A stretch of 58,546 nt of DNA from Lacticaseibacillus suibinensis. GTDB taxonomy: Bacteria > Bacillota > Bacilli > Lactobacillales > Lactobacillaceae. Positions 1-58,546 of the stretch are shown piece after piece. Position 1 is the stretch's first letter, and every line of letters begins with the position of its first letter. The stretch spans positions 1 through 58,546 of the forward strand of contig NZ_RHOK01000016.1 of the NCBI RefSeq assembly GCF_003946175.1, given 5' to 3'. A model generated the notes under the pieces. The model was not told the DNA's origin, did no database searches, and saw nothing but the letters and a program-made list of their open reading frames with translations. A program made the position numbers and the translations under genes.

Positions 1-46
1 TGAGTTGTTGGTAATGCTTGTGGGTGTTAGTCTGAGAGTGGGTCAT
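1..46 (-). CDS. IS30-family transposase, N-terminal 15 codons (runs off the window)
   Basis: The reading frame begins ATG at 46 and encodes MTHSQTNTHKHYQQL before the window ends. A short polar N-terminus followed by a HY(K/Q)QL motif is typical of IS30-type transposases of lactic acid bacteria, where the helix-turn-helix region starts just after this point. Too little is present to assign a named element. An identical start is found at 58503 on the opposite strand. Confidence 0.6.
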   Translation of the reverse strand, partial: MTHSQTNTHKHYQQL

Positions 47-148
47 GAAGATTCCTGCTTTCTTGTTTAGCTAGTACTAACAAGAATAGGTCTTCATGGC
101 CTTTTTGGTCTAGTCGTCAGGGTGTTGCACTTGAATTGTAAACTGGGG
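1..148 (-). mobile_element. IS30-family insertion sequence, left end (partial)
   Basis: Positions 3-148 are the exact reverse complement of 58401-58546, so the window is bounded by two inverted copies of the same sequence. The segment runs from an element tip at about 148 through a non-coding leader to the start of a transposase gene on the minus strand (ATG at 46-44). The copy breaks into an LCP gene, which marks 148 as the element boundary to within a few bases. The IS30 assignment rests on the short transposase N-terminus and is moderate. Confidence 0.75.
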
Positions 149-811
149 GCCCAATATACCTACAATGATGTCAAAGGGGCAGTTGATTCTGTGGCCACGA
201 TGTTCAATGTGCCGATTAATTATTATGCCTTGGTCAACATGGGTGGCTTGGAGAAAATTGTCGATGCTGTTGGCGGCGTAGATGTTAACGTGGCCTTCTC
301 TTGGTCGGATCCGTATTCGCAAGGGACCTTCACCAAGGGACCGGCGCTTCTGAATGGTCAGCAGGCGCTGGCGTACGCACGGATGCGCCACCAGGATCCG
401 GCTGGTGATTACGGTCGGCAAAAGCGTCAGCTAGAGGTCATTTCTGCCATTGTAAACCAGGCTTTGTCTGCTCAGACTTTCAATAATTATGGAGATTTGA
501 TGAAATCGTTAGCGGATAACTTGCGCACGAACTTGAGCTTTGACGAACTAGTTACGCTAGCAAATCAATATCGTGGGGCGTTCGAAAACGTCACTCAGGA
601 TCATCTCAGTGAAATTGGGGCTTACATCAACGCTGCCTCGTACCAAGTCCCGTCAACCGCTGAACTGCAGCGTGTCTCCAATCTGGAGCGTAGTGAGCTT
701 GGATTGTCAAGCACGACGCTGGACAATTACAATACCAAGGAAAATGCGCTAAATGCTCAAAATGGATTCAACTGGAACAGTGACAGCAATCCGCGTTATC
801 TTTTGTACTAA
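149..811 (+). pseudogene. LCP (LytR-CpsA-Psr) family protein, 5' end removed by IS insertion
   Basis: Intact LCP proteins are membrane-anchored enzymes that attach teichoic acids or polysaccharides to peptidoglycan. What remains here is the C-terminal part of the LCP domain: the YYALVNMGGLEKIVDAVGGV core strand and helix, then the LNGQQALAYARMR segment with its catalytic-site arginines and the following YGRQKRQ. The N-terminal cytoplasmic tail, the membrane helix and the first part of the LCP domain are missing, roughly a third or more of a usual 350-400 residue protein. The frame stays open into the IS (GTG at 122), so a short soluble fragment could be made, but it would lack its anchor and part of the active site. 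A strong terminator follows the stop codon. Confidence 0.8.
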
Positions 812-820
812 GTCGTCATG

Positions 821-872
821 AAAATGCAAAAGCTGAGCTGGTCAAATCTGATCAGCTCAGCTTTTGCATTTT
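821..872. terminator. Bidirectional rho-independent terminator
   Basis: A perfect 20-bp stem (821-840 with 853-872) has an A-rich start and T-rich end and a 12-nt loop. It lies between the convergent LCP remnant and the 55-aa minus-strand gene and can serve both. Confidence 0.9.
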
Positions 873-876
873 CGCA

Positions 877-1044
877 CTATTTCAGCAGGCTTTTTAGTAG
901 CACTGCCATCATCAGCGCCACCATCACTGCCGAAACCAGCCCGAGCCCGGTCCTTAGCCGTCCTTTCGGCACTACCTGCCACACAATCGCGGTCAACGCC
1001 ACCACAGCCACCAGCGCCAGTCCCGCTTGCATCATCACACTCAT
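877..1044 (-). CDS. Small two-helix membrane protein, 55 aa
   Basis: This short frame starts ATG at 1044 behind a strong AGGAGG Shine-Dalgarno with 7-nt spacing, and ends TAG at 877. The peptide has two hydrophobic stretches, about residues 5-22 (GLALVAVVALTAIVW) and 31-51 (GLGLVSAVMVALMMAVLL), joined by a basic turn (PKGRLRT), the layout of a helical hairpin. It sits 11 bp downstream of the mutarotase-like gene on the same strand, so the two are probably co-transcribed, and the terminator at 821-872 closes the unit. I do not recognise the family. The ribosome-binding site, hydrophobic composition and operon position support it as real. Confidence 0.65.
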   Translation of the reverse strand: MSVMMQAGLALVAVVALTAIVWQVVPKGRLRTGLGLVSAVMVALMMAVLLKSLLK

Positions 1045-1055
1045 CCGCTAACCTC

Positions 1056-1874
1056 CTACGCCAAGGCGTGCAAGGTCACGGTGGTGCGGCGTTCAAACGG
1101 GGCGCCTGGCAGCAAAGTGAACAGCGGCGTGACTGGCCGAATGGCAACTGCGGTGTGGGGGGCGCCGGTGATGCCATTGAAATAATTCTGCTCATTGAGA
1201 TGGGCGAAGGTGTCTACCACCAAGCCCGGGCCTTCGGTGTTAAGACTCAAGGCCCAGTCATTCGCCGTCAGAGTCGCCATAGTCGCTTCGGTGCTGAGGG
1301 TTTTGGTCGGCAACGGCACTGGCTCGGCGTCAAGGCGCAGGCGCTGATCCATCACGCTTTGGGCCGGGTCGCCTGTTAAGGCATAGGCCACGTTAAGTTT
1401 GGGCCGGAGCTGCACTTTGGTGTCGGTTTCGATGTGCCAATCAATGGTCCAGCGGTTGCGGTTGTCCAAGGTGTGCACCAAGGCCACGGTGCGGCTGCCG
1501 GGCAGCCCGTCTTGGCCGTCAGCGAGCTGGAGGGAGAATTTGACGCTCACATGGTCCTCAGCTTCTTCAGTGGCGGCATCCCAGTTCCAGTTTTGCCAGC
1601 CGGTGCGGCCTGAATTCAGCGGCTGGTCGCCATTTTCACCAGCAATCGGGCCAATGGTGGCGCCGAACAGTTCACTGTCTTCGGCGTAATCTTGAAAGGT
1701 GATGAAGCCAATGGTCAAGTTAGGATTCATCCCGGCCCGATTCGGCAGGCGCACTTGCTGCACTCGGGCGCCGAAGGTAATGAAGTTCAGGGTCATGCCG
1801 TGATCATTTTGCAGCGAATACTGCATGATTTTTTCGTCGTTAATGCGGTAAAAGATTTTTGAGGTAATTTTCAC
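1056..1874 (-). CDS. Aldose 1-epimerase-like (galactose mutarotase fold) protein, probably non-canonical
   Basis: The 272-aa product reads as a galactose mutarotase-like beta-sandwich: an N-terminal ITFGARVQQVRLPNR strand pair, LTIGFITFQDY, then LFGATIGPIAG (equivalent to the YFGATIGRVANRI block of GalM), and a C-terminal ALSLNTEGPGLVVDT segment. It is shorter than GalM (about 340 aa). The HTYFNL block that carries a catalytic histidine reads LNVAYALTG, and the region that normally bears the catalytic glutamate reads TAVAIRPVTP. It may therefore bind sugars or act on another substrate rather than epimerise galactose. Start is GTG at 1874 behind GGAAGGAAG. A cre-like sequence overlaps the ribosome-binding site (1875-1888). 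Family membership is likely, activity doubtful. Confidence 0.7.
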   Translation of the reverse strand: MKITSKIFYRINDEKIMQYSLQNDHGMTLNFITFGARVQQVRLPNRAGMNPNLTIGFITFQDYAEDSELFGATIGPIAGENGDQPLNSGRTGWQNWNWDAATEEAEDHVSVKFSLQLADGQDGLPGSRTVALVHTLDNRNRWTIDWHIETDTKVQLRPKLNVAYALTGDPAQSVMDQRLRLDAEPVPLPTKTLSTEATMATLTANDWALSLNTEGPGLVVDTFAHLNEQNYFNGITGAPHTAVAIRPVTPLFTLLPGAPFERRTTVTLHALA

Positions 1875-1888
1875 TGTGAGCGCTTCCT
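1875..1888 (+). promoter_or_regulatory. cre-like site at the start of the mutarotase-like gene
   Basis: TGTGAGCGCTTCCT matches 12 of 14 positions of the cre consensus TGWNANCGNTNWCA. It overlaps the ribosome-binding region, so CcpA would block transcription or early elongation. It could be chance, since the core GAAGCGC is also part of the Shine-Dalgarno context. Confidence 0.3.
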
Positions 1889-2010
1889 TCCGTATCCGCT
1901 TTAATCGTACCGAACCGAAGCCTAAGATTCAATGAAAATCCGGCATGCGCGGTGTTTTGCGCGGTGCGGGTTTGGTAGGATAAGTAAGAATAAGAGGAAA
2001 AGGTGATTGG

Positions 2011-2592
2011 TTGAAAGCACTGAAGGAAAAACTGCAGGCGTTCATGAAGCGGCTGTACTGGTGGCTCACCGCGCTGTTTGCGTTGGCACTGGGGTACGCC
2101 TTTTTGGGGCGGCACTATCTGCACACTTGGCAGCAGCAGTTCGACTTGGTGGCTTTTGCCGCCATTGTGGCCTGGGTAGTGATCAATGCCGGCTTGATTT
2201 ATCGGCGGCATTTTCGCTTCCGAGACCTGCAGCTGGAGAATGTGGATGCCATGGCAGGCGAGGATTTCGAGCAATTTTGCGTCTACCTGCTTAAGCGCAA
2301 TGGCTTCAAGCATTTGCAAACCACCAAGGCTTCAGGCGATCAAGGCATCGACATTATTGGCGTCAAAAAGCAAAAGCAAGTCGGGTTCCAATGCAAACGC
2401 TATACCGGCCAAGTGGGTAACAAGGCAGTGCAAGAGGCCTGGAGCGGCCAGGCGTTCTACAAGCTGGATGAGGCGATGGTGCTAACGAATTCGGAATTCA
2501 CCGATGCGGCTAAGGAGCTGGCGGAGCAGCTAGGCGTGACGTTAATTGACCGGCCGCGCTTGAAACGGCTGATGCGGCGGCTGCCGAGCTAA
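2011..2592 (+). CDS. Membrane-anchored restriction endonuclease-like (Mrr_cat) protein
   Basis: The 193-aa protein has two predicted membrane helices (about residues 14-32 and 45-62) followed by a PD-(D/E)xK nuclease domain of the Mrr type. The domain shows E84 in the first helix (GEDFEQFCVYLLKRNGF), the catalytic aspartate in GDQGIDIIG (D110, D114), the QCK motif (Q127, K129) and a late helix. Mrr-type domains cut modified or foreign DNA; versions fused to two membrane helices are widespread in Firmicutes and their targets are unknown. Start is TTG at 2011, chosen because of the AAAAGGTGATTGG ribosome-binding region just upstream. It lies 12 bp before the next gene, so the two probably share a transcript. 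No methyltransferase or specificity subunit is nearby, so a classical restriction-modification pair is not indicated. Confidence 0.8.
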   Translation: MKALKEKLQAFMKRLYWWLTALFALALGYAFLGRHYLHTWQQQFDLVAFAAIVAWVVINAGLIYRRHFRFRDLQLENVDAMAGEDFEQFCVYLLKRNGFKHLQTTKASGDQGIDIIGVKKQKQVGFQCKRYTGQVGNKAVQEAWSGQAFYKLDEAMVLTNSEFTDAAKELAEQLGVTLIDRPRLKRLMRRLPS

Positions 2593-2604
2593 GCGAAAGG
2601 AAGT

Positions 2605-3432
2605 ATGGGTGTGTTCTCACCGATGTTAGGGTTAAAAGCGGGCGCGATGGCGCAACAGGTCACGGACCGGCTACAATATCAGCCCCAGGTGTTTGAATTT
2701 TACCTGACGCCTGAGGATTTCACGCCGGCCGGCTGGGCCAATCTAGAAGCGCAAGTGGCGCGGGTGCAAGCCAGTGGGGCGCGCATCGTGTTCCATCACC
2801 CGATGCGGTATCAGGATAAGCGCAATGAACTGTGCGTGAACCAGGCGCTGCACCCAGCGCAGTATGGTTTTGTGATGAGCACGGCGCGGCGGCTCATCGC
2901 CTTGAGTAAGCAGGTCGATGGGCTGACGCTGGTGCATGGCGGGTATAATCAAAAAGGCTATGATTTTATCGGGGATTGGTCGAGTTTAGCCCAGGCGCAG
3001 GCGGTGGTGCTGGGCCGGATGTGTGAGCTGACTGCTGAAGCTGCGGGGCATGTGGTGTTTGAAAATAGCATCAGCCCAATCTGGGCCTTCGGGGATGCTG
3101 CCCTGGAAGCCCAATTGCTGGCGCTGCGCCTGCCGCTGGCGTATGATATCAGCCATGCCTTCATTTACTTGCACGGCGACAACGAGGCTTTGGTGGCGAG
3201 TCTAAAGCATCTGGCCCCGCTGATTAGGCATTACCATCTCGTGGACTCCATGGGCCAGACCCACGACAGTCTGCCGTTGGGCCAAGGCCGAATCGATTGG
3301 GCGCGGGTGCTACCGGTGCTTAATCCAGGCGCCAGCAGTATTTACGAAATCAATCTGAGCAATCAAGCAGATTGCCACGAAATGCTGACGAGCCACGCCT
3401 ACCTTCAGCAGCTCGCACAGCGGCTCAGTTAA
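2605..3432 (+). CDS. Sugar phosphate isomerase/epimerase-like TIM-barrel protein
   Basis: The 275-aa protein belongs to the xylose isomerase-like / AP endonuclease 2 TIM-barrel superfamily. Metal-site residues of the fold are visible in order: H64-H65 (IVFHHP), H111 (LTLVHGG), E153 (VVFENS), D181 with H184 (YDISHAF), H209/H211 with D214 (HYHLVDS), D221 and E248 (YEINL). These would bind one or more divalent metals as in IolE/IolI-type isomerases or endonuclease IV. Length and the HDSLPLGQGRIDW segment favour the sugar-isomerase branch over endonuclease IV. Start ATG at 2605 follows GAAAGGAAG. The substrate cannot be told from the context. Confidence 0.75.
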   Translation: MGVFSPMLGLKAGAMAQQVTDRLQYQPQVFEFYLTPEDFTPAGWANLEAQVARVQASGARIVFHHPMRYQDKRNELCVNQALHPAQYGFVMSTARRLIALSKQVDGLTLVHGGYNQKGYDFIGDWSSLAQAQAVVLGRMCELTAEAAGHVVFENSISPIWAFGDAALEAQLLALRLPLAYDISHAFIYLHGDNEALVASLKHLAPLIRHYHLVDSMGQTHDSLPLGQGRIDWARVLPVLNPGASSIYEINLSNQADCHEMLTSHAYLQQLAQRLS

Positions 3433-3718
3433 CCACGAGCACCCCGGCGACTTCTTGAAAGCCAAACACAGGCCGCAAGGCGGCGTCATCTTGAATATAG
3501 AGATAACGCAGCCGGCGGTCTTTTTGGTCCAAGAGCACGGCAAACTCCCAGAGTTTGAGCGCTTTACCTGGGCCTGGCACCAGAATCAGTTGCGGCTGTT
3601 CTTGCTGCTCGGCCGGTCGAATTTTGGCCACGGTGGCGTTGCCGGCAGCGGTGCGGAGCTGGACTTTGGTATTGCGGTTGTAGTCTTGCATTAAGGCAAG
3701 TAGATCAATCACGCGCAT
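3425..3718 (-). CDS. Uncharacterised 97-aa protein
   Basis: The small soluble protein begins MRVIDLLALMQDYNRNTKVQ behind GAAGGTGG. Its 3' end overlaps the convergent upstream gene by 8 bp. The composition is mixed, with several beta-strand-like segments (TKVQLRTAAG, QLILVPG, RLRYLYIQDD, AGVLVVN) and no membrane segment or signal peptide. A short helix followed by such strands resembles small single-domain proteins of lactobacilli of unknown function. I do not recognise it; the start, codon use and position between real genes support expression. Confidence 0.55.
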   Translation of the reverse strand: MRVIDLLALMQDYNRNTKVQLRTAAGNATVAKIRPAEQQEQPQLILVPGPGKALKLWEFAVLLDQKDRRLRYLYIQDDAALRPVFGFQEVAGVLVVN

Positions 3719-3865
3719 GCGGCCACCTTCTTTCTAGCTCTATCATACATGATAGGCGGTAAATTGTAAGATTTCTTAAGGGCAAGGGTCGGCGCGCCGC
3801 CAACACGGTATAATAATTGCCAAGATTAGACAGCGCATGGCGCGGTCTTTAACAGGAGGGAACCT

Positions 3866-5044
3866 ATGACTGAAGTTGTCATTCTCAGTGCCGCCCGCAC
3901 CCCCATCGGCAAATTCGGGGGGGCGCTGGCAGGTGTGTCGGCAGTGGAGCTGGGTGTCATCGCTGCCAAAGCGGCCATTCAGCGCGCCGGGATTGCCTCG
4001 GAGCGGCTCGACCAGGCGATTTTTGGTAATGTGTTGCAAGCCAATTCAGGGCAGAACGTGGCGCGGCAAATCGCCCTCAAGGCGGGCCTGACCACGGATA
4101 GCACCGCGATGACTATTAACGAAGTGTGTGGCTCAGGACTTAAGGCGGTGCGCCTAGGGCAAAGTGCCATTTTGCTGGGGGACGCCGATGCCGTGTTGGT
4201 TGGTGGCACCGAAAACATGAGCCAGGCGCCATTTTATGCGCCGCAGCAGCGCTTTGGTCATAAGTTCGGGGATGTGACCTTCGTTGACGGCCTGGCCCGA
4301 GACGGCCTTTCTGATGCTTTCACGGGCCTGCCGATGGGTGTCACCGCCGAAAACGTAGCGGAGCAGTTCAGCGTCACCCGCGAGCAGCAGGACCGCTTTG
4401 CCTTGGCCTCACATCAAAAAGCCGTGGCAGCGCAGCAAGCCGGCGCTTTTGATGCTGAAATCACGCCGGTGACGGTGACCACGCGTAAAGGTGACCTCGT
4501 GGTGGCGGCGGATGAAGGCCCGCGGCCAGATACCGACTTGACCAAACTTGGTAAGCTGAGGCCGGCTTTTAAACCTGAAGGTACTGTGACGGCTGGTAAT
4601 GCGAGTGGCATCAATGATGGCGCTGCGGCGCTGATTTTGATGCGCAAGGATCTGGCGGATGCCCAAGGCTTGCCGTATCTGGCCGTGATTGATGGCTACA
4701 ACGAAGGCGGCATTGATCCGAATTTCATGGGGTACGCGCCGAAACGCGTGATTGAAAAGCTGCTGAAGCGCACGGCGACCGCAATGAGCGGGATTGATCT
4801 GATTGAAATCAACGAAGCCTTTGCCGCCCAAAGTATTGCAGTGGCTAAGGAGCTCGAACTCGATCAAAGCAAACTGAATGTCAACGGCGGGGCGATTGCG
4901 TTAGGCCATCCGCTTGGGGCGTCTGGGGCCCGGGTGCTAACGACTTTGCTGTACGCTCTGCGTTCGCGTGAAGCCCAAACCGGGATCGCAGCGTTGTGTG
5001 TTGGCGGCGGCATCGGTGTGGCCATGCAGGTGAGCCGGCCATGA
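3866..5044 (+). CDS. Acetyl-CoA C-acetyltransferase (thiolase)
   Basis: It condenses two acetyl-CoA to acetoacetyl-CoA, the first step of the mevalonate pathway. The 392-aa length is that of biosynthetic thiolases. Visible motifs are the nucleophile C88 in NEVCGSGLKAV, the GGTENMSQAP loop, the histidine in GGAIALGHPLGASGAR (near 348) and the second cysteine in ALCVGGGIG (near 378). An AGGAGGG site precedes the ATG, and a TATAAT box lies upstream at 3809-3814. Its stop overlaps the start of the HMG-CoA reductase gene (ATGA), so the three genes to 7457 form one translationally coupled operon that supplies mevalonate for isoprenoids. Confidence 0.93.
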   Translation: MTEVVILSAARTPIGKFGGALAGVSAVELGVIAAKAAIQRAGIASERLDQAIFGNVLQANSGQNVARQIALKAGLTTDSTAMTINEVCGSGLKAVRLGQSAILLGDADAVLVGGTENMSQAPFYAPQQRFGHKFGDVTFVDGLARDGLSDAFTGLPMGVTAENVAEQFSVTREQQDRFALASHQKAVAAQQAGAFDAEITPVTVTTRKGDLVVAADEGPRPDTDLTKLGKLRPAFKPEGTVTAGNASGINDGAAALILMRKDLADAQGLPYLAVIDGYNEGGIDPNFMGYAPKRVIEKLLKRTATAMSGIDLIEINEAFAAQSIAVAKELELDQSKLNVNGGAIALGHPLGASGARVLTTLLYALRSREAQTGIAALCVGGGIGVAMQVSRP

Positions 5045-6288
5045 CCAAGTTTTATGAACTGACGACGGCAGAGCGGCTGGCGCAACTGGTGGCAGACGGC
5101 AATTTGAGCGCTGAAGACGCTGCCCTGCTACAACAAGCCACGGCGCTGCCTGATGATGTGGCCAGCCATCTGAGTGAAAATCAAATTGGGCAATTTACCT
5201 TGCCGCTCGGTTTGGTGCGCAATCTACCGGTGAACGGGGCCATGCGCCAAGTGGCTATGGCCACTGAGGAACCATCGGTGGTGGCCGCTGCCAGTAACGG
5301 CGCCCGCCTCGCTGGCTTGAATGGCGGCGTCAAGGCCACGGCCGCACCGCATCGCGTGGTGGCGGAAGTGGTGTTCGATGAGGTGCCAGATTTGGCTGCC
5401 GGGCAGGCGGTGTTGCAAGCCCATGAAGCCGAGCTTTTTCAAGTGGCCCAGGCGGCGCACCCGTCGATTGTGAAGCGCGGCGGCGGTCTGAAGCAGATCA
5501 CGACCACGGTGGTGGACCGGTTTTTGAAACTACGCTTGGTGATCGATCCGAGTCAGGCGATGGGCGCCAATATCAGCAACACCATTGCCGAAGCAATCGC
5601 CGCTGCGGCTGGGGCGTGGCTCGCTCAGCCCGCCTTGGTGGCCATTTTGACTAATGCTAGTGCTCAGCTGACGACAGCGACTGTTACCTTGGCTCCAGCG
5701 AGCTTAGCGACGAAAAACGAGGCCGGCAGTGTGATTGCCCGGCGTATTGCGGCGTTAAGCGACCTAGCGCAGGTGGATGCCGAGCGAGCCGCGACGCACA
5801 ACAAAGGCATCATGAACGGCATTGAAGCGGCGGTGCTGGCAACGGGCAACGACACCCGCGCCGTGGCCGCGGCAGTGAGCGCATACAGTCAGGGCCGGCC
5901 GCTCAGCACATGGCAAATGGTTGACGGGCAGCTCAAGGGCAAAATCAGCCTACCGCTGCCAGTGGGCGTCGTAGGCGGTGCCATTAGCGCCTTGCCGCTG
6001 GCGGGGGCAGCACTGCGGCTGGGCGGATTCCAGACCGTGGCCGCGCTGCAAGAGGCCCTGGCGGCGTTGGGCCTAGTGCAAAACTTGGCGGCGCTGCGGG
6101 CACTGGCTGGCCCTGGCATTCAGGCCGGCCACATGGCGCTGCAAGCCAACGCTTTGGCGATGGCTGCTGGCGCGCAAGGCGAGGAAATCACGCAGGTGGC
6201 TGTAGCCCTCCAAGGCGAACGCAAAGAACTGGCGGTGGCCAAGCAGCTCCTGACACAGCTAAGAACGAAAGCGGGGAAAAATCAGTGA
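5041..6288 (+). CDS. mvaA: Hydroxymethylglutaryl-CoA reductase, class II
   Basis: It reduces HMG-CoA to mevalonate. The 415-aa length and the motifs fit the class II (bacterial, soluble) type: ENQIGQFTLPLG, catalytic glutamate E77 in TEEPSVVAAAS, the MGANISNTIAE cofactor/substrate loop, the catalytic lysine in HNKGIMNG, the aspartate in TGNDTRAV, and the late PGIQAGHMALQA histidine. The start at 5041 was chosen because it gives the ATGA overlap with the thiolase stop and matches the family N-terminus (FYELTTAERL). An in-frame extension upstream would lie inside the thiolase gene and is unlikely. It overlaps the next gene by 4 bp. Confidence 0.95.
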   Translation: MTKFYELTTAERLAQLVADGNLSAEDAALLQQATALPDDVASHLSENQIGQFTLPLGLVRNLPVNGAMRQVAMATEEPSVVAAASNGARLAGLNGGVKATAAPHRVVAEVVFDEVPDLAAGQAVLQAHEAELFQVAQAAHPSIVKRGGGLKQITTTVVDRFLKLRLVIDPSQAMGANISNTIAEAIAAAAGAWLAQPALVAILTNASAQLTTATVTLAPASLATKNEAGSVIARRIAALSDLAQVDAERAATHNKGIMNGIEAAVLATGNDTRAVAAAVSAYSQGRPLSTWQMVDGQLKGKISLPLPVGVVGGAISALPLAGAALRLGGFQTVAALQEALAALGLVQNLAALRALAGPGIQAGHMALQANALAMAAGAQGEEITQVAVALQGERKELAVAKQLLTQLRTKAGKNQ

Positions 6289-7457
6289 AAATTGGCATCG
6301 ACCAAATCGGCATGGACACGCCGGACTTTTTTATCGATTTACAGGAACTGGCGACGGTGCGCGGGGTGGAACCTGACAAGTTCACTATTGGCATCGGGCA
6401 GGACCAGCAAGCTGTCGCCCCAAGCAGTCAAGATGCAGTGACCATGGGCGCCGCCGCCGCGCAAAGTTTGCTTGGTGAAATCGACCGCGACCAGTTAGGC
6501 CTAGTGGTGCTGGGCACTGAAAGCGGCGTGGATGCCAGCAAGGCTGGCGCGTTGCAGATCATTCGCTTGCTGGGCCTGCCGGCGCAGGTGCGGGCGCTTG
6601 AAATCAAGGAAGCCTGCTACGGTGGTACCGCTGGGCTAATGATGGCGCGCGATTACGTGGCCGCCCATCCGAACAAGCAAGCCTTGGTGATTGCGGCCGA
6701 CGTGGCGCGCTACGGGCTGGCCACGGCCGGTGAAGTGACGCAAGGCGCCGGGGCGATGGCAATGCTGGTCAAAGCTGATCCTCGGATTCTGGTGATCAAT
6801 GACGATTCCGTCGTGCATGCCGAAGATATCGGCGATTTCTGGCGGCCGGTGTACACCGACCAGGCCTTGGCGCGTGGAAAGTACTCCACTGAGCAATATC
6901 TGCACTTTTTTGACCTGGTTTGGCAGCAGTATCAGGCCGAAACCGGGCTAACGTTGAACGATTTCACTGCGCTGACCTTTCACTTGCCTTACACGAAAAT
7001 GGGCCTCAAAGCCTTGCGGCAAGTGCTGCCGAGTGTCGATGCCACCAAGCAGGCGGCCCTGCTGAAGCATTTTGACCAAAGCATTCAGTACAGTCGGCGG
7101 ATTGGCAATATCTATACCGGCTCCTTGTATCTGGGGCTGTTGTCGCTGCTCGAACTAGATCATTTACCAGCTGGCAGTCGCCTGGGACTCTTCTCGTACG
7201 GCTCTGGCGCAGTGGGCGAATTCTTCTCTGCTGAGCTGGTGCCAGGGTACGAACAAGCTCTCAAGCCGGCCGCCCATGCTGAACGGCTCGACCAACGCCG
7301 GCAGTTGCCGATTGCCGAATATGAGGCGGTGTTTAATGACGCCGTGCCTTATGCAAAAGCCGATTACCAAAGCAATCCTGCCTATTATGCAGGCCCATTC
7401 GTGCTCACTGGCGTAACGGGGCAGGAACGACAATATCAAGTGAATCCGAACGCATAA
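6285..7457 (+). CDS. mvaS: Hydroxymethylglutaryl-CoA synthase
   Basis: It condenses acetoacetyl-CoA with acetyl-CoA to HMG-CoA. The 390-aa protein carries the nucleophile C111 in EIKEACYGGTAG, the general-base glutamate in the VVLGTESGVDASK segment and the histidine in TFHLPYTKMGLKA. The late SYGSGAVGEFFS glycine-rich block is also typical. Start is GTG at 6285, overlapping the reductase stop. It is the last gene of the operon and is followed by a small hairpin terminator. Having synthase, reductase and thiolase adjacent is a usual arrangement in lactic acid bacteria, although the synthase is often divergent from the reductase there. Confidence 0.95.
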   Translation: MKIGIDQIGMDTPDFFIDLQELATVRGVEPDKFTIGIGQDQQAVAPSSQDAVTMGAAAAQSLLGEIDRDQLGLVVLGTESGVDASKAGALQIIRLLGLPAQVRALEIKEACYGGTAGLMMARDYVAAHPNKQALVIAADVARYGLATAGEVTQGAGAMAMLVKADPRILVINDDSVVHAEDIGDFWRPVYTDQALARGKYSTEQYLHFFDLVWQQYQAETGLTLNDFTALTFHLPYTKMGLKALRQVLPSVDATKQAALLKHFDQSIQYSRRIGNIYTGSLYLGLLSLLELDHLPAGSRLGLFSYGSGAVGEFFSAELVPGYEQALKPAAHAERLDQRRQLPIAEYEAVFNDAVPYAKADYQSNPAYYAGPFVLTGVTGQERQYQVNPNA

Positions 7458-7460
7458 TCA

Positions 7461-7485
7461 AGTCTCGCTGCGGCGAGGCTTTTTT
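7461..7485 (+). terminator. Rho-independent terminator after mvaS
   Basis: An 8-bp stem (AGTCTCGC with GCGAGGCT, one T-G pair), a TGCG loop and a T run end immediately before the first 47-bp repeat copy. Confidence 0.75.
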
Positions 7486-7532
7486 AATTAGGGCAAGGAA
7501 ACACGTTCTTTTAAGGACGTGATGAATTGCCC
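7486..7532 (+). repeat. 47-bp hairpin repeat, copy 1
   Basis: It matches 9504-9550 at 45 of 47 positions. The outer arms GGGCAA and TTGCCC pair, and inside them CACGTTCT pairs with AGGACGTG around a TTTA loop. Copy 1 is followed by CTGTTTTT and could itself terminate transcription. Both copies start directly after a terminator T run and flank the pyruvate oxidase gene. Confidence 0.85.
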
Positions 7533-7562
7533 TGTTTTTGGGCCGTTCGTACCTTTCACGCG

Positions 7563-7576
7563 TGAGAGCGCTTTGT
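7563..7576 (+). promoter_or_regulatory. cre-like site upstream of pyruvate oxidase
   Basis: TGAGAGCGCTTTGT matches 12 of 14 positions of TGWNANCGNTNWCA and overlaps a perfect TCACGCGTGA palindrome (7556-7565). Catabolite control of pox genes is known in lactobacilli, so a CcpA role is plausible. It lies about 60 bp upstream of the -35 box. Confidence 0.4.
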
Positions 7577-7635
7577 TAGGCGTCATCATAAGCCTTGTGC
7601 TACATTGTAATTAGTTAGGAAAATGAAATCGCCAC

Positions 7636-7663
7636 TTGTTTTTTGTAAGTAGTCGGGTATACT
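7636..7663 (+). promoter_or_regulatory. Promoter of the pyruvate oxidase gene
   Basis: A -35 TTGTTT (7636-7641) and a -10 TATACT (7658-7663) are separated by 16 bp. The start codon follows about 50 bp later behind CTGGAGG. Confidence 0.6.
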
Positions 7664-7713
7664 GATGTTGTTAAGGCTTTTAAAAAGTAAGTGAAAATGC
7701 TGGAGGCGAGCGT

Positions 7714-9450
7714 ATGACAAAGATTAATGCAGCAGACGCAGGATTAAAGGTGATTGAGAGTTGGGGGGTGCATAATATTTATGGTCTGCCGGGCGGTTCG
7801 TTCGACTCGACCATGAATGCACTGCACAACCGTAAAGATACGATCAAGTACATTCAAGTGCGCCACGAAGAAGTCGGCGCTTTAGCCGCGGTTGGTGAAG
7901 CCAAAGTCACCGGTAAAATCGGGGTTACCTTTGGTTCTGCCGGCCCTGGCGCGGTGCACCTGCTGAACGGTTTGTATGATGCACAGTGGGACCATGTGCC
8001 AGTTTTGGCCTTGGTGGGTCAGGTACCAACCAGTGCCATGAACACCAACTACTTCCAGGAAATGAACGAAAACCCAATGTTCGCTGACGTGTCGGTCTAC
8101 AACCGCACGGTCATGACGGCAGAACAGTTGCCAGCCGTAATCGATGATGCGATTGCGCAAGCCTACGCCAAAAACGGGGTGGCGGTGGTCACCATTCCTA
8201 AGGACCTCGGCTGGCAGGAAATCGAGGACAACTATGTTTCTCGCGCCGGCAACTACCAGAAGCCGATTTTGCCAGAACCACCGGCAGCCAAGATTGCCGA
8301 AGCAGCTAAGTTGTTAACTGACGCTAAGCACCCCCTGATTTACATCGGGACTGGTGCGCGCGGGGCGCGGGACGAAGTGATTGCTTTGTCTGAAAAGCTG
8401 CACGCCCCAATCATGACCTCTGCTTTGGGCAAAGGCGTGGTGCCAGATTCTTACAAGGCCAACATGGGCTCTGCCGGCCGCGTGGCCAGCAAGCCTGGCG
8501 TTGAAGTGGCCGGCCAAGCGGATGCGGTGCTGTTCCTCGGCTCCGACATGCCATTCCAGGCTTACTTCATTCAGCCTAATGCCAAGTACATCCAAGTCGA
8601 TATTGATGGCGCCAAATTCGGTCGCCGTCACTATGTGGATGTCGCTATCTTGGCTGATGCCAAGAAGACGGCTCAGGCTTTGATCAATGCCATCGACCAG
8701 CAGCCCGAAACCGGCTGGTACCGGGCAGCCCTTAAGAACAAGCAAAACTGGGTTGACTGGATGGCTTCATTTGAAGATGATGACGAAACGCCACTGCGCG
8801 TAGAGCCTGTGTTCAAGCAGATCAACGATATGGCCACTGACGACGCGATTTTCCAAGTGGATGTCGGTAACGTCACCATTAACGGCATGCGCTACCTGAA
8901 GGCCGACCAGCGGCAGCAGTTCACCACTAGCGGCTGGTACGCAACGATGGGCTATGCTTTGCCAGCAGCCATTGGTGCCCAAACCGAGTATCCAAATCGC
9001 CAAGTCTGGTCGATTTCTGGTGATGGTGGTTTCGCGATGGTGATGCAAGACGTGCTCACCCAAGTGAAGTACCAGATGCCAATTATCAATGTCATTTTGA
9101 CCAACGAGTCTTTGGGCTTCATCGAAGCGGAGCAAGACGACACCCAGCAGCCACACTCCGGGGTTGATTTGATTGACGCCGACTATGCGACCGCGTCGGC
9201 TGCGCTCGGCGCGACCGGCTTCGAGGTGCACACTTTGACCGAATTGAAGGACGCCTTTGCCAAGGCCAAGGACGCCAAGGGCCCAGTGGTGATTGACGTG
9301 AAGATCTCCGACCTGCGGCCACTGCCAGTTGAACAACTGGTACTGGACAAAAAGACCCAGGATCCAGCGGCGGTTGACGCGTTCGTCAAGAAGTATCATG
9401 CTGAAAGCCTCATTCCGTTCCGCCAGATTCTGGCAGACGAAGAAAAGTAA
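7714..9450 (+). CDS. Pyruvate oxidase (H2O2-forming, TPP and FAD dependent)
   Basis: It converts pyruvate, phosphate and O2 to acetyl phosphate, CO2 and H2O2 in the cytoplasm, giving extra ATP under aeration. The 578-aa length and the three-domain layout match: an N-terminal PYR domain with the TPP-activating glutamate in RHEEVGALAAV (about 52-53), a central FAD-binding domain (IYIGTGARGA, LFLGSDMPFQAYF) and a C-terminal PP domain with the metal/TPP motif GDGGFAMVMQD ending in NESLGF. Acetolactate synthases share this fold, but the FGSAGPGAVHLLNGLYDA and QDDTQQP segments are oxidase-like. It is a single-gene transcript between terminators and has a cre-like site upstream. Hairpin repeats lie on both sides. 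Confidence 0.9.
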   Translation: MTKINAADAGLKVIESWGVHNIYGLPGGSFDSTMNALHNRKDTIKYIQVRHEEVGALAAVGEAKVTGKIGVTFGSAGPGAVHLLNGLYDAQWDHVPVLALVGQVPTSAMNTNYFQEMNENPMFADVSVYNRTVMTAEQLPAVIDDAIAQAYAKNGVAVVTIPKDLGWQEIEDNYVSRAGNYQKPILPEPPAAKIAEAAKLLTDAKHPLIYIGTGARGARDEVIALSEKLHAPIMTSALGKGVVPDSYKANMGSAGRVASKPGVEVAGQADAVLFLGSDMPFQAYFIQPNAKYIQVDIDGAKFGRRHYVDVAILADAKKTAQALINAIDQQPETGWYRAALKNKQNWVDWMASFEDDDETPLRVEPVFKQINDMATDDAIFQVDVGNVTINGMRYLKADQRQQFTTSGWYATMGYALPAAIGAQTEYPNRQVWSISGDGGFAMVMQDVLTQVKYQMPIINVILTNESLGFIEAEQDDTQQPHSGVDLIDADYATASAALGATGFEVHTLTELKDAFAKAKDAKGPVVIDVKISDLRPLPVEQLVLDKKTQDPAAVDAFVKKYHAESLIPFRQILADEEK

Positions 9451-9460
9451 GTTGAAACGT

Positions 9461-9499
9461 AAAGCACTGCCACTCATTTCGGGTGGCAGTGCTTTTTTT
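9461..9499 (+). terminator. Rho-independent terminator after pyruvate oxidase
   Basis: A 13-bp perfect stem AAAGCACTGCCAC / GTGGCAGTGCTTT with a 9-nt loop is followed by a run of T. It is strong. Confidence 0.95.
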
Positions 9500-9503
9500 G
9501 TTG

Positions 9504-9550
9504 AATTAGGGCCAGGAAACACGTTCTTTTAAGGACGTGATAAATTGCCC
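9504..9550 (+). repeat. 47-bp hairpin repeat, copy 2
   Basis: It differs from copy 1 (7486-7532) at two positions only, one in the outer arm (GGGCCA instead of GGGCAA) and one between the stems. The inner CACGTTCT / AGGACGTG hairpin is unchanged. It starts directly after the pyruvate oxidase terminator and runs straight into the helix-rich region at 9551-9790. Confidence 0.85.
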
Positions 9551-9790
9551 GTATCTGCGTCAGCAGGTACAATTGTCTTGGTAGCGAAAACCAAACTACC
9601 AATCTGAAATCAACGTTAAGGCGCGGGACGCGCCGTGGTCAATAGCCGTAACCTCTGCACAGAAAGCTCAGTGCTGAATGTGTAAGTCGGCGGTGTTCCC
9701 AGAAGCTCGGTCATTTATGGCCGAGTAGTTCACTATAGCATGGATGCTCAGCCGGGTGAACCTGATATGACAAGACTTCGATTGATCAGG
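9551..9790. ncRNA. Candidate structured RNA of unknown family
   Basis: No frame here looks coding, yet seven short perfect or near-perfect helices are packed in 240 bp: 9551-9558/9563-9570 (8 bp, one G-T), 9578-9584/9596-9602, 9620-9625/9629-9634, 9706-9712/9719-9725 (one G-T), 9728-9733/9756-9761 enclosing 9738-9741/9744-9747, and 9761-9766/9785-9790. That density is more like a folded RNA than a random spacer between convergent genes. It does not match what I know of RNase P RNA, tmRNA, SRP RNA or the common riboswitches. The strand is undecided; on the plus strand the 47-bp hairpin would be its 5' part. Confidence 0.35.
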
Positions 9791-9828
9791 CGACCAGACG
9801 AAACACGAATTTAGCACCGAACCACGAT

Positions 9829-10305
9829 TTACGCTTGATACGCGAGGATCGCCTTCACCAGTTCCTCGACGGTGGTGTAAATCCCGCCGTTGAGTTTGAT
9901 GAGGCCAACCGTGTACAGATTGAGGTAGTGGAACTGGTTTTCGGCCACAGTTTGCAGCGCGGCCAGCTTTTGTTGATTGGTTGCGCCAAGGCGCCGGGAG
10001 TCGGTGTACAGACCCAAAATCGGAATGTGCTGGGCATAGGCGACGCCGATTTCCGAGGCCACGCCAACATCAATGGTGGGGCCGTCGAGAATGGCAATCA
10101 TCAGATCGGCGGCGAGCACCTGCTCGGTGTCGGCTTGGGCAATCATTTTGGCATCAGCATAGGCATTTTTGTCATTGATGGCCGCGTTTTCTTGCGGTAG
10201 GTAAATGTCCAAACTTGGCGCGGCTTGGCGCAGTTGCGCGACCACCTGGGCGTTGAAGGCAAAGTCGGCTTGGCTGAATAAAGCGTTGGCAAAATAGATT
10301 TTCAT
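9829..10305 (-). CDS. Nucleoside 2-deoxyribosyltransferase family protein
   Basis: The roughly 158-aa protein matches the nucleoside 2-deoxyribosyltransferase family, which swaps bases between deoxynucleosides in purine and pyrimidine salvage. The N-terminal KIYFANALFSQADF segment, the LAADLMIAILDGPTIDVGVASEIGVAYA block (substrate aspartates and the nucleophilic glutamate in ASEIG) and the IPILGLYTDSRR strand fit. Start ATG at 10305 follows an AGGAGG with 7-nt spacing that overlaps the stop of the upstream methyltransferase gene, so the two are coupled. An alternative TTG lies three bases earlier. Confidence 0.85.
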   Translation of the reverse strand: MKIYFANALFSQADFAFNAQVVAQLRQAAPSLDIYLPQENAAINDKNAYADAKMIAQADTEQVLAADLMIAILDGPTIDVGVASEIGVAYAQHIPILGLYTDSRRLGATNQQKLAALQTVAENQFHYLNLYTVGLIKLNGGIYTTVEELVKAILAYQA

Positions 10306-10316
10306 CAAAGAGCCTC

Positions 10317-11684
10317 CTAACGGCGCGTGAACTTCACCACCGCTTCGCAGCGGGCGGTTTGCGGGAACATGTCAACCGATTGAATGTAATCGACCTGATA
10401 ACGCTTGGTTAAGGCGACCAAATCGCGCGCCAGGGTCGACGGGTTACAAGAGATGTAAACGAACTGCTTGGGGGCGGCTTTGAGCAAGGCCTGAATGAAG
10501 GCCGGCTCCAACCCAGCCCGGGGCGGGTCGACAATCAAGGCGTCGGGCTTGAAGCCTTGCGCCAACCACTGCGGGAACAGGGCCTCAGCCGTGCCGACTG
10601 CGTAATGCGCGTTCGTGATGCCATTTTGCTGGGCGTTGTAATTGGCCGCTGTTACCGCTTCAGGGATGATTTCCATCCCGCGCACGGTTTTGGCCTGATC
10701 AGCGAGGCTCAGGCCAATGGTGCCAATGCCAGCGTATGCGTCCACCAAGGTGGCCTGCGGCGTTAAGTCTAGGGCCTTCAGCGCTTCTTGGTAAAGGATT
10801 TCGGTTTGCTCTGGATTCAGCTGTAAAAAGGCTTGCGGTGACACCGCGAAATCGCGGCCTAGCAGGCGCTCAGTGATGTAAGGCTGGCCGGCCAACAAGG
10901 TAGTTTTGGCCCCCCAGATCAAAGACGTGGTACCGGGATTGAGATTTTGCGAAACAGACACCACCATTGGCAGTTCCTTCGCGATGCGCTCCAGCAGCTG
11001 GAGGTGATGTGGCAGTTTGGCCGAGTTGGTGACGAAGGTGACTTGCACCTCGCCGGTAGCCACCGATTCGCGAACCACCAAGGTTTTAACAATACCGCTG
11101 TGATGCGCTTCGTCGTATATCGGCACCTGCAAATCTTCGAGCATGCCGCACAAAGCGGTGGTGACTTGCATCGTCAGCGGCCGTTGGGTGGCAAACGTGG
11201 TGAGCGGAATTAGCTTGTGTGAATTCGGGGCATACAGGCCCGCGCGGACGTGACCGTCAATGAGCCGCACCGGAAATTGGGCTTTGTTGCGATAATGCAG
11301 CGGGTGCGCGGCGCCAATGGTGGGGCGCAGGTCGTAATGCTGCCAGCCGGTTGGTTTGAATTTGGCCAAGCTTTGGGCCACCACATCGCGTTTGAAATTC
11401 AGCTGCGCCGGGTAGGCCAGGTGATTGAGCTCGACGCCGCCAATTTGGCCAAATAAGGGCTCGCTGGGAGTGACCCGGTCTGGTGAGGCTTGTTTGATGC
11501 GATGCGTGGTGGCTTCCAGATAGCGGTCATGCACCGCGGTTACTTCGGCGACCACCACTTCTTGCGGCAAGGCGCCGGTGACAAAGGTGATCTTGCGCTT
11601 GTAATAGCCAATGCCGCGGCCGTTAATGTCGAGGCGTTTGATGGTCAACGGGAACCGCTGACCGACTTGAACCGTATTTTCCAT
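10317..11684 (-). CDS. 23S rRNA (uracil-C5)-methyltransferase, RlmCD/RumA family
   Basis: The 455-aa enzyme methylates C5 of a uridine in 23S rRNA with S-adenosylmethionine. An N-terminal TRAM domain (about residues 5-58) precedes the catalytic domain. SAM-fold motifs are VDAYAGIGTIGLSLA and ALIVDPPRAGLEP, and the nucleophilic cysteine lies in YISCNPSTLARDL near the C-terminus. In RumA-type enzymes a CxxFGxCGGC cluster binds [4Fe-4S]; here that stretch reads EPLFGQIGGVELNHL, so the cysteines are lost and the enzyme should be cluster-free. It is co-transcribed with the deoxyribosyltransferase downstream. Confidence 0.88.
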   Translation of the reverse strand: MENTVQVGQRFPLTIKRLDINGRGIGYYKRKITFVTGALPQEVVVAEVTAVHDRYLEATTHRIKQASPDRVTPSEPLFGQIGGVELNHLAYPAQLNFKRDVVAQSLAKFKPTGWQHYDLRPTIGAAHPLHYRNKAQFPVRLIDGHVRAGLYAPNSHKLIPLTTFATQRPLTMQVTTALCGMLEDLQVPIYDEAHHSGIVKTLVVRESVATGEVQVTFVTNSAKLPHHLQLLERIAKELPMVVSVSQNLNPGTTSLIWGAKTTLLAGQPYITERLLGRDFAVSPQAFLQLNPEQTEILYQEALKALDLTPQATLVDAYAGIGTIGLSLADQAKTVRGMEIIPEAVTAANYNAQQNGITNAHYAVGTAEALFPQWLAQGFKPDALIVDPPRAGLEPAFIQALLKAAPKQFVYISCNPSTLARDLVALTKRYQVDYIQSVDMFPQTARCEAVVKFTRR

Positions 11685-11716
11685 GCTGCACTTCCTTTAC
11701 GTTCAGTATACAGAAA

Positions 11717-11746
11717 TTGGCACGCTTTCTCCATGTCGGGTATAAT
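11717..11746 (+). promoter_or_regulatory. Promoter of the small membrane protein pair
   Basis: A -35 TTGGCA (11717-11722) and a perfect -10 TATAAT (11741-11746) have an 18-bp spacer, and GGAGGG lies 5-10 bp before the GTG start at 11768. Confidence 0.65.
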
Positions 11747-11767
11747 CACCTGCAGGAGGGATGACCG

Positions 11768-12148
11768 GTGAAAATCTACTTTAACAATAATAATCAAGGC
11801 AAAATCAAAGCCTTCATTACCCACAACGGCGAGCTGCATGAACTCGAACCGGGCCAAACGCTGGAACTCAAGGTGAAGCGCGGTGAGCAAGTGACTTACA
11901 AAGTGGGGCGCTTATCCGCAGAGCACACGATTGACTATCAAGCCACCGATGCGGAATTCGAAATCACGCAAAACCGGGTGCTGCTGTACGCTTATTTGGC
12001 GGCGTTGGTTGTGATTCTGGTGGGGCTGTGGTACCTCAAGAATATTTCCAATACTATTTTAACCATTGTGGTGATTGTCGGCTTGGTGATCTTTGAGGGC
12101 TTCAATTACTTTAATGGTTACCAAGCGCATCCTGTGCACCGAGGCTAG
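11768..12148 (+). CDS. Uncharacterised membrane protein, 126 aa
   Basis: The protein has a soluble N-terminal half of about 72 residues, rich in short beta-strand-like segments (MKIYFNNNNQGKIKAFI, LELKVKRGEQVTYKVG), followed by two membrane helices (about 74-90 and 94-112) and a short polar tail. The soluble part resembles a small beta domain that could face the cytoplasm. Start is GTG at 11768 with GGAGGG in front and a good promoter. It is followed 3 bp later by a 52-aa membrane protein and then a terminator, so the pair forms a two-gene unit. I do not recognise the family. Confidence 0.65.
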   Translation: MKIYFNNNNQGKIKAFITHNGELHELEPGQTLELKVKRGEQVTYKVGRLSAEHTIDYQATDAEFEITQNRVLLYAYLAALVVILVGLWYLKNISNTILTIVVIVGLVIFEGFNYFNGYQAHPVHRG

Positions 12149-12151
12149 CCG

Positions 12152-12310
12152 ATGAAGTGGCTGAATGGCAATGCGTTTTTGATTATTTTGGTGGTGCTGC
12201 TGGCCTTTGGCATCGCCGGCTATCTGATGAAAAACGTCGTGGTGCTACTGTTATTGTTTGTGGCGGTCGTCGTTTTAATCATCGCCAAAGTGCTGACGAG
12301 ACCACGTTAA
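12152..12310 (+). CDS. Small membrane protein, 52 aa
   Basis: The ATG is at 12152 and the TAA ends at 12310. The peptide begins MKWLNGNAFLIILVVLLAFG, has a short loop (YLMKN) and a second helix (VVVLLLLFVAVVVLIIAKVL), and ends in a basic TRPR tail, so it is a two-helix hairpin protein. It starts 3 bp after the preceding membrane-protein gene and ends right at a terminator, so it is probably co-translated. Its Shine-Dalgarno (GAGG) is weak, which fits coupling. Function unknown. Confidence 0.6.
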   Translation: MKWLNGNAFLIILVVLLAFGIAGYLMKNVVVLLLLFVAVVVLIIAKVLTRPR

Positions 12311-12348
12311 AAACAGACGTCGCAGAAATTGAAGCGGCGTCTGTTTTA
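12310..12348. terminator. Bidirectional rho-independent terminator
   Basis: A 13-bp stem AAACAGACGTCGC / GCGGCGTCTGTTT (one T-G pair) with a 10-nt loop has A and T tracts outside. It separates the small membrane-protein pair from the convergent Mga-like gene. Confidence 0.88.
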
Positions 12349-13857
12349 TTAATCATGGATAATGCGCGGCTTGACCTGCGATAGCGTGCTGAGCAGGTTG
12401 AAGAAGTCCTCGTCAGCGACTTCCGGCTGCCAGTGAATCACGGTGACCTGCTTGAGCCGTTCAGGACTGTAGTAATCTTTCAGCACTTGCGGGACTGACA
12501 AGCTGGTAATAATCACATCTGGCAACACGTTGCGCGCCGGCGACACCAGGTCGATGAAGGTGAGAGCGTTTAAGAAGCTGTTCAAATCCCGGCTCATGAA
12601 GGTCCCAGCATCGACAATCACCGCCACTTTGAGCTGATGGTCCGCGTTGAGGCCAGGGAAGGCCGGGGCAAGCAGAAGATACAGCACCTGATACATGGCA
12701 TTGTAGTAATCGACCAGCGCCCCGACTTGACAGCGATCCAGATGGTCGAAATACGTTTTGATCAATGACGGTAAGCGCCCACTTTCGGCGAGGTCGCGAT
12801 TGAGATCCATAAAGTCCAGCCGCTTGGCAAAGTCGCCTTGTAGCGTCAGGTAAGTATCCGCTACGCGGTGGAGATTGACATTAAGCATCGCCAGCTGGCT
12901 TTCCTCTTGACGGTCAGCCGGCGGGCATTGGGCTTGCAGATAGCTGAGCAGGCCATGGGCAAAATGATGGGCGCAAGTGGCAGGTTGACCCAACACGCGC
13001 ATCACGGCTTGATCGCGTGCGCTGACGGTGTGGCTGAGCGAAATGAAATGCCAGCAGGCGAAGTCATAGAAGTTGCGTTCACATTGGCGCTGAACCTTGG
13101 TCAGTGGCGGTAGCGCTTCAGCGGGGAAATCGGTGCCTGGCGCCCGGAACTCGGCGAATAAATCAGGGATACGATCTGGTACCGCCAAAATGTGACCTTG
13201 CTCAATCCGCATGGCCTGCACCGCCAGCAACAGTAATTCTTGCTTCATCGAGGTGGTGGACGGCCCGAACAGCCGCGCTTGGCCTTGGGTTAGGTAGAGG
13301 TAGCGCTGCTTAGCCGTCTGAAAAGCGCGTTCGCTGAACGGCCATCCCACCCCGCGGTAAGCCATGTTGTAGAAGGTGAGAATCAGCATCCGGGCCTTGA
13401 GCTCATCGCCTTCGAGGGCCCAAGTGCTGGTATTGAGGCGCAAACCTTTGCTGGTTAAGTAGCGCTTGAAAGGGGCAATCCGGCGGCGTAAGGTAGATAT
13501 ACTGAGACCCCAGTCGCTGCAAAATTGATGGACATCTGGGGTGCTCTGGCGAAAGGCATAGTCGAAGAAGCGAAACGCCATCGAATCGCTGAGCAGAAAA
13601 TAGCGATAGTCATCCACGGTGACGTCGGCGCTGAGCCGGGCATATTCGGTTTCGTTCAAGGGACCCGAGCCATGGGCGTTTTTCGCTTGCAATGCTGTCA
13701 TGATGTCTTGGAAGGCGTTATAGGCTTGTGAGTAGCTTAACTTGGCCTCCAGACTCAAGCGGTTAATGGTGAAACTGTCGTGTTGGCGGGCCTTGAGCAG
13801 CCGAAAAACATGGTAATTCGTCTGGGTGTGTTTGTCATAGAAATATGCTTCAAACAT
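12349..13857 (-). CDS. Mga-like helix-turn-helix transcriptional regulator
   Basis: The 502-aa protein has the layout of Mga/AtxA-type regulators: an N-terminal winged-helix region (about 20-60, FTINRLSLEAKLSYSQAYNAFQDI), a second HTH (about 110-140, HQFCSDWGLSISTLRRRIAPFKRYL) followed by the characteristic LTSKGLRLN strand, and a long C-terminal region expected to contain PRD-like and EIIB-like segments. Such proteins control virulence, surface or sugar genes and may be phosphorylated by PTS proteins; clear PRD histidines cannot be assigned by eye. Start ATG at 13857 follows GAGGGGG. It stands alone between a terminator and the divergent recX. Its targets are unknown. Confidence 0.75.
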   Translation of the reverse strand: MFEAYFYDKHTQTNYHVFRLLKARQHDSFTINRLSLEAKLSYSQAYNAFQDIMTALQAKNAHGSGPLNETEYARLSADVTVDDYRYFLLSDSMAFRFFDYAFRQSTPDVHQFCSDWGLSISTLRRRIAPFKRYLTSKGLRLNTSTWALEGDELKARMLILTFYNMAYRGVGWPFSERAFQTAKQRYLYLTQGQARLFGPSTTSMKQELLLLAVQAMRIEQGHILAVPDRIPDLFAEFRAPGTDFPAEALPPLTKVQRQCERNFYDFACWHFISLSHTVSARDQAVMRVLGQPATCAHHFAHGLLSYLQAQCPPADRQEESQLAMLNVNLHRVADTYLTLQGDFAKRLDFMDLNRDLAESGRLPSLIKTYFDHLDRCQVGALVDYYNAMYQVLYLLLAPAFPGLNADHQLKVAVIVDAGTFMSRDLNSFLNALTFIDLVSPARNVLPDVIITSLSVPQVLKDYYSPERLKQVTVIHWQPEVADEDFFNLLSTLSQVKPRIIHD

Positions 13858-13947
13858 CCTGTCAGCCCCCTCACGATTAGATTTAAGTCTTTTACTCAGT
13901 ATACCATAGCGAATTAATTATTTTGTGCACAAGACGAGGTTGAACGC

Positions 13948-14754
13948 ATGCAAACAATCACAAAAATTACCGCCCAAAAACACCGCGGCCGCTACAACAT
14001 TTTCTTGGATGACCACTATGCTTTTCCTGTGAGCGAGAGTACGCTGATCAAATTCCGGCTGGCCAAGGGACTGGCGCTGGAGCCGGTGCAAGTGGCGGCC
14101 ATCAAGAACGAGGAAGTGGCAGCGGTGGCCAAAGCTACGGCGCTGAATTATATTAGCCACCAAATGCGCACGGTGCATGAAGTGCGTCAGCGGCTGCGCG
14201 AAGACGAAGTGCCAGAAACGGTCATCACGCAAACCACCGATCAGCTGAAGGCCTTGCATGTGCTGGATGACGGGTTATATGCGGACACGCTGGTGCGCGA
14301 TAATCTGGCCATGGGGGAACGCGGCCCGCGCCAAGTGGAGCAGCGCTTGCGCACCAAAGGCATTCACGAGCGGCTGGCCGCCGCGGCTGTTGCTCAAGTG
14401 ACCCCGGCACAATGGGCCGAGGTGGCGCTGCGGGTGGCGCAAAAAACCGCCCGGCGCACCACCCGCCGAGCGTTCAACGACCAGCAAAATAAAATCCGCC
14501 TGGCCTTAATGCAAAAGGGCTTTACCACCGATCAAACCAGTGCTGCGCTGGCGAGTTTAGCGCTTGATCGTGACGACGAAGCTGAGGCGGATTTGCTGGA
14601 ACGGGCAGCGGCCAAGCAGTGGCGCCTCAAACGCAAGTACGAAGGGTATGAGCGGACGCAGCGGGTGCGTTTGGCCTTGTTGCGCAAAGGCTTCCAGAAC
14701 GATGCAATTGAGCAAGTCTTGCAGCGGTTAGCGCAGGGGGCTATTGATGGCTAA
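13948..14754 (+). CDS. recX: Regulatory protein RecX
   Basis: RecX binds RecA filaments and tunes recombination and SOS. The 268-aa length is at the long end typical of lactobacilli and other Firmicutes (enteric RecX is about 165 aa). Repeated three-helix units are visible: ALNYISHQMRTVHEVRQRLREDEVPE, then LVRDNLAMGERGPRQVEQRLRTKGI, KIRLALMQKGFTTD and RVRLALLRKGFQND. The N-terminal MQTITKITAQKHRGRYNIFLD beta segment also fits. Its stop overlaps the start of the LacI-type regulator by 8 bp, so the two genes are translationally coupled, which is unusual for these functions. Confidence 0.9.
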   Translation: MQTITKITAQKHRGRYNIFLDDHYAFPVSESTLIKFRLAKGLALEPVQVAAIKNEEVAAVAKATALNYISHQMRTVHEVRQRLREDEVPETVITQTTDQLKALHVLDDGLYADTLVRDNLAMGERGPRQVEQRLRTKGIHERLAAAAVAQVTPAQWAEVALRVAQKTARRTTRRAFNDQQNKIRLALMQKGFTTDQTSAALASLALDRDDEAEADLLERAAAKQWRLKRKYEGYERTQRVRLALLRKGFQNDAIEQVLQRLAQGAIDG

Positions 14755-15709
14755 CATTCAAGCAGTGGCGCGCTTCGCCGGGACATCGCGGTCGACCGTT
14801 TCGCGGGTCATCAGTGGCAATCCGCATGTCAGCCCAGCCGCGCGGGCCAAGGTGCTGGCTGCGATTAAGGCGCTCGGCTATGTGCCGAACTCATTGGCCC
14901 GGCAAATGCGAGCGCAAAAATCTCATACCATTGGCCTGCTGACGGCCGGGTACTTTCCCACGTTGGGCGATTTTTTGAATGAATTTGCCCAGGCGGCCCA
15001 GCAGTACGGCTATCACGTGAACATTTATGTGACCCGCAATGCCGAGGAAGAACGCGCGGTGTTGGCTAATCTGGAAACGCACTTGTTGGATGCGGTGTAT
15101 TTGATGACGCAGTTCAATGACTGGTCGGTGATTGAACAATATGCCCAGTTCGGGCCAATCGCGACCTGGCGCCGCCTGGATTCGCCGGTGATCTATTCGT
15201 CTTATGTTGATCACTACCCCGTGTATCTGGAAATTTTAGCCTATCTGGCGGCTAAGCACTTCACACGCATGGGGCATGTGTTGAGCGCCCCCAGCAGCAC
15301 GAACACCAAGGCCCGGCTGCAGGCGATTCAGACCTTTGCCAAGGCCCACCCGAGCATTGATCAAAGCTGGCAGATGTTCAGCCCGGTCCAAGCCGGCGCC
15401 GGTAGCAAAGCGGCGCAGCAGTGGCTTGCTGATGCCCACCGGCCGCCAGCGGTGATTATCTATTCTGATTATGTCGCCGCCGATTTTATCGCGACCTTGC
15501 GCCAAGCCGGCAAAACGGTGCCACGAGACTGCCAAGTCTTCGGGTTTGATAATTCAGCGTTTGGCCGCGTGATGGGTCTCACCACCATTGACCCCAAGCT
15601 GGGCCAGCAAGCGCAAAACGCGTTTGCTTATCTCTACAATCAGCTCCATGAACAGCAACTTTCCATCACGCCCATCACGCCAGTCATTGTGCGGCGGGAG
15701 AGCTGTTAA
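14747..15709 (+). CDS. LacI-family transcriptional regulator
   Basis: The 320-aa regulator has an N-terminal LacI helix-turn-helix (IQAVARFAGTSRSTVSRVISGNPHVSPAARAKV in two halves, about residues 3-35), the hinge-helix region PNSLARQMRAQKS, and a periplasmic-binding-protein-like effector domain. Start ATG at 14747 is preferred; a TTG lies one codon upstream. It overlaps recX and is followed by a terminator and then a GH4 phospho-glycosidase gene with a palindromic operator in its promoter region. The inference is that it represses that gene and is induced by a phosphorylated glucoside. Confidence 0.88.
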   Translation: MANIQAVARFAGTSRSTVSRVISGNPHVSPAARAKVLAAIKALGYVPNSLARQMRAQKSHTIGLLTAGYFPTLGDFLNEFAQAAQQYGYHVNIYVTRNAEEERAVLANLETHLLDAVYLMTQFNDWSVIEQYAQFGPIATWRRLDSPVIYSSYVDHYPVYLEILAYLAAKHFTRMGHVLSAPSSTNTKARLQAIQTFAKAHPSIDQSWQMFSPVQAGAGSKAAQQWLADAHRPPAVIIYSDYVAADFIATLRQAGKTVPRDCQVFGFDNSAFGRVMGLTTIDPKLGQQAQNAFAYLYNQLHEQQLSITPITPVIVRRESC

Positions 15710-15713
15710 GGCC

Positions 15714-15743
15714 AAGCCGAATCGCGAAAGATTCGGCTTTTTT
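15714..15743 (+). terminator. Rho-independent terminator after the LacI-type gene
   Basis: A 10-bp perfect stem AAGCCGAATC / GATTCGGCTT with a GCGAAA loop and T run. It separates the regulator from the GH4 transcript. Confidence 0.9.
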
Positions 15744-15755
15744 GATGGTTATGGC

Positions 15756-15800
15756 TTGACGTGGGATCAATCCCACGCGGTAGGGTGAAAGCGTAAGTAA
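15756..15800 (+). promoter_or_regulatory. Promoter region of the GH4 gene with LacI-type operator
   Basis: A -35 TTGACG (15756-15761) abuts a palindrome CGTGGGAT-CA-ATCCCACG (15760-15777), 8 bp per arm around a 2-bp centre. It lies where the -35/-10 spacer should be, a classical repressor operator position. The -10 is poor (TAGGGT at 15781 with a 19-bp spacer). A weak cre-like TGAAAGCGTAAGTA follows at 15786-15799. Confidence 0.65.
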
Positions 15801-15827
15801 AATCATTCACAAATGGAGGTCCTGCTC

Positions 15828-17216
15828 ATGAGTCGTGACGCATTGAAAATGGTAACCATCGGTGGGGGTTCGAGTTACACCCCTGAATTGATTGAAGGCT
15901 ATATCAAACGCAAAGACCAACTGCCGATCAAAGAAATTTGGTTGGTGGATATTCCGGCTGGTGAAGAGAAACTCAATATCGTCGGCAATATGGCCAAACG
16001 CATGGTCAAAGCCGCCGGGCTCGACTGGGAAGTGCATCTGACATTGAACCGCCGTGAAGCGTTGCAGGATGCCGATTTCGTCTCGACGCAATTCCGCGTG
16101 GGGTTGATGCAGGCGCGCATCAAGGATGAACGCATTCCCGGCTCATACGGCTTTTTAGGTCAGGAAACCAATGGGGCGGGCGGCATTTTCAAAGCCTTTC
16201 GCACGGTGCCAGTGATTTTGGACATTGTCAAAGATATGAAAGAATGCTGTCCCGACGCGTGGCTGATCAACTTCACCAACCCGAGCGGCATGATCACCGA
16301 AGCCATTCAGACCTACGGCAAGTGGGACAAGGTGATTGGGCTGTGCAATGTGCCGGTGATGGCGATGATGACCGAACCCGAATTGATTGGCAAGCAGCTC
16401 AAGGACTTGACCTACAAGTTTGCCGGCATCGATCATTTCCACTGGCACCGCGTGTTTGATCACACTGGCCGGGAAGTGACCATGGACATTGTGGCGAAGA
16501 TGTACGAAGGGGATGCCGGGTTGCCGAAGAACATCTTCAACGTCCAGTTTTTCCGCGAACAGCTGGAAGAGATGAAAATGATTCCTTGCGGCTACCACCG
16601 CTATTACTACCGGGAACAAGAAATGCTGGACCACAGCCTAGAAGAATTCAACGGCGAAGGCACCCGCGCTCAGCAGGTGATGCGAATTGAAAAGGAACTC
16701 TTTGACTTGTACAAAGACCCGAATCTGGATTACAAGCCGAAGCAACTGGCCGAACGCGGTGGGGCGCATTACTCTGATGCCGCCTGCGAGGCGATTGCCT
16801 CAATTTATGCCGACAAACGCACGCATATGGTGGTTTCCACCCTTAACCGTGGCGCCGTGCCAGACTTGCCAACGGATCATGTGGTGGAAGTATCGGCGCA
16901 AGTGGGCGCAGCTGGCGCGATTCCGCTGACTTTTGGCCGTTTCCAACCAGCAGAACGCGGCTGGTTGCAACTGATGAAAAACATGGAGCTGGTCATTGAC
17001 GAAGCCGCGGTCACTGGCGACTATGGCTTAGCTCTGCAGGCGTTCACTATGAACCCGATGATCCGCTCTGGGCAGAAAGCCAAGGATCTCTTGGATGAAA
17101 TGCTGGTGGCCAACAAGCAGCACTTACCACAGTTCGCCAAGAAAATTGCCGAGCTTGAAGCCGCCGGTGTCCATGTCCACGATGACGTCGCGGCGCATAT
17201 CGACGAAACCATCTAA
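15828..17216 (+). CDS. Family 4 glycoside hydrolase, probable 6-phospho-beta-glucosidase
   Basis: GH4 enzymes hydrolyse 6-phospho-glucosides by an NAD- and metal-dependent redox mechanism. The 462-aa protein shows the N-terminal dinucleotide motif GGGSSYTPEL (residues 12-21), FTNPSGMITEA, the metal-site cysteine C173 in GLCNVP, the histidine in GIDHFHWH (H203), and RGGAHYSDAA later. The CNVP form is typical of the phospho-beta-glucosidase branch rather than alpha-glucosidases or galacturonidases. Start ATG at 15828 is chosen because GGAGG lies 8 bp upstream; an ATG at 15813 overlaps that site. No PTS permease is next to it, so its phospho-sugar must be imported by a system coded elsewhere. 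Confidence 0.85.
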   Translation: MSRDALKMVTIGGGSSYTPELIEGYIKRKDQLPIKEIWLVDIPAGEEKLNIVGNMAKRMVKAAGLDWEVHLTLNRREALQDADFVSTQFRVGLMQARIKDERIPGSYGFLGQETNGAGGIFKAFRTVPVILDIVKDMKECCPDAWLINFTNPSGMITEAIQTYGKWDKVIGLCNVPVMAMMTEPELIGKQLKDLTYKFAGIDHFHWHRVFDHTGREVTMDIVAKMYEGDAGLPKNIFNVQFFREQLEEMKMIPCGYHRYYYREQEMLDHSLEEFNGEGTRAQQVMRIEKELFDLYKDPNLDYKPKQLAERGGAHYSDAACEAIASIYADKRTHMVVSTLNRGAVPDLPTDHVVEVSAQVGAAGAIPLTFGRFQPAERGWLQLMKNMELVIDEAAVTGDYGLALQAFTMNPMIRSGQKAKDLLDEMLVANKQHLPQFAKKIAELEAAGVHVHDDVAAHIDETI

Positions 17217-17240
17217 GCTTTTCGCGGGGGCTGTGACGAA

Positions 17241-17337
17241 AGGCGGTTTTGGAGCCGACAGGTAGCCTAGCCATCTACCAAGTCCGAACTTTGGACTCGG
17301 TGGATGGCGTAGCTAGCTGCTCGGCTCCGGCCTTTTG
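17241..17337 (+). repeat. Structured intergenic repeat, element G (TAGCCTAGC-loop type)
   Basis: A long imperfect hairpin. The outer stem 17251-17258/17321-17328 (GGAGCCGA/TCGGCTCC) and inner stem 17270-17275/17303-17308 (GCCATC/GATGGC) flank an internal loop reading GTAGCCTA on one side and GTAGCTAGC on the other. A tip helix 17281-17285/17293-17297 closes it. The same internal-loop sequences occur, with different helices, on the minus strand at 17969-18072 and 23686-23787. Confidence 0.7.
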
Positions 17338-17382
17338 GCACGTAACTCTGCTGGAACATTCGGAGTGAATGTGGGGGCTGGC

Positions 17383-17626
17383 GCGGGTTACGGTGGTGGG
17401 CTCCGCTGGTGGGCGGCTGGCTGTGCGGCCGGTTCGAGCCGAAAAGCGGTCTCGAACCTAAAGTTAAAGCCGCCTTCGCTGCGCTCAATGGCGTCTTCAA
17501 CTTTGCCGCGATTGGCTCTGGGAAGCCCAGCTAAGCGCGCTGGTCTTCCGGTCGCCAATCGTTTCACTGCCAGCCACCTGCCAGCTCCGCCCACCGCCGC
17601 AACCCGCTTGATAATAGTAGGATGAC
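17383..17626 (-). repeat. Structured intergenic repeat, element A (outer stem plus three hairpins)
   Basis: The outer stem (starting 17383-17389/17601-17607) contains a symmetric 3x3 internal loop, TCC facing TCC on the plus strand, flanked by paired GC steps. It encloses three hairpins: 17431-17438/17451-17458, 17460-17465/17499-17504 and 17510-17516/17554-17560. A tail GATAATAGTAGG follows at 17610-17621. The layout and much sequence are shared with 30492-30740, with compensatory changes in the stems. Orientation is tentatively minus because that strand carries the GGA/GGA loop. Frames through it are not coding. Confidence 0.75.
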
Positions 17627-17782
17627 CGGCTAGCAGCGAACGGTGGCGGGGAAGAGCAGAATTTGGCGAGAAGTCCCAATGGTCGCTGTTCAAGTCACCG
17701 CCAAAAACGCCGGCATGATATGGAGCTTACAACTGGCGAAAACGGCCCATCGGCTGGATTGAACAGTAGGCTCACCACCGTA
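17627..17782. other. Non-coding spacer between structured repeats
   Basis: No convincing frame. It ends with GATTGAACAGTAGG (17757-17770), which repeats the tail found after elements A (17610-17621) and B (30729-30740). This suggests a decayed further copy, but I could not pair clear arms. Confidence 0.4.
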
Positions 17783-17933
17783 GGGCAGGACCGCCGGAGC
17801 AGGCAGGGGCTCAGTGGTGAAATTGTTCTTAGCCAACTTGTTGGCTTAGAACAAGCCGCGACTTTGAGACTCGAAGAGGCTCAAAGCGCTGGCCACCACG
17901 TTCCAGCCACTGCCTGCGGAGGCGGTCCTGCCC
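17783..17933 (+). repeat. Structured intergenic repeat, element D
   Basis: A 13-bp perfect outer stem (17783-17795/17921-17933), a 3x3 internal loop GGA (17796-17798) facing GGA (17918-17920), then an 8-bp perfect stem (17799-17806/17910-17917). Inside lie two hairpins, 17823-17837/17840-17854 (14 of 15 paired) and 17862-17868/17880-17886. The loop is the same as in A, B and F but read on the opposite strand, so D is inverted relative to them. Confidence 0.75.
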
Positions 17934-17963
17934 GGGCCTAATTTCATCGCTTCTTGTAGTTGC

Positions 17964-18077
17964 GTTGCGGTTGGCCAACGCCGGAGTGGCTAGCTACGCG
18001 ACGAGCATCGAAGAAAAAAAGCAGCTTCAATACTCGTCGCTAGGCTACCCATCCGGCTAAATGCGGCCAACCTCCAC
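17964..18077 (-). repeat. Structured intergenic repeat, element E (TAGCCTAGC-loop type)
   Basis: The outer stem 17969-17976/18065-18072 and inner stem 17998-18005/18033-18040 are both perfect 8-bp. Between them lies the conserved internal loop (minus strand GTAGCCTAGC facing GCGTAGCTAGC). Just outside the outer stem, a 3x3 loop TGC/TCC is flanked by a GT/AC pair. It ends about 25 bp before the -10 of the DUF402 gene. It is homologous to 23686-23787. Confidence 0.75.
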
Positions 18078-18108
18078 AGCCTGCCTTTCTTGCTTTCGGG
18101 CTTTCTGG

Positions 18109-18114
18109 TATACT
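18109..18114 (+). promoter_or_regulatory. -10 box for the DUF402 gene
   Basis: TATACT is preceded by CTGG; no good -35 is seen 17 bp upstream. It is placed some 40 bp before the ATG at 18154. Confidence 0.4.
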
Positions 18115-18153
18115 GACTTTGACAAAAGATAATTGCTGAAAGCTGGACATACT

Positions 18154-18690
18154 ATGCGGATCCCTAAGGAAGGCGACTCGATCGCCATTCAGAGCTACAA
18201 GCACGATGGGAGCCTGCACCGCACATGGCGAGACACGATGGTTCTGAAAACCAGCGAAGATGCAATTATTGGTTGTAACGATCACACCCTTGTGACCGAA
18301 TCCGATGGCAGACGGTGGCTGACCCGCGAGCCAGCAATCGTGTATTTTCATAAACATTACTGGTTCAATGTGATTGCGATGATCCGCGAAGGCGGCGTGT
18401 CGTATTACTGCAACTTAGCCAGTCCTGTGACGTTGGATCAGGAAGCGCTGAAGTATATTGACTACGACCTGGACGTTAAGGTTTTCCCTGATGGCGAAAA
18501 GCGGCTCCTCGATGTGGATGAATACGAAGCGCACAGTCGAAAATGGCAATACCCGGCCACCACGGATCGCATTTTGAAGGCGAACGTGCGGGTGTTGGTC
18601 GATTGGATTAACCATGGTAAAGGCCCGTTTTCACAGGCCTATGTTGATCTGTGGTACAACCGGTACTTGCAGTTGTCTCACCGGGTGTAG
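18154..18690 (+). CDS. DUF402 family nucleoside tri-/diphosphate phosphatase (YgaC-like)
   Basis: The 178-aa product closely follows the YgaC/Ntdp type of Firmicutes, which hydrolyses nucleoside tri- and diphosphates with Mn or Mg. Diagnostic stretches are [20 protein letters not shown] at the N-terminus, [30 protein letters not shown] and the metal-binding [14 protein letters not shown] and LLDVDEYE acidic clusters. The start at 18154 was chosen because the family begins MRIPKEG; a TTG 21 bp upstream is in frame but less likely. It is a monocistronic gene with its own promoter and terminator. Confidence 0.92.
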
Positions 18691-18717
18691 ACCCGAAGCC
18701 GCGCGGTTGCGGTTAGG

Positions 18718-18740
18718 CGCGAGGGGAACCTCGCGTTTTT
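18718..18740 (+). terminator. Rho-independent terminator after the DUF402 gene
   Basis: A 7-bp perfect stem CGCGAGG / CCTCGCG with a GGAA tetraloop, then TTTTT. Confidence 0.9.
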
Positions 18741-18763
18741 ATTTATGGAAAAGAGGAAAATAA

Positions 18764-19279
18764 ATGACAGCATTACTGAATCAGCCTGCGAGTCAGTTTA
18801 TCGGTAAGGTGTACACTGCCGCCGATTCAGATCAAATGGGGACGTTTTTTACCTGCTGGCAGGAATTCGAAGCGGCCGGTTCCTTTCAGGCTTTAGATGC
18901 CGTGGTGCCGACGCCAAATCGCGCGTACCTGGTGATTTTCTCGCCTTACGATAACTTCCAGTACTGGATTGGCAGCTTGGCCGAAGCTGATACGCCGGTG
19001 CCAGCGGGACTGGAAGGCGTGAAGCTACCAGCCGCCACCGTGGGCAAGGCCAGTAAGCCGGCGAACGGAATTTTGAATCAACTGCCGGTGCAAACCACTT
19101 TCGCCAAAGGCCTAGAAGTGCTTGAAAAAGCCGGCTTCCCGATTCCGGCGCATATTGGCCAAACTGACAATCCGTATTACATCGAATCGTATCCGGTTAA
19201 GGCTGGTGAAGTGGCCAGCGTTGACTATCTGCTGTACATCAATGAAAATCAACTGGAGGGCTATGATGAGTTCGATTGA
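18764..19279 (+). CDS. GyrI-like effector-binding domain protein
   Basis: The 171-aa protein looks like a stand-alone effector-binding domain of the GyrI/AraC type: a repeated beta-alpha-beta-beta unit with FIGKVYTAADSD, FFTCWQEFEAAGSFQAL, YLVIFSPYDNFQYWIGSL and a second half ending VDYLLYINE. Such domains bind small amphipathic molecules in multidrug regulators or act as isolated proteins of unknown role. It has no DNA-binding part. An AAGAGGAAAATAA site precedes the ATG. It overlaps the acetyltransferase gene downstream by 14 bp, so the two are co-expressed. Confidence 0.65.
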   Translation: MTALLNQPASQFIGKVYTAADSDQMGTFFTCWQEFEAAGSFQALDAVVPTPNRAYLVIFSPYDNFQYWIGSLAEADTPVPAGLEGVKLPAATVGKASKPANGILNQLPVQTTFAKGLEVLEKAGFPIPAHIGQTDNPYYIESYPVKAGEVASVDYLLYINENQLEGYDEFD

Positions 19280-19883
19280 TCACGACCGCATGGTAGCAGG
19301 GCAGCTGTATCGCGCCGATGCCGCCGACCTCGCCCGGCAAAGGCGCCAGGCGCGGCAGCTGACAGCGCAGTTTAATGCCCTGGCCACCACTGAGGAAACG
19401 AAGCGGGCGGCCTTGCTCCAGCAACTGTTTGGCGCGATTGGGACAGGCGGCTATATTGAACCGAATTTGCGGGTTGATTACGGCGTCAACATCCACATTG
19501 GCCAGAATTTTTATGCCAACTACGATCCCATCATGCTGGATGTGGCGCCCATCACGATTGGCGATAATGTGCTCTTTGGCCCGCGGGTCAGCTTGTTGAC
19601 GCCAGGCCACCCGCTGGACGCGGATATTCGCAACTCTGGGGTCGAATACGCCCAGCCCATCACGATTGGCAATAATGTCTGGCTCGGCGGCGAGGTGACG
19701 GTGCTACCTGGCGTGACGATTGGCGAAAACACCATTGTCGGCGCGGGGAGTGTGGTGACGAAGGATTTGCCTGATTCAGTGATTGCAGTGGGTAATCCGG
19801 CTCATGTGCTACGGCCGCTGACTGCTGCGGATCACGACCGCTGGGTGCAGGCCAAAGCCGAATATGACGCCGCCATCAAGTAG
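19266..19883 (+). CDS. Maltose/galactoside O-acetyltransferase family protein
   Basis: It transfers acetyl groups from acetyl-CoA to sugar hydroxyls. The 205-aa protein has the N-terminal maltose-acetyltransferase cap (DRMVAGQLYRADAADLARQR) and a left-handed beta-helix of hexapeptide repeats: NIHIGQNFYANY, PITIGDNVLFGP, the catalytic histidine in LLTPGHPLDA, PITIGNNVWLGG, VTIGENTIVGAGSVV and PAHVLRPL. Start ATG at 19266 is preferred because GGAGGG ends 5 bp before it; an ATG three bases earlier is too close. The next gene begins 11 bp after the stop. Confidence 0.88.
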   Translation: MSSIDHDRMVAGQLYRADAADLARQRRQARQLTAQFNALATTEETKRAALLQQLFGAIGTGGYIEPNLRVDYGVNIHIGQNFYANYDPIMLDVAPITIGDNVLFGPRVSLLTPGHPLDADIRNSGVEYAQPITIGNNVWLGGEVTVLPGVTIGENTIVGAGSVVTKDLPDSVIAVGNPAHVLRPLTAADHDRWVQAKAEYDAAIK

Positions 19884-19894
19884 GAGGACTAACC

Positions 19895-20479
19895 ATGCCC
19901 AAAAGTCGCCTTGAAGCCTTCACCGATGGGGTGATCGCCATTATCATTACCATCATGGTGCTGGACCTGCACGCCCCAGAAGCGGGTAGCTTCGCGGCGC
20001 TGTGGGGGATGCGGAGCGTTTTTTTGATTTATCTGATTTCCTTTTTTACCATGGCGGTGTACTGGAACAATCATCATCATTTGTTTTTGTTGATCAAGAA
20101 AATCAGTGATCGCGTCCTGTGGGCCAACTTGGCTTTTTTGTTTGCGGCGTCATTGATGCCGTTTGCCACGTCTTGGGTCGGCGCGCAACACTTAGACAGC
20201 TATGTGCCTGAGATGACTTACGGCGTGGTGATGCTGCTGATGGACGTGACTTTCTGGCTGCTCATTCGGCTGTTGATTCACGCTGATCGCCACAACACGG
20301 CGCTGGTCGGATTGCTGGGCGAAGGCTATTACAAACCGCTGGTGACCATCAGCGGCAATGTGCTGGCGATTTTGCTGGCGTTTCTATGGCCGCCTTTGAC
20401 CATCATTGTGGACGTGGCGCTGCTAGCGCTGTGGGCTCAGCCGGAAAAACGCATCGAGCACCATGTTCACCATAGTTAG
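19895..20479 (+). CDS. TMEM175-family (DUF1211) potassium channel-like membrane protein
   Basis: The 194-aa protein opens with RLEAFTDGVIAIIITIMVLD, the RxxxFSDGVxAIxxT signature that forms the pore-lining first helix of TMEM175-type K+ channels, here with T in place of S. Further membrane helices follow (about 37-56, 70-90, 105-125 and 150-180), about six in total, as in bacterial single-repeat members, which assemble as tetramers. NHHHLFLLIKK between helices 2 and 3 is also typical. GGAGG lies before the ATG. It is the last gene of the three-gene unit and is closed by a strong bidirectional terminator. Confidence 0.85.
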   Translation: MPKSRLEAFTDGVIAIIITIMVLDLHAPEAGSFAALWGMRSVFLIYLISFFTMAVYWNNHHHLFLLIKKISDRVLWANLAFLFAASLMPFATSWVGAQHLDSYVPEMTYGVVMLLMDVTFWLLIRLLIHADRHNTALVGLLGEGYYKPLVTISGNVLAILLAFLWPPLTIIVDVALLALWAQPEKRIEHHVHHS

Positions 20480-20525
20480 AATCGAAAACGGCCGGCATTT
20501 TTTGCCGACCGTTTTCTGATTCTAA
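20476..20525. terminator. Bidirectional rho-independent terminator
   Basis: A long stem in which TTAGAATC pairs with GATTCTAA and AAAACGG with CCGTTTT, with small internal mismatches and a T-rich loop. It lies between the channel gene and the convergent GNAT gene and overlaps both stop codons. Confidence 0.85.
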
Positions 20526-20953
20526 AGGGTTAATTGCATTTCGCGGTGCCGGATGCCGGCATCTAGAAATTCTGGCCGGTCCGTGAGCTGGTAACCGAGG
20601 GCTTTATAGAAGCCCACTGCCTGCACTTGCGCGTCGAGGCGCATCGTGTCGATGCCATGCCCTTTGGCGTAGGCCGTGAGCTGCTCCAGCAGCACTTGGC
20701 CTACGCCATGGTGCCGGTAAGCTTTCATCACTGCCACGCGCTGAACGTGGTAGCCGCCGTGTTCCGGCAGCAGACGAGCGGTGGCGACAGGCAGGCCGCT
20801 ATCATAGGCGACAAAATAGATGGCTTTGGCTTCGTCTGCGTCGACTTCGCGGTCGGCCGGGACGTGTTGTTCGTCGACAAAGACGGTGGTGCGAATCATT
20901 AAGGCATCTTGATAAGTTTGGGTAGCAAGATCAGTGGTGATTTTAAATTCCAT
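20522..20953 (-). CDS. GNAT-family N-acetyltransferase
   Basis: The 143-aa protein shows the GNAT core: TARLLPEHGGYHVQRVAVM (strands beta4-motif C/D), YRHHGVGQVLLEQL (motif A pyrophosphate loop, Q/RxxGxG/A) and DAQVQAVGFYKALGYQ (motif B). The N-terminal LMIRTTVFVDEQHVPADREVD and the QVQAVGFYKALGYQ ending resemble the ElaA/YjcF-like branch. Acetyl-CoA would be the donor; the acceptor is unknown. It is a single gene, convergent with the channel gene and divergent from the permease gene. Confidence 0.82.
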   Translation of the reverse strand: MEFKITTDLATQTYQDALMIRTTVFVDEQHVPADREVDADEAKAIYFVAYDSGLPVATARLLPEHGGYHVQRVAVMKAYRHHGVGQVLLEQLTAYAKGHGIDTMRLDAQVQAVGFYKALGYQLTDRPEFLDAGIRHREMQLTL

Positions 20954-21050
20954 AGGTCAGTGGCTCCTGTTTTTGGGATGACTTATTATAGCATCACCAG
21001 TCAAAATGAAAATAGCTGCTGCGGCCGGTCATCATTGACATTACAAAGGT

Positions 21051-21058
21051 GGTATAAT
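21051..21058 (+). promoter_or_regulatory. Extended -10 promoter of the AI-2E-type permease gene
   Basis: TGGTATAAT is a perfect -10 with a TGn extension. A TTGACA at 21035-21040 is only 12 bp upstream, too close for a normal -35. Confidence 0.55.
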
Positions 21059-21096
21059 CCGATATACTAAAGTTAGTGAAAATCTTGTGAGGAGGG

Positions 21097-22233
21097 ATGG
21101 CTTTGTTTGAACGGTTACGCGAATCGCGGCTGATGTACTGGTCGCTGGAGGCGCTGATCATTGTGATCTTGATCATCTGCCTGTCCAACTTAAGCTTTTT
21201 GTTTGCGCCCATCGCGACGTTCTTTTCCACCTTGCTCATTCCTTTTCTGGTGGCGGGATTTTTGTTCTATCTGTTCAATCCTTTAATTAATCTCATGACC
21301 AAAGCGCACATTCCTCGCGCAGGCGCCATCATCTTTGTGTTTCTCGTGGTGATCGGCCTGATCGGGCTGTTGATTGCCACCATCATTCCGAACTTGATTG
21401 ACCAGGTTACGCAGTTGGTCACCGGGTTGCCGGCGCTGTTGAAGAGCCTGCGCGCAGAGCTGTCAGAGTTGTCCCGGTATCGCTGGTATCAACAATTTGG
21501 CGTGGCCAAATTGATTGCCAAACTGAAAGTCGAACCGGCGACGATTTTGCCGAAAATACTGGGCGGCTTCACCAGCGGGGTGCCGAGCTTGATTGGCTCT
21601 GTCGCTGGCACCGTCATCAGCGTCATCACCATTCCCGTTTTGCTGTTTTACATGCTGAAAGATGGCGAACGGTTGGTGCCGGCGGTACAGCGAGTGTTTC
21701 CCGATAAGTACCAAACGGAAATCAGCACGGTGTTCACTCGGATGAGTTCGACCTTGTCGCATTACATCGCTGGGCAGGCGATTGAGTGTTTGTTCGTGGG
21801 GAGCTTCACCTTTATCGGCTATCTCATTATCGGCATGCCCTACGCGTTCTTGCTGGGCTTCATTGCCGGCGTGGTGACCATCATTCCCTATCTCGGCCCG
21901 TACATTGGCATCGCGCCGGCGCTGATGGTGGCACTGACGCAAGGTTGGGGCAAGGTGGTGCTGGTAATTGTGGTCGTGCTGATTGTCCAGCAAACCGACG
22001 GCAATCTGATTTATCCGAATGTTATCGGCCGCAGCTTGGATATTTATCCGTTGACCATCATTGTGTTACTGCTGGTGGCGGGCAACCTCTGGGGCATTCT
22101 CGGCACAATTTTGGCGGTGCCAGCTTACGCGGTGGGTAAAACCACCGTCACTTATGCTGCTGAGCTCTATCGCTTCCACAAGCAGCAGCGGCAAAGTGAG
22201 CAAACGCTGCTGCAAAAACCGAAAGCACGTTAA
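21097..22233 (+). CDS. AI-2E family transporter (PerM/YtrP-like permease)
   Basis: The 378-aa membrane protein has the fold of AI-2E/PerM transporters: two N-terminal helices (about 15-35 and 38-58), a third at about 70-95 (AGAIIFVFLVVIGLIGLLIA), a soluble central segment (about 100-150), and a C-terminal cluster of helices including IPVLLFYMLKDGERL, GMPYAFLLGFIAGVVTIIPYLGP, VVLVIVVVLIVQQTDGN and the late PLTIIVLLLVAGNLWGILG. The IPYLGPYIG and LxYP...G segments are family signatures. Members export diverse small molecules or act as Na+/H+ antiporters; the substrate here is unknown. ATG at 21097 follows GAGGAGGG. The CorC-type gene begins 34 bp downstream. Confidence 0.87.
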   Translation: MALFERLRESRLMYWSLEALIIVILIICLSNLSFLFAPIATFFSTLLIPFLVAGFLFYLFNPLINLMTKAHIPRAGAIIFVFLVVIGLIGLLIATIIPNLIDQVTQLVTGLPALLKSLRAELSELSRYRWYQQFGVAKLIAKLKVEPATILPKILGGFTSGVPSLIGSVAGTVISVITIPVLLFYMLKDGERLVPAVQRVFPDKYQTEISTVFTRMSSTLSHYIAGQAIECLFVGSFTFIGYLIIGMPYAFLLGFIAGVVTIIPYLGPYIGIAPALMVALTQGWGKVVLVIVVVLIVQQTDGNLIYPNVIGRSLDIYPLTIIVLLLVAGNLWGILGTILAVPAYAVGKTTVTYAAELYRFHKQQRQSEQTLLQKPKAR

Positions 22234-22267
22234 CGCCATCCCGGCGAGTTAAGAAAGGAAAGTTCTG

Positions 22268-23614
22268 ATGAGTGGTGATTCTGCGGGTCCTTTATGGAGC
22301 CAATTATTACTGATTGTGATTTTGACTGTGATCAATGCCTGCTTTGCAGCGGCAGAAATCGCAGTGGTGTCGTTGTCCCGATCGAAAATGGAAGGCCAGG
22401 CTAAGGCCGGCGATAAAAAGGCGGCCAAGTTGGTCACCATTATGAATAACTCGACCAACTTCTTGGCCACGATTCAAGTCGGCATTACCTTCGCTGGCTT
22501 CTTCGCTTCGGCTTCCGCAGCGACCACGTTAGCGTCCCGCCTGGAGCCGGTGTTTGGGGGCTTGAGTTTTGGCCATGAGCTGGCGGTGATTGTCGTCACG
22601 CTGATTTTGTCCTACTTCTCGCTGGTGTTCGGTGAGCTTTATCCCAAACAAGTGGCGCTCCAAATGACTGAACGAGTGGCGAAAGCGGCGGTGACGCCAA
22701 TTTCTTGGCTCAGCGTGGCGCTACGGCCCTTCGTGTGGTTGCTTTCAGCGTCCACGAATTTACTGATGAAGGTAACGCCGCTGAAGTTTGCGGCGCAAGG
22801 CGACCAGGTCACCCGTGAAGAAATGGTGTCCATGATCGAAAGTGGCAAGCAATCCGGGGCGATTGACAAGGACGAGTACGAAATGCTGGAAGGCATCATC
22901 AGTTTGTCCAATAAGTTGGCCCGGGAAGTGATGGTGCCGCGGATTGATGCTTTCATGGTGAACGCTGATGAGCCTGATTCCGAAGCGATTGATGAAATCC
23001 TCGGCAATATCTACTCGCGCATCCCGGTTTATCAAGGCGATAAGGATCAGGTGGTCGGCATTGTGCATGTGCGCAACTTGCTGCGCGCGGCCCGCAAAGT
23101 CGGCTTTGAGCAGGTGCGGCTGGAAGACATTATGACGGAACCGTTGTTTGTGCCAGAAACCATCAGCATTGACGATCTGCTGACAGAAATGCGCATTCGC
23201 CAGCAGCAAATGGGCATCTTACTTGATGAATATGGCGGCGTGGTTGGGATTGTCACGATTGAAGACCTGATTGAGGAAATCGTCGGTGACATCGATGACG
23301 AATCGGATTCGGCGACGGTGAACTACACCAAGCTCGATGAGGATGATTTTCTGGTCAACGGCCGGATGACGCTGAATGACCTCAATGCGGAATTTGGCCT
23401 GAATTTGACCGCCCCTGATGTGGATACCATCGCTGGTTATATGATTAATCAGCTTGGCGCCATTCCGACTAATCACAAAAAGGAAACCATTCCGATTCCC
23501 GGCGGCACGTTGACATCTGGCAAAATCGAAAAGTCGCGCCTGATTAATGTGCATTTGCACTTGCCAAAGCAGCCGCAAGCGGCCGGACCGAAACGTGAAG
23601 GTGGGGAAGACTAA
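22268..23614 (+). CDS. CNNM/CorC (hemolysin C-type) membrane protein
   Basis: The 448-aa protein has an N-terminal CNNM/DUF21 transmembrane domain (about 1-200, three to four helices, with the conserved CFAAAEIAVVSLSRSKME re-entrant/helix segment and FGELYPKQVALQ), a pair of CBS domains (about 215-340: REVMVPRIDAFMV, GNIYSRIPVYQGDKDQVVGIVHVRNLL, DLLTEMRIRQQQMGILLDEYGG) and a C-terminal CorC/HlyC domain (about 350-430). Family members transport Mg2+ or related cations and sense ATP/Mg through the CBS pair. AAGGAAAG precedes the ATG. It is probably co-transcribed with the permease upstream; the structured repeats start just after it. Confidence 0.9.
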   Translation: MSGDSAGPLWSQLLLIVILTVINACFAAAEIAVVSLSRSKMEGQAKAGDKKAAKLVTIMNNSTNFLATIQVGITFAGFFASASAATTLASRLEPVFGGLSFGHELAVIVVTLILSYFSLVFGELYPKQVALQMTERVAKAAVTPISWLSVALRPFVWLLSASTNLLMKVTPLKFAAQGDQVTREEMVSMIESGKQSGAIDKDEYEMLEGIISLSNKLAREVMVPRIDAFMVNADEPDSEAIDEILGNIYSRIPVYQGDKDQVVGIVHVRNLLRAARKVGFEQVRLEDIMTEPLFVPETISIDDLLTEMRIRQQQMGILLDEYGGVVGIVTIEDLIEEIVGDIDDESDSATVNYTKLDEDDFLVNGRMTLNDLNAEFGLNLTAPDVDTIAGYMINQLGAIPTNHKKETIPIPGGTLTSGKIEKSRLINVHLHLPKQPQAAGPKREGGED

Positions 23615-23619
23615 GAGTA

Positions 23620-23672
23620 AGGCCTTGAGCTAGGCTACTCGTCAGGCTAAGTGCGGGCTCGCTCCACAGCAA
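23620..23672 (-). repeat. Structured intergenic repeat, half copy (element F')
   Basis: This stretch resembles the right arm of element F (23745-23797) over about 53 bp (roughly four in five positions): AAGGCC(T/C)TGAGCTAGGCTA, then GCTAAGTGCG and CTCC(A/G)CAGC. The matching left arm is absent, so it is a truncated copy. It lies 70 bp before the complete element. Confidence 0.7.
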
Positions 23673-23680
23673 GTAGTTGC

Positions 23681-23797
23681 GCTCCGGCGGGCAACGCTGG
23701 AGTGATTAACTACGCCCAGGGCCTCGAAGCCAAAAGCAGGCTTCAAGGCCCTGAGCTAGGCTAATCATCCCGCTAAGTGCGCCCGCCTCCGCAGCCT
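23681..23797 (-). repeat. Structured intergenic repeat, element F (TAGCCTAGC-loop type)
   Basis: The outer stem 23686-23692/23781-23787 (GGCGGGC/GCCCGCC) has a 3x3 TCC/TCC loop just outside (23683-23685/23788-23790), flanked by a GC/GC pair. The inner stem is 23717-23724/23746-23753 and the tip helix GAAGCC/GGCTTC is 23726-23731/23739-23744. The internal loop between the stems carries TAGCCTAGC and GCGTAG on the minus strand, as in element E, while every helix differs from E by paired changes. The terminator-less hlyC-type gene lies upstream and the prfC promoter follows. Confidence 0.75.
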
Positions 23798-23812
23798 GCT
23801 TTGCGCCTTTAG

Positions 23813-23841
23813 TTGCGGTGGTTCCTTGTATTCACTATAAT
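23813..23841 (+). promoter_or_regulatory. Promoter of the prfC transcript
   Basis: A -35 TTGCGG (23813-23818) and a perfect -10 TATAAT (23836-23841) with a 17-bp spacer. It leaves an untranslated leader of about 110 nt that contains a hairpin. Confidence 0.65.
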
Positions 23842-23854
23842 ATTAAAAAGACCT

Positions 23855-23887
23855 AGTCTCGGTGGACTGTTGCCGGGACTTATTTTA
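23855..23887 (+). promoter_or_regulatory. Leader hairpin ahead of prfC
   Basis: AGTCTCGG (23855-23862) pairs with CCGGGACT (23873-23880), one T-G pair, followed by TATTTTA. It could be an early terminator or attenuator in the leader; no leader peptide is evident. Confidence 0.4.
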
Positions 23888-23958
23888 TGAAGCGAGGTTG
23901 GGCCAATGTGAGTGCGCGGTTGTCGATCGCTGGCGGGATTTTGAAAGGAATTTAAGTT

Positions 23959-25536
23959 ATGAAACCACAAGAATTAAAGGATGAGGTGGCCAAACGGCGG
24001 ACGTTTGCGATCATTTCTCACCCCGATGCCGGGAAAACGACGATTACCGAGCAGTTGCTGTTGTACGGAGGCGTGATTCGCGAAGCTGGGACGGTGAAGG
24101 GGCGCAAGTCTGGCCACTTTGCTAAGTCTGACTGGATGGCCATCGAAAAGCAGCGCGGGATTTCGGTCACTAGTTCGGTGCTCCAGTTTGGCTACCAAGG
24201 CAAGCAAATCAATATTTTGGACACCCCTGGGCACGAAGACTTCTCCGAAGATACCTACCGCACCCTGATGGCGGTGGACGCCGCCGTGATGGTCATTGAC
24301 TCGGCCAAAGGGATTGAAGCCCAAACCAAAAAGTTGTTCAAGGTCGTCAAACAGCGCGGTATTCCAATTTTCACGTTCATGAACAAACTGGACCGCGATG
24401 GTCGTGAACCGCTGGATTTGATTGCTGAGCTGGAAGACTTACTGGGCATCGAGGGTTACGCGATGAACTGGCCGATTGGCATGGGTAAGGGCCTGGTTGG
24501 CTTGTACGACCGCGTCGCCAATCGGATTGAGCTCTATCGCGACAATGAAGCCGGCGAGAAGTATCTGCCGCTGAACGCAGATGGTGAGCTCGACCCAAGT
24601 GAACCACTGACCAATGAATCGATTTATCGCGACACGTTGGACGATATTGAACTGCTCAATGACGCCGGCAACCAATATGATTTGAAAAAAATCATGCGCG
24701 GCGAACAGACACCAGTATTCTTCGGCTCCGCGCTGACGAACTTCGGCGTTCAGACCTTCTTGGACCACTTCGTCAACATGGCGCCGGAACCTGGTCCGCA
24801 TCGCCTGCTTGATGGCACGGAATTGTCCCCAACGGCCCCAGATTTTTCTGGCTTTGTGTTCAAAATTCAGGCTAACATGAATCCTAATCATCGCGACCGG
24901 ATTGCCTTTGTCCGCATCGGCGCCGGCGAGTTCGAGCGTGGCATGGATGTCACCCTGACCCGCACCGATAAGAAGCTGCGGCTGAACAATTCGACCGAAT
25001 TCATGGCCGATAGCCGGGAGCAGGTCCAAACTGCAGTGGCCGGCGATATCGTCGGCTTGTATGACACCGGGAATTTTCAAATTGGCGACACGATCTATGC
25101 CGGGAAGACGCCGGTGGAATATGAGAAGTTGCCACAGTTTACGCCAGAGTTGTTTATGCGGGTGACGCCGAAAAACGTCATGAAGCAAAAGAGTTTCCAC
25201 AAGGGCATGCAGCAACTGGTGCAAGAAGGCGCCGTGCAGCTCTATCGCACGTACACCACCAACGATTACATTCTCGGGGCGGTGGGGCAGCTGCAGTTTG
25301 AAGTCTTCAAGTTCCGGATGCAAAATGAATACAATTCGGAAGTCGTGATGAGCCCGATCGGTAGCCGCGTGGCGCGCTGGATCGACCCTGATCAGTTAGA
25401 TGAAAAGATGAGCAGTACGCGGAATTTACTGGTCAAGGATATGCAAGGCCAGCCGCTGTTCCTGTTTGAAAACCAGTACGCAGAGCGCTGGTTTGCCGAT
25501 AAGTATCCTGACGTGAAATTAACTGCGAAACTGTAA
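23959..25536 (+). CDS. prfC: Peptide chain release factor 3
   Basis: RF3 is a GTPase that recycles RF1/RF2 from the ribosome after peptide release. The 525-aa length and motifs fit: P-loop SHPDAGKTT (about 20-28), [12 protein letters not shown] switch I region, [14 protein letters not shown] (G3), [13 protein letters not shown] (G4), then domain II and the RF3-specific C-terminal part (FELFMRVTP-like [39 protein letters not shown]). GTP-binding residues are intact. GAAAGGAATTTAAG precedes the ATG at 23959. The SseB-like gene follows 30 bp later and may share the transcript. Confidence 0.96.
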
Positions 25537-25566
25537 GCACCGCGGCAGGCGGAGGAGGAGTTTGAA

Positions 25567-26388
25567 ATGACAGAAAACGAGCACAATTTGGCCGTTCAAG
25601 GCGTCACGAATGATGGCTTGCTAGCTAAGTGGAACAGCTACCGGCTGGAAGACAACGATGAAAACATGAGTGCCTTTCTTGAAGAACTGATTGAACACGC
25701 AACGCTTTTGATGGTGGTGTTGGCGGATCAGGAAATCAAAACTGATGAAGCCGGCAAGGCCCAAATGGACGCCGACGTCGACATGAAGTTCCCGCTGATG
25801 ACCACGCAGGACAATCGCCAGATCCAACCACTGTTCACCGACTGGCAGGAAGTCAACATGATGTTCGACAACTGGCACAATGCCGGCTTGGATGAGAATG
25901 TTGACCGCGCCTCAATTTTGCCCATCAATTTTTATGACCTATCTGAATTGATTAAAAATAACGATTCGGTCAACGGCATCGCTATCAATCCTTTCGCTGA
26001 TAACATCTTCCTCGACCGGCCAATGGTGGCTGATTTGGCCAAGCAGGCGCGCGCGCATCATGCCGACAAGGACGAGGTGCAGGTGGCGGTCAGCGACCCA
26101 ACTGATTTGCCGAAGGACCTGTGGCCGGCGCTGAAAGCTAAGCTGACCAAGGCGGAATCCGTCAAGCGGGCTTGGCTGCGGCTGATGCATTATGATGGCA
26201 CCGAGCACCTGATTTTGATCGTCGATGCCCCTGATGAAGATGCTGCTGCTATGACGGCATTGACCGAAGCCTTGGGTCAAACCGGTGAGAAATATCTTGC
26301 CGATGTGGAGCTGGGGATGAGCGCCGTTGGTTATGATGACGACACCGCGCCTATCGTTGCCGGCGTGGATCCACTATTCACGCGTTAA
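25567..26388 (+). CDS. SseB-family protein
   Basis: The 273-aa acidic soluble protein has an N-terminal SseB-like domain (about 28-150: LEELIEHATLLMVVLADQE, KFPLMTTQDNRQIQPLFTDW, ASILPINFYDLSELIKNN, GIAINPFADNIFL) and a C-terminal SseB domain (about 165-270: WPALKAKLTKAESVKRAWLRLM, ILIVDAPDEDAAAMTALTEAL). The family is defined by an E. coli protein linked to serine sensitivity; its molecular role is unknown. A GGAGGAGGAG site precedes the ATG. It lies downstream of prfC with only 30 bp between, and a strong terminator follows. Confidence 0.85.
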   Translation: MTENEHNLAVQGVTNDGLLAKWNSYRLEDNDENMSAFLEELIEHATLLMVVLADQEIKTDEAGKAQMDADVDMKFPLMTTQDNRQIQPLFTDWQEVNMMFDNWHNAGLDENVDRASILPINFYDLSELIKNNDSVNGIAINPFADNIFLDRPMVADLAKQARAHHADKDEVQVAVSDPTDLPKDLWPALKAKLTKAESVKRAWLRLMHYDGTEHLILIVDAPDEDAAAMTALTEALGQTGEKYLADVELGMSAVGYDDDTAPIVAGVDPLFTR

Positions 26389-26398
26389 TCGCTTGTTG

Positions 26399-26426
26399 CC
26401 CTCACTGCTTTGGCAGTGGGGGTTTT
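26399..26426 (+). terminator. Rho-independent terminator after the SseB-like gene
   Basis: A 10-bp stem CCCTCACTGC / GCAGTGGGGG (one T-G) with a TTTG loop and a T run. Confidence 0.9.
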
Positions 26427-26481
26427 GCTTTATTAGGCTGGCGTCGCGCAGGGGCCACTGGCAGCACAAAATGAGCCACGC

Positions 26482-26530
26482 AAAAAGGCCATTGGCGGGA
26501 ATTCCTAGAATTCGCCACCAATGGCCTTTT
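26482..26530 (-). terminator. Long terminator of the MucBP gene (possibly bidirectional)
   Basis: AAAAGGCCATTGG pairs with CCAATGGCCTTTT, then after one mismatched pair GG with CC and GAATTC with GAATTC, giving a stem of about 22 bp with A and T tracts outside. Confidence 0.88.
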
Positions 26531-26532
26531 GC

Positions 26533-27612
26533 CTAGCTGGTTGATGCTTCTGCTAATTTAAGATACAGGCCCTGGACATAAGCGCCAGTGCTGAGCTGAT
26601 ACCACTGGCTACCATCACTGACCACCGCCAGTCGAATCAGTTGCACCGTGCTACCTGCGGCCAAGCGGTCTGGTTTAACCATTTCGTAAGGCGCGGTCCA
26701 TAAGGAAACGCCACTGAAGGTATCGACGACGGCGACCTGTTGAATCGGCGTGAAGGTCACGGCCCGGGCCGGGTCAGGGAGCCGCAAGGTGGCAGGCGCG
26801 GGCAGGTAGGGATTGGTGTCCTGCGGCATGGTGAGATCAGCGGTAATCCACAGACTCCCGCCTAAATCGAGCCAAATGTCACCGGTGGCACTTTGCGCAA
26901 TGCTGAAGACGCGCCAAAAAGAATGCAGCGGTAAGGTGCGGCGGTAGGCGCTGGGCGCGTTGGGCGTCGCGTAGGCTGGTTTGGCGCCCAGCAGTTCCAC
27001 ATAGGTGGCCGGAGCGGCCTCGCGCGTGAGCTCAGGGCTGAGTTGATAACGGAAGCGCACTGTCTGCGCAGTTTTGGTGAAGTGTCCTTGCTGAGTCGCG
27101 GTTTCGCCGGCGGCAAGCGGGTAATCTGCCAGCGCGTGCGCCGTGAAGCTGGCATTGAGAGGGCCAATATGTAGCTGGGGCGCCGTTAAGAGATGGCCTT
27201 GCTCGTCGCGGTGATAAATGGTAACCGGGGCGGCCAGATGCGGTTCGTATAGAAGGTAGATGACCTGGTTGGTTGGCGGAAAGCGGTCAATATAGCCGGT
27301 GATTTCGACAAGCTCATACCCGGGTAGCACTGGCCACGGGAAAGTCAGCTTAGCGCCAGTCGGGCCGTGCAAATATTGAGCCGGATAGAGGGCCTTTTGC
27401 ATGCCGCGCTGCCGGTAATAGACGGCAACGCGCACGTTGCGGCTCGTTGGGCCGGTGGCTGGCGGTAAGCTGTTCGCCACCCGTGGGGCATTAGTGGGCC
27501 GGTTGGGGGCGGGCTGCGGTTGCCCCGCCGCCGGTTCGGCATGTGGCCGGGTTGGCGGTTGCCGCCGGGCAGGGCGCGTGAAGAGGGCTTTTAGCGTTGA
27601 AAGAAAACTCAT
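26533..27612 (-). CDS. MucBP-domain protein with SH3-like C-terminus, no signal peptide seen
   Basis: The 359-aa protein starts ATG at 27612 behind an AGGAGG. Residues 1-65 are a proline- and basic-rich tract without any hydrophobic stretch. Two MucBP-like repeats follow: about 66-125 (VYYRQRGMQKALYPAQYLHG ... LPGYELVEITGYID) and about 128-200 (VTIYHRDEQGHLLTAPQLHI). Further on come a beta-rich region (ITADLTMPQD near 265) and a C-terminal SH3/SLAP-like stretch (SLWTAPYE, QWYQLSTGAYVQGLYLKL). MucBP domains normally sit on sorted, secreted mucus-binding proteins, so the lack of a signal peptide and LPxTG motif is odd. It may be exported by a non-classical route or act inside. No upstream in-frame start adds a signal. 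Confidence 0.65.
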   Translation of the reverse strand: MSFLSTLKALFTRPARRQPPTRPHAEPAAGQPQPAPNRPTNAPRVANSLPPATGPTSRNVRVAVYYRQRGMQKALYPAQYLHGPTGAKLTFPWPVLPGYELVEITGYIDRFPPTNQVIYLLYEPHLAAPVTIYHRDEQGHLLTAPQLHIGPLNASFTAHALADYPLAAGETATQQGHFTKTAQTVRFRYQLSPELTREAAPATYVELLGAKPAYATPNAPSAYRRTLPLHSFWRVFSIAQSATGDIWLDLGGSLWITADLTMPQDTNPYLPAPATLRLPDPARAVTFTPIQQVAVVDTFSGVSLWTAPYEMVKPDRLAAGSTVQLIRLAVVSDGSQWYQLSTGAYVQGLYLKLAEASTS

Positions 27613-27629
27613 GGTGACCTCCTAGCAGA

Positions 27630-27656
27630 CAAAAAAGGCGCCATGTGCTGGCGCCT
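27630..27656 (-). terminator. Rho-independent terminator after the DUF1827 gene
   Basis: On the minus strand, a 7-bp stem GGCGCCA / TGGCGCC is followed by a T run. It lies just after the stop at 27666. Confidence 0.85.
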
Positions 27657-27665
27657 GGCCTTTAA

Positions 27666-27950
27666 TCAGATTTCTTCCGTGGTCAAGGACACTTCGGCGA
27701 GCTTATCGCCGCGAATGACGTTGACATCCTTAAAGGCGACATTGGAGAGCTTATCCAACGCAAAGGCAATTTCTGGATCTTTGATATTGCGCCGCTCATT
27801 GGTGAACAGTAACTCATCGTGGCCCTGCGCCCTGGTGAAAATCACTGTGGTACTCCCTAGGGAATAGACCTTGATATAGTTCGTGTCGGTATGGGCGAGC
27901 TGCTGTGCCACCAGATGCGGGTAGCTATTGGTGTTGTCGATCAACCGCAT
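27666..27950 (-). CDS. DUF1827 family protein
   Basis: The 94-aa product begins MRLIDNTNSYPHLVAQQL and continues with VYSLGSTTVIFTRAQGHDEL and a PEIAFALDKL helix, the pattern of DUF1827 proteins found in lactic acid bacteria. The start at 27950 was chosen because the family begins MRLID and a GGGGGC site lies about 9 bp upstream; an upstream in-frame ATG at 28013 has no family match. It lies just downstream of clpE on the same strand but behind that gene's terminator. The function is unknown. Confidence 0.8.
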   Translation of the reverse strand: MRLIDNTNSYPHLVAQQLAHTDTNYIKVYSLGSTTVIFTRAQGHDELLFTNERRNIKDPEIAFALDKLSNVAFKDVNVIRGDKLAEVSLTTEEI

Positions 27951-28070
27951 AATGTATGCCCCCAGTCTCGAATTATCTGACTTCATTATAAGGGAACGGT
28001 GACCAAAAACCAAAACTTTCTCACTATTCTGTTATAACTCATCATTTTAATCGGCCACCCCCCGTTTAAA

Positions 28071-28110
28071 TAACAAAAATGCCGCCAGTTTCAAGCTGAA
28101 ACTGGCGGCA
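28071..28110 (-). terminator. Rho-independent terminator after clpE
   Basis: On the minus strand, a 14-bp perfect stem TGCCGCCAGTTTCA / TGAAACTGGCGGCA with a 3-nt loop precedes a T-rich tract. Confidence 0.93.
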
Positions 28111-28116
28111 CGTTTG

Positions 28117-30330
28117 TTACGCGGTAGCACTATCAGTGATGGCAATATCACCTTTTTCAATCCTAGCTTCAAGTGCTTTGGCTTGTGGGTGATCGAGATA
28201 GTAGTCTGCCACGCGGTCTTCGATTTGTTCCTGAATGACACGGCGCAGTGGGCGGGCCCCCATCGCTGGGTCAAAGCCCAGTTCAACCAACTTCTCTTTG
28301 ACCGGTTCGGTGACTTTAATCGTCAAGCCTTGGTCTTTGATATTGGCATTGGTGTCGGCAATCATCAAGCTGACAATCTTCATCAAATCTGCTTTATCCA
28401 AAGCCTTGAATTCGACAATATCGTCGAAGCGGTTAAGGAATTCAGGTTTGAAGTAGTTGCCCAGCTGATTGAGCACGGACTTGGAGGTACCGTTAATCGA
28501 AGCGCCAAACCCGACGTTGGCTTCAGCGTCGGTGGAGCCGGCGTTAGAAGTCATGATGATGATGGTGTCCTTGAAGGAAACAGTGCGGCCTTGACTATCC
28601 GTCAAACGACCATCATCCAGAATCTGCAAGAACATATTCATTACATCAGGGTGGGCCTTTTCGATTTCGTCCAGCAAAATCAAGCTGTACGGATTACGCC
28701 GTACTTGCTCGGTCAGCTGACCAGCTTCTTCATAGCCGACATAGCCAGGAGGCGAACCGATGAGCTTAGACACGCTGAACTTTTCCATGTACTCCGACAT
28801 GTCAAACCGGATCATCGCGTTCTCGGAACCAAATAGTTCTTTAGCCAGCTGTTTGGCCAGCTCGGTTTTACCCACGCCGGTCGGGCCGACGAACAGGAAA
28901 GAACCAATTGGGCGACCAGTCTTGTTGAAGCCAATCCGGTTGCGGCGAATGGCCCGCGCCACTTTTTCCACGGCCTGGTTTTGACCAATGACGTGGCTTT
29001 CCAGATCAGGGACGAGGTTCTTCAACTGTTGCTGTTCCTGCTCCTTGAGCTCGCCGACTGGGATATTCGTCATCTGTTCAACGATTTGTTCCATGTCCTT
29101 TTCGGTGACGGCAGGCGTATCGCTGTCAGCTTGCTTGGTGTCCGTTTGCTGCATTTTCTCCAGCTTGGACACTTGATCGCGGTAGAAGGCGGCCTTCTCG
29201 TAGTCTTCCTGCTTCAAGGCGTCTTGCTTTTGCTTTTCGGCTTCGTCGATTTTGGCCTGAATGGCTTTGGGATCAGCCACCGTGATGGTCAAATTCTTGC
29301 GAGAGCCAGCTTCGTCGAGCAAGTCGATGGCTTTGTCAGGTAAATAACGATCCTGAATGTAGCGATTGGACAAATTCACTGCGGCTTCAATCGCGTCATC
29401 GGTGTATTTCACATGATGATACGCCTCATAACGCGGCTGGATGCCTTTGAGAATCGCCATGGTTTCCTCGGGACTCGGTTCTTCCACCGTGACGGGTTGC
29501 AAGCGCCGGGCGAGGGCGGAGTCTTTTTCGATTTGGCGATATTCATTGGAAGTCGTTGCACCCACCAGCTGCAATTCGCCGCGGGCGAGGGCGGGCTTGA
29601 GCACGTTGCCGGCATCCATGCCGCCTTCAGCGTTACCAGCGCCGACGATTTCGTGAATTTCGTCGATAAATAAGATGATATTCGGGTTCTTCTTCAGTTC
29701 ATCGATCAGCTGCTGCATCCGCTGTTCGAACTGGCCGCGGATCCCGGTGCCTTGCACCAGCGAAACCACGTCGAGTTGTACGACTTGGCGGTCTTGCAGT
29801 TTGGTTGGGACCTCACCGTTAGCAATTTTCAGGGCAAGCCCTTCAACCACAGCGGTTTTACCCACCCCAGCTTCCCCGATGAGGACAGGGTTATTCTTCG
29901 TGCGGCGGTTCAAAATCTCGATGACTCGGGCGATTTCACCATCCCGGCCGATGACCGGATCGATTTCGCCATTCTTCGCTTTCGCCGTGAGGTTCACGCC
30001 GAATTGACCTAAGACGGAGTTGCCGCCTTGGCCGCCGCGACCATTGCCCCCGCGGCCGTTGCCGTTACCATTGCCGCCGCGCCCGCTTTGAGTGGGTGGG
30101 GTTTGGTCTGGCTGGCCTTGGGCGCCATTAGCCATGGCGCGGAAGATGTCATCAAGGCTGTTGAAGCCGAACGGATCGTTACTTGCATTCGTTGGGTTCA
30201 TATTGCCTCCTGCTTGTTGTTTAAGCTGCTGATAGCAGTTTTGGCATAGGTTGATTTCCTGGCGCTGACCATTAACACTGGTATACAGGTGAATGGTGGC
30301 CGGGTTTTGATGGCAGTTTTCACAGAGCAC
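28117..30330 (-). CDS. clpE: ClpE-type ATP-dependent Clp protease ATP-binding subunit
   Basis: The 737-aa AAA+ unfoldase works with ClpP to degrade or remodel damaged proteins under stress. The ClpE type is shown by the N-terminal zinc finger (C3, C6, C29, C32), a Gly/Asn-rich linker (about 64-103), AAA module 1 (Walker [10 protein letters not shown] near 152), a UVR-like coiled segment ([14 protein letters not shown], about 380-395) and AAA module 2 (Walker [10 protein letters not shown] near 478). ClpC would have N-repeats instead of the zinc finger. The start GTG at 30330 is the only in-frame choice keeping the zinc finger, but its Shine-Dalgarno is weak or distant. Both a CIRCE and a CtsR site lie in the promoter. 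Confidence 0.93.
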
Positions 30331-30388
30331 CGTTGTTCACAACCTTTCTTCTTCGCTTCCTCTGCCGCTTTGCAGAGTGGTCAAGAAT

Positions 30389-30405
30389 TTTGACCTTCTT
30401 TGACC
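30389..30405 (-). promoter_or_regulatory. CtsR operator upstream of clpE
   Basis: On the minus strand GGTCAAAGAAGGTCAAA is the heptad direct repeat of the CtsR consensus RGTCAAANANRGTCAAA. It lies just downstream of the -10 box, where CtsR would block transcription. Confidence 0.9.
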
Positions 30406-30413
30406 TTGGTTTA

Positions 30414-30441
30414 AGTTTACACCCTTCAAACCAAAATGCAA
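30414..30441 (-). promoter_or_regulatory. Promoter of clpE
   Basis: On the minus strand, -35 TTGCAT (30441-30436) and -10 TAAACT (30419-30414) have a 16-bp spacer. A CIRCE element begins at the -35 and the CtsR box follows the -10. Confidence 0.75.
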
Positions 30442-30465
30442 GCACTCTCGACCCTAGAGTGCTAA
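30441..30465 (-). promoter_or_regulatory. CIRCE element (HrcA operator) upstream of clpE
   Basis: AGCACTC-N9-GAGTGCT matches the CIRCE inverted repeat TTAGCACTC-N9-GAGTGCTAA with both arms perfect from AGCACTC inward; the downstream arm is complete (GAGTGCTAA). It abuts the -35, so HrcA would block RNA polymerase. Confidence 0.88.
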
Positions 30466-30491
30466 TTTTTCTTACTTTTAGTTTGGAGAAC

Positions 30492-30747
30492 GCGGGTGAC
30501 GTTGGTGGTGGGCTCCGCCTGGGGCGCGAGGCAGCCAGTGCGGCCGGCCCGAGCCAAAAGGCGGTCTCGGGCCTAAAGTTGAAGCCAGCTTCGCTTCGCT
30601 CATTGCTGTCTTCAACTTTGCCGCGATGAGGACTGGTCAGCCTGCCAAATGCGCAGTCTGACTAGTCCTCATCGTTTCACGGCTAGCCTCGCGCCCCAAG
30701 CTCCGCTCACCACCAACGTCACCCGCTCGATTACAGTAGGGGTTACC
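30492..30747 (-). repeat. Structured intergenic repeat, element B (outer stem plus three hairpins)
   Basis: The outer stem is a perfect 19 bp (30492-30510/30708-30726). It is interrupted by a 3x3 TCC/TCC loop flanked by GC pairs (left GCTCCGC 30512-30518, right 30700-30706), then a perfect 13 bp (30520-30532/30686-30698). The three inner hairpins are 30546-30553/30566-30573 (8 bp), 30575-30584/30610-30619 (10 bp) and 30625-30640/30658-30673 (16 bp, one G-T). The tail GATTACAGTAGG (30729-30740) follows. It is a homologue of element A with paired base changes. Any frames through it are unlikely to be coding. Confidence 0.82.
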
Positions 30748-30872
30748 TGCTGACCTTCCTGCTTTATCCTATAATCTGCAATCCTTTATTTGCCAAGTGT
30801 AGCGTAAAGGAGATGTCATTTGACTCAAGGCAACACGAAAAGTGAAGTCGTTACTGTTAGCTAGCGGGTGTG

Positions 30873-31080
30873 GTCGAGGTGGCAGAGAGGCGCGGTGGTG
30901 CGGCAGCGAAACAGTCGACACACGAGGAGACTGCGCAGCAGGCTGCTCCTGTGTCGACTGGGGGCAAATGGGAGACAGCGTTGAGCGTCCGCGATGCTGG
31001 CTCGCATTTGAGGCTGGAGACCGCCCTGTGGCTCCAGCCGACCCCGCAGCAGCACCACCGCGCCTCGGCGCTGCCTCGAC
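30873..31080. repeat. Structured intergenic repeat, element C (same architecture, diverged)
   Basis: The outer stem has GTCGAGG (30873-30879) paired with CCTCGAC (31074-31080) and a 15-bp perfect stem 30887-30901/31052-31066. Inside lie three hairpins: 30913-30922/30950-30959 (extended by AGGAG/CTCCT past a one-base bulge), 30966-30979/30996-31009 (12 of 14 paired) and 31012-31019/31032-31039. The sequence differs from A and B but the outer-stem-plus-three-hairpins plan is the same. The 3x3 GGA loop is not visible here. Confidence 0.65.
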
Positions 31081-31186
31081 CTCGCCCGTGGCCTCAACCA
31101 CACTTTTTTGCTGTTAAACCCGGGTTGAATGACTAGTCATCCTGCCCCCTCTAGTCTAAAATAGTCTCCGGAGAGGGGGCAAGCGA

Positions 31187-31378
31187 ATGGCACCTGATTA
31201 CGTGCAAATGATGGACGATTTACGGGCTGGCAAGCTTGATGAAATCGAGATCACGCCAGAAACGTTCCTGGCTTTTCGTAGCGCCTGGACCAATTACCCA
31301 GCGCGCAAAGAAATCGTTGGCTCAGCTAAGCGTGAGGGCATCATTATTTATCACTACCAATCCGCAACGGATGAATAA
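31187..31378 (+). CDS. Conserved small protein, 63 aa, unknown function
   Basis: The small soluble protein begins MAPDYVQMMDDLRAGKLDEI, then EITPETFLAFRSAWTNYPAR and a late KREGIIIYHYQSA strand. It reads as one helix-strand-helix-strand unit; similar short proteins with an FxAFRxAW core occur in lactobacilli, where their role is unknown. A purine-rich AGAGGGGGC precedes the ATG, and a possible CCCCCTC/GAGGGGG hairpin overlaps it. It stands just upstream of ptsH on the same strand but is separated by 108 bp. Confidence 0.6.
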   Translation: MAPDYVQMMDDLRAGKLDEIEITPETFLAFRSAWTNYPARKEIVGSAKREGIIIYHYQSATDE

Positions 31379-31430
31379 AACCACAGCCACCACTTGCCGT
31401 GAAAACGGAATAATGGTAAGGTTTACAAGA

Positions 31431-31451
31431 AATAGAATGCCTCATTCTATT
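31431..31451 (+). promoter_or_regulatory. Inverted repeat in the ptsH leader
   Basis: AATAGAATG pairs with CATTCTATT (9 bp per arm, 3-bp centre CCT), 36 bp before the ptsH start. It may be an operator or a short leader hairpin. A convincing promoter could not be placed unambiguously in 31378-31430. Confidence 0.45.
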
Positions 31452-31486
31452 CGGCAAAAGTTTAAATACGAAGGAGCAGATTAGTC

Positions 31487-31753
31487 ATGGAAAAACGCGA
31501 ATTTAATGTTGTAGCAGAAACAGGGATCCACGCCCGTCCAGCCACCTTGCTGGTTCAGGCCGCAAGCAAGTTCAACTCAGATATCAACCTTGAATACAAG
31601 GGTAAGAGCGTTAACTTGAAGTCCATCATGGGCGTTATGAGCCTGGGTGTTGGCCAGGGTGCCGACGTTACGATTTCCGCAGAAGGCGCTGATGAAAAAG
31701 AAGCCATCGCTGCAATCGAAGAAACGATGAAAAAGGAAGGCCTGTCCAACTAA
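31487..31753 (+). CDS. ptsH: Phosphocarrier protein HPr
   Basis: HPr carries phosphate from enzyme I to sugar-specific EIIA domains. The 88-aa protein has the active-site histidine H15 in TGIHARPAT and the regulatory serine S46 in [10 protein letters not shown], the site phosphorylated by HPr kinase; HPr-Ser-P is the CcpA co-repressor that would act on the cre-like sites in this window. AAGGAGCAG precedes the ATG. The TAA overlaps the enzyme I start by one base, so the two are co-translated. Codons here are more biased than in neighbours, as expected for high expression. Confidence 0.98.
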
Positions 31754-33483
31754 TGACAAAAGAACTTAAAGGGATCGCGGCAAGTGATGGCGTCGCTACG
31801 GCGAAGGCATACCTCTTAGTGCAACCCGATTTGTCATTTTCAAAGTCCACGATTGATGATGCACAAAAGGAAATCGACCGGTTGCACACCGCCCTCGATC
31901 AAAGTAATTCGGAACTGGAGACCATCCGGGCCAAAGCGGCTGAGTCATTAGGGGAAGAAGAGGCGCAAGTCTTCGATGCCCACATGATGATTTTGGCTGA
32001 CCCAGAGTTTACCGGGGCCATTGAAACTCAGATCAAAGACGACAGCGTTAACGCTGAATCAGCGTTGAAGTCAGTTTCCGACGGTTTTATCACGACCTTC
32101 GAGGCTATGACCGACAACCCATACATGCAAGAACGCGCAGCGGATATCCGCGACGTGTCCACGCGTGTGTTGGCGCATTTGCTTGGTCGTTCGTTGCCGA
32201 ACCCAGCGTTGATTGATTCAGAAGTCATCGTGGTTGCCCACGATCTGACCCCATCTGATACCGCTCAGCTGAATAAGAAATTCGTCAAGGCGTTCGTGAC
32301 CGATATTGGTGGCCGGACTGCGCACAGCGCCATCATGGCTCGTTCTTTGGAAATTCCAGCTGTCGTTGGGACAGATGAAGTGACCAAGGATGTCACCAAC
32401 GGCCAAACCTTGACGGTTAATGGCTTGACTGGTGAAGTCACCATCGACCCGAGCGCCGACCAAATCGCTGCTTCCGAAAAAGCCGCCAAAGATTATGCCG
32501 CCCAGAAGGCAGAATGGGCTCAGCTGAAGACAGCTAAGACCATCACCGCCGATGGTAAGCATTTTGAACTTGGGGCCAATATTGGGACGCCTAAGGATTT
32601 GGATGGCGTACTGGCCAATGGGGCTGAAGCCATCGGTTTGTACCGGACTGAGTTCTTGTACATGGATTCTTCTGAGCTACCAAGCGAAGAAGACCAATTC
32701 CAGGCTTACAAACAAGTCTTGGAAGCCATGAATCCAAAACCAGTCGTTGTGCGAACCATGGACATTGGTGGCGACAAGAAGCTGCCATACCTGCCACTGC
32801 CAGCTGAAGACAACCCATTCTTGGGTTATCGTGCGATTCGCATCAGCTTGGACCGGCAGGATATCTTCCGCACCCAGTTGCGTGCGCTCATCCGGGCGTC
32901 TGCCTTTGGTAATCTGCGGATCATGTTCCCAATGATTGGGACAATCAACGAGTTCAAAGCGGCCAAGAAGATTTTCTTGGAAGAAAAGGACAAGTTGGTT
33001 CAAGAAGGGGTCAAGGTTTCCGACAACATCCAAACCGGGATGATGATGGAAATTCCTGCCGCTGCGGTTTTAGCCGATCAGTTCGCCAAGGTTGCCGACT
33101 TCTTCTCAATCGGGACTAACGACTTGATCCAGTACACGATGGCTGCTGACCGGGGTAACGAACGGGTTTCCTACCTGTATCAGCCATACAACCCTTCCAT
33201 TTTACGCTTAGTCAAGCACATCATCGACTCGGCACACAAAGAAGGCAAGTGGGCTGGCATGTGTGGGGAAGCCGCTGGCGACCCAATCATGGTGCCAATC
33301 TTGATGGGCATGGGGCTCGACGAGTTCTCCATGTCAGCAACGTCTGTTCTGCGCGTGCGCAGCCAGATGAAGCACCTGTCTGCTGAATACATGCAGACGC
33401 TGGCAGAACGTGCCGTTACCGAATCCACCACGAATGAAGACAACGAAAAGCTCGTTGCCGAATTCACCGCGGAAGATAAGTAA
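31753..33483 (+). CDS. ptsI: PTS enzyme I (phosphoenolpyruvate-protein phosphotransferase)
   Basis: The cytoplasmic enzyme transfers phosphate from phosphoenolpyruvate to HPr. The 576-aa length is usual. Visible parts are the HPr-binding helical domain (about 30-140), the phospho-histidine domain with H191 in [13 protein letters not shown], and the C-terminal PEP-binding TIM barrel with [36 protein letters not shown] and the catalytic cysteine in [13 protein letters not shown] at 31753 overlaps the ptsH stop. A strong terminator follows, so ptsHI form a closed unit. Confidence 0.98.
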
Positions 33484-33496
33484 ACCTGTTCTGCAG

Positions 33497-33527
33497 AACC
33501 ACCGCGAGTCATCGCGGTGGTTTTTTT
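33497..33527 (+). terminator. Rho-independent terminator after ptsI
   Basis: A 10-bp perfect stem AACCACCGCG / CGCGGTGGTT with a 6-nt loop and a run of T. Confidence 0.93.
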
Positions 33528-33573
33528 GATTCCAAGTGGTTTTACTTGTCGCTTTGGGTAATATTGCGTAATC

Positions 33574-33587
33574 TGAAAGCGCATACA
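33574..33587 (+). promoter_or_regulatory. cre-like site upstream of the maltodextrin operon
   Basis: TGAAAGCGCATACA matches TGWNANCGNTNWCA at all but one position. It lies immediately before the AAGGAGG of the amylase gene, and a TAATAT -10 candidate lies at 33559-33564. CcpA binding here would repress the operon on glucose. Confidence 0.65.
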
Positions 33588-33600
33588 AGGAGGCAAAGTG

Positions 33601-35310
33601 ATGAATACAGCAGCGCTGAAACATCGACCAGATTCAGAGGATTGTTATTTGCTGGGGCCAAACCGGGTGGAGGTGCGCTTTCACACAGCCAAAGGCGATG
33701 TCGCCCAAGTGAATTTGCTATATGGCGACCCGTACTTGACCGCGGCGGCAGAGGACGATCCAGTGTGGGTTTACCACACTCAGCCGATGACGCGCGTAGC
33801 CACTGGGGCGACTGATGACCACTGGACCCTGGCTGTCACTGTGCCCTATCGCCGCATGCAGTACCTATTTCAAGTGGTGGGGGTGGATGGCACGGTGCTG
33901 CTGGCCACCGACCGCGGTGTGCGCCCTGATACGCCGGTCAATCGCCGGCGGGATGGCTTTCGGCTACCTTATTTGCATGTCATCGATGCTGCTTGCCCGC
34001 CAGCGTGGGCGGCAAGCACCGTGTGGTATGAGGTTTTTCCGGAGCGGTTTGCCAACGGAGAAGTGAGCAATGATCCCGCTGGTACGCGCGCTTGGGCACC
34101 TGACGCGCACCCGAGCCGGACGGATTTTTTCGGTGGCGATTTGCAAGGGGTGCTCGATCACTTGGCGGATCTGGAGGCGCTTGGCGTCAATGGTCTTTAC
34201 TTTTGTCCGCTGTTTACTGCGCCGTCCAATCATAAATACGATACGGTTGACCACTACGCGATTGACCCCGCTTTTGGCGATAAGGCTTTGTTCGCGCAGG
34301 TGGTGAACGCAGCCCATCAACGCGGGATGAAGGTGATGCTGGATGGGGTGTTTAATCACCTCGGGGCGCAAAGCCCGCAGTGGCAGGATGTGGTCAAACA
34401 CGGCCGCCAATCGCGGTTTGCCGGGTGGTTTCATCTGCACAGTGATGTCATCTCGCCGGTGCCGCAATATGACACCTTTGCCTTTGAAGCCAGCATGCCC
34501 AAATTAAACACCGCCAATCCTGAGGTGCAGGCGTATCTGCTTGGAGTCGCGACCTATTGGCTCAAGCAGTTTGACATCGATGCCTGGCGGCTGGATGTGG
34601 CCAATGAGGTGGATCATCATTTTTGGCGGCGATTCCGGGTAGCGGTGCATGCCGTCAAACCCGATTGCTTGATTCTGGGGGAGGTCTGGCATTCCAGTCA
34701 GCCGTGGCTGAATGGCGATCAGTTTGATGGGGTGATGAATTATCCTGCTACCGAAACCATTTTGGCCCATTTTCTGACCGGCGAGCTAGCTGCGCCGGCG
34801 CTGGTGGCGCAGCTGGCCGATCAGCGCATGTGGTATCGCACCCCGATCAATCAAGCCATGCTGAATTTGCTAGATTCGCATGATACCCCGCGGCTGCTCA
34901 CGCTGGCTGATGGCGACCAAGCCTTGGCCTTGCAGACACTGGCGTTTATGTTCCTGCAGCCGGGGATGCCAGGGCTGTATTACGGTACGGAAATGGGGAT
35001 GACTGGTGGGCCAGATCCCGATAATCGGCGGCCAATGGCTTGGCTGCAGCTCGGCAGTGTTTGGTGGCAAAAGGTACAGGCCGTGGTGCGTTATCGGCGG
35101 CAGCACGCGGGGACTTTGGATACAGGTGAGGTTCAACTGATGGTGACTGCGCCAGGTTTGATCCGCGTCACTCGGTCAGGTCTGGAGCAAATCGTGGGTT
35201 ATTTCAATACCACGCCCAGGCCGGTCGCGGTAGTGGCGGCTGCTGGACTCAGCCAACGATACCAGGATGGCATCTTGGCGCCAAAGGGCTTTGTTATCGG
35301 TCAATTGTAG
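33601..35310 (+). CDS. Maltodextrin-hydrolysing GH13 enzyme (neopullulanase/maltogenic amylase type)
   Basis: The 569-aa cytoplasmic enzyme (no signal peptide) cuts maltodextrins or cyclodextrins to maltose and glucose. An N-terminal beta domain (about 1-120), typical of the GH13_20 neopullulanase/cyclomaltodextrinase group, precedes the barrel. Conserved regions are VMLDGVFNHLG, AWRLDVANEVD with nucleophile D332, ILGEVWH with acid/base E361, and LLDSHDTPR with D428. GMPGLYYGTEMGM comes later. ATG at 33601 is chosen, 7 bp after AAGGAGG. It leads an operon with maltose phosphorylase and beta-phosphoglucomutase, so its products enter phosphorolysis. Confidence 0.9.
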   Translation: MNTAALKHRPDSEDCYLLGPNRVEVRFHTAKGDVAQVNLLYGDPYLTAAAEDDPVWVYHTQPMTRVATGATDDHWTLAVTVPYRRMQYLFQVVGVDGTVLLATDRGVRPDTPVNRRRDGFRLPYLHVIDAACPPAWAASTVWYEVFPERFANGEVSNDPAGTRAWAPDAHPSRTDFFGGDLQGVLDHLADLEALGVNGLYFCPLFTAPSNHKYDTVDHYAIDPAFGDKALFAQVVNAAHQRGMKVMLDGVFNHLGAQSPQWQDVVKHGRQSRFAGWFHLHSDVISPVPQYDTFAFEASMPKLNTANPEVQAYLLGVATYWLKQFDIDAWRLDVANEVDHHFWRRFRVAVHAVKPDCLILGEVWHSSQPWLNGDQFDGVMNYPATETILAHFLTGELAAPALVAQLADQRMWYRTPINQAMLNLLDSHDTPRLLTLADGDQALALQTLAFMFLQPGMPGLYYGTEMGMTGGPDPDNRRPMAWLQLGSVWWQKVQAVVRYRRQHAGTLDTGEVQLMVTAPGLIRVTRSGLEQIVGYFNTTPRPVAVVAAAGLSQRYQDGILAPKGFVIGQL

Positions 35311-35348
35311 AGGCAACTGGTAAGAGACGTGAAAGCGAGGGTGGAGCG

Positions 35349-37610
35349 ATGAACAGGCTGTTTGACCTTGACCCATGGGTGATTGGCACCCATGCCTTGG
35401 CACCGGCGCACAAGCGGCTGCAAGAGAGTTTGACGGCGATGGGCAATGGCTACATGGGAATGCGTGGGAACTTTGAGGAAGACTATTCCGGCGACACGCT
35501 GCTCGGCACTTATCTAGGTGGCGTCTGGTTTCCCGATCAGACGCGGGTCGGGTGGTGGAAAAATGGGTACCCGCCGTATTTTGGTAAGGCCATCAATGCG
35601 CCGAGTTTCATTGACCTGCAGTTCACAGTGAATGGGGAGCGGGTGGATTTGGCGAAGGGACGGTATCGCGATTTTTCGTTAAGCCTAGATTTGCACCAAG
35701 GCTTGCTGACGCGCTCCTTCACCTATGAGGTGGGTCAGGCTCAGGTGCAGTTTACCTTCCGCCGGTTCCTAGCGCTCCAGATGAAGCAGGCGGCGTTCAT
35801 CGAAGTGGCGATTCAGGTGTTGCAGGGCCAAGCTCAAATCGAGTACGCTGCTAAGCTGGACGGCAATGTGGTCAATGAAGACAGCAACTATGACGAGCGG
35901 TTTTGGGTCCCGGTGCAGGCAGACGCCGCGGCCAACTCGCTTCAGATGGTGACGAAACCCAATCCCTATGAAGTGCCGCAGTTCACCGTGTTTTTGCAGC
36001 AGGCGCTGCGGCTTAACGGCCAACCACTGGCGGCTAAGGTGGCGGCTAGTCCGGGCCAGGTGGTTGCCACTGGCCATTTGCGCTTAGCGGCCGGTCAGCA
36101 AGCAGTGCTAGAAAAAGACGTCATCGTGCTAACCAGCCGTGATATCGCCCCAAGCCATCAGCCAGCGGCGGCGCAAGCGTTGATGGCCCAGCTGCAGCAG
36201 CAAAGCTTTGCCGAAGCGTTGGTTACGCAGACCCAGCTGTGGGCCCAGCGCTGGGCGCAATGTGATGTCGTCATCACCGGCGATGTCGCTGCCCAGCAAG
36301 GCATTCGCTTCAATCTGGCCCAGCTCTTGATGACCTATGATGGCTCAGATCCGCGGCTGAATGTTGGCCCGAAAGGCTTTAGCGGCGAAAAGTATGGTGG
36401 GGCGACGTACTGGGATACGGAAGCCTACGTCTTGCCAATGTACCTAGGCATTGCCCCTCCGGCTGCGGCGCGGGCGCTGTTGCAATATCGGTATGATCAA
36501 TTGCCTGGGGCTTACCACAATGCCCAGCAGCAAGGGTTAAAAGGCGCGTTGTATCCGATGGTGACCTTTAACGGTCTGGAAAGTCACAATGAATGGGAAA
36601 TCACTTTTGAGGAAATCCACCGCAACGCCGCCATCGCCTTTGCTATTGCGCAATATACGCGCTACACCGGGGATGAAAGTTATGTGAATCAAAAGGGCAT
36701 TGCGGTATTGGTGGGAATTAGCCGCTTCTGGGCGGACCGGGTACATTTTTCTCAGCGCCACGGGCAATACATGATTCATGGGGTCACCGGGCCGAATGAA
36801 TACGAAAATAATGTCAATAACAACTGGTACACCAACCGGATGGCGGCGTGGACGCTTGAGTACACCTTGACGCGGCTGCCGCAAGCGGACCGCGCGGTAA
36901 CTGCCAGCCTAGAGGTGACGACGGCCGAGCAAGCCCAGTGGCAAGCCATCATTGAGCACATGTACTATCCGGCAGATGAGGCCCTCGGGATTTTCGTGCA
37001 ACACGACACCTTCTTAGATAAGGATTTGCGGCCGGCCAGTACAATCCCCACGGCAGAGCGGCCCATTAATCAGCATTGGTCCTGGGATCGGATTTTGCGC
37101 AGCCCGTTTATCAAACAGGCGGATGTGCTGCAAGGGCTGTATTTTTTGAATGATGAATTCACTTTTGCCCAAAAACAACGCAATTTTGATTTTTATGAAC
37201 CCCTAACAGTCCATGAAAGTTCCCTGTCACCGGCAGTGCATGCGATTTTGGCGGCAGAGCTGGGGCAGCCAGCGAAAGCGATTGAACTTTACCAGCGCAC
37301 GGCTAGATTGGATCTGGACAATTACAATGCCGACACTGCCGATGGCCTGCATATCACGGCCATGACCGGGGCCTGGCTGACAATTGTCCAAGGTTTCGCG
37401 GGGATGCGGTATGACCACAATCAGCTGCGGTTTGACCCGTTTTTGCCGCCGGGCTGGCAGGCTTATCGGTTCCAGCTGAATTACCGCGGTCGGCTGTTGG
37501 CCGTGGCGGTGGGTGCCTCGGTTCAGGTCAGTTTGCTGGCAGGTGCGCCGCTAGATGTGATGGTGAGTGGCGTTATGCAGCATTTAGTTAAGGAGGAAGC
37601 GGATGCTTAA
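35349..37610 (+). CDS. Maltose phosphorylase (GH65)
   Basis: It splits maltose with phosphate into glucose and beta-glucose 1-phosphate. The 753-aa length and layout fit GH65: an N-terminal beta-sandwich (about 1-270; MGNGYMGMRGNFEE, GTYLGGVWFPD), a linker, an (alpha/alpha)6 barrel with the general acid E484 in TGPNEYENNVNNN, and a small C-terminal beta domain. YWDTEAYVLPMYLG, HESSLSPAVHA and DTADGLHITAMTG are family signatures. Trehalose and kojibiose phosphorylases are related, but the neighbours (GH13 amylase, pgmB) favour maltose. It is preceded by GAGGGTGGAGCG, and its stop overlaps the next gene by 8 bp. Confidence 0.9.
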   Translation: MNRLFDLDPWVIGTHALAPAHKRLQESLTAMGNGYMGMRGNFEEDYSGDTLLGTYLGGVWFPDQTRVGWWKNGYPPYFGKAINAPSFIDLQFTVNGERVDLAKGRYRDFSLSLDLHQGLLTRSFTYEVGQAQVQFTFRRFLALQMKQAAFIEVAIQVLQGQAQIEYAAKLDGNVVNEDSNYDERFWVPVQADAAANSLQMVTKPNPYEVPQFTVFLQQALRLNGQPLAAKVAASPGQVVATGHLRLAAGQQAVLEKDVIVLTSRDIAPSHQPAAAQALMAQLQQQSFAEALVTQTQLWAQRWAQCDVVITGDVAAQQGIRFNLAQLLMTYDGSDPRLNVGPKGFSGEKYGGATYWDTEAYVLPMYLGIAPPAAARALLQYRYDQLPGAYHNAQQQGLKGALYPMVTFNGLESHNEWEITFEEIHRNAAIAFAIAQYTRYTGDESYVNQKGIAVLVGISRFWADRVHFSQRHGQYMIHGVTGPNEYENNVNNNWYTNRMAAWTLEYTLTRLPQADRAVTASLEVTTAEQAQWQAIIEHMYYPADEALGIFVQHDTFLDKDLRPASTIPTAERPINQHWSWDRILRSPFIKQADVLQGLYFLNDEFTFAQKQRNFDFYEPLTVHESSLSPAVHAILAAELGQPAKAIELYQRTARLDLDNYNADTADGLHITAMTGAWLTIVQGFAGMRYDHNQLRFDPFLPPGWQAYRFQLNYRGRLLAVAVGASVQVSLLAGAPLDVMVSGVMQHLVKEEADA

Positions 37611-38265
37611 AGGATTACTGTTCGATTTGGATGGTGTGTTGGCGGATACGGCGCAGTATCATCTTCTGGCGTGGCGCGAGCTGGCTGAGCGGCTGAACAT
37701 CGACTTGCCAGCCGCCGCCGATGCGGATTTGCGCGGACGGTCGCGGCTAGATTCGCTGAACCTACTGCTACAGTATGGTCATGAATTGGAACAATTCAGT
37801 GCGGCAGAAAAAGCGAGTTTGATGGCAGACAAGAATCGCCATTACCAAGCGTTGGTGAAACGCCTGACGCCGCAAGCGTTGCTCCCGGGGATTGCCGACC
37901 TGCTCGCCGCAGCTCAAGCCGATGGGGTCATGATGGCAGTCGCTTCTTCCTCGCAAAATGCGCCACTAATTTTAGACCAACTTGGCATTGCCGATTTCTT
38001 CGCCGGCGTGGCGGACCCGACCAAGGTGCAGCAGGGCAAACCGGCGCCGGACATTTATCAGGCGGCACAGGCGCTACTGGGTTTGGACGCGGATGAGGTG
38101 ATTGGCTTTGAGGATGCGCCGGCAGGGGTGGCGGCGATCAAGGCGGCCGGCCAGTTTGCGGTGGGGATTGGTGATGATTGGGTGCTGCGCGCAGCCGATA
38201 TCATTGTGCCGAACACGGCAGACCTGAATTATGGACAATTAAAGCAAGCCTTTAATGCCGAGTAG
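37603..38265 (+). CDS. pgmB: Beta-phosphoglucomutase
   Basis: It converts beta-glucose 1-phosphate from maltose phosphorylase to glucose 6-phosphate. The 220-aa HAD-superfamily protein shows the nucleophile D8 and acid/base D10 (LLFDLDGVLADT), the cap-domain RGRSRLDSLN specificity loop, the ASSSQNAP phosphate-binding serine, the GKPAPDIY lysine and the metal-site GFEDAPAGV acidic pair. It overlaps the end of the phosphorylase gene by 8 bp, which fits stoichiometric use of the unstable beta anomer. No terminator or transporter gene follows. Confidence 0.93.
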   Translation: MLKGLLFDLDGVLADTAQYHLLAWRELAERLNIDLPAAADADLRGRSRLDSLNLLLQYGHELEQFSAAEKASLMADKNRHYQALVKRLTPQALLPGIADLLAAAQADGVMMAVASSSQNAPLILDQLGIADFFAGVADPTKVQQGKPAPDIYQAAQALLGLDADEVIGFEDAPAGVAAIKAAGQFAVGIGDDWVLRAADIIVPNTADLNYGQLKQAFNAE

Positions 38266-38325
38266 GCGACTGGTGCCAAGCCCAAAGGCGGCGGTTTGAA
38301 ACGAAAATATTTCTCACTAAGCGTA

Positions 38326-38352
38326 GGCAAGCGCTATCACATCCGCTATACT
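38326..38352 (+). promoter_or_regulatory. cre-like site and -10 box of the lipoprotein gene
   Basis: GGCAAGCGCTATCACA (38326-38341) contains a 12-of-14 match to the cre consensus in either orientation. The -10 TATACT lies at 38347-38352, so CcpA would cover the promoter. The lipoprotein gene starts about 20 bp later. Confidence 0.6.
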
Positions 38353-38374
38353 ACAATTAGAAAGAGGTGTGAAT

Positions 38375-39106
38375 ATGAGGAGAAAACCATTACTAGCCGC
38401 TTGTGTCTTGCTCCTGTTTGCCGCTGGCTGCGGCAAGCAGGCTAGTGCCGCGACGCCCAAGCCGCAAGCTGCCGCTTCCAGTCAAACGGCCAAACCGAAA
38501 CCAATTCCTGGCACTTCGCCGACCCAGCTCAAGACCCTGGCGCGGCAAACCGAAAAAAAGCTACCAGGCGTGAAGTTTCCTCATTTCACGCCGTTTTCTG
38601 ATGAGGAGACGCTCCAAGTAAAGGCCAGCGGTAACGTGAGTGACTACTTGCTGAGTTTCACAACCGCCCAGCAAAAAGCGGCGCTGGCGCCGTTGATCCT
38701 GCAAAAGCATACGCCGACCAGTACCGCGGCAGCCGATCAGGCGGATGCCGCATTAGCTTACCAGCCGCTGGTGGGGACTGCAGTGCGATTGGCCAATGAC
38801 ATCACCGCCTACCTGCAGCAGCAAGCAGACCTGAGCACGTTGACTTGGCACCAAGGGCATTATGCCATCACGGTCAAAACCGCTGATGGGGTTGATTACG
38901 TCAAGGTGCTCGCGCAAAACATTGATAATTTTATTCACAACAATACGCTGCCGCTGGCGCAACGCGGCGCCATTGTGATCGATACCACTGCCGCGGGCCG
39001 CGGCAATACCGTCAAATGGCGGGAGCTCAGTGCTTACTACACGATTAGCGGGATCAATCCAATGCAAACGCTGCGGCTAGCGTTTGGGGTTGGGGAAAAA
39101 GCTTAA
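38375..39106 (+). CDS. Putative lipoprotein of unknown function
   Basis: The 243-aa product has a lipoprotein signal: basic MRRK, hydrophobic LLAACVLLLFAAGC, with lipobox FAAGC so that the cysteine at residue 19 becomes the lipid-modified N-terminus. A Pro/Ala/Ser/Lys-rich linker (about 23-50) follows, then a soluble domain with no membrane segment and no domain I can name; it looks mixed alpha/beta (SDEETLQVKASGNVSDYLLS, GHYAITVKTADGVDYVKVLA). ATG at 38375 follows AGAGG and keeps the signal compact; a GTG 6 bp earlier is possible. A cre-like site lies at the promoter. Confidence 0.7.
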   Translation: MRRKPLLAACVLLLFAAGCGKQASAATPKPQAAASSQTAKPKPIPGTSPTQLKTLARQTEKKLPGVKFPHFTPFSDEETLQVKASGNVSDYLLSFTTAQQKAALAPLILQKHTPTSTAAADQADAALAYQPLVGTAVRLANDITAYLQQQADLSTLTWHQGHYAITVKTADGVDYVKVLAQNIDNFIHNNTLPLAQRGAIVIDTTAAGRGNTVKWRELSAYYTISGINPMQTLRLAFGVGEKA

Positions 39107-39118
39107 TTCGACGAAAAT

Positions 39119-39159
39119 GACTCATCCTTGGTGATAACGCCAAGGCTGAGTCGTTTTTT
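39119..39159 (+). terminator. Rho-independent terminator after the lipoprotein gene
   Basis: GACTCA-(T)-CCTTGG pairs with CCAAGG-C-TGAGTC around an 8-nt loop with one mismatch, followed by TTTTTT. Confidence 0.85.
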
Positions 39160-39179
39160 GGGGTGAAGGCGAGCTTTCG

Positions 39180-39208
39180 TTGACAGCGCTGTCACCAACG
39201 GCTAGACT
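39180..39208 (+). promoter_or_regulatory. Promoter with perfect cre site for the ROK kinase gene
   Basis: A -35 TTGACA (39180-39185) and -10 TAGACT (39203-39208) with a 17-bp spacer. TGACAGCGCTGTCA (39181-39194) is a perfect palindrome and matches every position of TGWNANCGNTNWCA, lying directly over the -35. Confidence 0.8.
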
Positions 39209-39210
39209 GT

Positions 39211-39226
39211 ATTTGTATATACAAAT
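39211..39226 (+). promoter_or_regulatory. Palindromic operator (GntR/TreR-like) before the ROK gene
   Basis: ATTTGTATATACAAAT is a perfect 16-bp palindrome just after the -10, near the likely transcription start. Its core TTGTATATACAA resembles known TreR/GntR-type operators. The cognate regulator is not in this window. Confidence 0.65.
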
Positions 39227-39247
39227 GTGTAACGGGAGATGGAGCAG

Positions 39248-40117
39248 ATGGAACTAGCTGTAATCGATATTGGTGGGACCTCAATCAAGTTTGCCCGGTG
39301 GGACGGTGAACAACTGCAAGATCGGTTCGCTGAACCGACCCCTAAGGACTTAGGCGGCTTTTATGACTGCCTGACAGCAGCAGTGGCCAAGATGAAAGCC
39401 GGTCACAATCTCAAAGGGGTGGCGATTTCCTCCCCAGGGGCGGTTAATCAGGCCACTGGCGTGATTGAAGGCGCCAGTGCTTTGCCTTACATTCACAACT
39501 TCCCGATTCAGCCAGAATTGGAGCAGCGTTTTGGCCTACCGATGGCCTTTGAAAATGATGCCAACTGTGCGGCTTTAGCCGAAGTGAAAAGTGGGGCCGC
39601 AGTGGGCAAAAACCGCGTGGCCATGTTGGTGCTAGGCACTGGCGTCGGCGGGGCGTTGATTGCCGACGGAAAAGTCGAACATGGCGCCCATTTGCTCGGC
39701 GGCGAATTCGGCTTCATGCTGCAAAATGGCCGCTCAGTGTCTGAGCAGGCCACCGTGGTCCACAGCGCTGAAGCGTATGCTAAGCGCACCGGGGAGAAAA
39801 TCACCGGCGAGGAAATGTTCCAGCGGGCGGCCAATGGCGACCGCGTGGCCCACGAGGAAGTGGAAGGCTTCTATGAAGCGCTGGCGCAGGTGATCTTCAA
39901 CCTGCAATACAGCTATGATCCCGAGCTGTTCCTGTTGGGCGGCGGCGTGTCGCGTAATCCAGAGCTCCTGCCAGGGATTGAGCGGCACATGGTCAATGTG
40001 TTCAAGGCCATCGAGATTGCTTCGCAGCATCCGGTGATTAAGATTTGCCATTATGCGGAAGCGGCCAACTTGATTGGTGCGGTGGCCAATTTTGAACAAC
40101 GGCATCCGGAAAAGTAA
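39248..40117 (+). CDS. ROK-family sugar kinase
   Basis: The 289-aa protein has the ROK phosphate loop DIGGTSIKF (about 7-15), ISSPGAVN, the ENDANCAALAE catalytic region (aspartate near 103) and VLGTGVGGALIADG. Its HGAHLLGGEFGF stretch matches the ROK metal region, but the CxCGxxGCxE zinc motif is replaced by LQNGRSVSEQATV, as in beta-glucoside kinase-like members. It probably phosphorylates a sugar or glucoside with ATP; the exact substrate is not evident. ATG at 39248 is preferred to one 9 bp upstream because GGGAGATGGAG then acts as the Shine-Dalgarno. The promoter has a perfect cre site and a TreR-like palindrome. Confidence 0.85.
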   Translation: MELAVIDIGGTSIKFARWDGEQLQDRFAEPTPKDLGGFYDCLTAAVAKMKAGHNLKGVAISSPGAVNQATGVIEGASALPYIHNFPIQPELEQRFGLPMAFENDANCAALAEVKSGAAVGKNRVAMLVLGTGVGGALIADGKVEHGAHLLGGEFGFMLQNGRSVSEQATVVHSAEAYAKRTGEKITGEEMFQRAANGDRVAHEEVEGFYEALAQVIFNLQYSYDPELFLLGGGVSRNPELLPGIERHMVNVFKAIEIASQHPVIKICHYAEAANLIGAVANFEQRHPEK

Positions 40118-40135
40118 ATAGAACCCTGTCTTGAC

Positions 40136-40175
40136 AGGCTTTTAGCGCTAAACCGACGCTGAAAGCCTATTTTTT
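40136..40175 (+). terminator. Rho-independent terminator after the ROK kinase gene
   Basis: AGGCTTTTAGCG pairs with CGCTGAAAGCCT (one T-G) around a 9-nt loop, followed by TTTTTT. Confidence 0.85.
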
Positions 40176-40193
40176 GTGCTTTTACTTTGGCTA

Positions 40194-40241
40194 AAACACG
40201 AACAATAAATCGAATTACAATTAAAATAATTTGTATTTTCG
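40194..40241 (+). promoter_or_regulatory. PurBox pair (PurR control) of the purine operon
   Basis: AAACACGAACAAT (40194-40206) matches 11 of 13 positions of the PurBox AWWWCCGAACWWT. A second, inverted CGAA core (TTTTCG, 40236-40241) lies 36 bp downstream. Two opposed boxes in an AT-rich stretch just upstream of the -35 are typical of PurR-regulated operons in Firmicutes. Confidence 0.7.
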
Positions 40242-40270
40242 TTGAGATTCTCAATTAACCATGATAAACT
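40242..40270 (+). promoter_or_regulatory. Promoter of the purine operon
   Basis: A -35 TTGAGA (40242-40247) and -10 TAAACT (40265-40270) with a 17-bp spacer, about 30 bp before the purE start. No purine riboswitch is visible between promoter and gene. Confidence 0.75.
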
Positions 40271-40300
40271 CAAACCAATCAAAGAAAGCAGGTGACCATC

Positions 40301-40786
40301 TTGACCGTCGCAGTCGTGATGGGATCAACTTCGGATTGGCCGACCATGAAGCAGGCCACGGCGTTGTTATCCCAGTTGGGTATCTCCTTTGAAAAGCACG
40401 TGATATCAGCACATCGCATGCCAGACACCTTAGGCGCGTTTGCCAAAAGCGCACGCGGGGCAGGAATTGATGTCATCATTGCTGGTGCCGGTGGTGCAGC
40501 GCATTTGCCAGGCATGCTGGCGGCGAATACCACTTTGCCCGTGATTGGGGTTCCGATCAAAACCCGAACATTGAATGGCGTCGACTCACTCCTGTCCATC
40601 GTGCAGATGCCAGCTGGCGTACCGGTGGCCACTATGGCGATTGGTGAGGCCGGGGCGAAGAATGCGGCGCTGATTGCAGCAGCGATTTTAAGCGTGCGTG
40701 ATCAAAGTGTGGCTAAACGTCTGACCGCCTTTCGGCAGGCGCAAACGTTGGCGGCCCAAGAAAGCGAGGCTCGGCTCGATGACTAA
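40301..40786 (+). CDS. purE: N5-carboxyaminoimidazole ribonucleotide mutase
   Basis: It converts N5-CAIR to CAIR in de novo purine synthesis. The 161-aa protein shows [11 protein letters not shown] (phosphate-binding loop), [10 protein letters not shown] (catalytic histidine) and [13 protein letters not shown]. The start TTG at 40301 was chosen because AAAGCAGGTGA is a near-perfect Shine-Dalgarno 5 bp before it; a GTG at 40292 lies inside that site. It is the first gene of the eleven-gene operon ending at 51514 and overlaps purK by 8 bp. Confidence 0.95.
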
Positions 40787-41909
40787 GGTGATTTTACCGC
40801 CGGCTACGATTGGTATTGTCGGTGGCGGCCAGCTCGGGCGCATGATGGCGCTGGCGGCCAAAGCCATGGGCTACACGGTGGGCGTGCTGGATCCCACCCC
40901 GCATGCGCCAGCCGGCCAGGTGGCGGATTTTCAGCTACAGGCAGCCTACGATGATATCGCCGCGCTGGACGAATTGGCCCAGCGGAGCGACGTGTTGACT
41001 TATGAATTCGAGAATGTGGATTTAACCGCACTTGAAGCCGCGGAGCAATATGCGGCCTTGCCGCAAGGGACGCGGCTGCTGGCGATTACCCGCGACCGCA
41101 TCACGGAGAAGACGTTTCTCAAAACCACCGGCGTGCCAACGGCGAATTTTGCCGCAGTGCCAGATGAGGAAGCCTTGATTCCGGCCGTGCACGAAATTGG
41201 GGTGCCAGCGATTTTGAAAACCACCACTGGCGGCTATGACGGGCATGGTCAGCAAGATATTAATAATGAAAAGGATTTACCTGCCGCTCGCGCGTTGGTT
41301 GCGCAAGGGCCTTGTATTCTCGAGGCGCGAGTGGCCTTTTCGCGTGAGTTGGCCGTGATGGTGACCCGGGACGGCAACGATGCCGTGCGCTGTTTCCCAA
41401 TTGTGGAAAATCATCATCAGGACCATATCCTGCATACGACCTTGGCGCCGGCGCCGCATTTGAGTCGGTTAGAGGAGCACCGCGTGGTGGAAATGGCCAC
41501 TAAAATTGCGACTGCGTTGGATTTGCGCGGGGTGCTGGGGGTCGAAATGTTCGAAAGTGAAACCGAGATCCTTGTCAATGAACTGGCGCCCAGACCGCAT
41601 AATTCTGGCCACTACTCGATTGAGGCCACGAATTTTTCTCAGTTTCAGGCTCATATCCTGAGCATTTGCGGCTTGGCCATTCCACCAATCACCTTAACTG
41701 CCCCGGCGGTGATGCGGAATTTACTGGGTGATGACTTGGCGCAGGCGCGCCGGCTGTGGCCGCAACATCCTGAGTGGCATCTGCATGATTACGGTAAGGC
41801 CGAAAGTCGCCCTGGTCGCAAAATGGGCCATTTGACTGTGTTAGGGGGCACGTTGGAAGAACGTTTAGCATCCGTTGCTTTAGAGGAGGAACATCTTGAA
41901 GAAAACTGA
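40779..41909 (+). CDS. purK: N5-carboxyaminoimidazole ribonucleotide synthetase
   Basis: An ATP-grasp enzyme that carboxylates AIR with bicarbonate and ATP; it works with PurE. The 376-aa length is usual. Motifs are [17 protein letters not shown] at the N-terminus, [10 protein letters not shown], the ATP-grasp loop [26 protein letters not shown], and [26 protein letters not shown] with metal-binding glutamates. It overlaps purE and, by 14 bp, purC. Confidence 0.96.
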
Positions 41910-42615
41910 ATTGCTGTACAGCGGGAAAGCCAAAGACGTGTTTGCCACTGATGATCCAGCCGTGCTCTGGGTCACGTATAAGGATCAAGCCACTGCATTA
42001 AATGGCAAAAAGAAAGTGCAGATCAGCGGTAAAGGGGCGCTGAACTTACAGATTTCAACCCTTTTGTTCAAGGCTGTGGCAGCGGCCGGCATTCCGACCC
42101 ATTACCTGAGCACCCCAGATGACCAAACCATGCTGTGCAAACGGTGCGAGATGGTTCCGCTGGAAGCAGTGGTGCGCAACTTTGCCTCGGGTAGTTTTCA
42201 GCGTAAGTTCCGAACCGAACCTTTGTTGCCCTTGCAGCCTGCTGTCCACGAGTTCTACTACAAATCTGATGCGCTAGACGACCCTTTTGCCAATGACGAG
42301 CAGATTATCGCTCTAGGGTGGGCCAAGCCCGCCACCCTAAAGGCCATACATGCGCTTTCCGATCAGGTCAACCTGGTGCTGCAGGCGCAGTTTAGCGCTA
42401 TCGGCATCAAGCTGGTGGACTTCAAGTTGGAGTTTGGGTGGCTGGCTGACGGCACCTTGGTGCTAGCCGATGAACTGTCCCCGGATAACATGCGGCTGGT
42501 GGATGAAGCCACTGGCGAGTCGCTGGATAAAGATGTTTTTCGCAAGGAGCAGGGGCCACTGACCCCGGTGTATCAAACGGTCTTGGATCGCCTGAAAGGA
42601 GCCGCTCATGTTTAA
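41896..42615 (+). CDS. purC: Phosphoribosylaminoimidazole-succinocarboxamide synthase
   Basis: It joins CAIR and aspartate to SAICAR with ATP. The 239-aa enzyme starts TTG at 41896 behind [22 protein letters not shown] is the family N-terminus. EMVPLEAVVRNFASGSF and VDFKLEFGWLADGTLVLADELSPDNMRL are the SAICAR synthetase signatures, with the substrate and metal residues. It overlaps purK and purS. Confidence 0.97.
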   Translation: MKKTELLYSGKAKDVFATDDPAVLWVTYKDQATALNGKKKVQISGKGALNLQISTLLFKAVAAAGIPTHYLSTPDDQTMLCKRCEMVPLEAVVRNFASGSFQRKFRTEPLLPLQPAVHEFYYKSDALDDPFANDEQIIALGWAKPATLKAIHALSDQVNLVLQAQFSAIGIKLVDFKLEFGWLADGTLVLADELSPDNMRLVDEATGESLDKDVFRKEQGPLTPVYQTVLDRLKGAAHV

Positions 42616-42868
42616 AGCAGAAATTTATGTTAGTTACAAACCCTCCGTCCTAGATCCCAAAGCGGAAGTGATCAAAAACACCTTGGCCCGCATCGGGGAT
42701 GACAATGTCGCCACGGTATCGGTTGGCAAATACTTCGAGCTCACCTTGACCGCACCAGATCAAGCCGCTGCCGAGGCGCAAGTGGATCGAATCTGCGATG
42801 CAATGCTGGCCAATGTCAACACGGAAGCCTACCACTTCACGGTGAAGGCACTGGAGGCGGCGCAATGA
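42608..42868 (+). CDS. purS: FGAM synthase subunit PurS
   Basis: The 86-aa subunit forms the PurLSQ complex with the two genes below and channels ammonia from PurQ to PurL. The sequence is a typical beta-alpha-beta-beta-alpha unit ([20 protein letters not shown]-like start, [24 protein letters not shown]). It overlaps purC by 8 bp and purQ by 4 bp, which supports coupled, equimolar translation. Confidence 0.95.
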
Positions 42869-43548
42869 AGGCGGCAGTGCTGAGTTTTCCCGGTTCGAAC
42901 TGTGATGACGATTTACTGCACGCCGTCGGGACGGTACTGGGGCAAACTGCGGTGAAAGTGTCCTCTCAAGCCACCGACCTAACCGGTTATGATGTGGTCC
43001 TGGTGCCAGGCGGCTTTTCTTACGGCGATTACCTGCGCTCCGGGGCCATCGCCAAGTTCGCGCCGGTGATGACAGCGCTCAAGGCTTTCGCCGCGGCGGG
43101 CGGGTATGTGCTCGGTATCTGCAATGGGTTTCAGATTTTGACGGAAGCCGGACTGTTGCCGGGGACTCTGCAATGGAACACGAGTCTGCAATTCATTTGC
43201 GAACCAGAGCCGCTGTTGGTGGCCAATCATCAAACCGCCTTCTCTCAGGCCTATGCTCAGGACCAAATCATCACGCTGCCCATCGCGCATGGGGAAGGCA
43301 ACTACTATGCCGACCCGGCGACCTTGGCGCAACTGGAAGTCAATGGCCAAGTGGTGTTTCGCTATCTGCACAATCCCAATGGCAGTTTGAATGACATTGC
43401 CGGGCTGACCAATGAAGCAGGCAATGTGCTCGGCATGATGCCGCACCCGGAGCGGGCCGCTGAGGCACTGCTGGGTAGCGTCGACGGGTTGGGCGTTTTT
43501 CAATCCCTGATCCAAGCCACGAAAGGAGCCGCCATCCATGCAAACTGA
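42865..43548 (+). CDS. purQ: FGAM synthase glutaminase subunit PurQ
   Basis: The 227-aa class I glutamine amidotransferase supplies ammonia to PurL. The nucleophilic cysteine lies in [11 protein letters not shown], the oxyanion/loop segment is [13 protein letters not shown], and the histidine-glutamate pair is in [14 protein letters not shown]. The N-terminal [14 protein letters not shown] is typical. It overlaps purS and purL. Confidence 0.96.
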
Positions 43549-45742
43549 ACCCACCCCAACGGTTATCAAAACGACCAAGCCGTATCTGGAATGGGGCTTG
43601 ACGGAATCTGAATATGACCGCTTTGCTGAGAAACTCGGGCGCCTGCCGAATTACACGGAAATCGGCCTCGCCAGTGGTATGTGGAGTGAGCACTGTGCTT
43701 ACAAATACAGCAAGCCAGTGCTGAAAACCTTTTGGACCAAAAATGATCGCGTACTGATGGGGCCAGGCGAAGGCGCCGGCGTGATTGCCATCGGGGAAGG
43801 CAAGGCCGTGGTGTTCAAAGCCGAAAGCCATAACCATCCCAGCGCCGTGGAACCGTATCAAGGCGCAGCGACTGGAGTTGGCGGCATCATTCGCGATATT
43901 TTCTCGATTGGCGCTAAGCCGGTGGCGATTTTGGATGCCTTGGCCTTTGGCTATCCCAAAGATGCCCACACCAAGCAGCTGATCGATCAGGTGGTCGCCG
44001 GCATCGGTGACTATGGCAACGCCATCGGCATTCCCACGGTAGGTGGCGAAACCCGCTTTGCGCCGACTTACCAAAATAATCCGCTGGTCAATGCGATGTG
44101 TGTCGGCGTGATGGACGAAAGCGCCATTCAGCGCGGCAAGGCCGCTGGGGCAGGCAATGCGTTGATTTATGTCGGCGCGAAAACTGGCCGCGATGGCATC
44201 AACGGCGCCAGTTTTGCCTCTGGTGATTTCTCGACGGCAGAAGATGCAAATCGCTCGGCGGTTCAAGTCGGCGATCCCTTCATGGAAAAACTGTTGGTCG
44301 ACGCCTGCCTTGAAGTGACCCGCGACCACCAAGCGGCTTTGGTGGGGATGCAGGACATGGGCGCCGCCGGCTTGGTGTCCTCCACCGTGGAAATGGCCGG
44401 CAAAGCCAACAGTGGCATGACGCTGGACTTGGATCTCATTCCCCAGCGCGAGCCAAACATGACCCCGTTTGAAATTATGCTTTCGGAGTCGCAAGAGCGA
44501 ATGATGCTGTGTGTGCGCACCGGGCATGAAGCCGAAATCATTAAGGTGTTCAAACAGTATGACCTCGACGCGGTGGTGATTGGCCGCGTCAGCTTCGACC
44601 ATCAATACAAGCTGTTGCAGCATGGCCAAGTGGTTTGCGATGTGCCAGTCAGCCTGCTGACGGATGATGCGCCGGTGTATCACCAAGTCGGCGTTAAGCC
44701 CGCCCGGTTGGCGCAACCTGCGGCTGATTTTGAGCCTGGCGCGATTGATCTGAAAAAGACACTTGAGGCGGTGCTGCAAGATCCGAACGTCGCCGATAAA
44801 ACCGCGATTTTCCGCCGCTATGATGCCCAGGTCCAAACCAACACCATCGTCGGGCCTGGTGGGGGCGCTGCCGTGATTCGCGTGCGCGGCACGCACCGAG
44901 CGCTGGCGCTGACCACCGATTCGAATGGTCGGTACCTGGCCTTGGACCCCGAAATTGGCGGCGCCATCACAGTAGCTGAAGCAGCGCGTAATCTGGTGGC
45001 CACTGGCGCTGAGCCGCTTGGCATTACCGACTGTCTGAATTACGGCGACCCGACCAAGCCTGAGCAGTTCTACAGCCTGGCAGAATCCGCCAAGGGTATT
45101 GTCGCGGCGACCAAGGCGCTGAACACCCCGGTGATTTCCGGGAATGTGTCGCTGTACAACGAAACCGACGGCGAAGCGATTGCGCCGTCACCGATGATCG
45201 GCATGGTGGGCTTGATTGAAGATTTAACCGCCATCATGAGTCCAAGCTTCAAAGCCGCCGGCGAGTCCGTTTATGTGATTGGCCAGACCCAGGCCGATTT
45301 CAACGGTAGCCTGCTTCAGCAAATGACGCAAGGCGAGGTCAGCGGGCGTTTGCGGCCACTGGACTTGGCGCAGGAGCAAGAAAACCAAGCCTTGGTGCTG
45401 CAGGCTATTCGCCAGCACCTCGTCTCCGCGGCGCATGATGTGAGTGACGGCGGTTTGCTGACGGCCTTAGCAGAAATGAGCTTTGGCCGCAATATTGGCG
45501 CTGCGGTGGCGGCGGCCTGGGCACCGGCATGGTGGTTCAGTGAAAGCCAAGGCCGTTTCGTGGTCAGCGTACCGGCGGCAAATATCGCCGCCTTTGAAGC
45601 ATTAGCTGGGCCTTTGGCGACGCGGCTGGGTCGCACCCAGCCAGGTGAGCTGACGGTGCAGGCAGCCGGACAAGCGATGGCCGCCAATGTCGCGACCCTA
45701 AAGCAACTTAACAAGGAGGCCCTGGCATGGCAGCTGAAATAA
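43538..45742 (+). CDS. purL: FGAM synthase catalytic subunit PurL (small type)
   Basis: It makes FGAM from FGAR, ATP and ammonia. The 734-aa length is that of the small PurL used with separate PurS and PurQ; the long single-chain type is about 1300 aa. Motifs are [18 protein letters not shown] near the N-terminus, [41 protein letters not shown] and a late [18 protein letters not shown]. It overlaps purQ by 11 bp and purF by 16 bp. Confidence 0.97.
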
Positions 45743-47181
45743 AGAGTCTCAATGAAGAATGCGGCGTGTTTGGCGTCTGGGGGGATCCTCATGCCGTTGA
45801 GCTGACCCATCTGGGGCTGCATACCCTGCAACATCGCGGGCAAGAAGGGGCCGGCATTGTCGGCCGCACGCCGGCGGGACTACGGCGGCATTATGGCTTT
45901 GGCTTGGTGTCTCAAGTCTTTGCTCATCCCGAGGACTTGCAAGCCTTGCGCGGCCCAGCCGCGCTGGGGCATGTGCGTTATTCCACTGCCGGGGGGCGGA
46001 TTTTGGAGAATATCCAACCGCTGCTGTTTCGGTTTGCCGATGGTGCGGTCGCCTTGGCCCATAATGGCAACCTGACCAACGCCATGAGTTTGCGGGCCAA
46101 GCTTGAAGCTAGTGGCGCGATATTTCAATCGACTAGCGACACCGAAGTCTTGATGCACCTGCTCCGCCGCAGCCCTCAGCCGACCTTTGTGGAGCAGTTG
46201 AAAGACGCTTTGACCCAGGTCCATGGCGGCTTTGCCTTTGCCTTGCTCACGGAACACGGTTTGTACGCGGCCTGCGATCCCCAGGGCTTTCGGCCGCTGG
46301 TGGTGGGGCAGTTGCCTAGTGGCGGTTATGTGGTGTGCAGTGAAACGGCGGCGCTAACCGCAGTCGGGGCGGAGCTGATCAAAGACATCGCGCCAGGGGA
46401 ACTCATCAGCATCACCGACCAAGGCCTCGAAAGTCAGGCTTACACGGACAAGACCCAGCTGGCGGTGTGTGCCATGGAATATGTTTATTTCGCCCGGCCG
46501 GATTCCGAAATTCACGGGGTCAATGTGCACCAGGCCCGCGTGGCCATGGGGCGGCAGCTGGCCAAGGAGCAACCGGCCGAAGCCGATATTGTCGTTGGCG
46601 TGCCGAACTCGTCGCTTTCGGCGGCCTTGGGTTACGCGCAAGCTAGCGGTATTCCTTATGAGCTGGGACTGGTCAAAAGTCAGTACGTGGCGCGGACGTT
46701 CATTCAACCCACCCAGGCGCTGCGTGAGCGCAGTGTCCGCATGAAACTCAGCGTGCTGAAAGCCACGGTGGCCGGAAAACGCGTAGTGCTGGTAGACGAT
46801 TCCATTGTTCGCGGCACCACAGCGAAACAAATCGTGCAACTGCTGAAGGAGGCTGGCGCGAAAAGCGTGCACCTGCGCATTGCCAGCCCGCCGTTGCGCT
46901 TCCCATGCTTTTACGGCATCGATATTCAGACCACCAAAGAATTATTCGCTGCTAACCACAGTGTGGCGGAGATGAAACGCATTCTCGGGGTGGACAGTTT
47001 AGGCTTTTTATCGGTGCAGGGCTTGGAAGACAGTGTGGGCCTGCAAACCACAGCGCCGCATCGCGGTTTGTGCGTGGCGTACTTCACCGGCCAGTACCCA
47101 ACCCCGCTGGATGATTATGCGGCCAATTTGCATGAGGAGCTGGCTTGCTTGTCGATGGATCTAAGTGAGGTGAATGCGTAA
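45727..47181 (+). CDS. purF: Amidophosphoribosyltransferase
   Basis: It catalyses the committed step, PRPP plus glutamine to phosphoribosylamine. The 484-aa protein has a short propeptide followed by the Ntn nucleophile C12 (LNEECGVFGVWG), the glutaminase core (RGQEGAGI, GHVRYSTAGG, HNGNLTNA) and the PRPP loop VVLVDDSIVRGTT. It belongs to the Bacillus type that carries a [4Fe-4S] cluster. Cysteines equivalent to three ligands are visible (AVCAMEY, RFPCFYGID, GLCVAYFTG), but the last CxxC has tyrosine at its second position, so the cluster may be altered or absent. It overlaps purL and meets purM. Confidence 0.95.
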   Translation: MAAEIKSLNEECGVFGVWGDPHAVELTHLGLHTLQHRGQEGAGIVGRTPAGLRRHYGFGLVSQVFAHPEDLQALRGPAALGHVRYSTAGGRILENIQPLLFRFADGAVALAHNGNLTNAMSLRAKLEASGAIFQSTSDTEVLMHLLRRSPQPTFVEQLKDALTQVHGGFAFALLTEHGLYAACDPQGFRPLVVGQLPSGGYVVCSETAALTAVGAELIKDIAPGELISITDQGLESQAYTDKTQLAVCAMEYVYFARPDSEIHGVNVHQARVAMGRQLAKEQPAEADIVVGVPNSSLSAALGYAQASGIPYELGLVKSQYVARTFIQPTQALRERSVRMKLSVLKATVAGKRVVLVDDSIVRGTTAKQIVQLLKEAGAKSVHLRIASPPLRFPCFYGIDIQTTKELFAANHSVAEMKRILGVDSLGFLSVQGLEDSVGLQTTAPHRGLCVAYFTGQYPTPLDDYAANLHEELACLSMDLSEVNA

Positions 47182-48182
47182 TGGCTATGGATTATAAAGC
47201 CGCCGGTGTCGATATTGAGGCGGGCAACGCCTTAGTGACCAACATCAAAACCGTGGTGGCGGCCACCCAGGATGCTAATGTGCTCACCGGGCTTGGCAGT
47301 TTTGCCGCGGCTTATGCCTTGCCGCAAGTGCCGGAGCCTGTGCTGGTCGCCGCCACGGATGGCGTCGGCACCAAGTTGCTCCTAGCGCTGCAGTGTGATC
47401 AACATGACACCATTGGGATCGACTTAGTCGCCATGGTGGCTAATGATCTGATTGCCGATGGCGCCAAGCCACTCTTTTTCCTAGATTACATGGCCACCGA
47501 TGAGTTGCAAGTCGAGCGGGCCGAAACGGTGATCAAAGGCATTGCCTATGGCTGCAGCCTCGCTCACATGGCCCTGATTGGCGGCGAAACCGCTGAGATG
47601 CCTGGCATGTATCCGCAGCATCATTACGACTTGGCCGGGTTTGCAGTGGGGCTGGCCAGTCGCCAGCAGCTCTTGCCTAGGCACGTAGCGGCTGGGGATG
47701 TGCTGATTGGCTTGCCGAGCAGCGGGGTCCACAGCAACGGCTTTTCGCTGGTGCGCAAGCTCTTGGCGGAAACCAACCTTGGCACCATGCCCTTGAGTGA
47801 TGGTACGGAGATCCGCGCGGCGTTACTAACGCCGACCCGGATTTATGTTGATACCGTGTGGCCACTGATTGAGGCGAACTTGATCCATGGCGCCGCCCAC
47901 ATCACTGGCGGCGGCTTCACGGATAATGTGCCCCGGATGCTGCCTGACGATTTGGCCGCGCGGCTGACGCCTTGGCCTTGGCCGGAGCTCTTCATCCGCA
48001 TTCAGCAAGCAGGGGCCTTATCGGATGCCGCCATGCGGCAAACCTTCAACCTTGGCATCGGCATGGTCCTGGCAGTGGCGCCTGAGCACCGCGCGGCGGT
48101 GCTACAAGCGGTGCCGCATGCCAAAGTTATCGGTCAAGTGGTGCCTCGCACCACCTCCGCCGTGGAATGGGAGGAACAATGA
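47181..48182 (+). CDS. purM: AIR synthetase (phosphoribosylformylglycinamidine cyclo-ligase)
   Basis: It closes the imidazole ring of AIR using FGAM and ATP. The 333-aa protein begins YKAAGVDIEAGNALV and carries VAATDGVGTKLLLA, IGIDLVAMVANDL, LIGGETAEMPGMY, GLPSSGVHSNGFSLVR and HITGGGFTDNVPRML, all PurM signatures. The start at 47181 overlaps the purF stop by one base; an ATG 6 bp downstream is also possible. It overlaps purN by 4 bp (ATGA). Confidence 0.96.
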   Translation: MAMDYKAAGVDIEAGNALVTNIKTVVAATQDANVLTGLGSFAAAYALPQVPEPVLVAATDGVGTKLLLALQCDQHDTIGIDLVAMVANDLIADGAKPLFFLDYMATDELQVERAETVIKGIAYGCSLAHMALIGGETAEMPGMYPQHHYDLAGFAVGLASRQQLLPRHVAAGDVLIGLPSSGVHSNGFSLVRKLLAETNLGTMPLSDGTEIRAALLTPTRIYVDTVWPLIEANLIHGAAHITGGGFTDNVPRMLPDDLAARLTPWPWPELFIRIQQAGALSDAAMRQTFNLGIGMVLAVAPEHRAAVLQAVPHAKVIGQVVPRTTSAVEWEEQ

Positions 48183-48742
48183 AACGCTTGATTGTTTTTG
48201 CCTCTGGCAGTGGCACCAACTTTGAGGCCTTAGCTGCGCATTTTGCCCATTCTCAGTTGGCCCAGATTGTCGCCGTGGTGTGCGATCAGCCTAAGGCCCC
48301 AGTACTGGCGCGGGCGGCGCGCTGGCAGATTCCCGTCATCATGGCAGAATACGGCGGGACCCCGAAAGCAGCAGTTGAACAAGCGGTGATTGAGCAACTG
48401 CCGCCAGCTGATTTGTTGGTCCTCGCCGGGTACATGCGCATTATTGGCAAGACGCTGCTGGCGGCTTTTCCCAATCGCATCATCAACTTACATCCGGCCT
48501 TGTTGCCAAGCTTTCCTGGCCGCACTGGCATTGAAGATGCCTATGCTTACGGCGTGAAAATCACCGGCGTCACGGTGCATTATGTCGATGCGGGCATCGA
48601 TTCGGGGCAGATTATTGCCCAGGAGCCGGTGAGGATTGCTGCCGGTGAGCCGCTCGCGCAAGTGGCAACCGCGATTCATGACGTGGAACACCGCCTCTTA
48701 CCGCAAACCATTGATACTCTCATCAAAGAAGGAGCGATTTAA
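48179..48742 (+). CDS. purN: Phosphoribosylglycinamide formyltransferase
   Basis: It formylates GAR with 10-formyl-tetrahydrofolate. The 187-aa enzyme begins [17 protein letters not shown]; catalytic N, H and D residues are visible in [15 protein letters not shown] and [19 protein letters not shown]. Start ATG at 48179 is chosen because it gives the ATGA overlap with purM and matches the family N-terminus; an ATG 12 bp upstream lies before the GGGAGGAACA Shine-Dalgarno. One base separates its stop from purH. Confidence 0.96.
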
Positions 48743-48743
48743 C

Positions 48744-50267
48744 GTGAAACGTGCATTGCTTAGTGTGTTCGATAAAACTGGCTTGGTGGAATTAGCGCAA
48801 GGGCTAGTGGCCCGCGATTTTGAACTGGTGTCGACAGGGGGCACCAAGCGCGCCTTGGAGGCGGCTGGGCTGCCGGTGACTGGGGTGGAAACGGTGACCG
48901 GCTTTCCAGAAATGCTAGATGGGCGGGTGAAGACCCTGCATCCCAAAATTCATGCTGGCATCTTGGCTAAGCGTGATGTGGCGTCGCACATGGCGGCTTT
49001 GACCGCTCATGACATCACCCCAATTGAAGTGGTGGTGGTGAACTTATATCCTTTCGCGGCTACCATTGCCAAACCTGAGACCACTCGCGCCGAAGCCATT
49101 GAGCAAATCGACATCGGTGGGCCTAGTGCCTTGCGCGCGGCGGCGAAAAACGCGGCTGCGGTGTGGGCCGTGGTGGACCCAGCCGATTATGCTCAGGTGC
49201 TGTCCGGCTTGGATGAAGACGATGCGGCGCTGCGTGCGCGCCTGGCGGCCAAAGTGTTCCAAACAACCGCGGCTTACGATGCTCAAATCGCCGCCTATCT
49301 TGATCCAGAGCCATTCCCGGCGACCTTCACGCCAACCTTCACCAAGCAGCAAAGTCTGCGTTATGGTGAAAACAGCCACCAAGACGCCGCTTTTTACGTG
49401 GCCCCGGATGCCCCAGCGGAATCGTTGGCCCACGCCCGGCAGCTTCACGGTAAGGCCCTGTCCTTCAACAACATTCGCGATGCCGATGCCACGCTGGCGA
49501 TGGTGAATGAATATCAGCAGCCAACAGTCGTGGCAGTGAAGCACATGAACCCCTGCGGTATCGGGCAAGGGGCCACCATTGAGGAAGCGTGGGATAAGGC
49601 CTACGCGGCCGATCCGATGTCAATTTTTGGCGGCATCATTGCGCTCAATCGCCCAGTCGATCTGGCGACCGCCGAAAAAATGCACAAGCTGTTCCTAGAG
49701 ATCATTATGGCCCCGAGTTTTGATGACGATGCCTATGCGGTGCTCGCCAAGAAGAAAAATCTGCGGCTGTTGACGGTCACCTTGGCGCCGGCCCAGAGCA
49801 AGCCACGGGTCGAAACCGTCGCGGTACTAGGCGGGGTGCTGCGGCAAACCACCGACACCGCCATTGAAACGGCGGCAGATTTGACGGTGGTCACCCAGAC
49901 CCAACCCACCACTGAGCAAATCGATGCCATGCTGTTTGCCCAGCAAGTGGTCAAACATGTGAAGAGTAATGCCATTGTGATTGCCAAGCAGGGCCAAACC
50001 TTAGGCATTGGGGCGGGGCAAATGAACCGCATCGGTTCCGTGGCAATCGCGCTGAAACAGGCCCAGCAAAACGCTAATTTCGCTGGCGCCGTGATGGCTT
50101 CGGATGCCTTTTTCCCGATGGATGACTGTGTGGAATATGCCGCGCAACATGATATCAAAGCGATTATTCAGCCTGGTGGCTCGATTCGCGATCAAGATTC
50201 AATTGCCATGGCTGATAAGTACGGCATTGCGATGGTCACCACCGGCGTGCGGCACTTCCGGCACTAG
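48744..50267 (+). CDS. purH: Bifunctional AICAR formyltransferase / IMP cyclohydrolase
   Basis: It performs the last two steps to IMP. The 507-aa protein has an N-terminal MGS-like IMP cyclohydrolase domain ([47 protein letters not shown]) and a C-terminal AICAR transformylase domain ([49 protein letters not shown]). Start GTG at 48744 follows AAGGAG and matches the family; the frame is open further upstream inside purN but that is not coding. purD follows after 17 bp. Confidence 0.96.
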
Positions 50268-50284
50268 GACAGAGGAGGCGCATC

Positions 50285-51514
50285 ATGGCAAAAGTCTTAA
50301 TTATTGGCAGTGGTGCACGGGAAAGTGCGCTGGGACAAGCCTTTTTGGCTTCGCCTCAAGTCAGTGCGGTGTTTGTGGCGCCGGGTAACGCGGGGATGCC
50401 GCTGCTGGGGCTGACACCGGTGGCGATTACGGAAGATCAGACCGCAGCGCTGGTCGCGTTTGCCGCCGACGTGGACTTGACGTTTGTCGGCCCTGAGCAG
50501 CCGCTTGCCGCTGGGTTGGTCGATGCCTTTCAGGCCGCGGGCCGGCCAGTGTTTGGGCCGACGCAAAAAGTGGCCCAGCTGGAGAGCAGTAAGCAGTTCG
50601 CCAAAGCCTTCATGGCGGCCCATCATTTACCGACGGCGGCGGTTAAAGTTGCCCATAGCCAGGCTGAAGCCACCGCTGCCGCCGCGGTCATGAGCTTGCC
50701 GCTGGTGATCAAGGTGGATGGGCTCGCTGCCGGCAAAGGCGTGACCATTGCCACCAGTCCCGAAACCGTCACGGCTACCCTGGCCGCTTTATACGCAGCG
50801 GATACCCAGGCGCCGGTGCTGCTCGAAGAATATTTGAGCGGCCAGGAAGCGTCAGTGCTGGCGATGTTCAATGGCACCAAGCGCGTGCTGTTTCCGCTGG
50901 CCCAGGATCACAAGCGCCGCTTTGCTGGCGACACTGGCCCGAACACTGGGGGGATGGGCGCCATTAGCCCCGCGCCGCAGTTCTCGAAGGTCCAGCAGGC
51001 CCAAGCGGCGGCGCTGGTGGATCAAACGCTGGCGGGGATGGTCGCAGACGGCCTGACCGGCACTGGGGTGTTGTATGTGGGGCTGATGTTCACGCAGCAC
51101 GGACCGAAAATTCTGGAGTACAACCTGCGCTTTGGGGATCCGGAAACACAGGTGCTTTTGCCGCAGGTGACCAATGATTTCTACCAGCTCACCCAGGACT
51201 TACTCGCCGGGCAAGCGCCGGCTTTGACCCTCAATGGCCAAACTTATTGCGGGGTGGTGGCAGTCAATCCCGCTTATCCGCAAAGTGGACCAGCTTTGCC
51301 GCTAGTGGTGCCAACCGCTGCCCAGTGTGACTACTGGATTCCGGCTGGGGTGGCGAAGCAAGGCGAGGCGTTAGTGAGCCATGGCGGCCGCATTTTCACC
51401 GTGATTGGTAGTGGCAGTGATTTGGCAGCGGCGCAGCGCGCGGCTTATACCCGCATGGCGCCACTGCAAGGGCCACTGGCGGTGCGCGATGACATTGGCG
51501 CGAAAGGGTTATAA
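50285..51514 (+). CDS. purD: Phosphoribosylamine-glycine ligase
   Basis: It joins phosphoribosylamine and glycine to GAR with ATP. The 409-aa ATP-grasp enzyme begins AKVLIIGSGARESAL and has FVGPEQPLAAGLVDAF, SSKQFAKAFM, VIKVDGLAAGKGVTIA, DHKRRFAGDTGPNTGGMGAI and EYNLRFGDPETQVLLP. GAGGAGGCGCATC precedes the ATG. It is the last gene of the operon; a strong terminator follows. purA and purB, needed for AMP, are not in the window. Confidence 0.97.
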   Translation: MAKVLIIGSGARESALGQAFLASPQVSAVFVAPGNAGMPLLGLTPVAITEDQTAALVAFAADVDLTFVGPEQPLAAGLVDAFQAAGRPVFGPTQKVAQLESSKQFAKAFMAAHHLPTAAVKVAHSQAEATAAAAVMSLPLVIKVDGLAAGKGVTIATSPETVTATLAALYAADTQAPVLLEEYLSGQEASVLAMFNGTKRVLFPLAQDHKRRFAGDTGPNTGGMGAISPAPQFSKVQQAQAAALVDQTLAGMVADGLTGTGVLYVGLMFTQHGPKILEYNLRFGDPETQVLLPQVTNDFYQLTQDLLAGQAPALTLNGQTYCGVVAVNPAYPQSGPALPLVVPTAAQCDYWIPAGVAKQGEALVSHGGRIFTVIGSGSDLAAAQRAAYTRMAPLQGPLAVRDDIGAKGL

Positions 51515-51520
51515 CCATCA

Positions 51521-51554
51521 GCGACCACAAGATACAGGCGGTGGTCGCTTTTTT
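51521..51554 (+). terminator. Rho-independent terminator of the purine operon
   Basis: An 8-bp perfect stem GCGACCAC / GTGGTCGC with a 12-nt loop and TTTTTT. Confidence 0.92.
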
Positions 51555-51608
51555 GATGCTTTGAACTACCAGATATGGTACGATGGAGCGTGAAATGGAG
51601 TGAGCAAG

Positions 51609-52187
51609 TTGCCAAAAAAGACCTTACCCAATAACCCTAAGCCCATGGAATGGCTGGCTTCTGATTTGTCGCAAGGCTATGTCGCTGACTACAAGCCGTT
51701 CACTTTTGTTGACGGTGAAGGTGTGCGCTGCAGTATTTATGTGTCTGGTTGTAAGTTCAATTGTCCCGGCTGCTACAACAAAGTGGCCCAGAACTTTCAC
51801 TATGGCACGCCCTACACTCAGGAGCTGGAAGACCGGATTATCGAAGATCTTAGCCAGTCCTATGTGCAAGGGCTCACGCTGCTCGGTGGGGAACCGTTTT
51901 TGAATACGCAAACTTGCCTCCAGCTGTGCCGGCGCGTGCGGCGCGAATTCGGCCATACCAAGGATATCTGGAGCTGGACCGGCTACAAATGGGACGAATT
52001 GATGCAGGAATCACCGGATAAACTAGAATTACTCAACCTGCTGGATATTTTGGTGGATGGCCGGTTCCTGGAAGCCGAAAAGGATTTGACGCTGCAGTTT
52101 CGCGGCAGTGCCAACCAGCGCATCATTGATGTGCCAGCCAGTTTGGCGAGCGGCGAAGTGAAAATTTGGGCCAACTTGGTCCGCTAA
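51609..52187 (+). CDS. nrdG: Anaerobic ribonucleotide reductase activating protein (radical SAM)
   Basis: NrdG uses a [4Fe-4S] cluster and SAM to form the glycyl radical on NrdD. The 192-aa protein carries the CxxxCxxC motif as C48, C52 and C55 (SGCKFNCPGCYN), the LTLLGGEPFLN SAM-binding segment and late strands VDGRFLEAEKDL and FRGSANQRIIDV. The start TTG at 51609 was preferred over a GTG at 51600 because the only Shine-Dalgarno (ATGGAG) directly abuts that GTG. nrdD is not in the window, which is unusual since the pair is often adjacent. An extended -10 (TGGTACGAT) is placed about 25 bp upstream. Confidence 0.93.
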   Translation: MPKKTLPNNPKPMEWLASDLSQGYVADYKPFTFVDGEGVRCSIYVSGCKFNCPGCYNKVAQNFHYGTPYTQELEDRIIEDLSQSYVQGLTLLGGEPFLNTQTCLQLCRRVRREFGHTKDIWSWTGYKWDELMQESPDKLELLNLLDILVDGRFLEAEKDLTLQFRGSANQRIIDVPASLASGEVKIWANLVR

Positions 52188-52194
52188 AGGAAGC

Positions 52195-52232
52195 AAAGGG
52201 GCGCTAGCTGCGAACAGCTAGCGCCCCTTTGT
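52195..52232. terminator. Bidirectional rho-independent terminator
   Basis: A 16-bp perfect stem AAAGGGGCGCTAGCTG / CAGCTAGCGCCCCTTT with a CGAA tetraloop, between nrdG and the convergent histidine kinase gene. Confidence 0.96.
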
Positions 52233-52237
52233 GCGAT

Positions 52238-53299
52238 TTATTCTTCAACGATCGGTTTGGTCAGTGTGTTGCCTGACTCGCCGTAGTAAGACAAATGCGG
52301 GAAGTGCACCACCACGCTGGTGCCTTGGTCAACCGTGCTGGTTAAGGTGAGGTGATGGCCGAGCTTTTGACTGAGCTGCGCCGCCAAATACAGGCCGAGA
52401 CCGGTGGATTTTTGGTTGGCGTTGCGGCCGTTGGTGCCGGTGAAGCCTTTTTCAAACACGCGATGCTGCTCATCAGCAGGAATGCCAATGCCGGTGTCAG
52501 TCAGCGTGAGGGTGGCTTCGGTTGGCGTGTCGGCTAGCGCGGCTGTGATGGTGCCGCCAGGTTTGGTGTATTTGATGGCATTGGTGATAATCTGGGTCAA
52601 AATGAACCGCAGCCATTTTTCATCGGTCACCACGGTCAGCGGTCCGCCTTGCAATTGAAAGCGGAGTTGGCCGGCGATAAAGCTGTTGCGCTGATCAACG
52701 ACCACGGCATCGACAATTTTGGTCAGGTCGTATTCCCGGAGTAAGTAATCCTTGGAAAAACTGTCCAGGCGAGAATAGTACAGCACTTGCTCAACGTAAA
52801 AGTTGATTTTGTCCAGCTGTAGCGCCATGTCATCGAGTGGCTGCTCAGGGGCTTTGCCATCGAGACTATCCCGCAGCAGCGTGGTCGCCGCCAGCGGCAC
52901 CTTGATTTCATGGACCCAGGAGTCAATGAACGCCTTTTGATCTTGCTGCTGGGCGATGAGTTGCGACTGTGTCTTTTGATGTTCGCGCAAGACGTGGTTA
53001 TACGCCGCCACGATGGCTTGTTGCTCATAATGGTGGGCTTCTGGCAGGCGCCAAGTTAAGGCGTCTTCGCCAGCCTCAGTGCGGGCCTTGAATTGATTGA
53101 CCCAGGCCTTGGTGCGCCGATATTGCCACCCTAACACCACCGCGCCAAACAAGGCCACCAGCAGACTGATGTAGACTAAGGTTCCCGGATGCACCAGGTG
53201 CCGCGGATCCAGCCATAGCCCGAAATCAAACAAGGCGAGGCCGAGGCAAAAAAAGACAATGGCGGCGCGGCGATCGCGCAAGTACTCCCAAAACGTCAT
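52238..53299 (-). CDS. Sensor histidine kinase, BceS-like (intramembrane-sensing)
   Basis: The 353-aa kinase has two membrane helices (about 11-30 and 40-59) joined by only about ten external residues, the layout of intramembrane-sensing kinases that detect peptide stress through a partner ABC transporter. The phospho-acceptor H130 lies in DSWVHEIKVPLAAT, then the N box (QIITNAIKYTKPGG), the G1 box LTDTGIGIPADEQHRVFEKGF and the G2 TGLGLYLAAQL. ATG at 53299 follows AGGAGGG. It is 11 bp downstream of the response regulator gene; the ABC transporter genes are divergent. Confidence 0.92.
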   Translation of the reverse strand: MTFWEYLRDRRAAIVFFCLGLALFDFGLWLDPRHLVHPGTLVYISLLVALFGAVVLGWQYRRTKAWVNQFKARTEAGEDALTWRLPEAHHYEQQAIVAAYNHVLREHQKTQSQLIAQQQDQKAFIDSWVHEIKVPLAATTLLRDSLDGKAPEQPLDDMALQLDKINFYVEQVLYYSRLDSFSKDYLLREYDLTKIVDAVVVDQRNSFIAGQLRFQLQGGPLTVVTDEKWLRFILTQIITNAIKYTKPGGTITAALADTPTEATLTLTDTGIGIPADEQHRVFEKGFTGTNGRNANQKSTGLGLYLAAQLSQKLGHHLTLTSTVDQGTSVVVHFPHLSYYGESGNTLTKPIVEE

Positions 53300-53310
53300 G
53301 TGGCCCTCCT

Positions 53311-53994
53311 TTAAGGCACAATGTAGCCTTGACCGACCTTGGTTTGGATGTAATCCGGCAGGCCGGCTTCGGCGATTTTTTTGCGCAGACGGTTGATGTT
53401 GACGGTTAGGGTGTTGTCATCCACGAAGCGTTCGTCTTGCCACAAGTCCTTCAGCAAATGCGAACGACTCACAATTTCGCCATGCGCGCGCATGAGAATC
53501 TGCAGTAGCTTGTATTCGTTTTTGGACAGGTTGATTTCTTGACCAGCCACTTGCGCCATGCCGGTTTTGAGATCCAAGGTCAGGCCGGCATGCTCTAAGG
53601 CTTCGCTGCCATTGTCCTGGTAATGGTAAGTCCGGCGCAGCAAGGCATTGATTTTGGCAATCAGCACTTCCATGGCAAAAGGCTTTTCGACGAAGTCATC
53701 GGCACCTAAGTTCATCGCCATCACCATGTCCATATTGGTGTTGCGGCTGGAAATGAAGATCACGGGCACTTGGCTGACGTCGCGGATTTTTTGCACCCAG
53801 TAGTAGCCATCGCGAACGGGTAAGTTGATGTCCAGCAGCACAAGATCGGGTTGATCTGCAGCAAACTGGTCAGCCACGCGGCTAAAATCCTCAATCACAC
53901 TGGCTTGAAATTGCCACTTGTTGAGGGCTTGGGCAATCAGGTTGGCAATGGTGCGGTCGTCTTCAACAATCATAATCTTGAACAAGGTTTCCAT
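53311..53994 (-). CDS. OmpR-family response regulator, BceR-like
   Basis: The 227-aa regulator has a receiver domain with the acidic pocket E11-D12-D13, phospho-acceptor D55 (VLLDINLP), the switch serine in VIFISSRN and K in FVEKPFAMEVL, followed by an OmpR winged-helix domain (about 130-227: ISLNKNEYKLL-like INLSKNEYKLLQIL, VSRSHLLKDLW, VDDNTLTVNINRLRKKI). AAGGA precedes the ATG at 53994. It is first in a two-gene operon with the kinase and probably activates the divergent ABC transporter genes. Confidence 0.93.
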   Translation of the reverse strand: METLFKIMIVEDDRTIANLIAQALNKWQFQASVIEDFSRVADQFAADQPDLVLLDINLPVRDGYYWVQKIRDVSQVPVIFISSRNTNMDMVMAMNLGADDFVEKPFAMEVLIAKINALLRRTYHYQDNGSEALEHAGLTLDLKTGMAQVAGQEINLSKNEYKLLQILMRAHGEIVSRSHLLKDLWQDERFVDDNTLTVNINRLRKKIAEAGLPDYIQTKVGQGYIVP

Positions 53995-54147
53995 CTCCGT
54001 TCCTTATAGTTGTATAGTAGCGGTTTCGCCGTGGTGGTACAAGCGACCTGGGACCGAGTTTAACGGGTCTTACAGTATCGCAAGGTCAAAGCCACTGCTA
54101 ATAAAATCTGTTATGATAAAACCAACTTGAAACAGGAGGCTTTCAGC
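53995..54147. promoter_or_regulatory. Divergent promoter region between the Bce-type operons
   Basis: The 153-bp intergenic stretch must hold promoters for both the two-component system and the transporter. TATGAT (54112-54117) is a -10 candidate for the transporter. I could not fix a BceR binding site with confidence. Confidence 0.4.
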
Positions 54148-54924
54148 ATGCGAGTGGTCGACGTGGCACACCTGACAAAAATCTACGGACATCGGTTAAA
54201 TCGCGTCACAGCGTTGAATGACTTGAGTTTTCACATCGACGCTGGCGAATTTGTGGGCATTATGGGTCCCAGCGGTGCCGGCAAGTCCACCTTACTCAAT
54301 ACCATTGCCACGATCGATACGCCCACCAGCGGGGAAGTCATCGTGGCCGGGCAAAGCCTGAGTCAATTTTCCGAATCGGAATCGGCCCGCTATCGGCGCG
54401 AGCAACTCGGCTTTATTTTTCAGGAATTCAATCTGATTCCAGATTTAACCGTGGCGGATAATATTACGCTACCGCTGACCTTTGTGCCGCCGGTGCCAGA
54501 TGATTTGGACGCGCGGCTGGCCCGCTTTGCCCACTTGCTCGGGCTCGAGTCGATGCTGACCCGTTATCCGGAGCAGTTGAGTTTAGGCCAGCGCCAGCGG
54601 GTGGCGGCAGCACGCGCCATGATTAGCAATCCGGCGTTGATTTTGGCGGATGAACCCACTGGGAGTTTGGATTCGATGGCAGCCACGGAGCTGTTGCAGT
54701 ATCTGACGAAGCTCAATCTCGAAGAGGATGTCACCATTATGATGGTGACCCATGACGCCTTCACCGCCAGTTTCTGCAATCGCATCATTTTTATTCGTGA
54801 TGGGAGCTACTTTGCGGAAGTCACCCGGCGCGGACCACGGCAACAGTTCTTCGACAGTATTATCGACATGGAAGCGACGATTAATGGGGGAGGCAAGCGC
54901 CGTGGGCCGTCTGATACGCTCTGA
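54148..54924 (+). CDS. ABC transporter ATP-binding protein, BceA-like
   Basis: The 258-aa ATPase has Walker A GPSGAGKST (residues 40-48), a Q-loop (FIFQEFNLIPDLT), a signature LSLGQRQR in place of LSGGQ, Walker B LILADEPTGSLD and the switch histidine in MMVTHDAF. The MacB/BceA-type sequence (LNTIATIDTPTSGEV, NLIPDLTVADNITLP) and the FtsX-type permease that follows point to a peptide detoxification/sensing transporter. ATG at 54148 was preferred because CAGGAGG lies 8 bp upstream. It overlaps the permease by 23 bp. Confidence 0.92.
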   Translation: MRVVDVAHLTKIYGHRLNRVTALNDLSFHIDAGEFVGIMGPSGAGKSTLLNTIATIDTPTSGEVIVAGQSLSQFSESESARYRREQLGFIFQEFNLIPDLTVADNITLPLTFVPPVPDDLDARLARFAHLLGLESMLTRYPEQLSLGQRQRVAAARAMISNPALILADEPTGSLDSMAATELLQYLTKLNLEEDVTIMMVTHDAFTASFCNRIIFIRDGSYFAEVTRRGPRQQFFDSIIDMEATINGGGKRRGPSDTL

Positions 54925-56908
54925 TTTTCACCGGTATGCCACCATCAATCGGCTTTACGTCGCCATGGCGGCGGTGATGGTCGCACTTTTGTATGCCGTT
55001 TTGGCGTTGATTGAAGATGACGCCTTATTCGCGGCGGCCGATCGGTATACCGAGGTCAGTGCGGCGGCGCCGTCAGTGTTGCTGGTGTTGTTAGTGGTGG
55101 CCCTGCTGTTCACCATTATCTTTTTACTCTATATGAATACTTTGCTCATTGAGCGGCGGGCGCGCTCAATTTCGGTTTACCGGCTTTTGGGCATGCCGGC
55201 GGGTCGGATCGGGCTGACGCTGTTTTACGAGTCGATGCTGCTAGGCGCGCAAACGCTGGTGATCGGTTTTGCGCTGGGATTGCTGTTGTCCAAGTTCTTG
55301 GCGATGATGCTGCTGCGGTTAATGGCGCTACCCGTGACGGTGGGGCTGTTGTGGCAGCCGCATGCGATGCTGGAGCTGGTGGCGGTGTTCACCTTGGTCT
55401 ACGCGGTGATTGGCGTGATCAACGGCATTTATGTGGCCCATATTCCGATTGGTCGACGTTACCAATTGCCAGCCCAAGGTCTGCCGACGCGGGTCACTGG
55501 GTGGCGCATGGTGTGGGCCACGGTGGGCTGGGTGCTCTTGATTGGCAGTTACCTAGGTGCATACAACCTCGTCCATCTGGCGTATGCCGTGTCGCAGAGC
55601 CGCTTCGGCCATGGTTACATGGTGCTATGGGCGGTGCTGGCGGTGGGGCTGGTCGGGCTGTATTTGGTGTTCCGGTATTCACTGCCGACATTAACCAGTC
55701 GGCTCGTGCGGCTGCTTTTTTTCCGCCATCATGCCGTGCGCTTGCTGACGTTAACTAATTTGAACGAGCGCCTGCAGCGCAATGTGCATTCGCTGTTTTT
55801 GACCACGTTGCTCGCCACTGGCACCATCACCGTGCTGGGAAGTGGGGCGATTTTTTACCAGTTTGGGCAGGCTGGGGTCAATCAAAGCATCAGCATGGAT
55901 CTGGTGGCGAGTCCCTATGGGTTGAAAACCACCTACCATGACCTCAATCCTGACTGGATCAAGCAAACCGTGGTGCTGCCAACAAAACTCGCTGCGGGCC
56001 GGCTGCACACGCAACATGGCCAGCCTGGAGACGGTGACGAAACTTTTTATAATGTCATTGCCTTAAGTGACTATCAGCGCATCGCCAAGGTGCAAAAAGG
56101 CCTGGCCAAGCTGACGTTAAAACCGGGCCAGGCCGTGATGGCGGTATATGGTCGTTCGCTCTATCAACACACTTGGCTGAATCAAAGGCGCCAGTGGTCG
56201 ATCACGCTGCCGCGAACCGGCCAAAAGTTTCAACTGCAATCCGTCAGCAATCAGTTCCCACTTGGGGTCGATGGCTACTTTGACCGGGCGTTGATTGTCA
56301 CCGATGATGATTATCAGGTGCTGGCGGCGCCGCGCGATCCAATGACCGGCTATCAGCTCAAGTCGGGGGCAAAGGTCGCGGCCTTCGTGAAAAAGGCGTC
56401 TAACACCAGCACCTATGATTTTCTCAGTGGTAGTTCCAAAGCACTGACAGGCGAAAAAAGCCTGCAGCTCAGTCGCACTGAGCATGCAGGCAGTTATTCG
56501 CGTAGTGCGTTGCGGCTGAAAGGGCCGCTTTTGGCGCAAATGAATATGCTATTTGGATTAGGCTTGTTCGTCGTCATACTGCTGGGGCTCATTTTTATGA
56601 TTGCCACGGCCAGCATTTTGTTGATGAAGCAGCTCATCATTGCCTTTCAAGAGCGGCAAAGCCGGCAGATTATTCGGGCGCTGGGGATGCCAACGCGGGG
56701 GATGCACCAGATTATCAACTGGCAGACCACGTTGATTTTTGGCTTACCGCTGTTGGTGGGGACGTTCAATGCCTGGCTGATCATTCATTTCTTTAGTTTG
56801 TACTTGGATAATCCCGGTTACAGTTTGGTGGTCATCATTGTCTTGATTTACGCCTTGGTGTACGCCGGCTTCGGGGCGCTCACTGCCCGCTTAGTGCGCC
56901 GCAGCTAG
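54902..56908 (+). CDS. ABC transporter permease, BceB-like (FtsX family)
   Basis: The 668-aa permease has the BceB layout: about ten membrane helices (first at about 17-37, second 58-82, further pairs by residue 290) and one large extracellular domain (about 320-540) between helices 7 and 8, then three C-terminal helices including LFGLGLFVVILLGLIFMIATAS. FtsX-type repeats are visible at YRLLGMPAGRIGLTLFYES and IIRALGMPTRGMHQIINWQT. Such permeases with a BceS-type kinase sense and remove cell-wall peptides such as bacitracin. GTG at 54902 follows GGGGGAGG with 8-bp spacing and fits the usual start. It ends convergent with the next gene, overlapping by 4 bp. Confidence 0.9.
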   Translation: MGRLIRSDFHRYATINRLYVAMAAVMVALLYAVLALIEDDALFAAADRYTEVSAAAPSVLLVLLVVALLFTIIFLLYMNTLLIERRARSISVYRLLGMPAGRIGLTLFYESMLLGAQTLVIGFALGLLLSKFLAMMLLRLMALPVTVGLLWQPHAMLELVAVFTLVYAVIGVINGIYVAHIPIGRRYQLPAQGLPTRVTGWRMVWATVGWVLLIGSYLGAYNLVHLAYAVSQSRFGHGYMVLWAVLAVGLVGLYLVFRYSLPTLTSRLVRLLFFRHHAVRLLTLTNLNERLQRNVHSLFLTTLLATGTITVLGSGAIFYQFGQAGVNQSISMDLVASPYGLKTTYHDLNPDWIKQTVVLPTKLAAGRLHTQHGQPGDGDETFYNVIALSDYQRIAKVQKGLAKLTLKPGQAVMAVYGRSLYQHTWLNQRRQWSITLPRTGQKFQLQSVSNQFPLGVDGYFDRALIVTDDDYQVLAAPRDPMTGYQLKSGAKVAAFVKKASNTSTYDFLSGSSKALTGEKSLQLSRTEHAGSYSRSALRLKGPLLAQMNMLFGLGLFVVILLGLIFMIATASILLMKQLIIAFQERQSRQIIRALGMPTRGMHQIINWQTTLIFGLPLLVGTFNAWLIIHFFSLYLDNPGYSLVVIIVLIYALVYAGFGALTARLVRRS

Positions 56909-57444
56909 TCAGCACTGGTCGCTTCGGCCGTGAGCGCTTTGGTCGGGTGATCGGGATCAACGATGGTATAAATGGCCCGGTGATAGCCAAAACCTGCTTG
57001 CGCACGCTGAGCGAAAGTCCGCACTGGCGCATACAGCGGCGTATTTTGCGCGGTGTAGACGTCAAGTTTGCGATTCCATGCGGACAACAGCAGATATTCC
57101 AGATGCGGGTTGTCGGTTTTCATCAGGACCATGGCGTCGCAACCTTCGAGCCGATCGGCCTGGGCAGTGAATGCAGTCATTTGGCTCACGAACACGCCGG
57201 CCTCATCTTTACCAAGTTTGAAGTACATCAGCGCAATATACCCATACGCCGGAACTGTGCCATAATGAGCGAGGACGGTGCCGCGCACTGGCGAAACAAA
57301 GGGAATTGCGCCTTTGAGGTCCAGCAGGGCAAAATCGCGGTCTTTTTCCACATCTTTGAGCAGCCTAGTTGGCGTGGCTGCCTGTTTGGCGAATTGTTGC
57401 ATGTAAGTTTGACTACCGAGAACGAGTTGCATTGTTTGGGTCAT
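56905..57444 (-). CDS. Uncharacterised 179-aa protein
   Basis: The soluble protein has no membrane helix or signal peptide. It begins MTQTMQLVLGSQTYMQQFAK and contains strand-like segments (DFALLDLKGAIPFV, YGYIALMYFKLG, CDAMVLMKTDNPHLEYLLLSAW, GYHRAIYTIVDPD). The paired ALMYFKL and SAWNRKLDVY segments loosely recall dimeric alpha/beta-barrel (antibiotic biosynthesis monooxygenase-like) proteins, but I cannot assign it. ATG at 57444 follows GGAGGTGG. It is a single gene, overlapping the transporter end by 4 bp and divergent from the metallo-hydrolase. Confidence 0.55.
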   Translation of the reverse strand: MTQTMQLVLGSQTYMQQFAKQAATPTRLLKDVEKDRDFALLDLKGAIPFVSPVRGTVLAHYGTVPAYGYIALMYFKLGKDEAGVFVSQMTAFTAQADRLEGCDAMVLMKTDNPHLEYLLLSAWNRKLDVYTAQNTPLYAPVRTFAQRAQAGFGYHRAIYTIVDPDHPTKALTAEATSAD

Positions 57445-57503
57445 GAAATGGCCACCTCCATCTTCTTAGTATAGCGCTTACTTGATTGAAAGGACTGAAG
57501 AGC

Positions 57504-58256
57504 TTGAAATTAACAATTCTGGGTTATTTAGGCGGTTATCCCGACCATGGGGTGGGGACGAGCAGCTACTTGATCACCAGTGGCGATTATCAGCTGTTGA
57601 TGGATTGTGGCGCTGGCGCGTTGTTGGCGTTAGAGCAGGTGCTGGATCCCAATCAGTTGGACGCCGTGCTTTTGACGCATTACCACCACGACCACACGGC
57701 GGATGTCGGCGTCTTGCAGTATTATCGCCAGCTGCATAGCGGCGAGAAGAAGGTTTCACCGCTACCGATTTACGGTCACACTAAAGATCCGCTGAATTTT
57801 GCGGCTTTAACCTTTGGTCCGTTTACTCAAGGGGTGGGCTATTCGGCAGAAGCCCCGCTCGACCTGGGGCCGCTGCGTTTGACCTTCCTTGAAACCGAGC
57901 ATCCGGTGCCGGCGTTTGCGGTGCGGATTGAAGAAAAAGCGACTGGTCAAGTGTGGGTCAATACCAGCGATACGCGGGCCTTCCCGCAGCTGGCGGACTT
58001 TGCGCAAGGCGCAGACCTCTTGCTGGCCGATACGAACTTTTTGGCGAATCACCCAGCGCCACTATGGCACTTAACCGCGCCTCAAGCTGGCGCATTGGCT
58101 AAGGCCGCTTCGGTCAAGCATTTGCTACTGACACATTTGCCGCAAGAACTGTCGCTGGCAACCCTGAAAGCGCAAGCGCAAGCCGCGGCCCATGGCGTTG
58201 ATGTGCAACTCGCCAGTGAGGTGCATGAACTTAATGGCAGTGACCTTGTTGGGTAA
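57504..58256 (+). CDS. MBL-fold metallo-hydrolase
   Basis: The 250-aa protein is of the metallo-beta-lactamase superfamily, RNase Z/YhfI-like. The metal motif HxHxDH is H59-Y-H61-H62-D63-H64 in LLTHYHHDHTAD, with a further histidine in ETEHPVPAFAVRI, an aspartate in LLADTNF and a late histidine in LLLTHLP. A phosphodiesterase or RNase-type hydrolase is possible; substrate unknown. The start TTG at 57504 follows AAAGGA by 9 bp and gives the family start KLTILGYLGGYPD; a TTG 18 bp upstream overlaps that site. Confidence 0.85.
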   Translation: MKLTILGYLGGYPDHGVGTSSYLITSGDYQLLMDCGAGALLALEQVLDPNQLDAVLLTHYHHDHTADVGVLQYYRQLHSGEKKVSPLPIYGHTKDPLNFAALTFGPFTQGVGYSAEAPLDLGPLRLTFLETEHPVPAFAVRIEEKATGQVWVNTSDTRAFPQLADFAQGADLLLADTNFLANHPAPLWHLTAPQAGALAKAASVKHLLLTHLPQELSLATLKAQAQAAAHGVDVQLASEVHELNGSDLVG

Positions 58257-58400
58257 ATGATTAAAATAATTATGGTTATTGTATCGATTTTGTATCAGTA
58301 ATGGCTTAAGAAAACGCTTGGTTACTCGATTCTTCGCTAGTATCGCTTATTGTTCCTTATATCACAATAAGATTGAGCACGAAAGCGAAAATTTATTTTT
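58257..58400. other. AT-rich intergenic stretch before the IS
   Basis: No coding frame. It is much richer in A and T than the rest of the window. It holds an 8-bp inverted repeat CTTATTGT / ACAATAAG (58347-58354 with 58365-58372) that could be a terminator or operator. The IS probably landed upstream of, or within, another gene lying outside the window. Confidence 0.45.
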
Positions 58401-58546
58401 CCCCAGTTTACAATTCAAGTGCAACACCCTGACGACTAGACCAAAAAGGCCATGAAGACCTATTCTTGTTAGTACTAGCTAAACAAGAAAGCAGGAATCT
58501 TCATGACCCACTCTCAGACTAACACCCACAAGCATTACCAACAACT
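58401..58546 (+). mobile_element. IS30-family insertion sequence, left end (partial), inverted copy
   Basis: The exact reverse complement of 3-148. Element tip at about 58401, then a leader and the transposase start at 58503. Both copies read outward, so they are inverted to each other. Confidence 0.75.
58503..58546 (+). CDS. IS30-family transposase, N-terminal 14 codons (runs off the window)
   Basis: ATG at 58503 encodes the same MTHSQTNTHKHYQQ start as at 46-3 on the minus strand. The gene continues past the window end. Assignment to IS30 is from the short N-terminus only. Confidence 0.6.
   Translation, partial: MTHSQTNTHKHYQQ

Follow-up and report, generated by a model that had tools for sequence, protein, structure and literature searches.

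Two related stretches of the 58,546-nt window (the whole length of DNA analysed here), arm A (17383..17626, plus strand) and arm B (30492..30740, plus strand), share a fold while differing in the letters of their stems, and the question that they raise is what keeps such a fold. The first-pass annotation had read them as a selected fold with conserved loops and covarying stems, in either RNA or single-stranded DNA, rather than as decaying inverted repeats. On re-inspection, the coordinates, stems, loops, and compensated stem changes that it gave for A versus B were all correct. For instance, hairpin 2 changes from CGCC/GGCG to CAGC/GCTG, and the GATTGGC/GCCAATC stem of hairpin 3 is replaced by a 16-bp stem that is still paired. 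Both arms are built on one plan, in which a long outer stem surrounds three hairpins and a short unpaired 3' tail follows. In arm A, the outer stem (17383-17607) encloses hairpin 1 (17431..17458), which is GAGCC/GGTCTC with a bulged T, hairpin 2 (17460..17504) with a C.T mismatch, and hairpin 3 (17509..17561) as placed by the fold, all on the plus strand, and the tail is GATAATAGTA. The corresponding elements of arm B, also on the plus strand, are the outer stem (30492-30726), the three hairpins (30546..30573, 30575..30619, and 30624..30674), and the tail GATTACAGTA. Against shuffled sequences, folding with RNA parameters gave z values of -6.9 for A (17370-17640) and -13.5 for B (30480-30750), and folding with DNA parameters gave -8.5 and -13.6, respectively; in each of these tests, none of 200 shuffles was as stable.

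Overlooked in the annotation was that each of these arms is one half of a convergent pair, with A facing arm C and B facing arm R. Arm C (17783..17933, minus strand), which represents a third arm class, is the inverted partner of A across a spacer at 17627..17770 (no strand assigned), and contains the hairpin CTTTGAG-C-CTC/GAG-T-CTCAAAG. A TCC/TCC internal loop interrupts the outer stem in each of arms A, B, and C. Arm R (30865..31088, minus strand), the inverted partner of B across a spacer at 30741..30851 (likewise strandless), has B's architecture with other stems, and its tail, TTACTGTTAGC, occupies 30853-30866. DNA folding gave z values of -9.0 for C and -6.0 for R. Model R1 matches arm A at 17412-17580 (165.6 bits), arm B at 30527-30693 (172.7 bits), and arm R at 30893-31058 on the minus strand (145.9 bits).

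Outside the A-C pair lie two further palindromic modules, giving the order D-A-spacer-C-D. The left D (17240..17338, no strand) is a TAGCC-type imperfect palindrome, and the right D (17945..18075, no strand) shows the same motif by eye and folds as DNA with a z of -3.3 (1 of 200 shuffles as stable). By eye, the D motif also stands beside arms at three other loci (L032, L038, and L040). In the sister species, the left D is missing from the orthologous locus (L101), as is the left half of the right D. Among 40 scored of 97 candidates in genome G034, which is that of the sister species, at least 22 places match part of the arm C class, orthologues included, and at least 19 places in the same genome match part of the right D module, counting its orthologue and some fragments. 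Arm A is bordered by a family 4 glycosyl hydrolase gene on one side and a DUF402 gene on the other, and a Clp-type AAA protein gene lies downstream of arm B. Repeats that we take to be CIRCE-like (TTAGCACTC-N9-GAGTGCTAA), as in heat-shock-type promoters, adjoin two arms, one at L015 and the other upstream of B.

The window holds some other repeats as well. The TAGCC-type motif of the outer modules (GCTAGGCTA...GGCTAAGTGCG) occurs two more times at 23619-23781, just after a gene, with no model match nearby. A 53-base hairpin-like repeat occurs at 7480-7532 and 9498-9550 in two copies that are 92% alike and about 2 kb apart, and no Rfam family matches it at the gathering score. Finally, the two contig ends (3-148 and 58401-58546) form a perfect 146-base inverted repeat, perhaps marking where the assembly ended at a repeat.

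How widely the arms are spread was examined with both sequence and covariance-model searches. With arm A as the blastn query, there were 20 matches in its own genome (2.56 Mb, 55 contigs), 10 in G006, and 4 in G011 of a 21-genome draw from the genus, and nothing in the remaining 18 genomes of that draw. Many of these arm A copies adjoin a second, inverted copy. Searched for separately, arms of the R class turned up 22 times in the own genome, a count that takes in the query itself and some fragments. The covariance model matched at 34 places in the own genome, and in the genus as a whole it matched 11 of 30 genomes, the own included, with counts of 55, 41, 35, 34 (own), 34, 23, 12, 11, 10, 2, and 1 from at most 95 candidates scored per genome; the other 19 of the 30 had no match. 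Searching the Lactobacillaceae with such a model, as the annotation had proposed, revealed further copies in 67 of 397 genomes, belonging to 8 of 40 genera, and none in the other 330 under filters that were stricter than for the genus scan (at most 7 candidates scored per genome). One of these, the single-contig genome G345, has at least 150 arms, as all 150 scored candidates match, and 118 of its arms lie within 400 kb, a density that is an upper view since the 400-kb pieces were picked for their many hits.

Beyond the family, the matches become sparse. An order-wide scan matched 16 of 395 genomes, and the seven of these outside the family have one weak match each. In those seven genomes (L301-L307), which are from two other families, there is a single-copy relative of the arm that carries GAGCC/GGTCTC in its second hairpin. 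Outside the Lactobacillales, an exact 21-base pattern found 14 loci, and one of them, in Streptomyces, reached E <0.01 with the model (26.7 bits, E 0.0005), so the weakest of the model matches may be due to chance. As for carriage by phages, two exact patterns had no hits in viral_contigs. Among plasmids, arm A gave four partial matches, three of which are one L. paracasei locus, and neither a G345 pair nor a G024 unit had a match. Separately, we observed that the own-genome L020 arm locus together with its flank recurs on L. paracasei plasmids (L222 and L224) and in Schleiferilactobacillus harbinensis (L200); on the plasmids, the arm ends abruptly just before an IS5-family transposase gene.

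The convergent arrangement at the A and B loci proved to be general. Our pair survey covered 104 fetched loci from nine genomes with 165 matches, and seven of the genomes had arms less than 1.2 kb apart. All 52 close pairs in these seven genomes of the genus are convergent; the orientation output consisted of 51 '+-' and one '--', and the latter was left out because it is a weak antisense hit within one arm of L013, a locus whose true pair is '+-'. Gaps between the arm cores range from 44 to 919 bases, and are mostly 140-300. Of the 35 neighbours in G345 that lie within 600 bases, 34 face each other and the remaining one separates two units, and six more close pairs in other genera (L209, L213, L219, L220, L309, and L310) are all convergent too. 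Solo arms are also common, with 50 solos and 34 pairs making up 84 units in the G345 pieces. The spacers show little conservation. Ten from the own genome (124-234 bases with tails included) have their tails in common, and apart from these, their only matches are 10-15 bases long. The spacer of the B locus is less alike in the sister species than are the arms and flanks, and at the L013 locus, no match is seen between the two spacers (202 and 203 bases), whereas the arms and flanks do match.

Copies in genome G024 show what a complete unit looks like. Here, a pair is present at 19 of the 20 loci fetched, and the complete unit measures roughly 870-890 bases and ends in a 17-base palindrome. Another 24 places match at least 687 bases of one 921-base unit at 77-85% identity, and the spacers fall into a few homologous subfamilies, as expected if these are younger copies. 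By eye, the 20 loci show no target duplication and have ends that vary, and no longer, gene-bearing copy was seen among the end-motif hits away from contig edges.

Evidence for the fold itself comes from covariation in two sets of arms. In the first, 21 arms aligned by sequence, RNAalifold predicted 53 pairs, of which 35 have at least one change on both sides, and 96.8% of the cells pair. In fact, 218 cells in this alignment are changed on both sides, compared with 70 (sd 7) after shuffling and 11-31 when the pairing partner is slid. The second set, 118 arms of another genus (G345), differs from the first in being fitted to the covariance model, and has 854 such changes against 239 when shuffled and 54-92 with slid partners. 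A conserved fold in which bulges and loops persist and stems covary is therefore strongly supported, and this part of the annotation's reading stands; it had named a want of further copies or of covariation as counting against it, and both further copies and covariation were found.

Moreover, the positions that stay unpaired are themselves mostly conserved. We compared three sets, consisting of the own genome and G034 (A2), seven other genomes of the genus (A3), and G345 (A4). The bulged T of hairpin 1 (GAGCC...GGTCTC) is present in 62 of 63 arms in A2 and 117 of 118 in A4, and of the 89 rows in A3 with a base at that position, 62 have T and 27 have G. Hairpin 2 has its C.T mismatch in 54 of 60 (A2), 91 of 95 (A3), and 108 of 116 (A4), and hairpin 3 has one in 51 of 60 in A2; the latter does not appear in G345, whose arms mostly have gaps in these columns. 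Since hairpins 1, 2, and 3 each keep a bulge or a C.T, the pattern AG-C-C...G-T-CT recurs inside a single arm in A2. The feet of the arms are by eye most often GCCGC at the 5' end and GCT or GCTA at the 3' end.

If the fold were conserved as a structured non-coding RNA, with transcribed arms whose bulged hairpins bind a protein or regulate neighbouring genes and whose copies hitch-hike, G-U pairs would be expected to outnumber A-C in the stems. The conserved fold, loops, and strand-specific mismatches would all suit such an RNA. In columns that are at least 80% Watson-Crick, G.T and A.C number 24 versus 30, 33 versus 51, and 38 versus 51 in the three sets. When all columns are included, the figures become 69 versus 35 (A2), 68 versus 85 (A3), and 98 versus 85 (A4), and the G.T excess in two of the three sets arises because some hairpin-3 columns prefer G.T, a point in favour of RNA. 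The main count leaves out the columns below 80% Watson-Crick, and some counts also those with fewer than 20 rows. In the well-paired columns, G.T makes up about 0.8% of the cells, compared with 5.7% in 42 distinct tRNAs of the same genome, a control that is imperfect in that the tRNA pairs carry no 80% Watson-Crick filter, unlike the arm columns, and ARAGORN may bracket standard pairs only (its A.C of 0 was left unused). As G.T is no commoner than A.C where pairing is good, a fold kept in DNA fits better than one kept in RNA.

Other observations bear on the same choice. The single-copy relative mentioned above adjoins, in six of its seven genomes, the start of what we take to be a purE-like gene, with a presumed purD-like frame on the other side in both translated loci, and this position beside one gene, in six genomes of another family, counts in favour of the RNA. 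On the other hand, convergent pairs would yield transcripts that face each other, and at least 150 copies in one genome are hard to square with an RNA gene. No Rfam family matches the arms at the gathering score, and the hits below it, mostly animal microRNA models, are weak and at chance level, so a known RNA family was rejected. Altogether, of the two options that the annotation had left side by side, DNA is the one favoured, though this falls short of proof and the left-out columns blur the signal, and we regard a structured RNA as unlikely.

The next explanation dispenses with selection, and views the arms as ordinary palindromes in decay, whose stems stay perfect through template-switch (quasi-palindrome) correction and through gene conversion among the copies, so that the covariation is mutational. 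Some of what is seen at sites shared with the sister species fits this view. The B locus is 94% alike in G034 over 2204 aligned positions. At L015 and its counterpart L090, a spacer common to both species is flanked at the same positions by two arms of other classes, and at L035 and L041, one arm each is only 54% and 52% alike, respectively, when compared with the sister species' arm at that position. Some arms that are full in G034 have shrunk in the own genome to just the outer hairpin (the right arm of L016 and the left arm of L034). Moreover, the outer stems in G345 (L273-L292) include a few shared families together with many unrelated, nearly perfect stems, which are bounded by conserved feet (for example, GCCGCCTCC and TTCCGGCTA).

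Deletion can be seen as well, since G034 has lost the L040 arm that the own genome still carries and retains the feet of that arm; for this reason, L040 was rejected as an empty site. Indeed, when the flanks of eight own-genome loci were sought in the sister genome, no empty site was found. A listed arm is there at six (one via its right flank only), L040 is the deletion, and L048 has diverged. Replacement and deletion are thus directly visible as outcomes at orthologous sites, and past insertion is what we infer. In 12 orthologous arms with at least 87% identity (leaving out L010L, L035R, and L041R, which fall below it), 88 pairs differ on one side only, whereas 13 differ on both sides and still pair and 5 differ on both sides and no longer pair, so selection on pairing acts slowly.

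Palindrome repair and arm replacement, whose results are seen at these orthologous sites, may also contribute part of the covariation. As the whole explanation, however, repair meets the difficulty that correction should erase the bulged T and the C.T, yet both are nearly fixed in A2 and A4, as is the geometry of the pairs and, less strictly, the feet. We accordingly give it a rather low probability, slightly below that of the RNA.

With respect to gene context, 108 of the 118 arms in G345 overlap no called ORF of at least 90 aa by more than 30 nt, in DNA of which 77% is called coding. Six mechanical ORFs (91-110 aa) across the arms of the window have no Pfam family. Pairs in G345 lie in tandem, divergent, and convergent gene gaps 20, 6, and 3 times, compared with a background of 224, 43, and 43, and solo arms do so 27, 8, and 14 times. 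That the arms are host-used chromosome elements (gyrase, nucleoid protein or resolvase sites, or transcription insulators) kept for the cell's benefit is improbable: their high copy number and mostly intergenic position in several genera, the excess of solo arms in convergent gaps (14/49 versus 43/310 background, Fisher p 0.02), and the binding of REPs by several proteins reported in PMC2817692 would agree with it, but the pairs have no preference for such gaps (3/29, p 0.78), most of the genomes scanned in the family and in the genus have no match, and arms are deleted or replaced at orthologous sites.

For the remaining reading, a mobile DNA element, we searched for a mover. The Y1_Tnp domain (PF01797) of RAYT and IS200-type enzymes was sought in 13 and then 12 genomes. 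Seven of the 12 element-bearing genomes (G345, G024, G006, G011, G215, G377, and G370) had no match and five had one, with two partial matches in the own genome; as the domain is not tied to the arm family, mobilisation by RAYT/IS200 was rejected. Nor was an autonomous copy recognised between facing arms. In eight gaps between facing arms 400-4500 bases apart, the ORFs look on reading like ordinary genes, and the two pairs with a checked gene in the spacer (L097, 293-1210, and L160, 3020-3660) encode a GNAT acetyltransferase and a RelB-family antitoxin, so that none of these gaps appears to hold such a copy.

Among known systems, REPINs and BIMEs are the closest kind to the arm family. Passages of PMC3116915 and PMC8266576 describe REPINs and TnpA-REP systems as extragenic inverted doublets with, in the E. 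coli type, a required bulge, and a passage of PMC3733652 describes sub-families of REP-type repeats with alternative complementary stem residues. On the strength of these passages (PMC3116915, PMC8266576, PMC3733652), both kinds are multi-copy extragenic palindromes that occur as singlets and as inverted doublets around a spacer, and both have a conserved foot and complementary stem changes. However, a REP has 20-50 nt and one hairpin, while the arms here measure about 150-245 bp and have three hairpins within an outer stem. Furthermore, the GTAG (or CGTC) foot tag is absent, with GCCGC and GCT(A) in its place by eye, and the RAYT gene is missing from the seven genomes named above, even from G345 with its many arms. 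The IS200/IS605 elements (IS608 and ISDra2) likewise have hairpins at their ends, which according to part of PMC8266576 are recognised in single-stranded form by way of bases in loops or mismatches, but the arms have three hairpins each and no tnpA-like gene was found tied to the elements.

MITEs resemble the arm pairs in being short, with no recognised gene, inverted ends, and many copies, though the arm ends are conserved more as a fold than as sequence, and we found neither target duplication nor a parent transposon. The inverted terminal repeat of AAV, in which an outer stem surrounds side hairpins and an unpaired tail points towards the inside of the element, is similar in shape only. The pneumococcal repeats BOX, RUP, and SPRITE, the last being a further intergenic repeat of that species, are like the arms in their intergenic position and their occurrence in Lactobacillales, and are probably set apart by their sequences. 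BOX and RUP are presented in part of PMC3049150 as intergenic repeats of another Lactobacillales genus. We found no description of the arm family in the open literature, including passages of PMC2267715 and PMC13155455, a scope that leaves most subscription-journal papers and all preprints outside.

Our preferred reading, which we hold with modest confidence, takes A and B to be the terminal arms of a giant, non-autonomous, apparently non-coding REPIN-like mobile DNA element. Its unit would consist of two arms of about 150-245 bp, with the 3' tails pointing inward and a little-conserved spacer of roughly 0.1-0.3 kb between them, and sometimes with further palindromic modules outside the pair. 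Each arm, either single-stranded or extruded as a cruciform, would form the outer stem and three hairpins, and the putative contact points of a DNA-binding enzyme on this fold are the feet, the TCC/TCC loop (in A, B, and C), and the bulged T or C.T together with the bases around it (AGC C ... G T CT). Such an enzyme, supplied in trans, would move the arm pair. What we infer here is recognition of the fold as DNA, movement of the pair by an enzyme, and the choice of strand. More tentatively, and as something that we consider less likely than not, the arms may belong to a new class of single-stranded DNA mobile element, in which convergent pairs of three-hairpin arms are read via the bulged T and the C.T by an enzyme other than a Y1-HUH one, stems and spacers are renewed by copying, and hundreds of copies have accumulated in some Lactobacillaceae.

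For lactobacilli, this would add an abundant repeat family for which we found no description, and whose fold is kept while its letters turn over. It also carries a warning that covariation alone is no proof of a structured RNA. If our preferred reading is true, the REPIN way of life would be separated from its only known enzyme, and the arms would offer a testable case of selection on the secondary structure of DNA and not of RNA.
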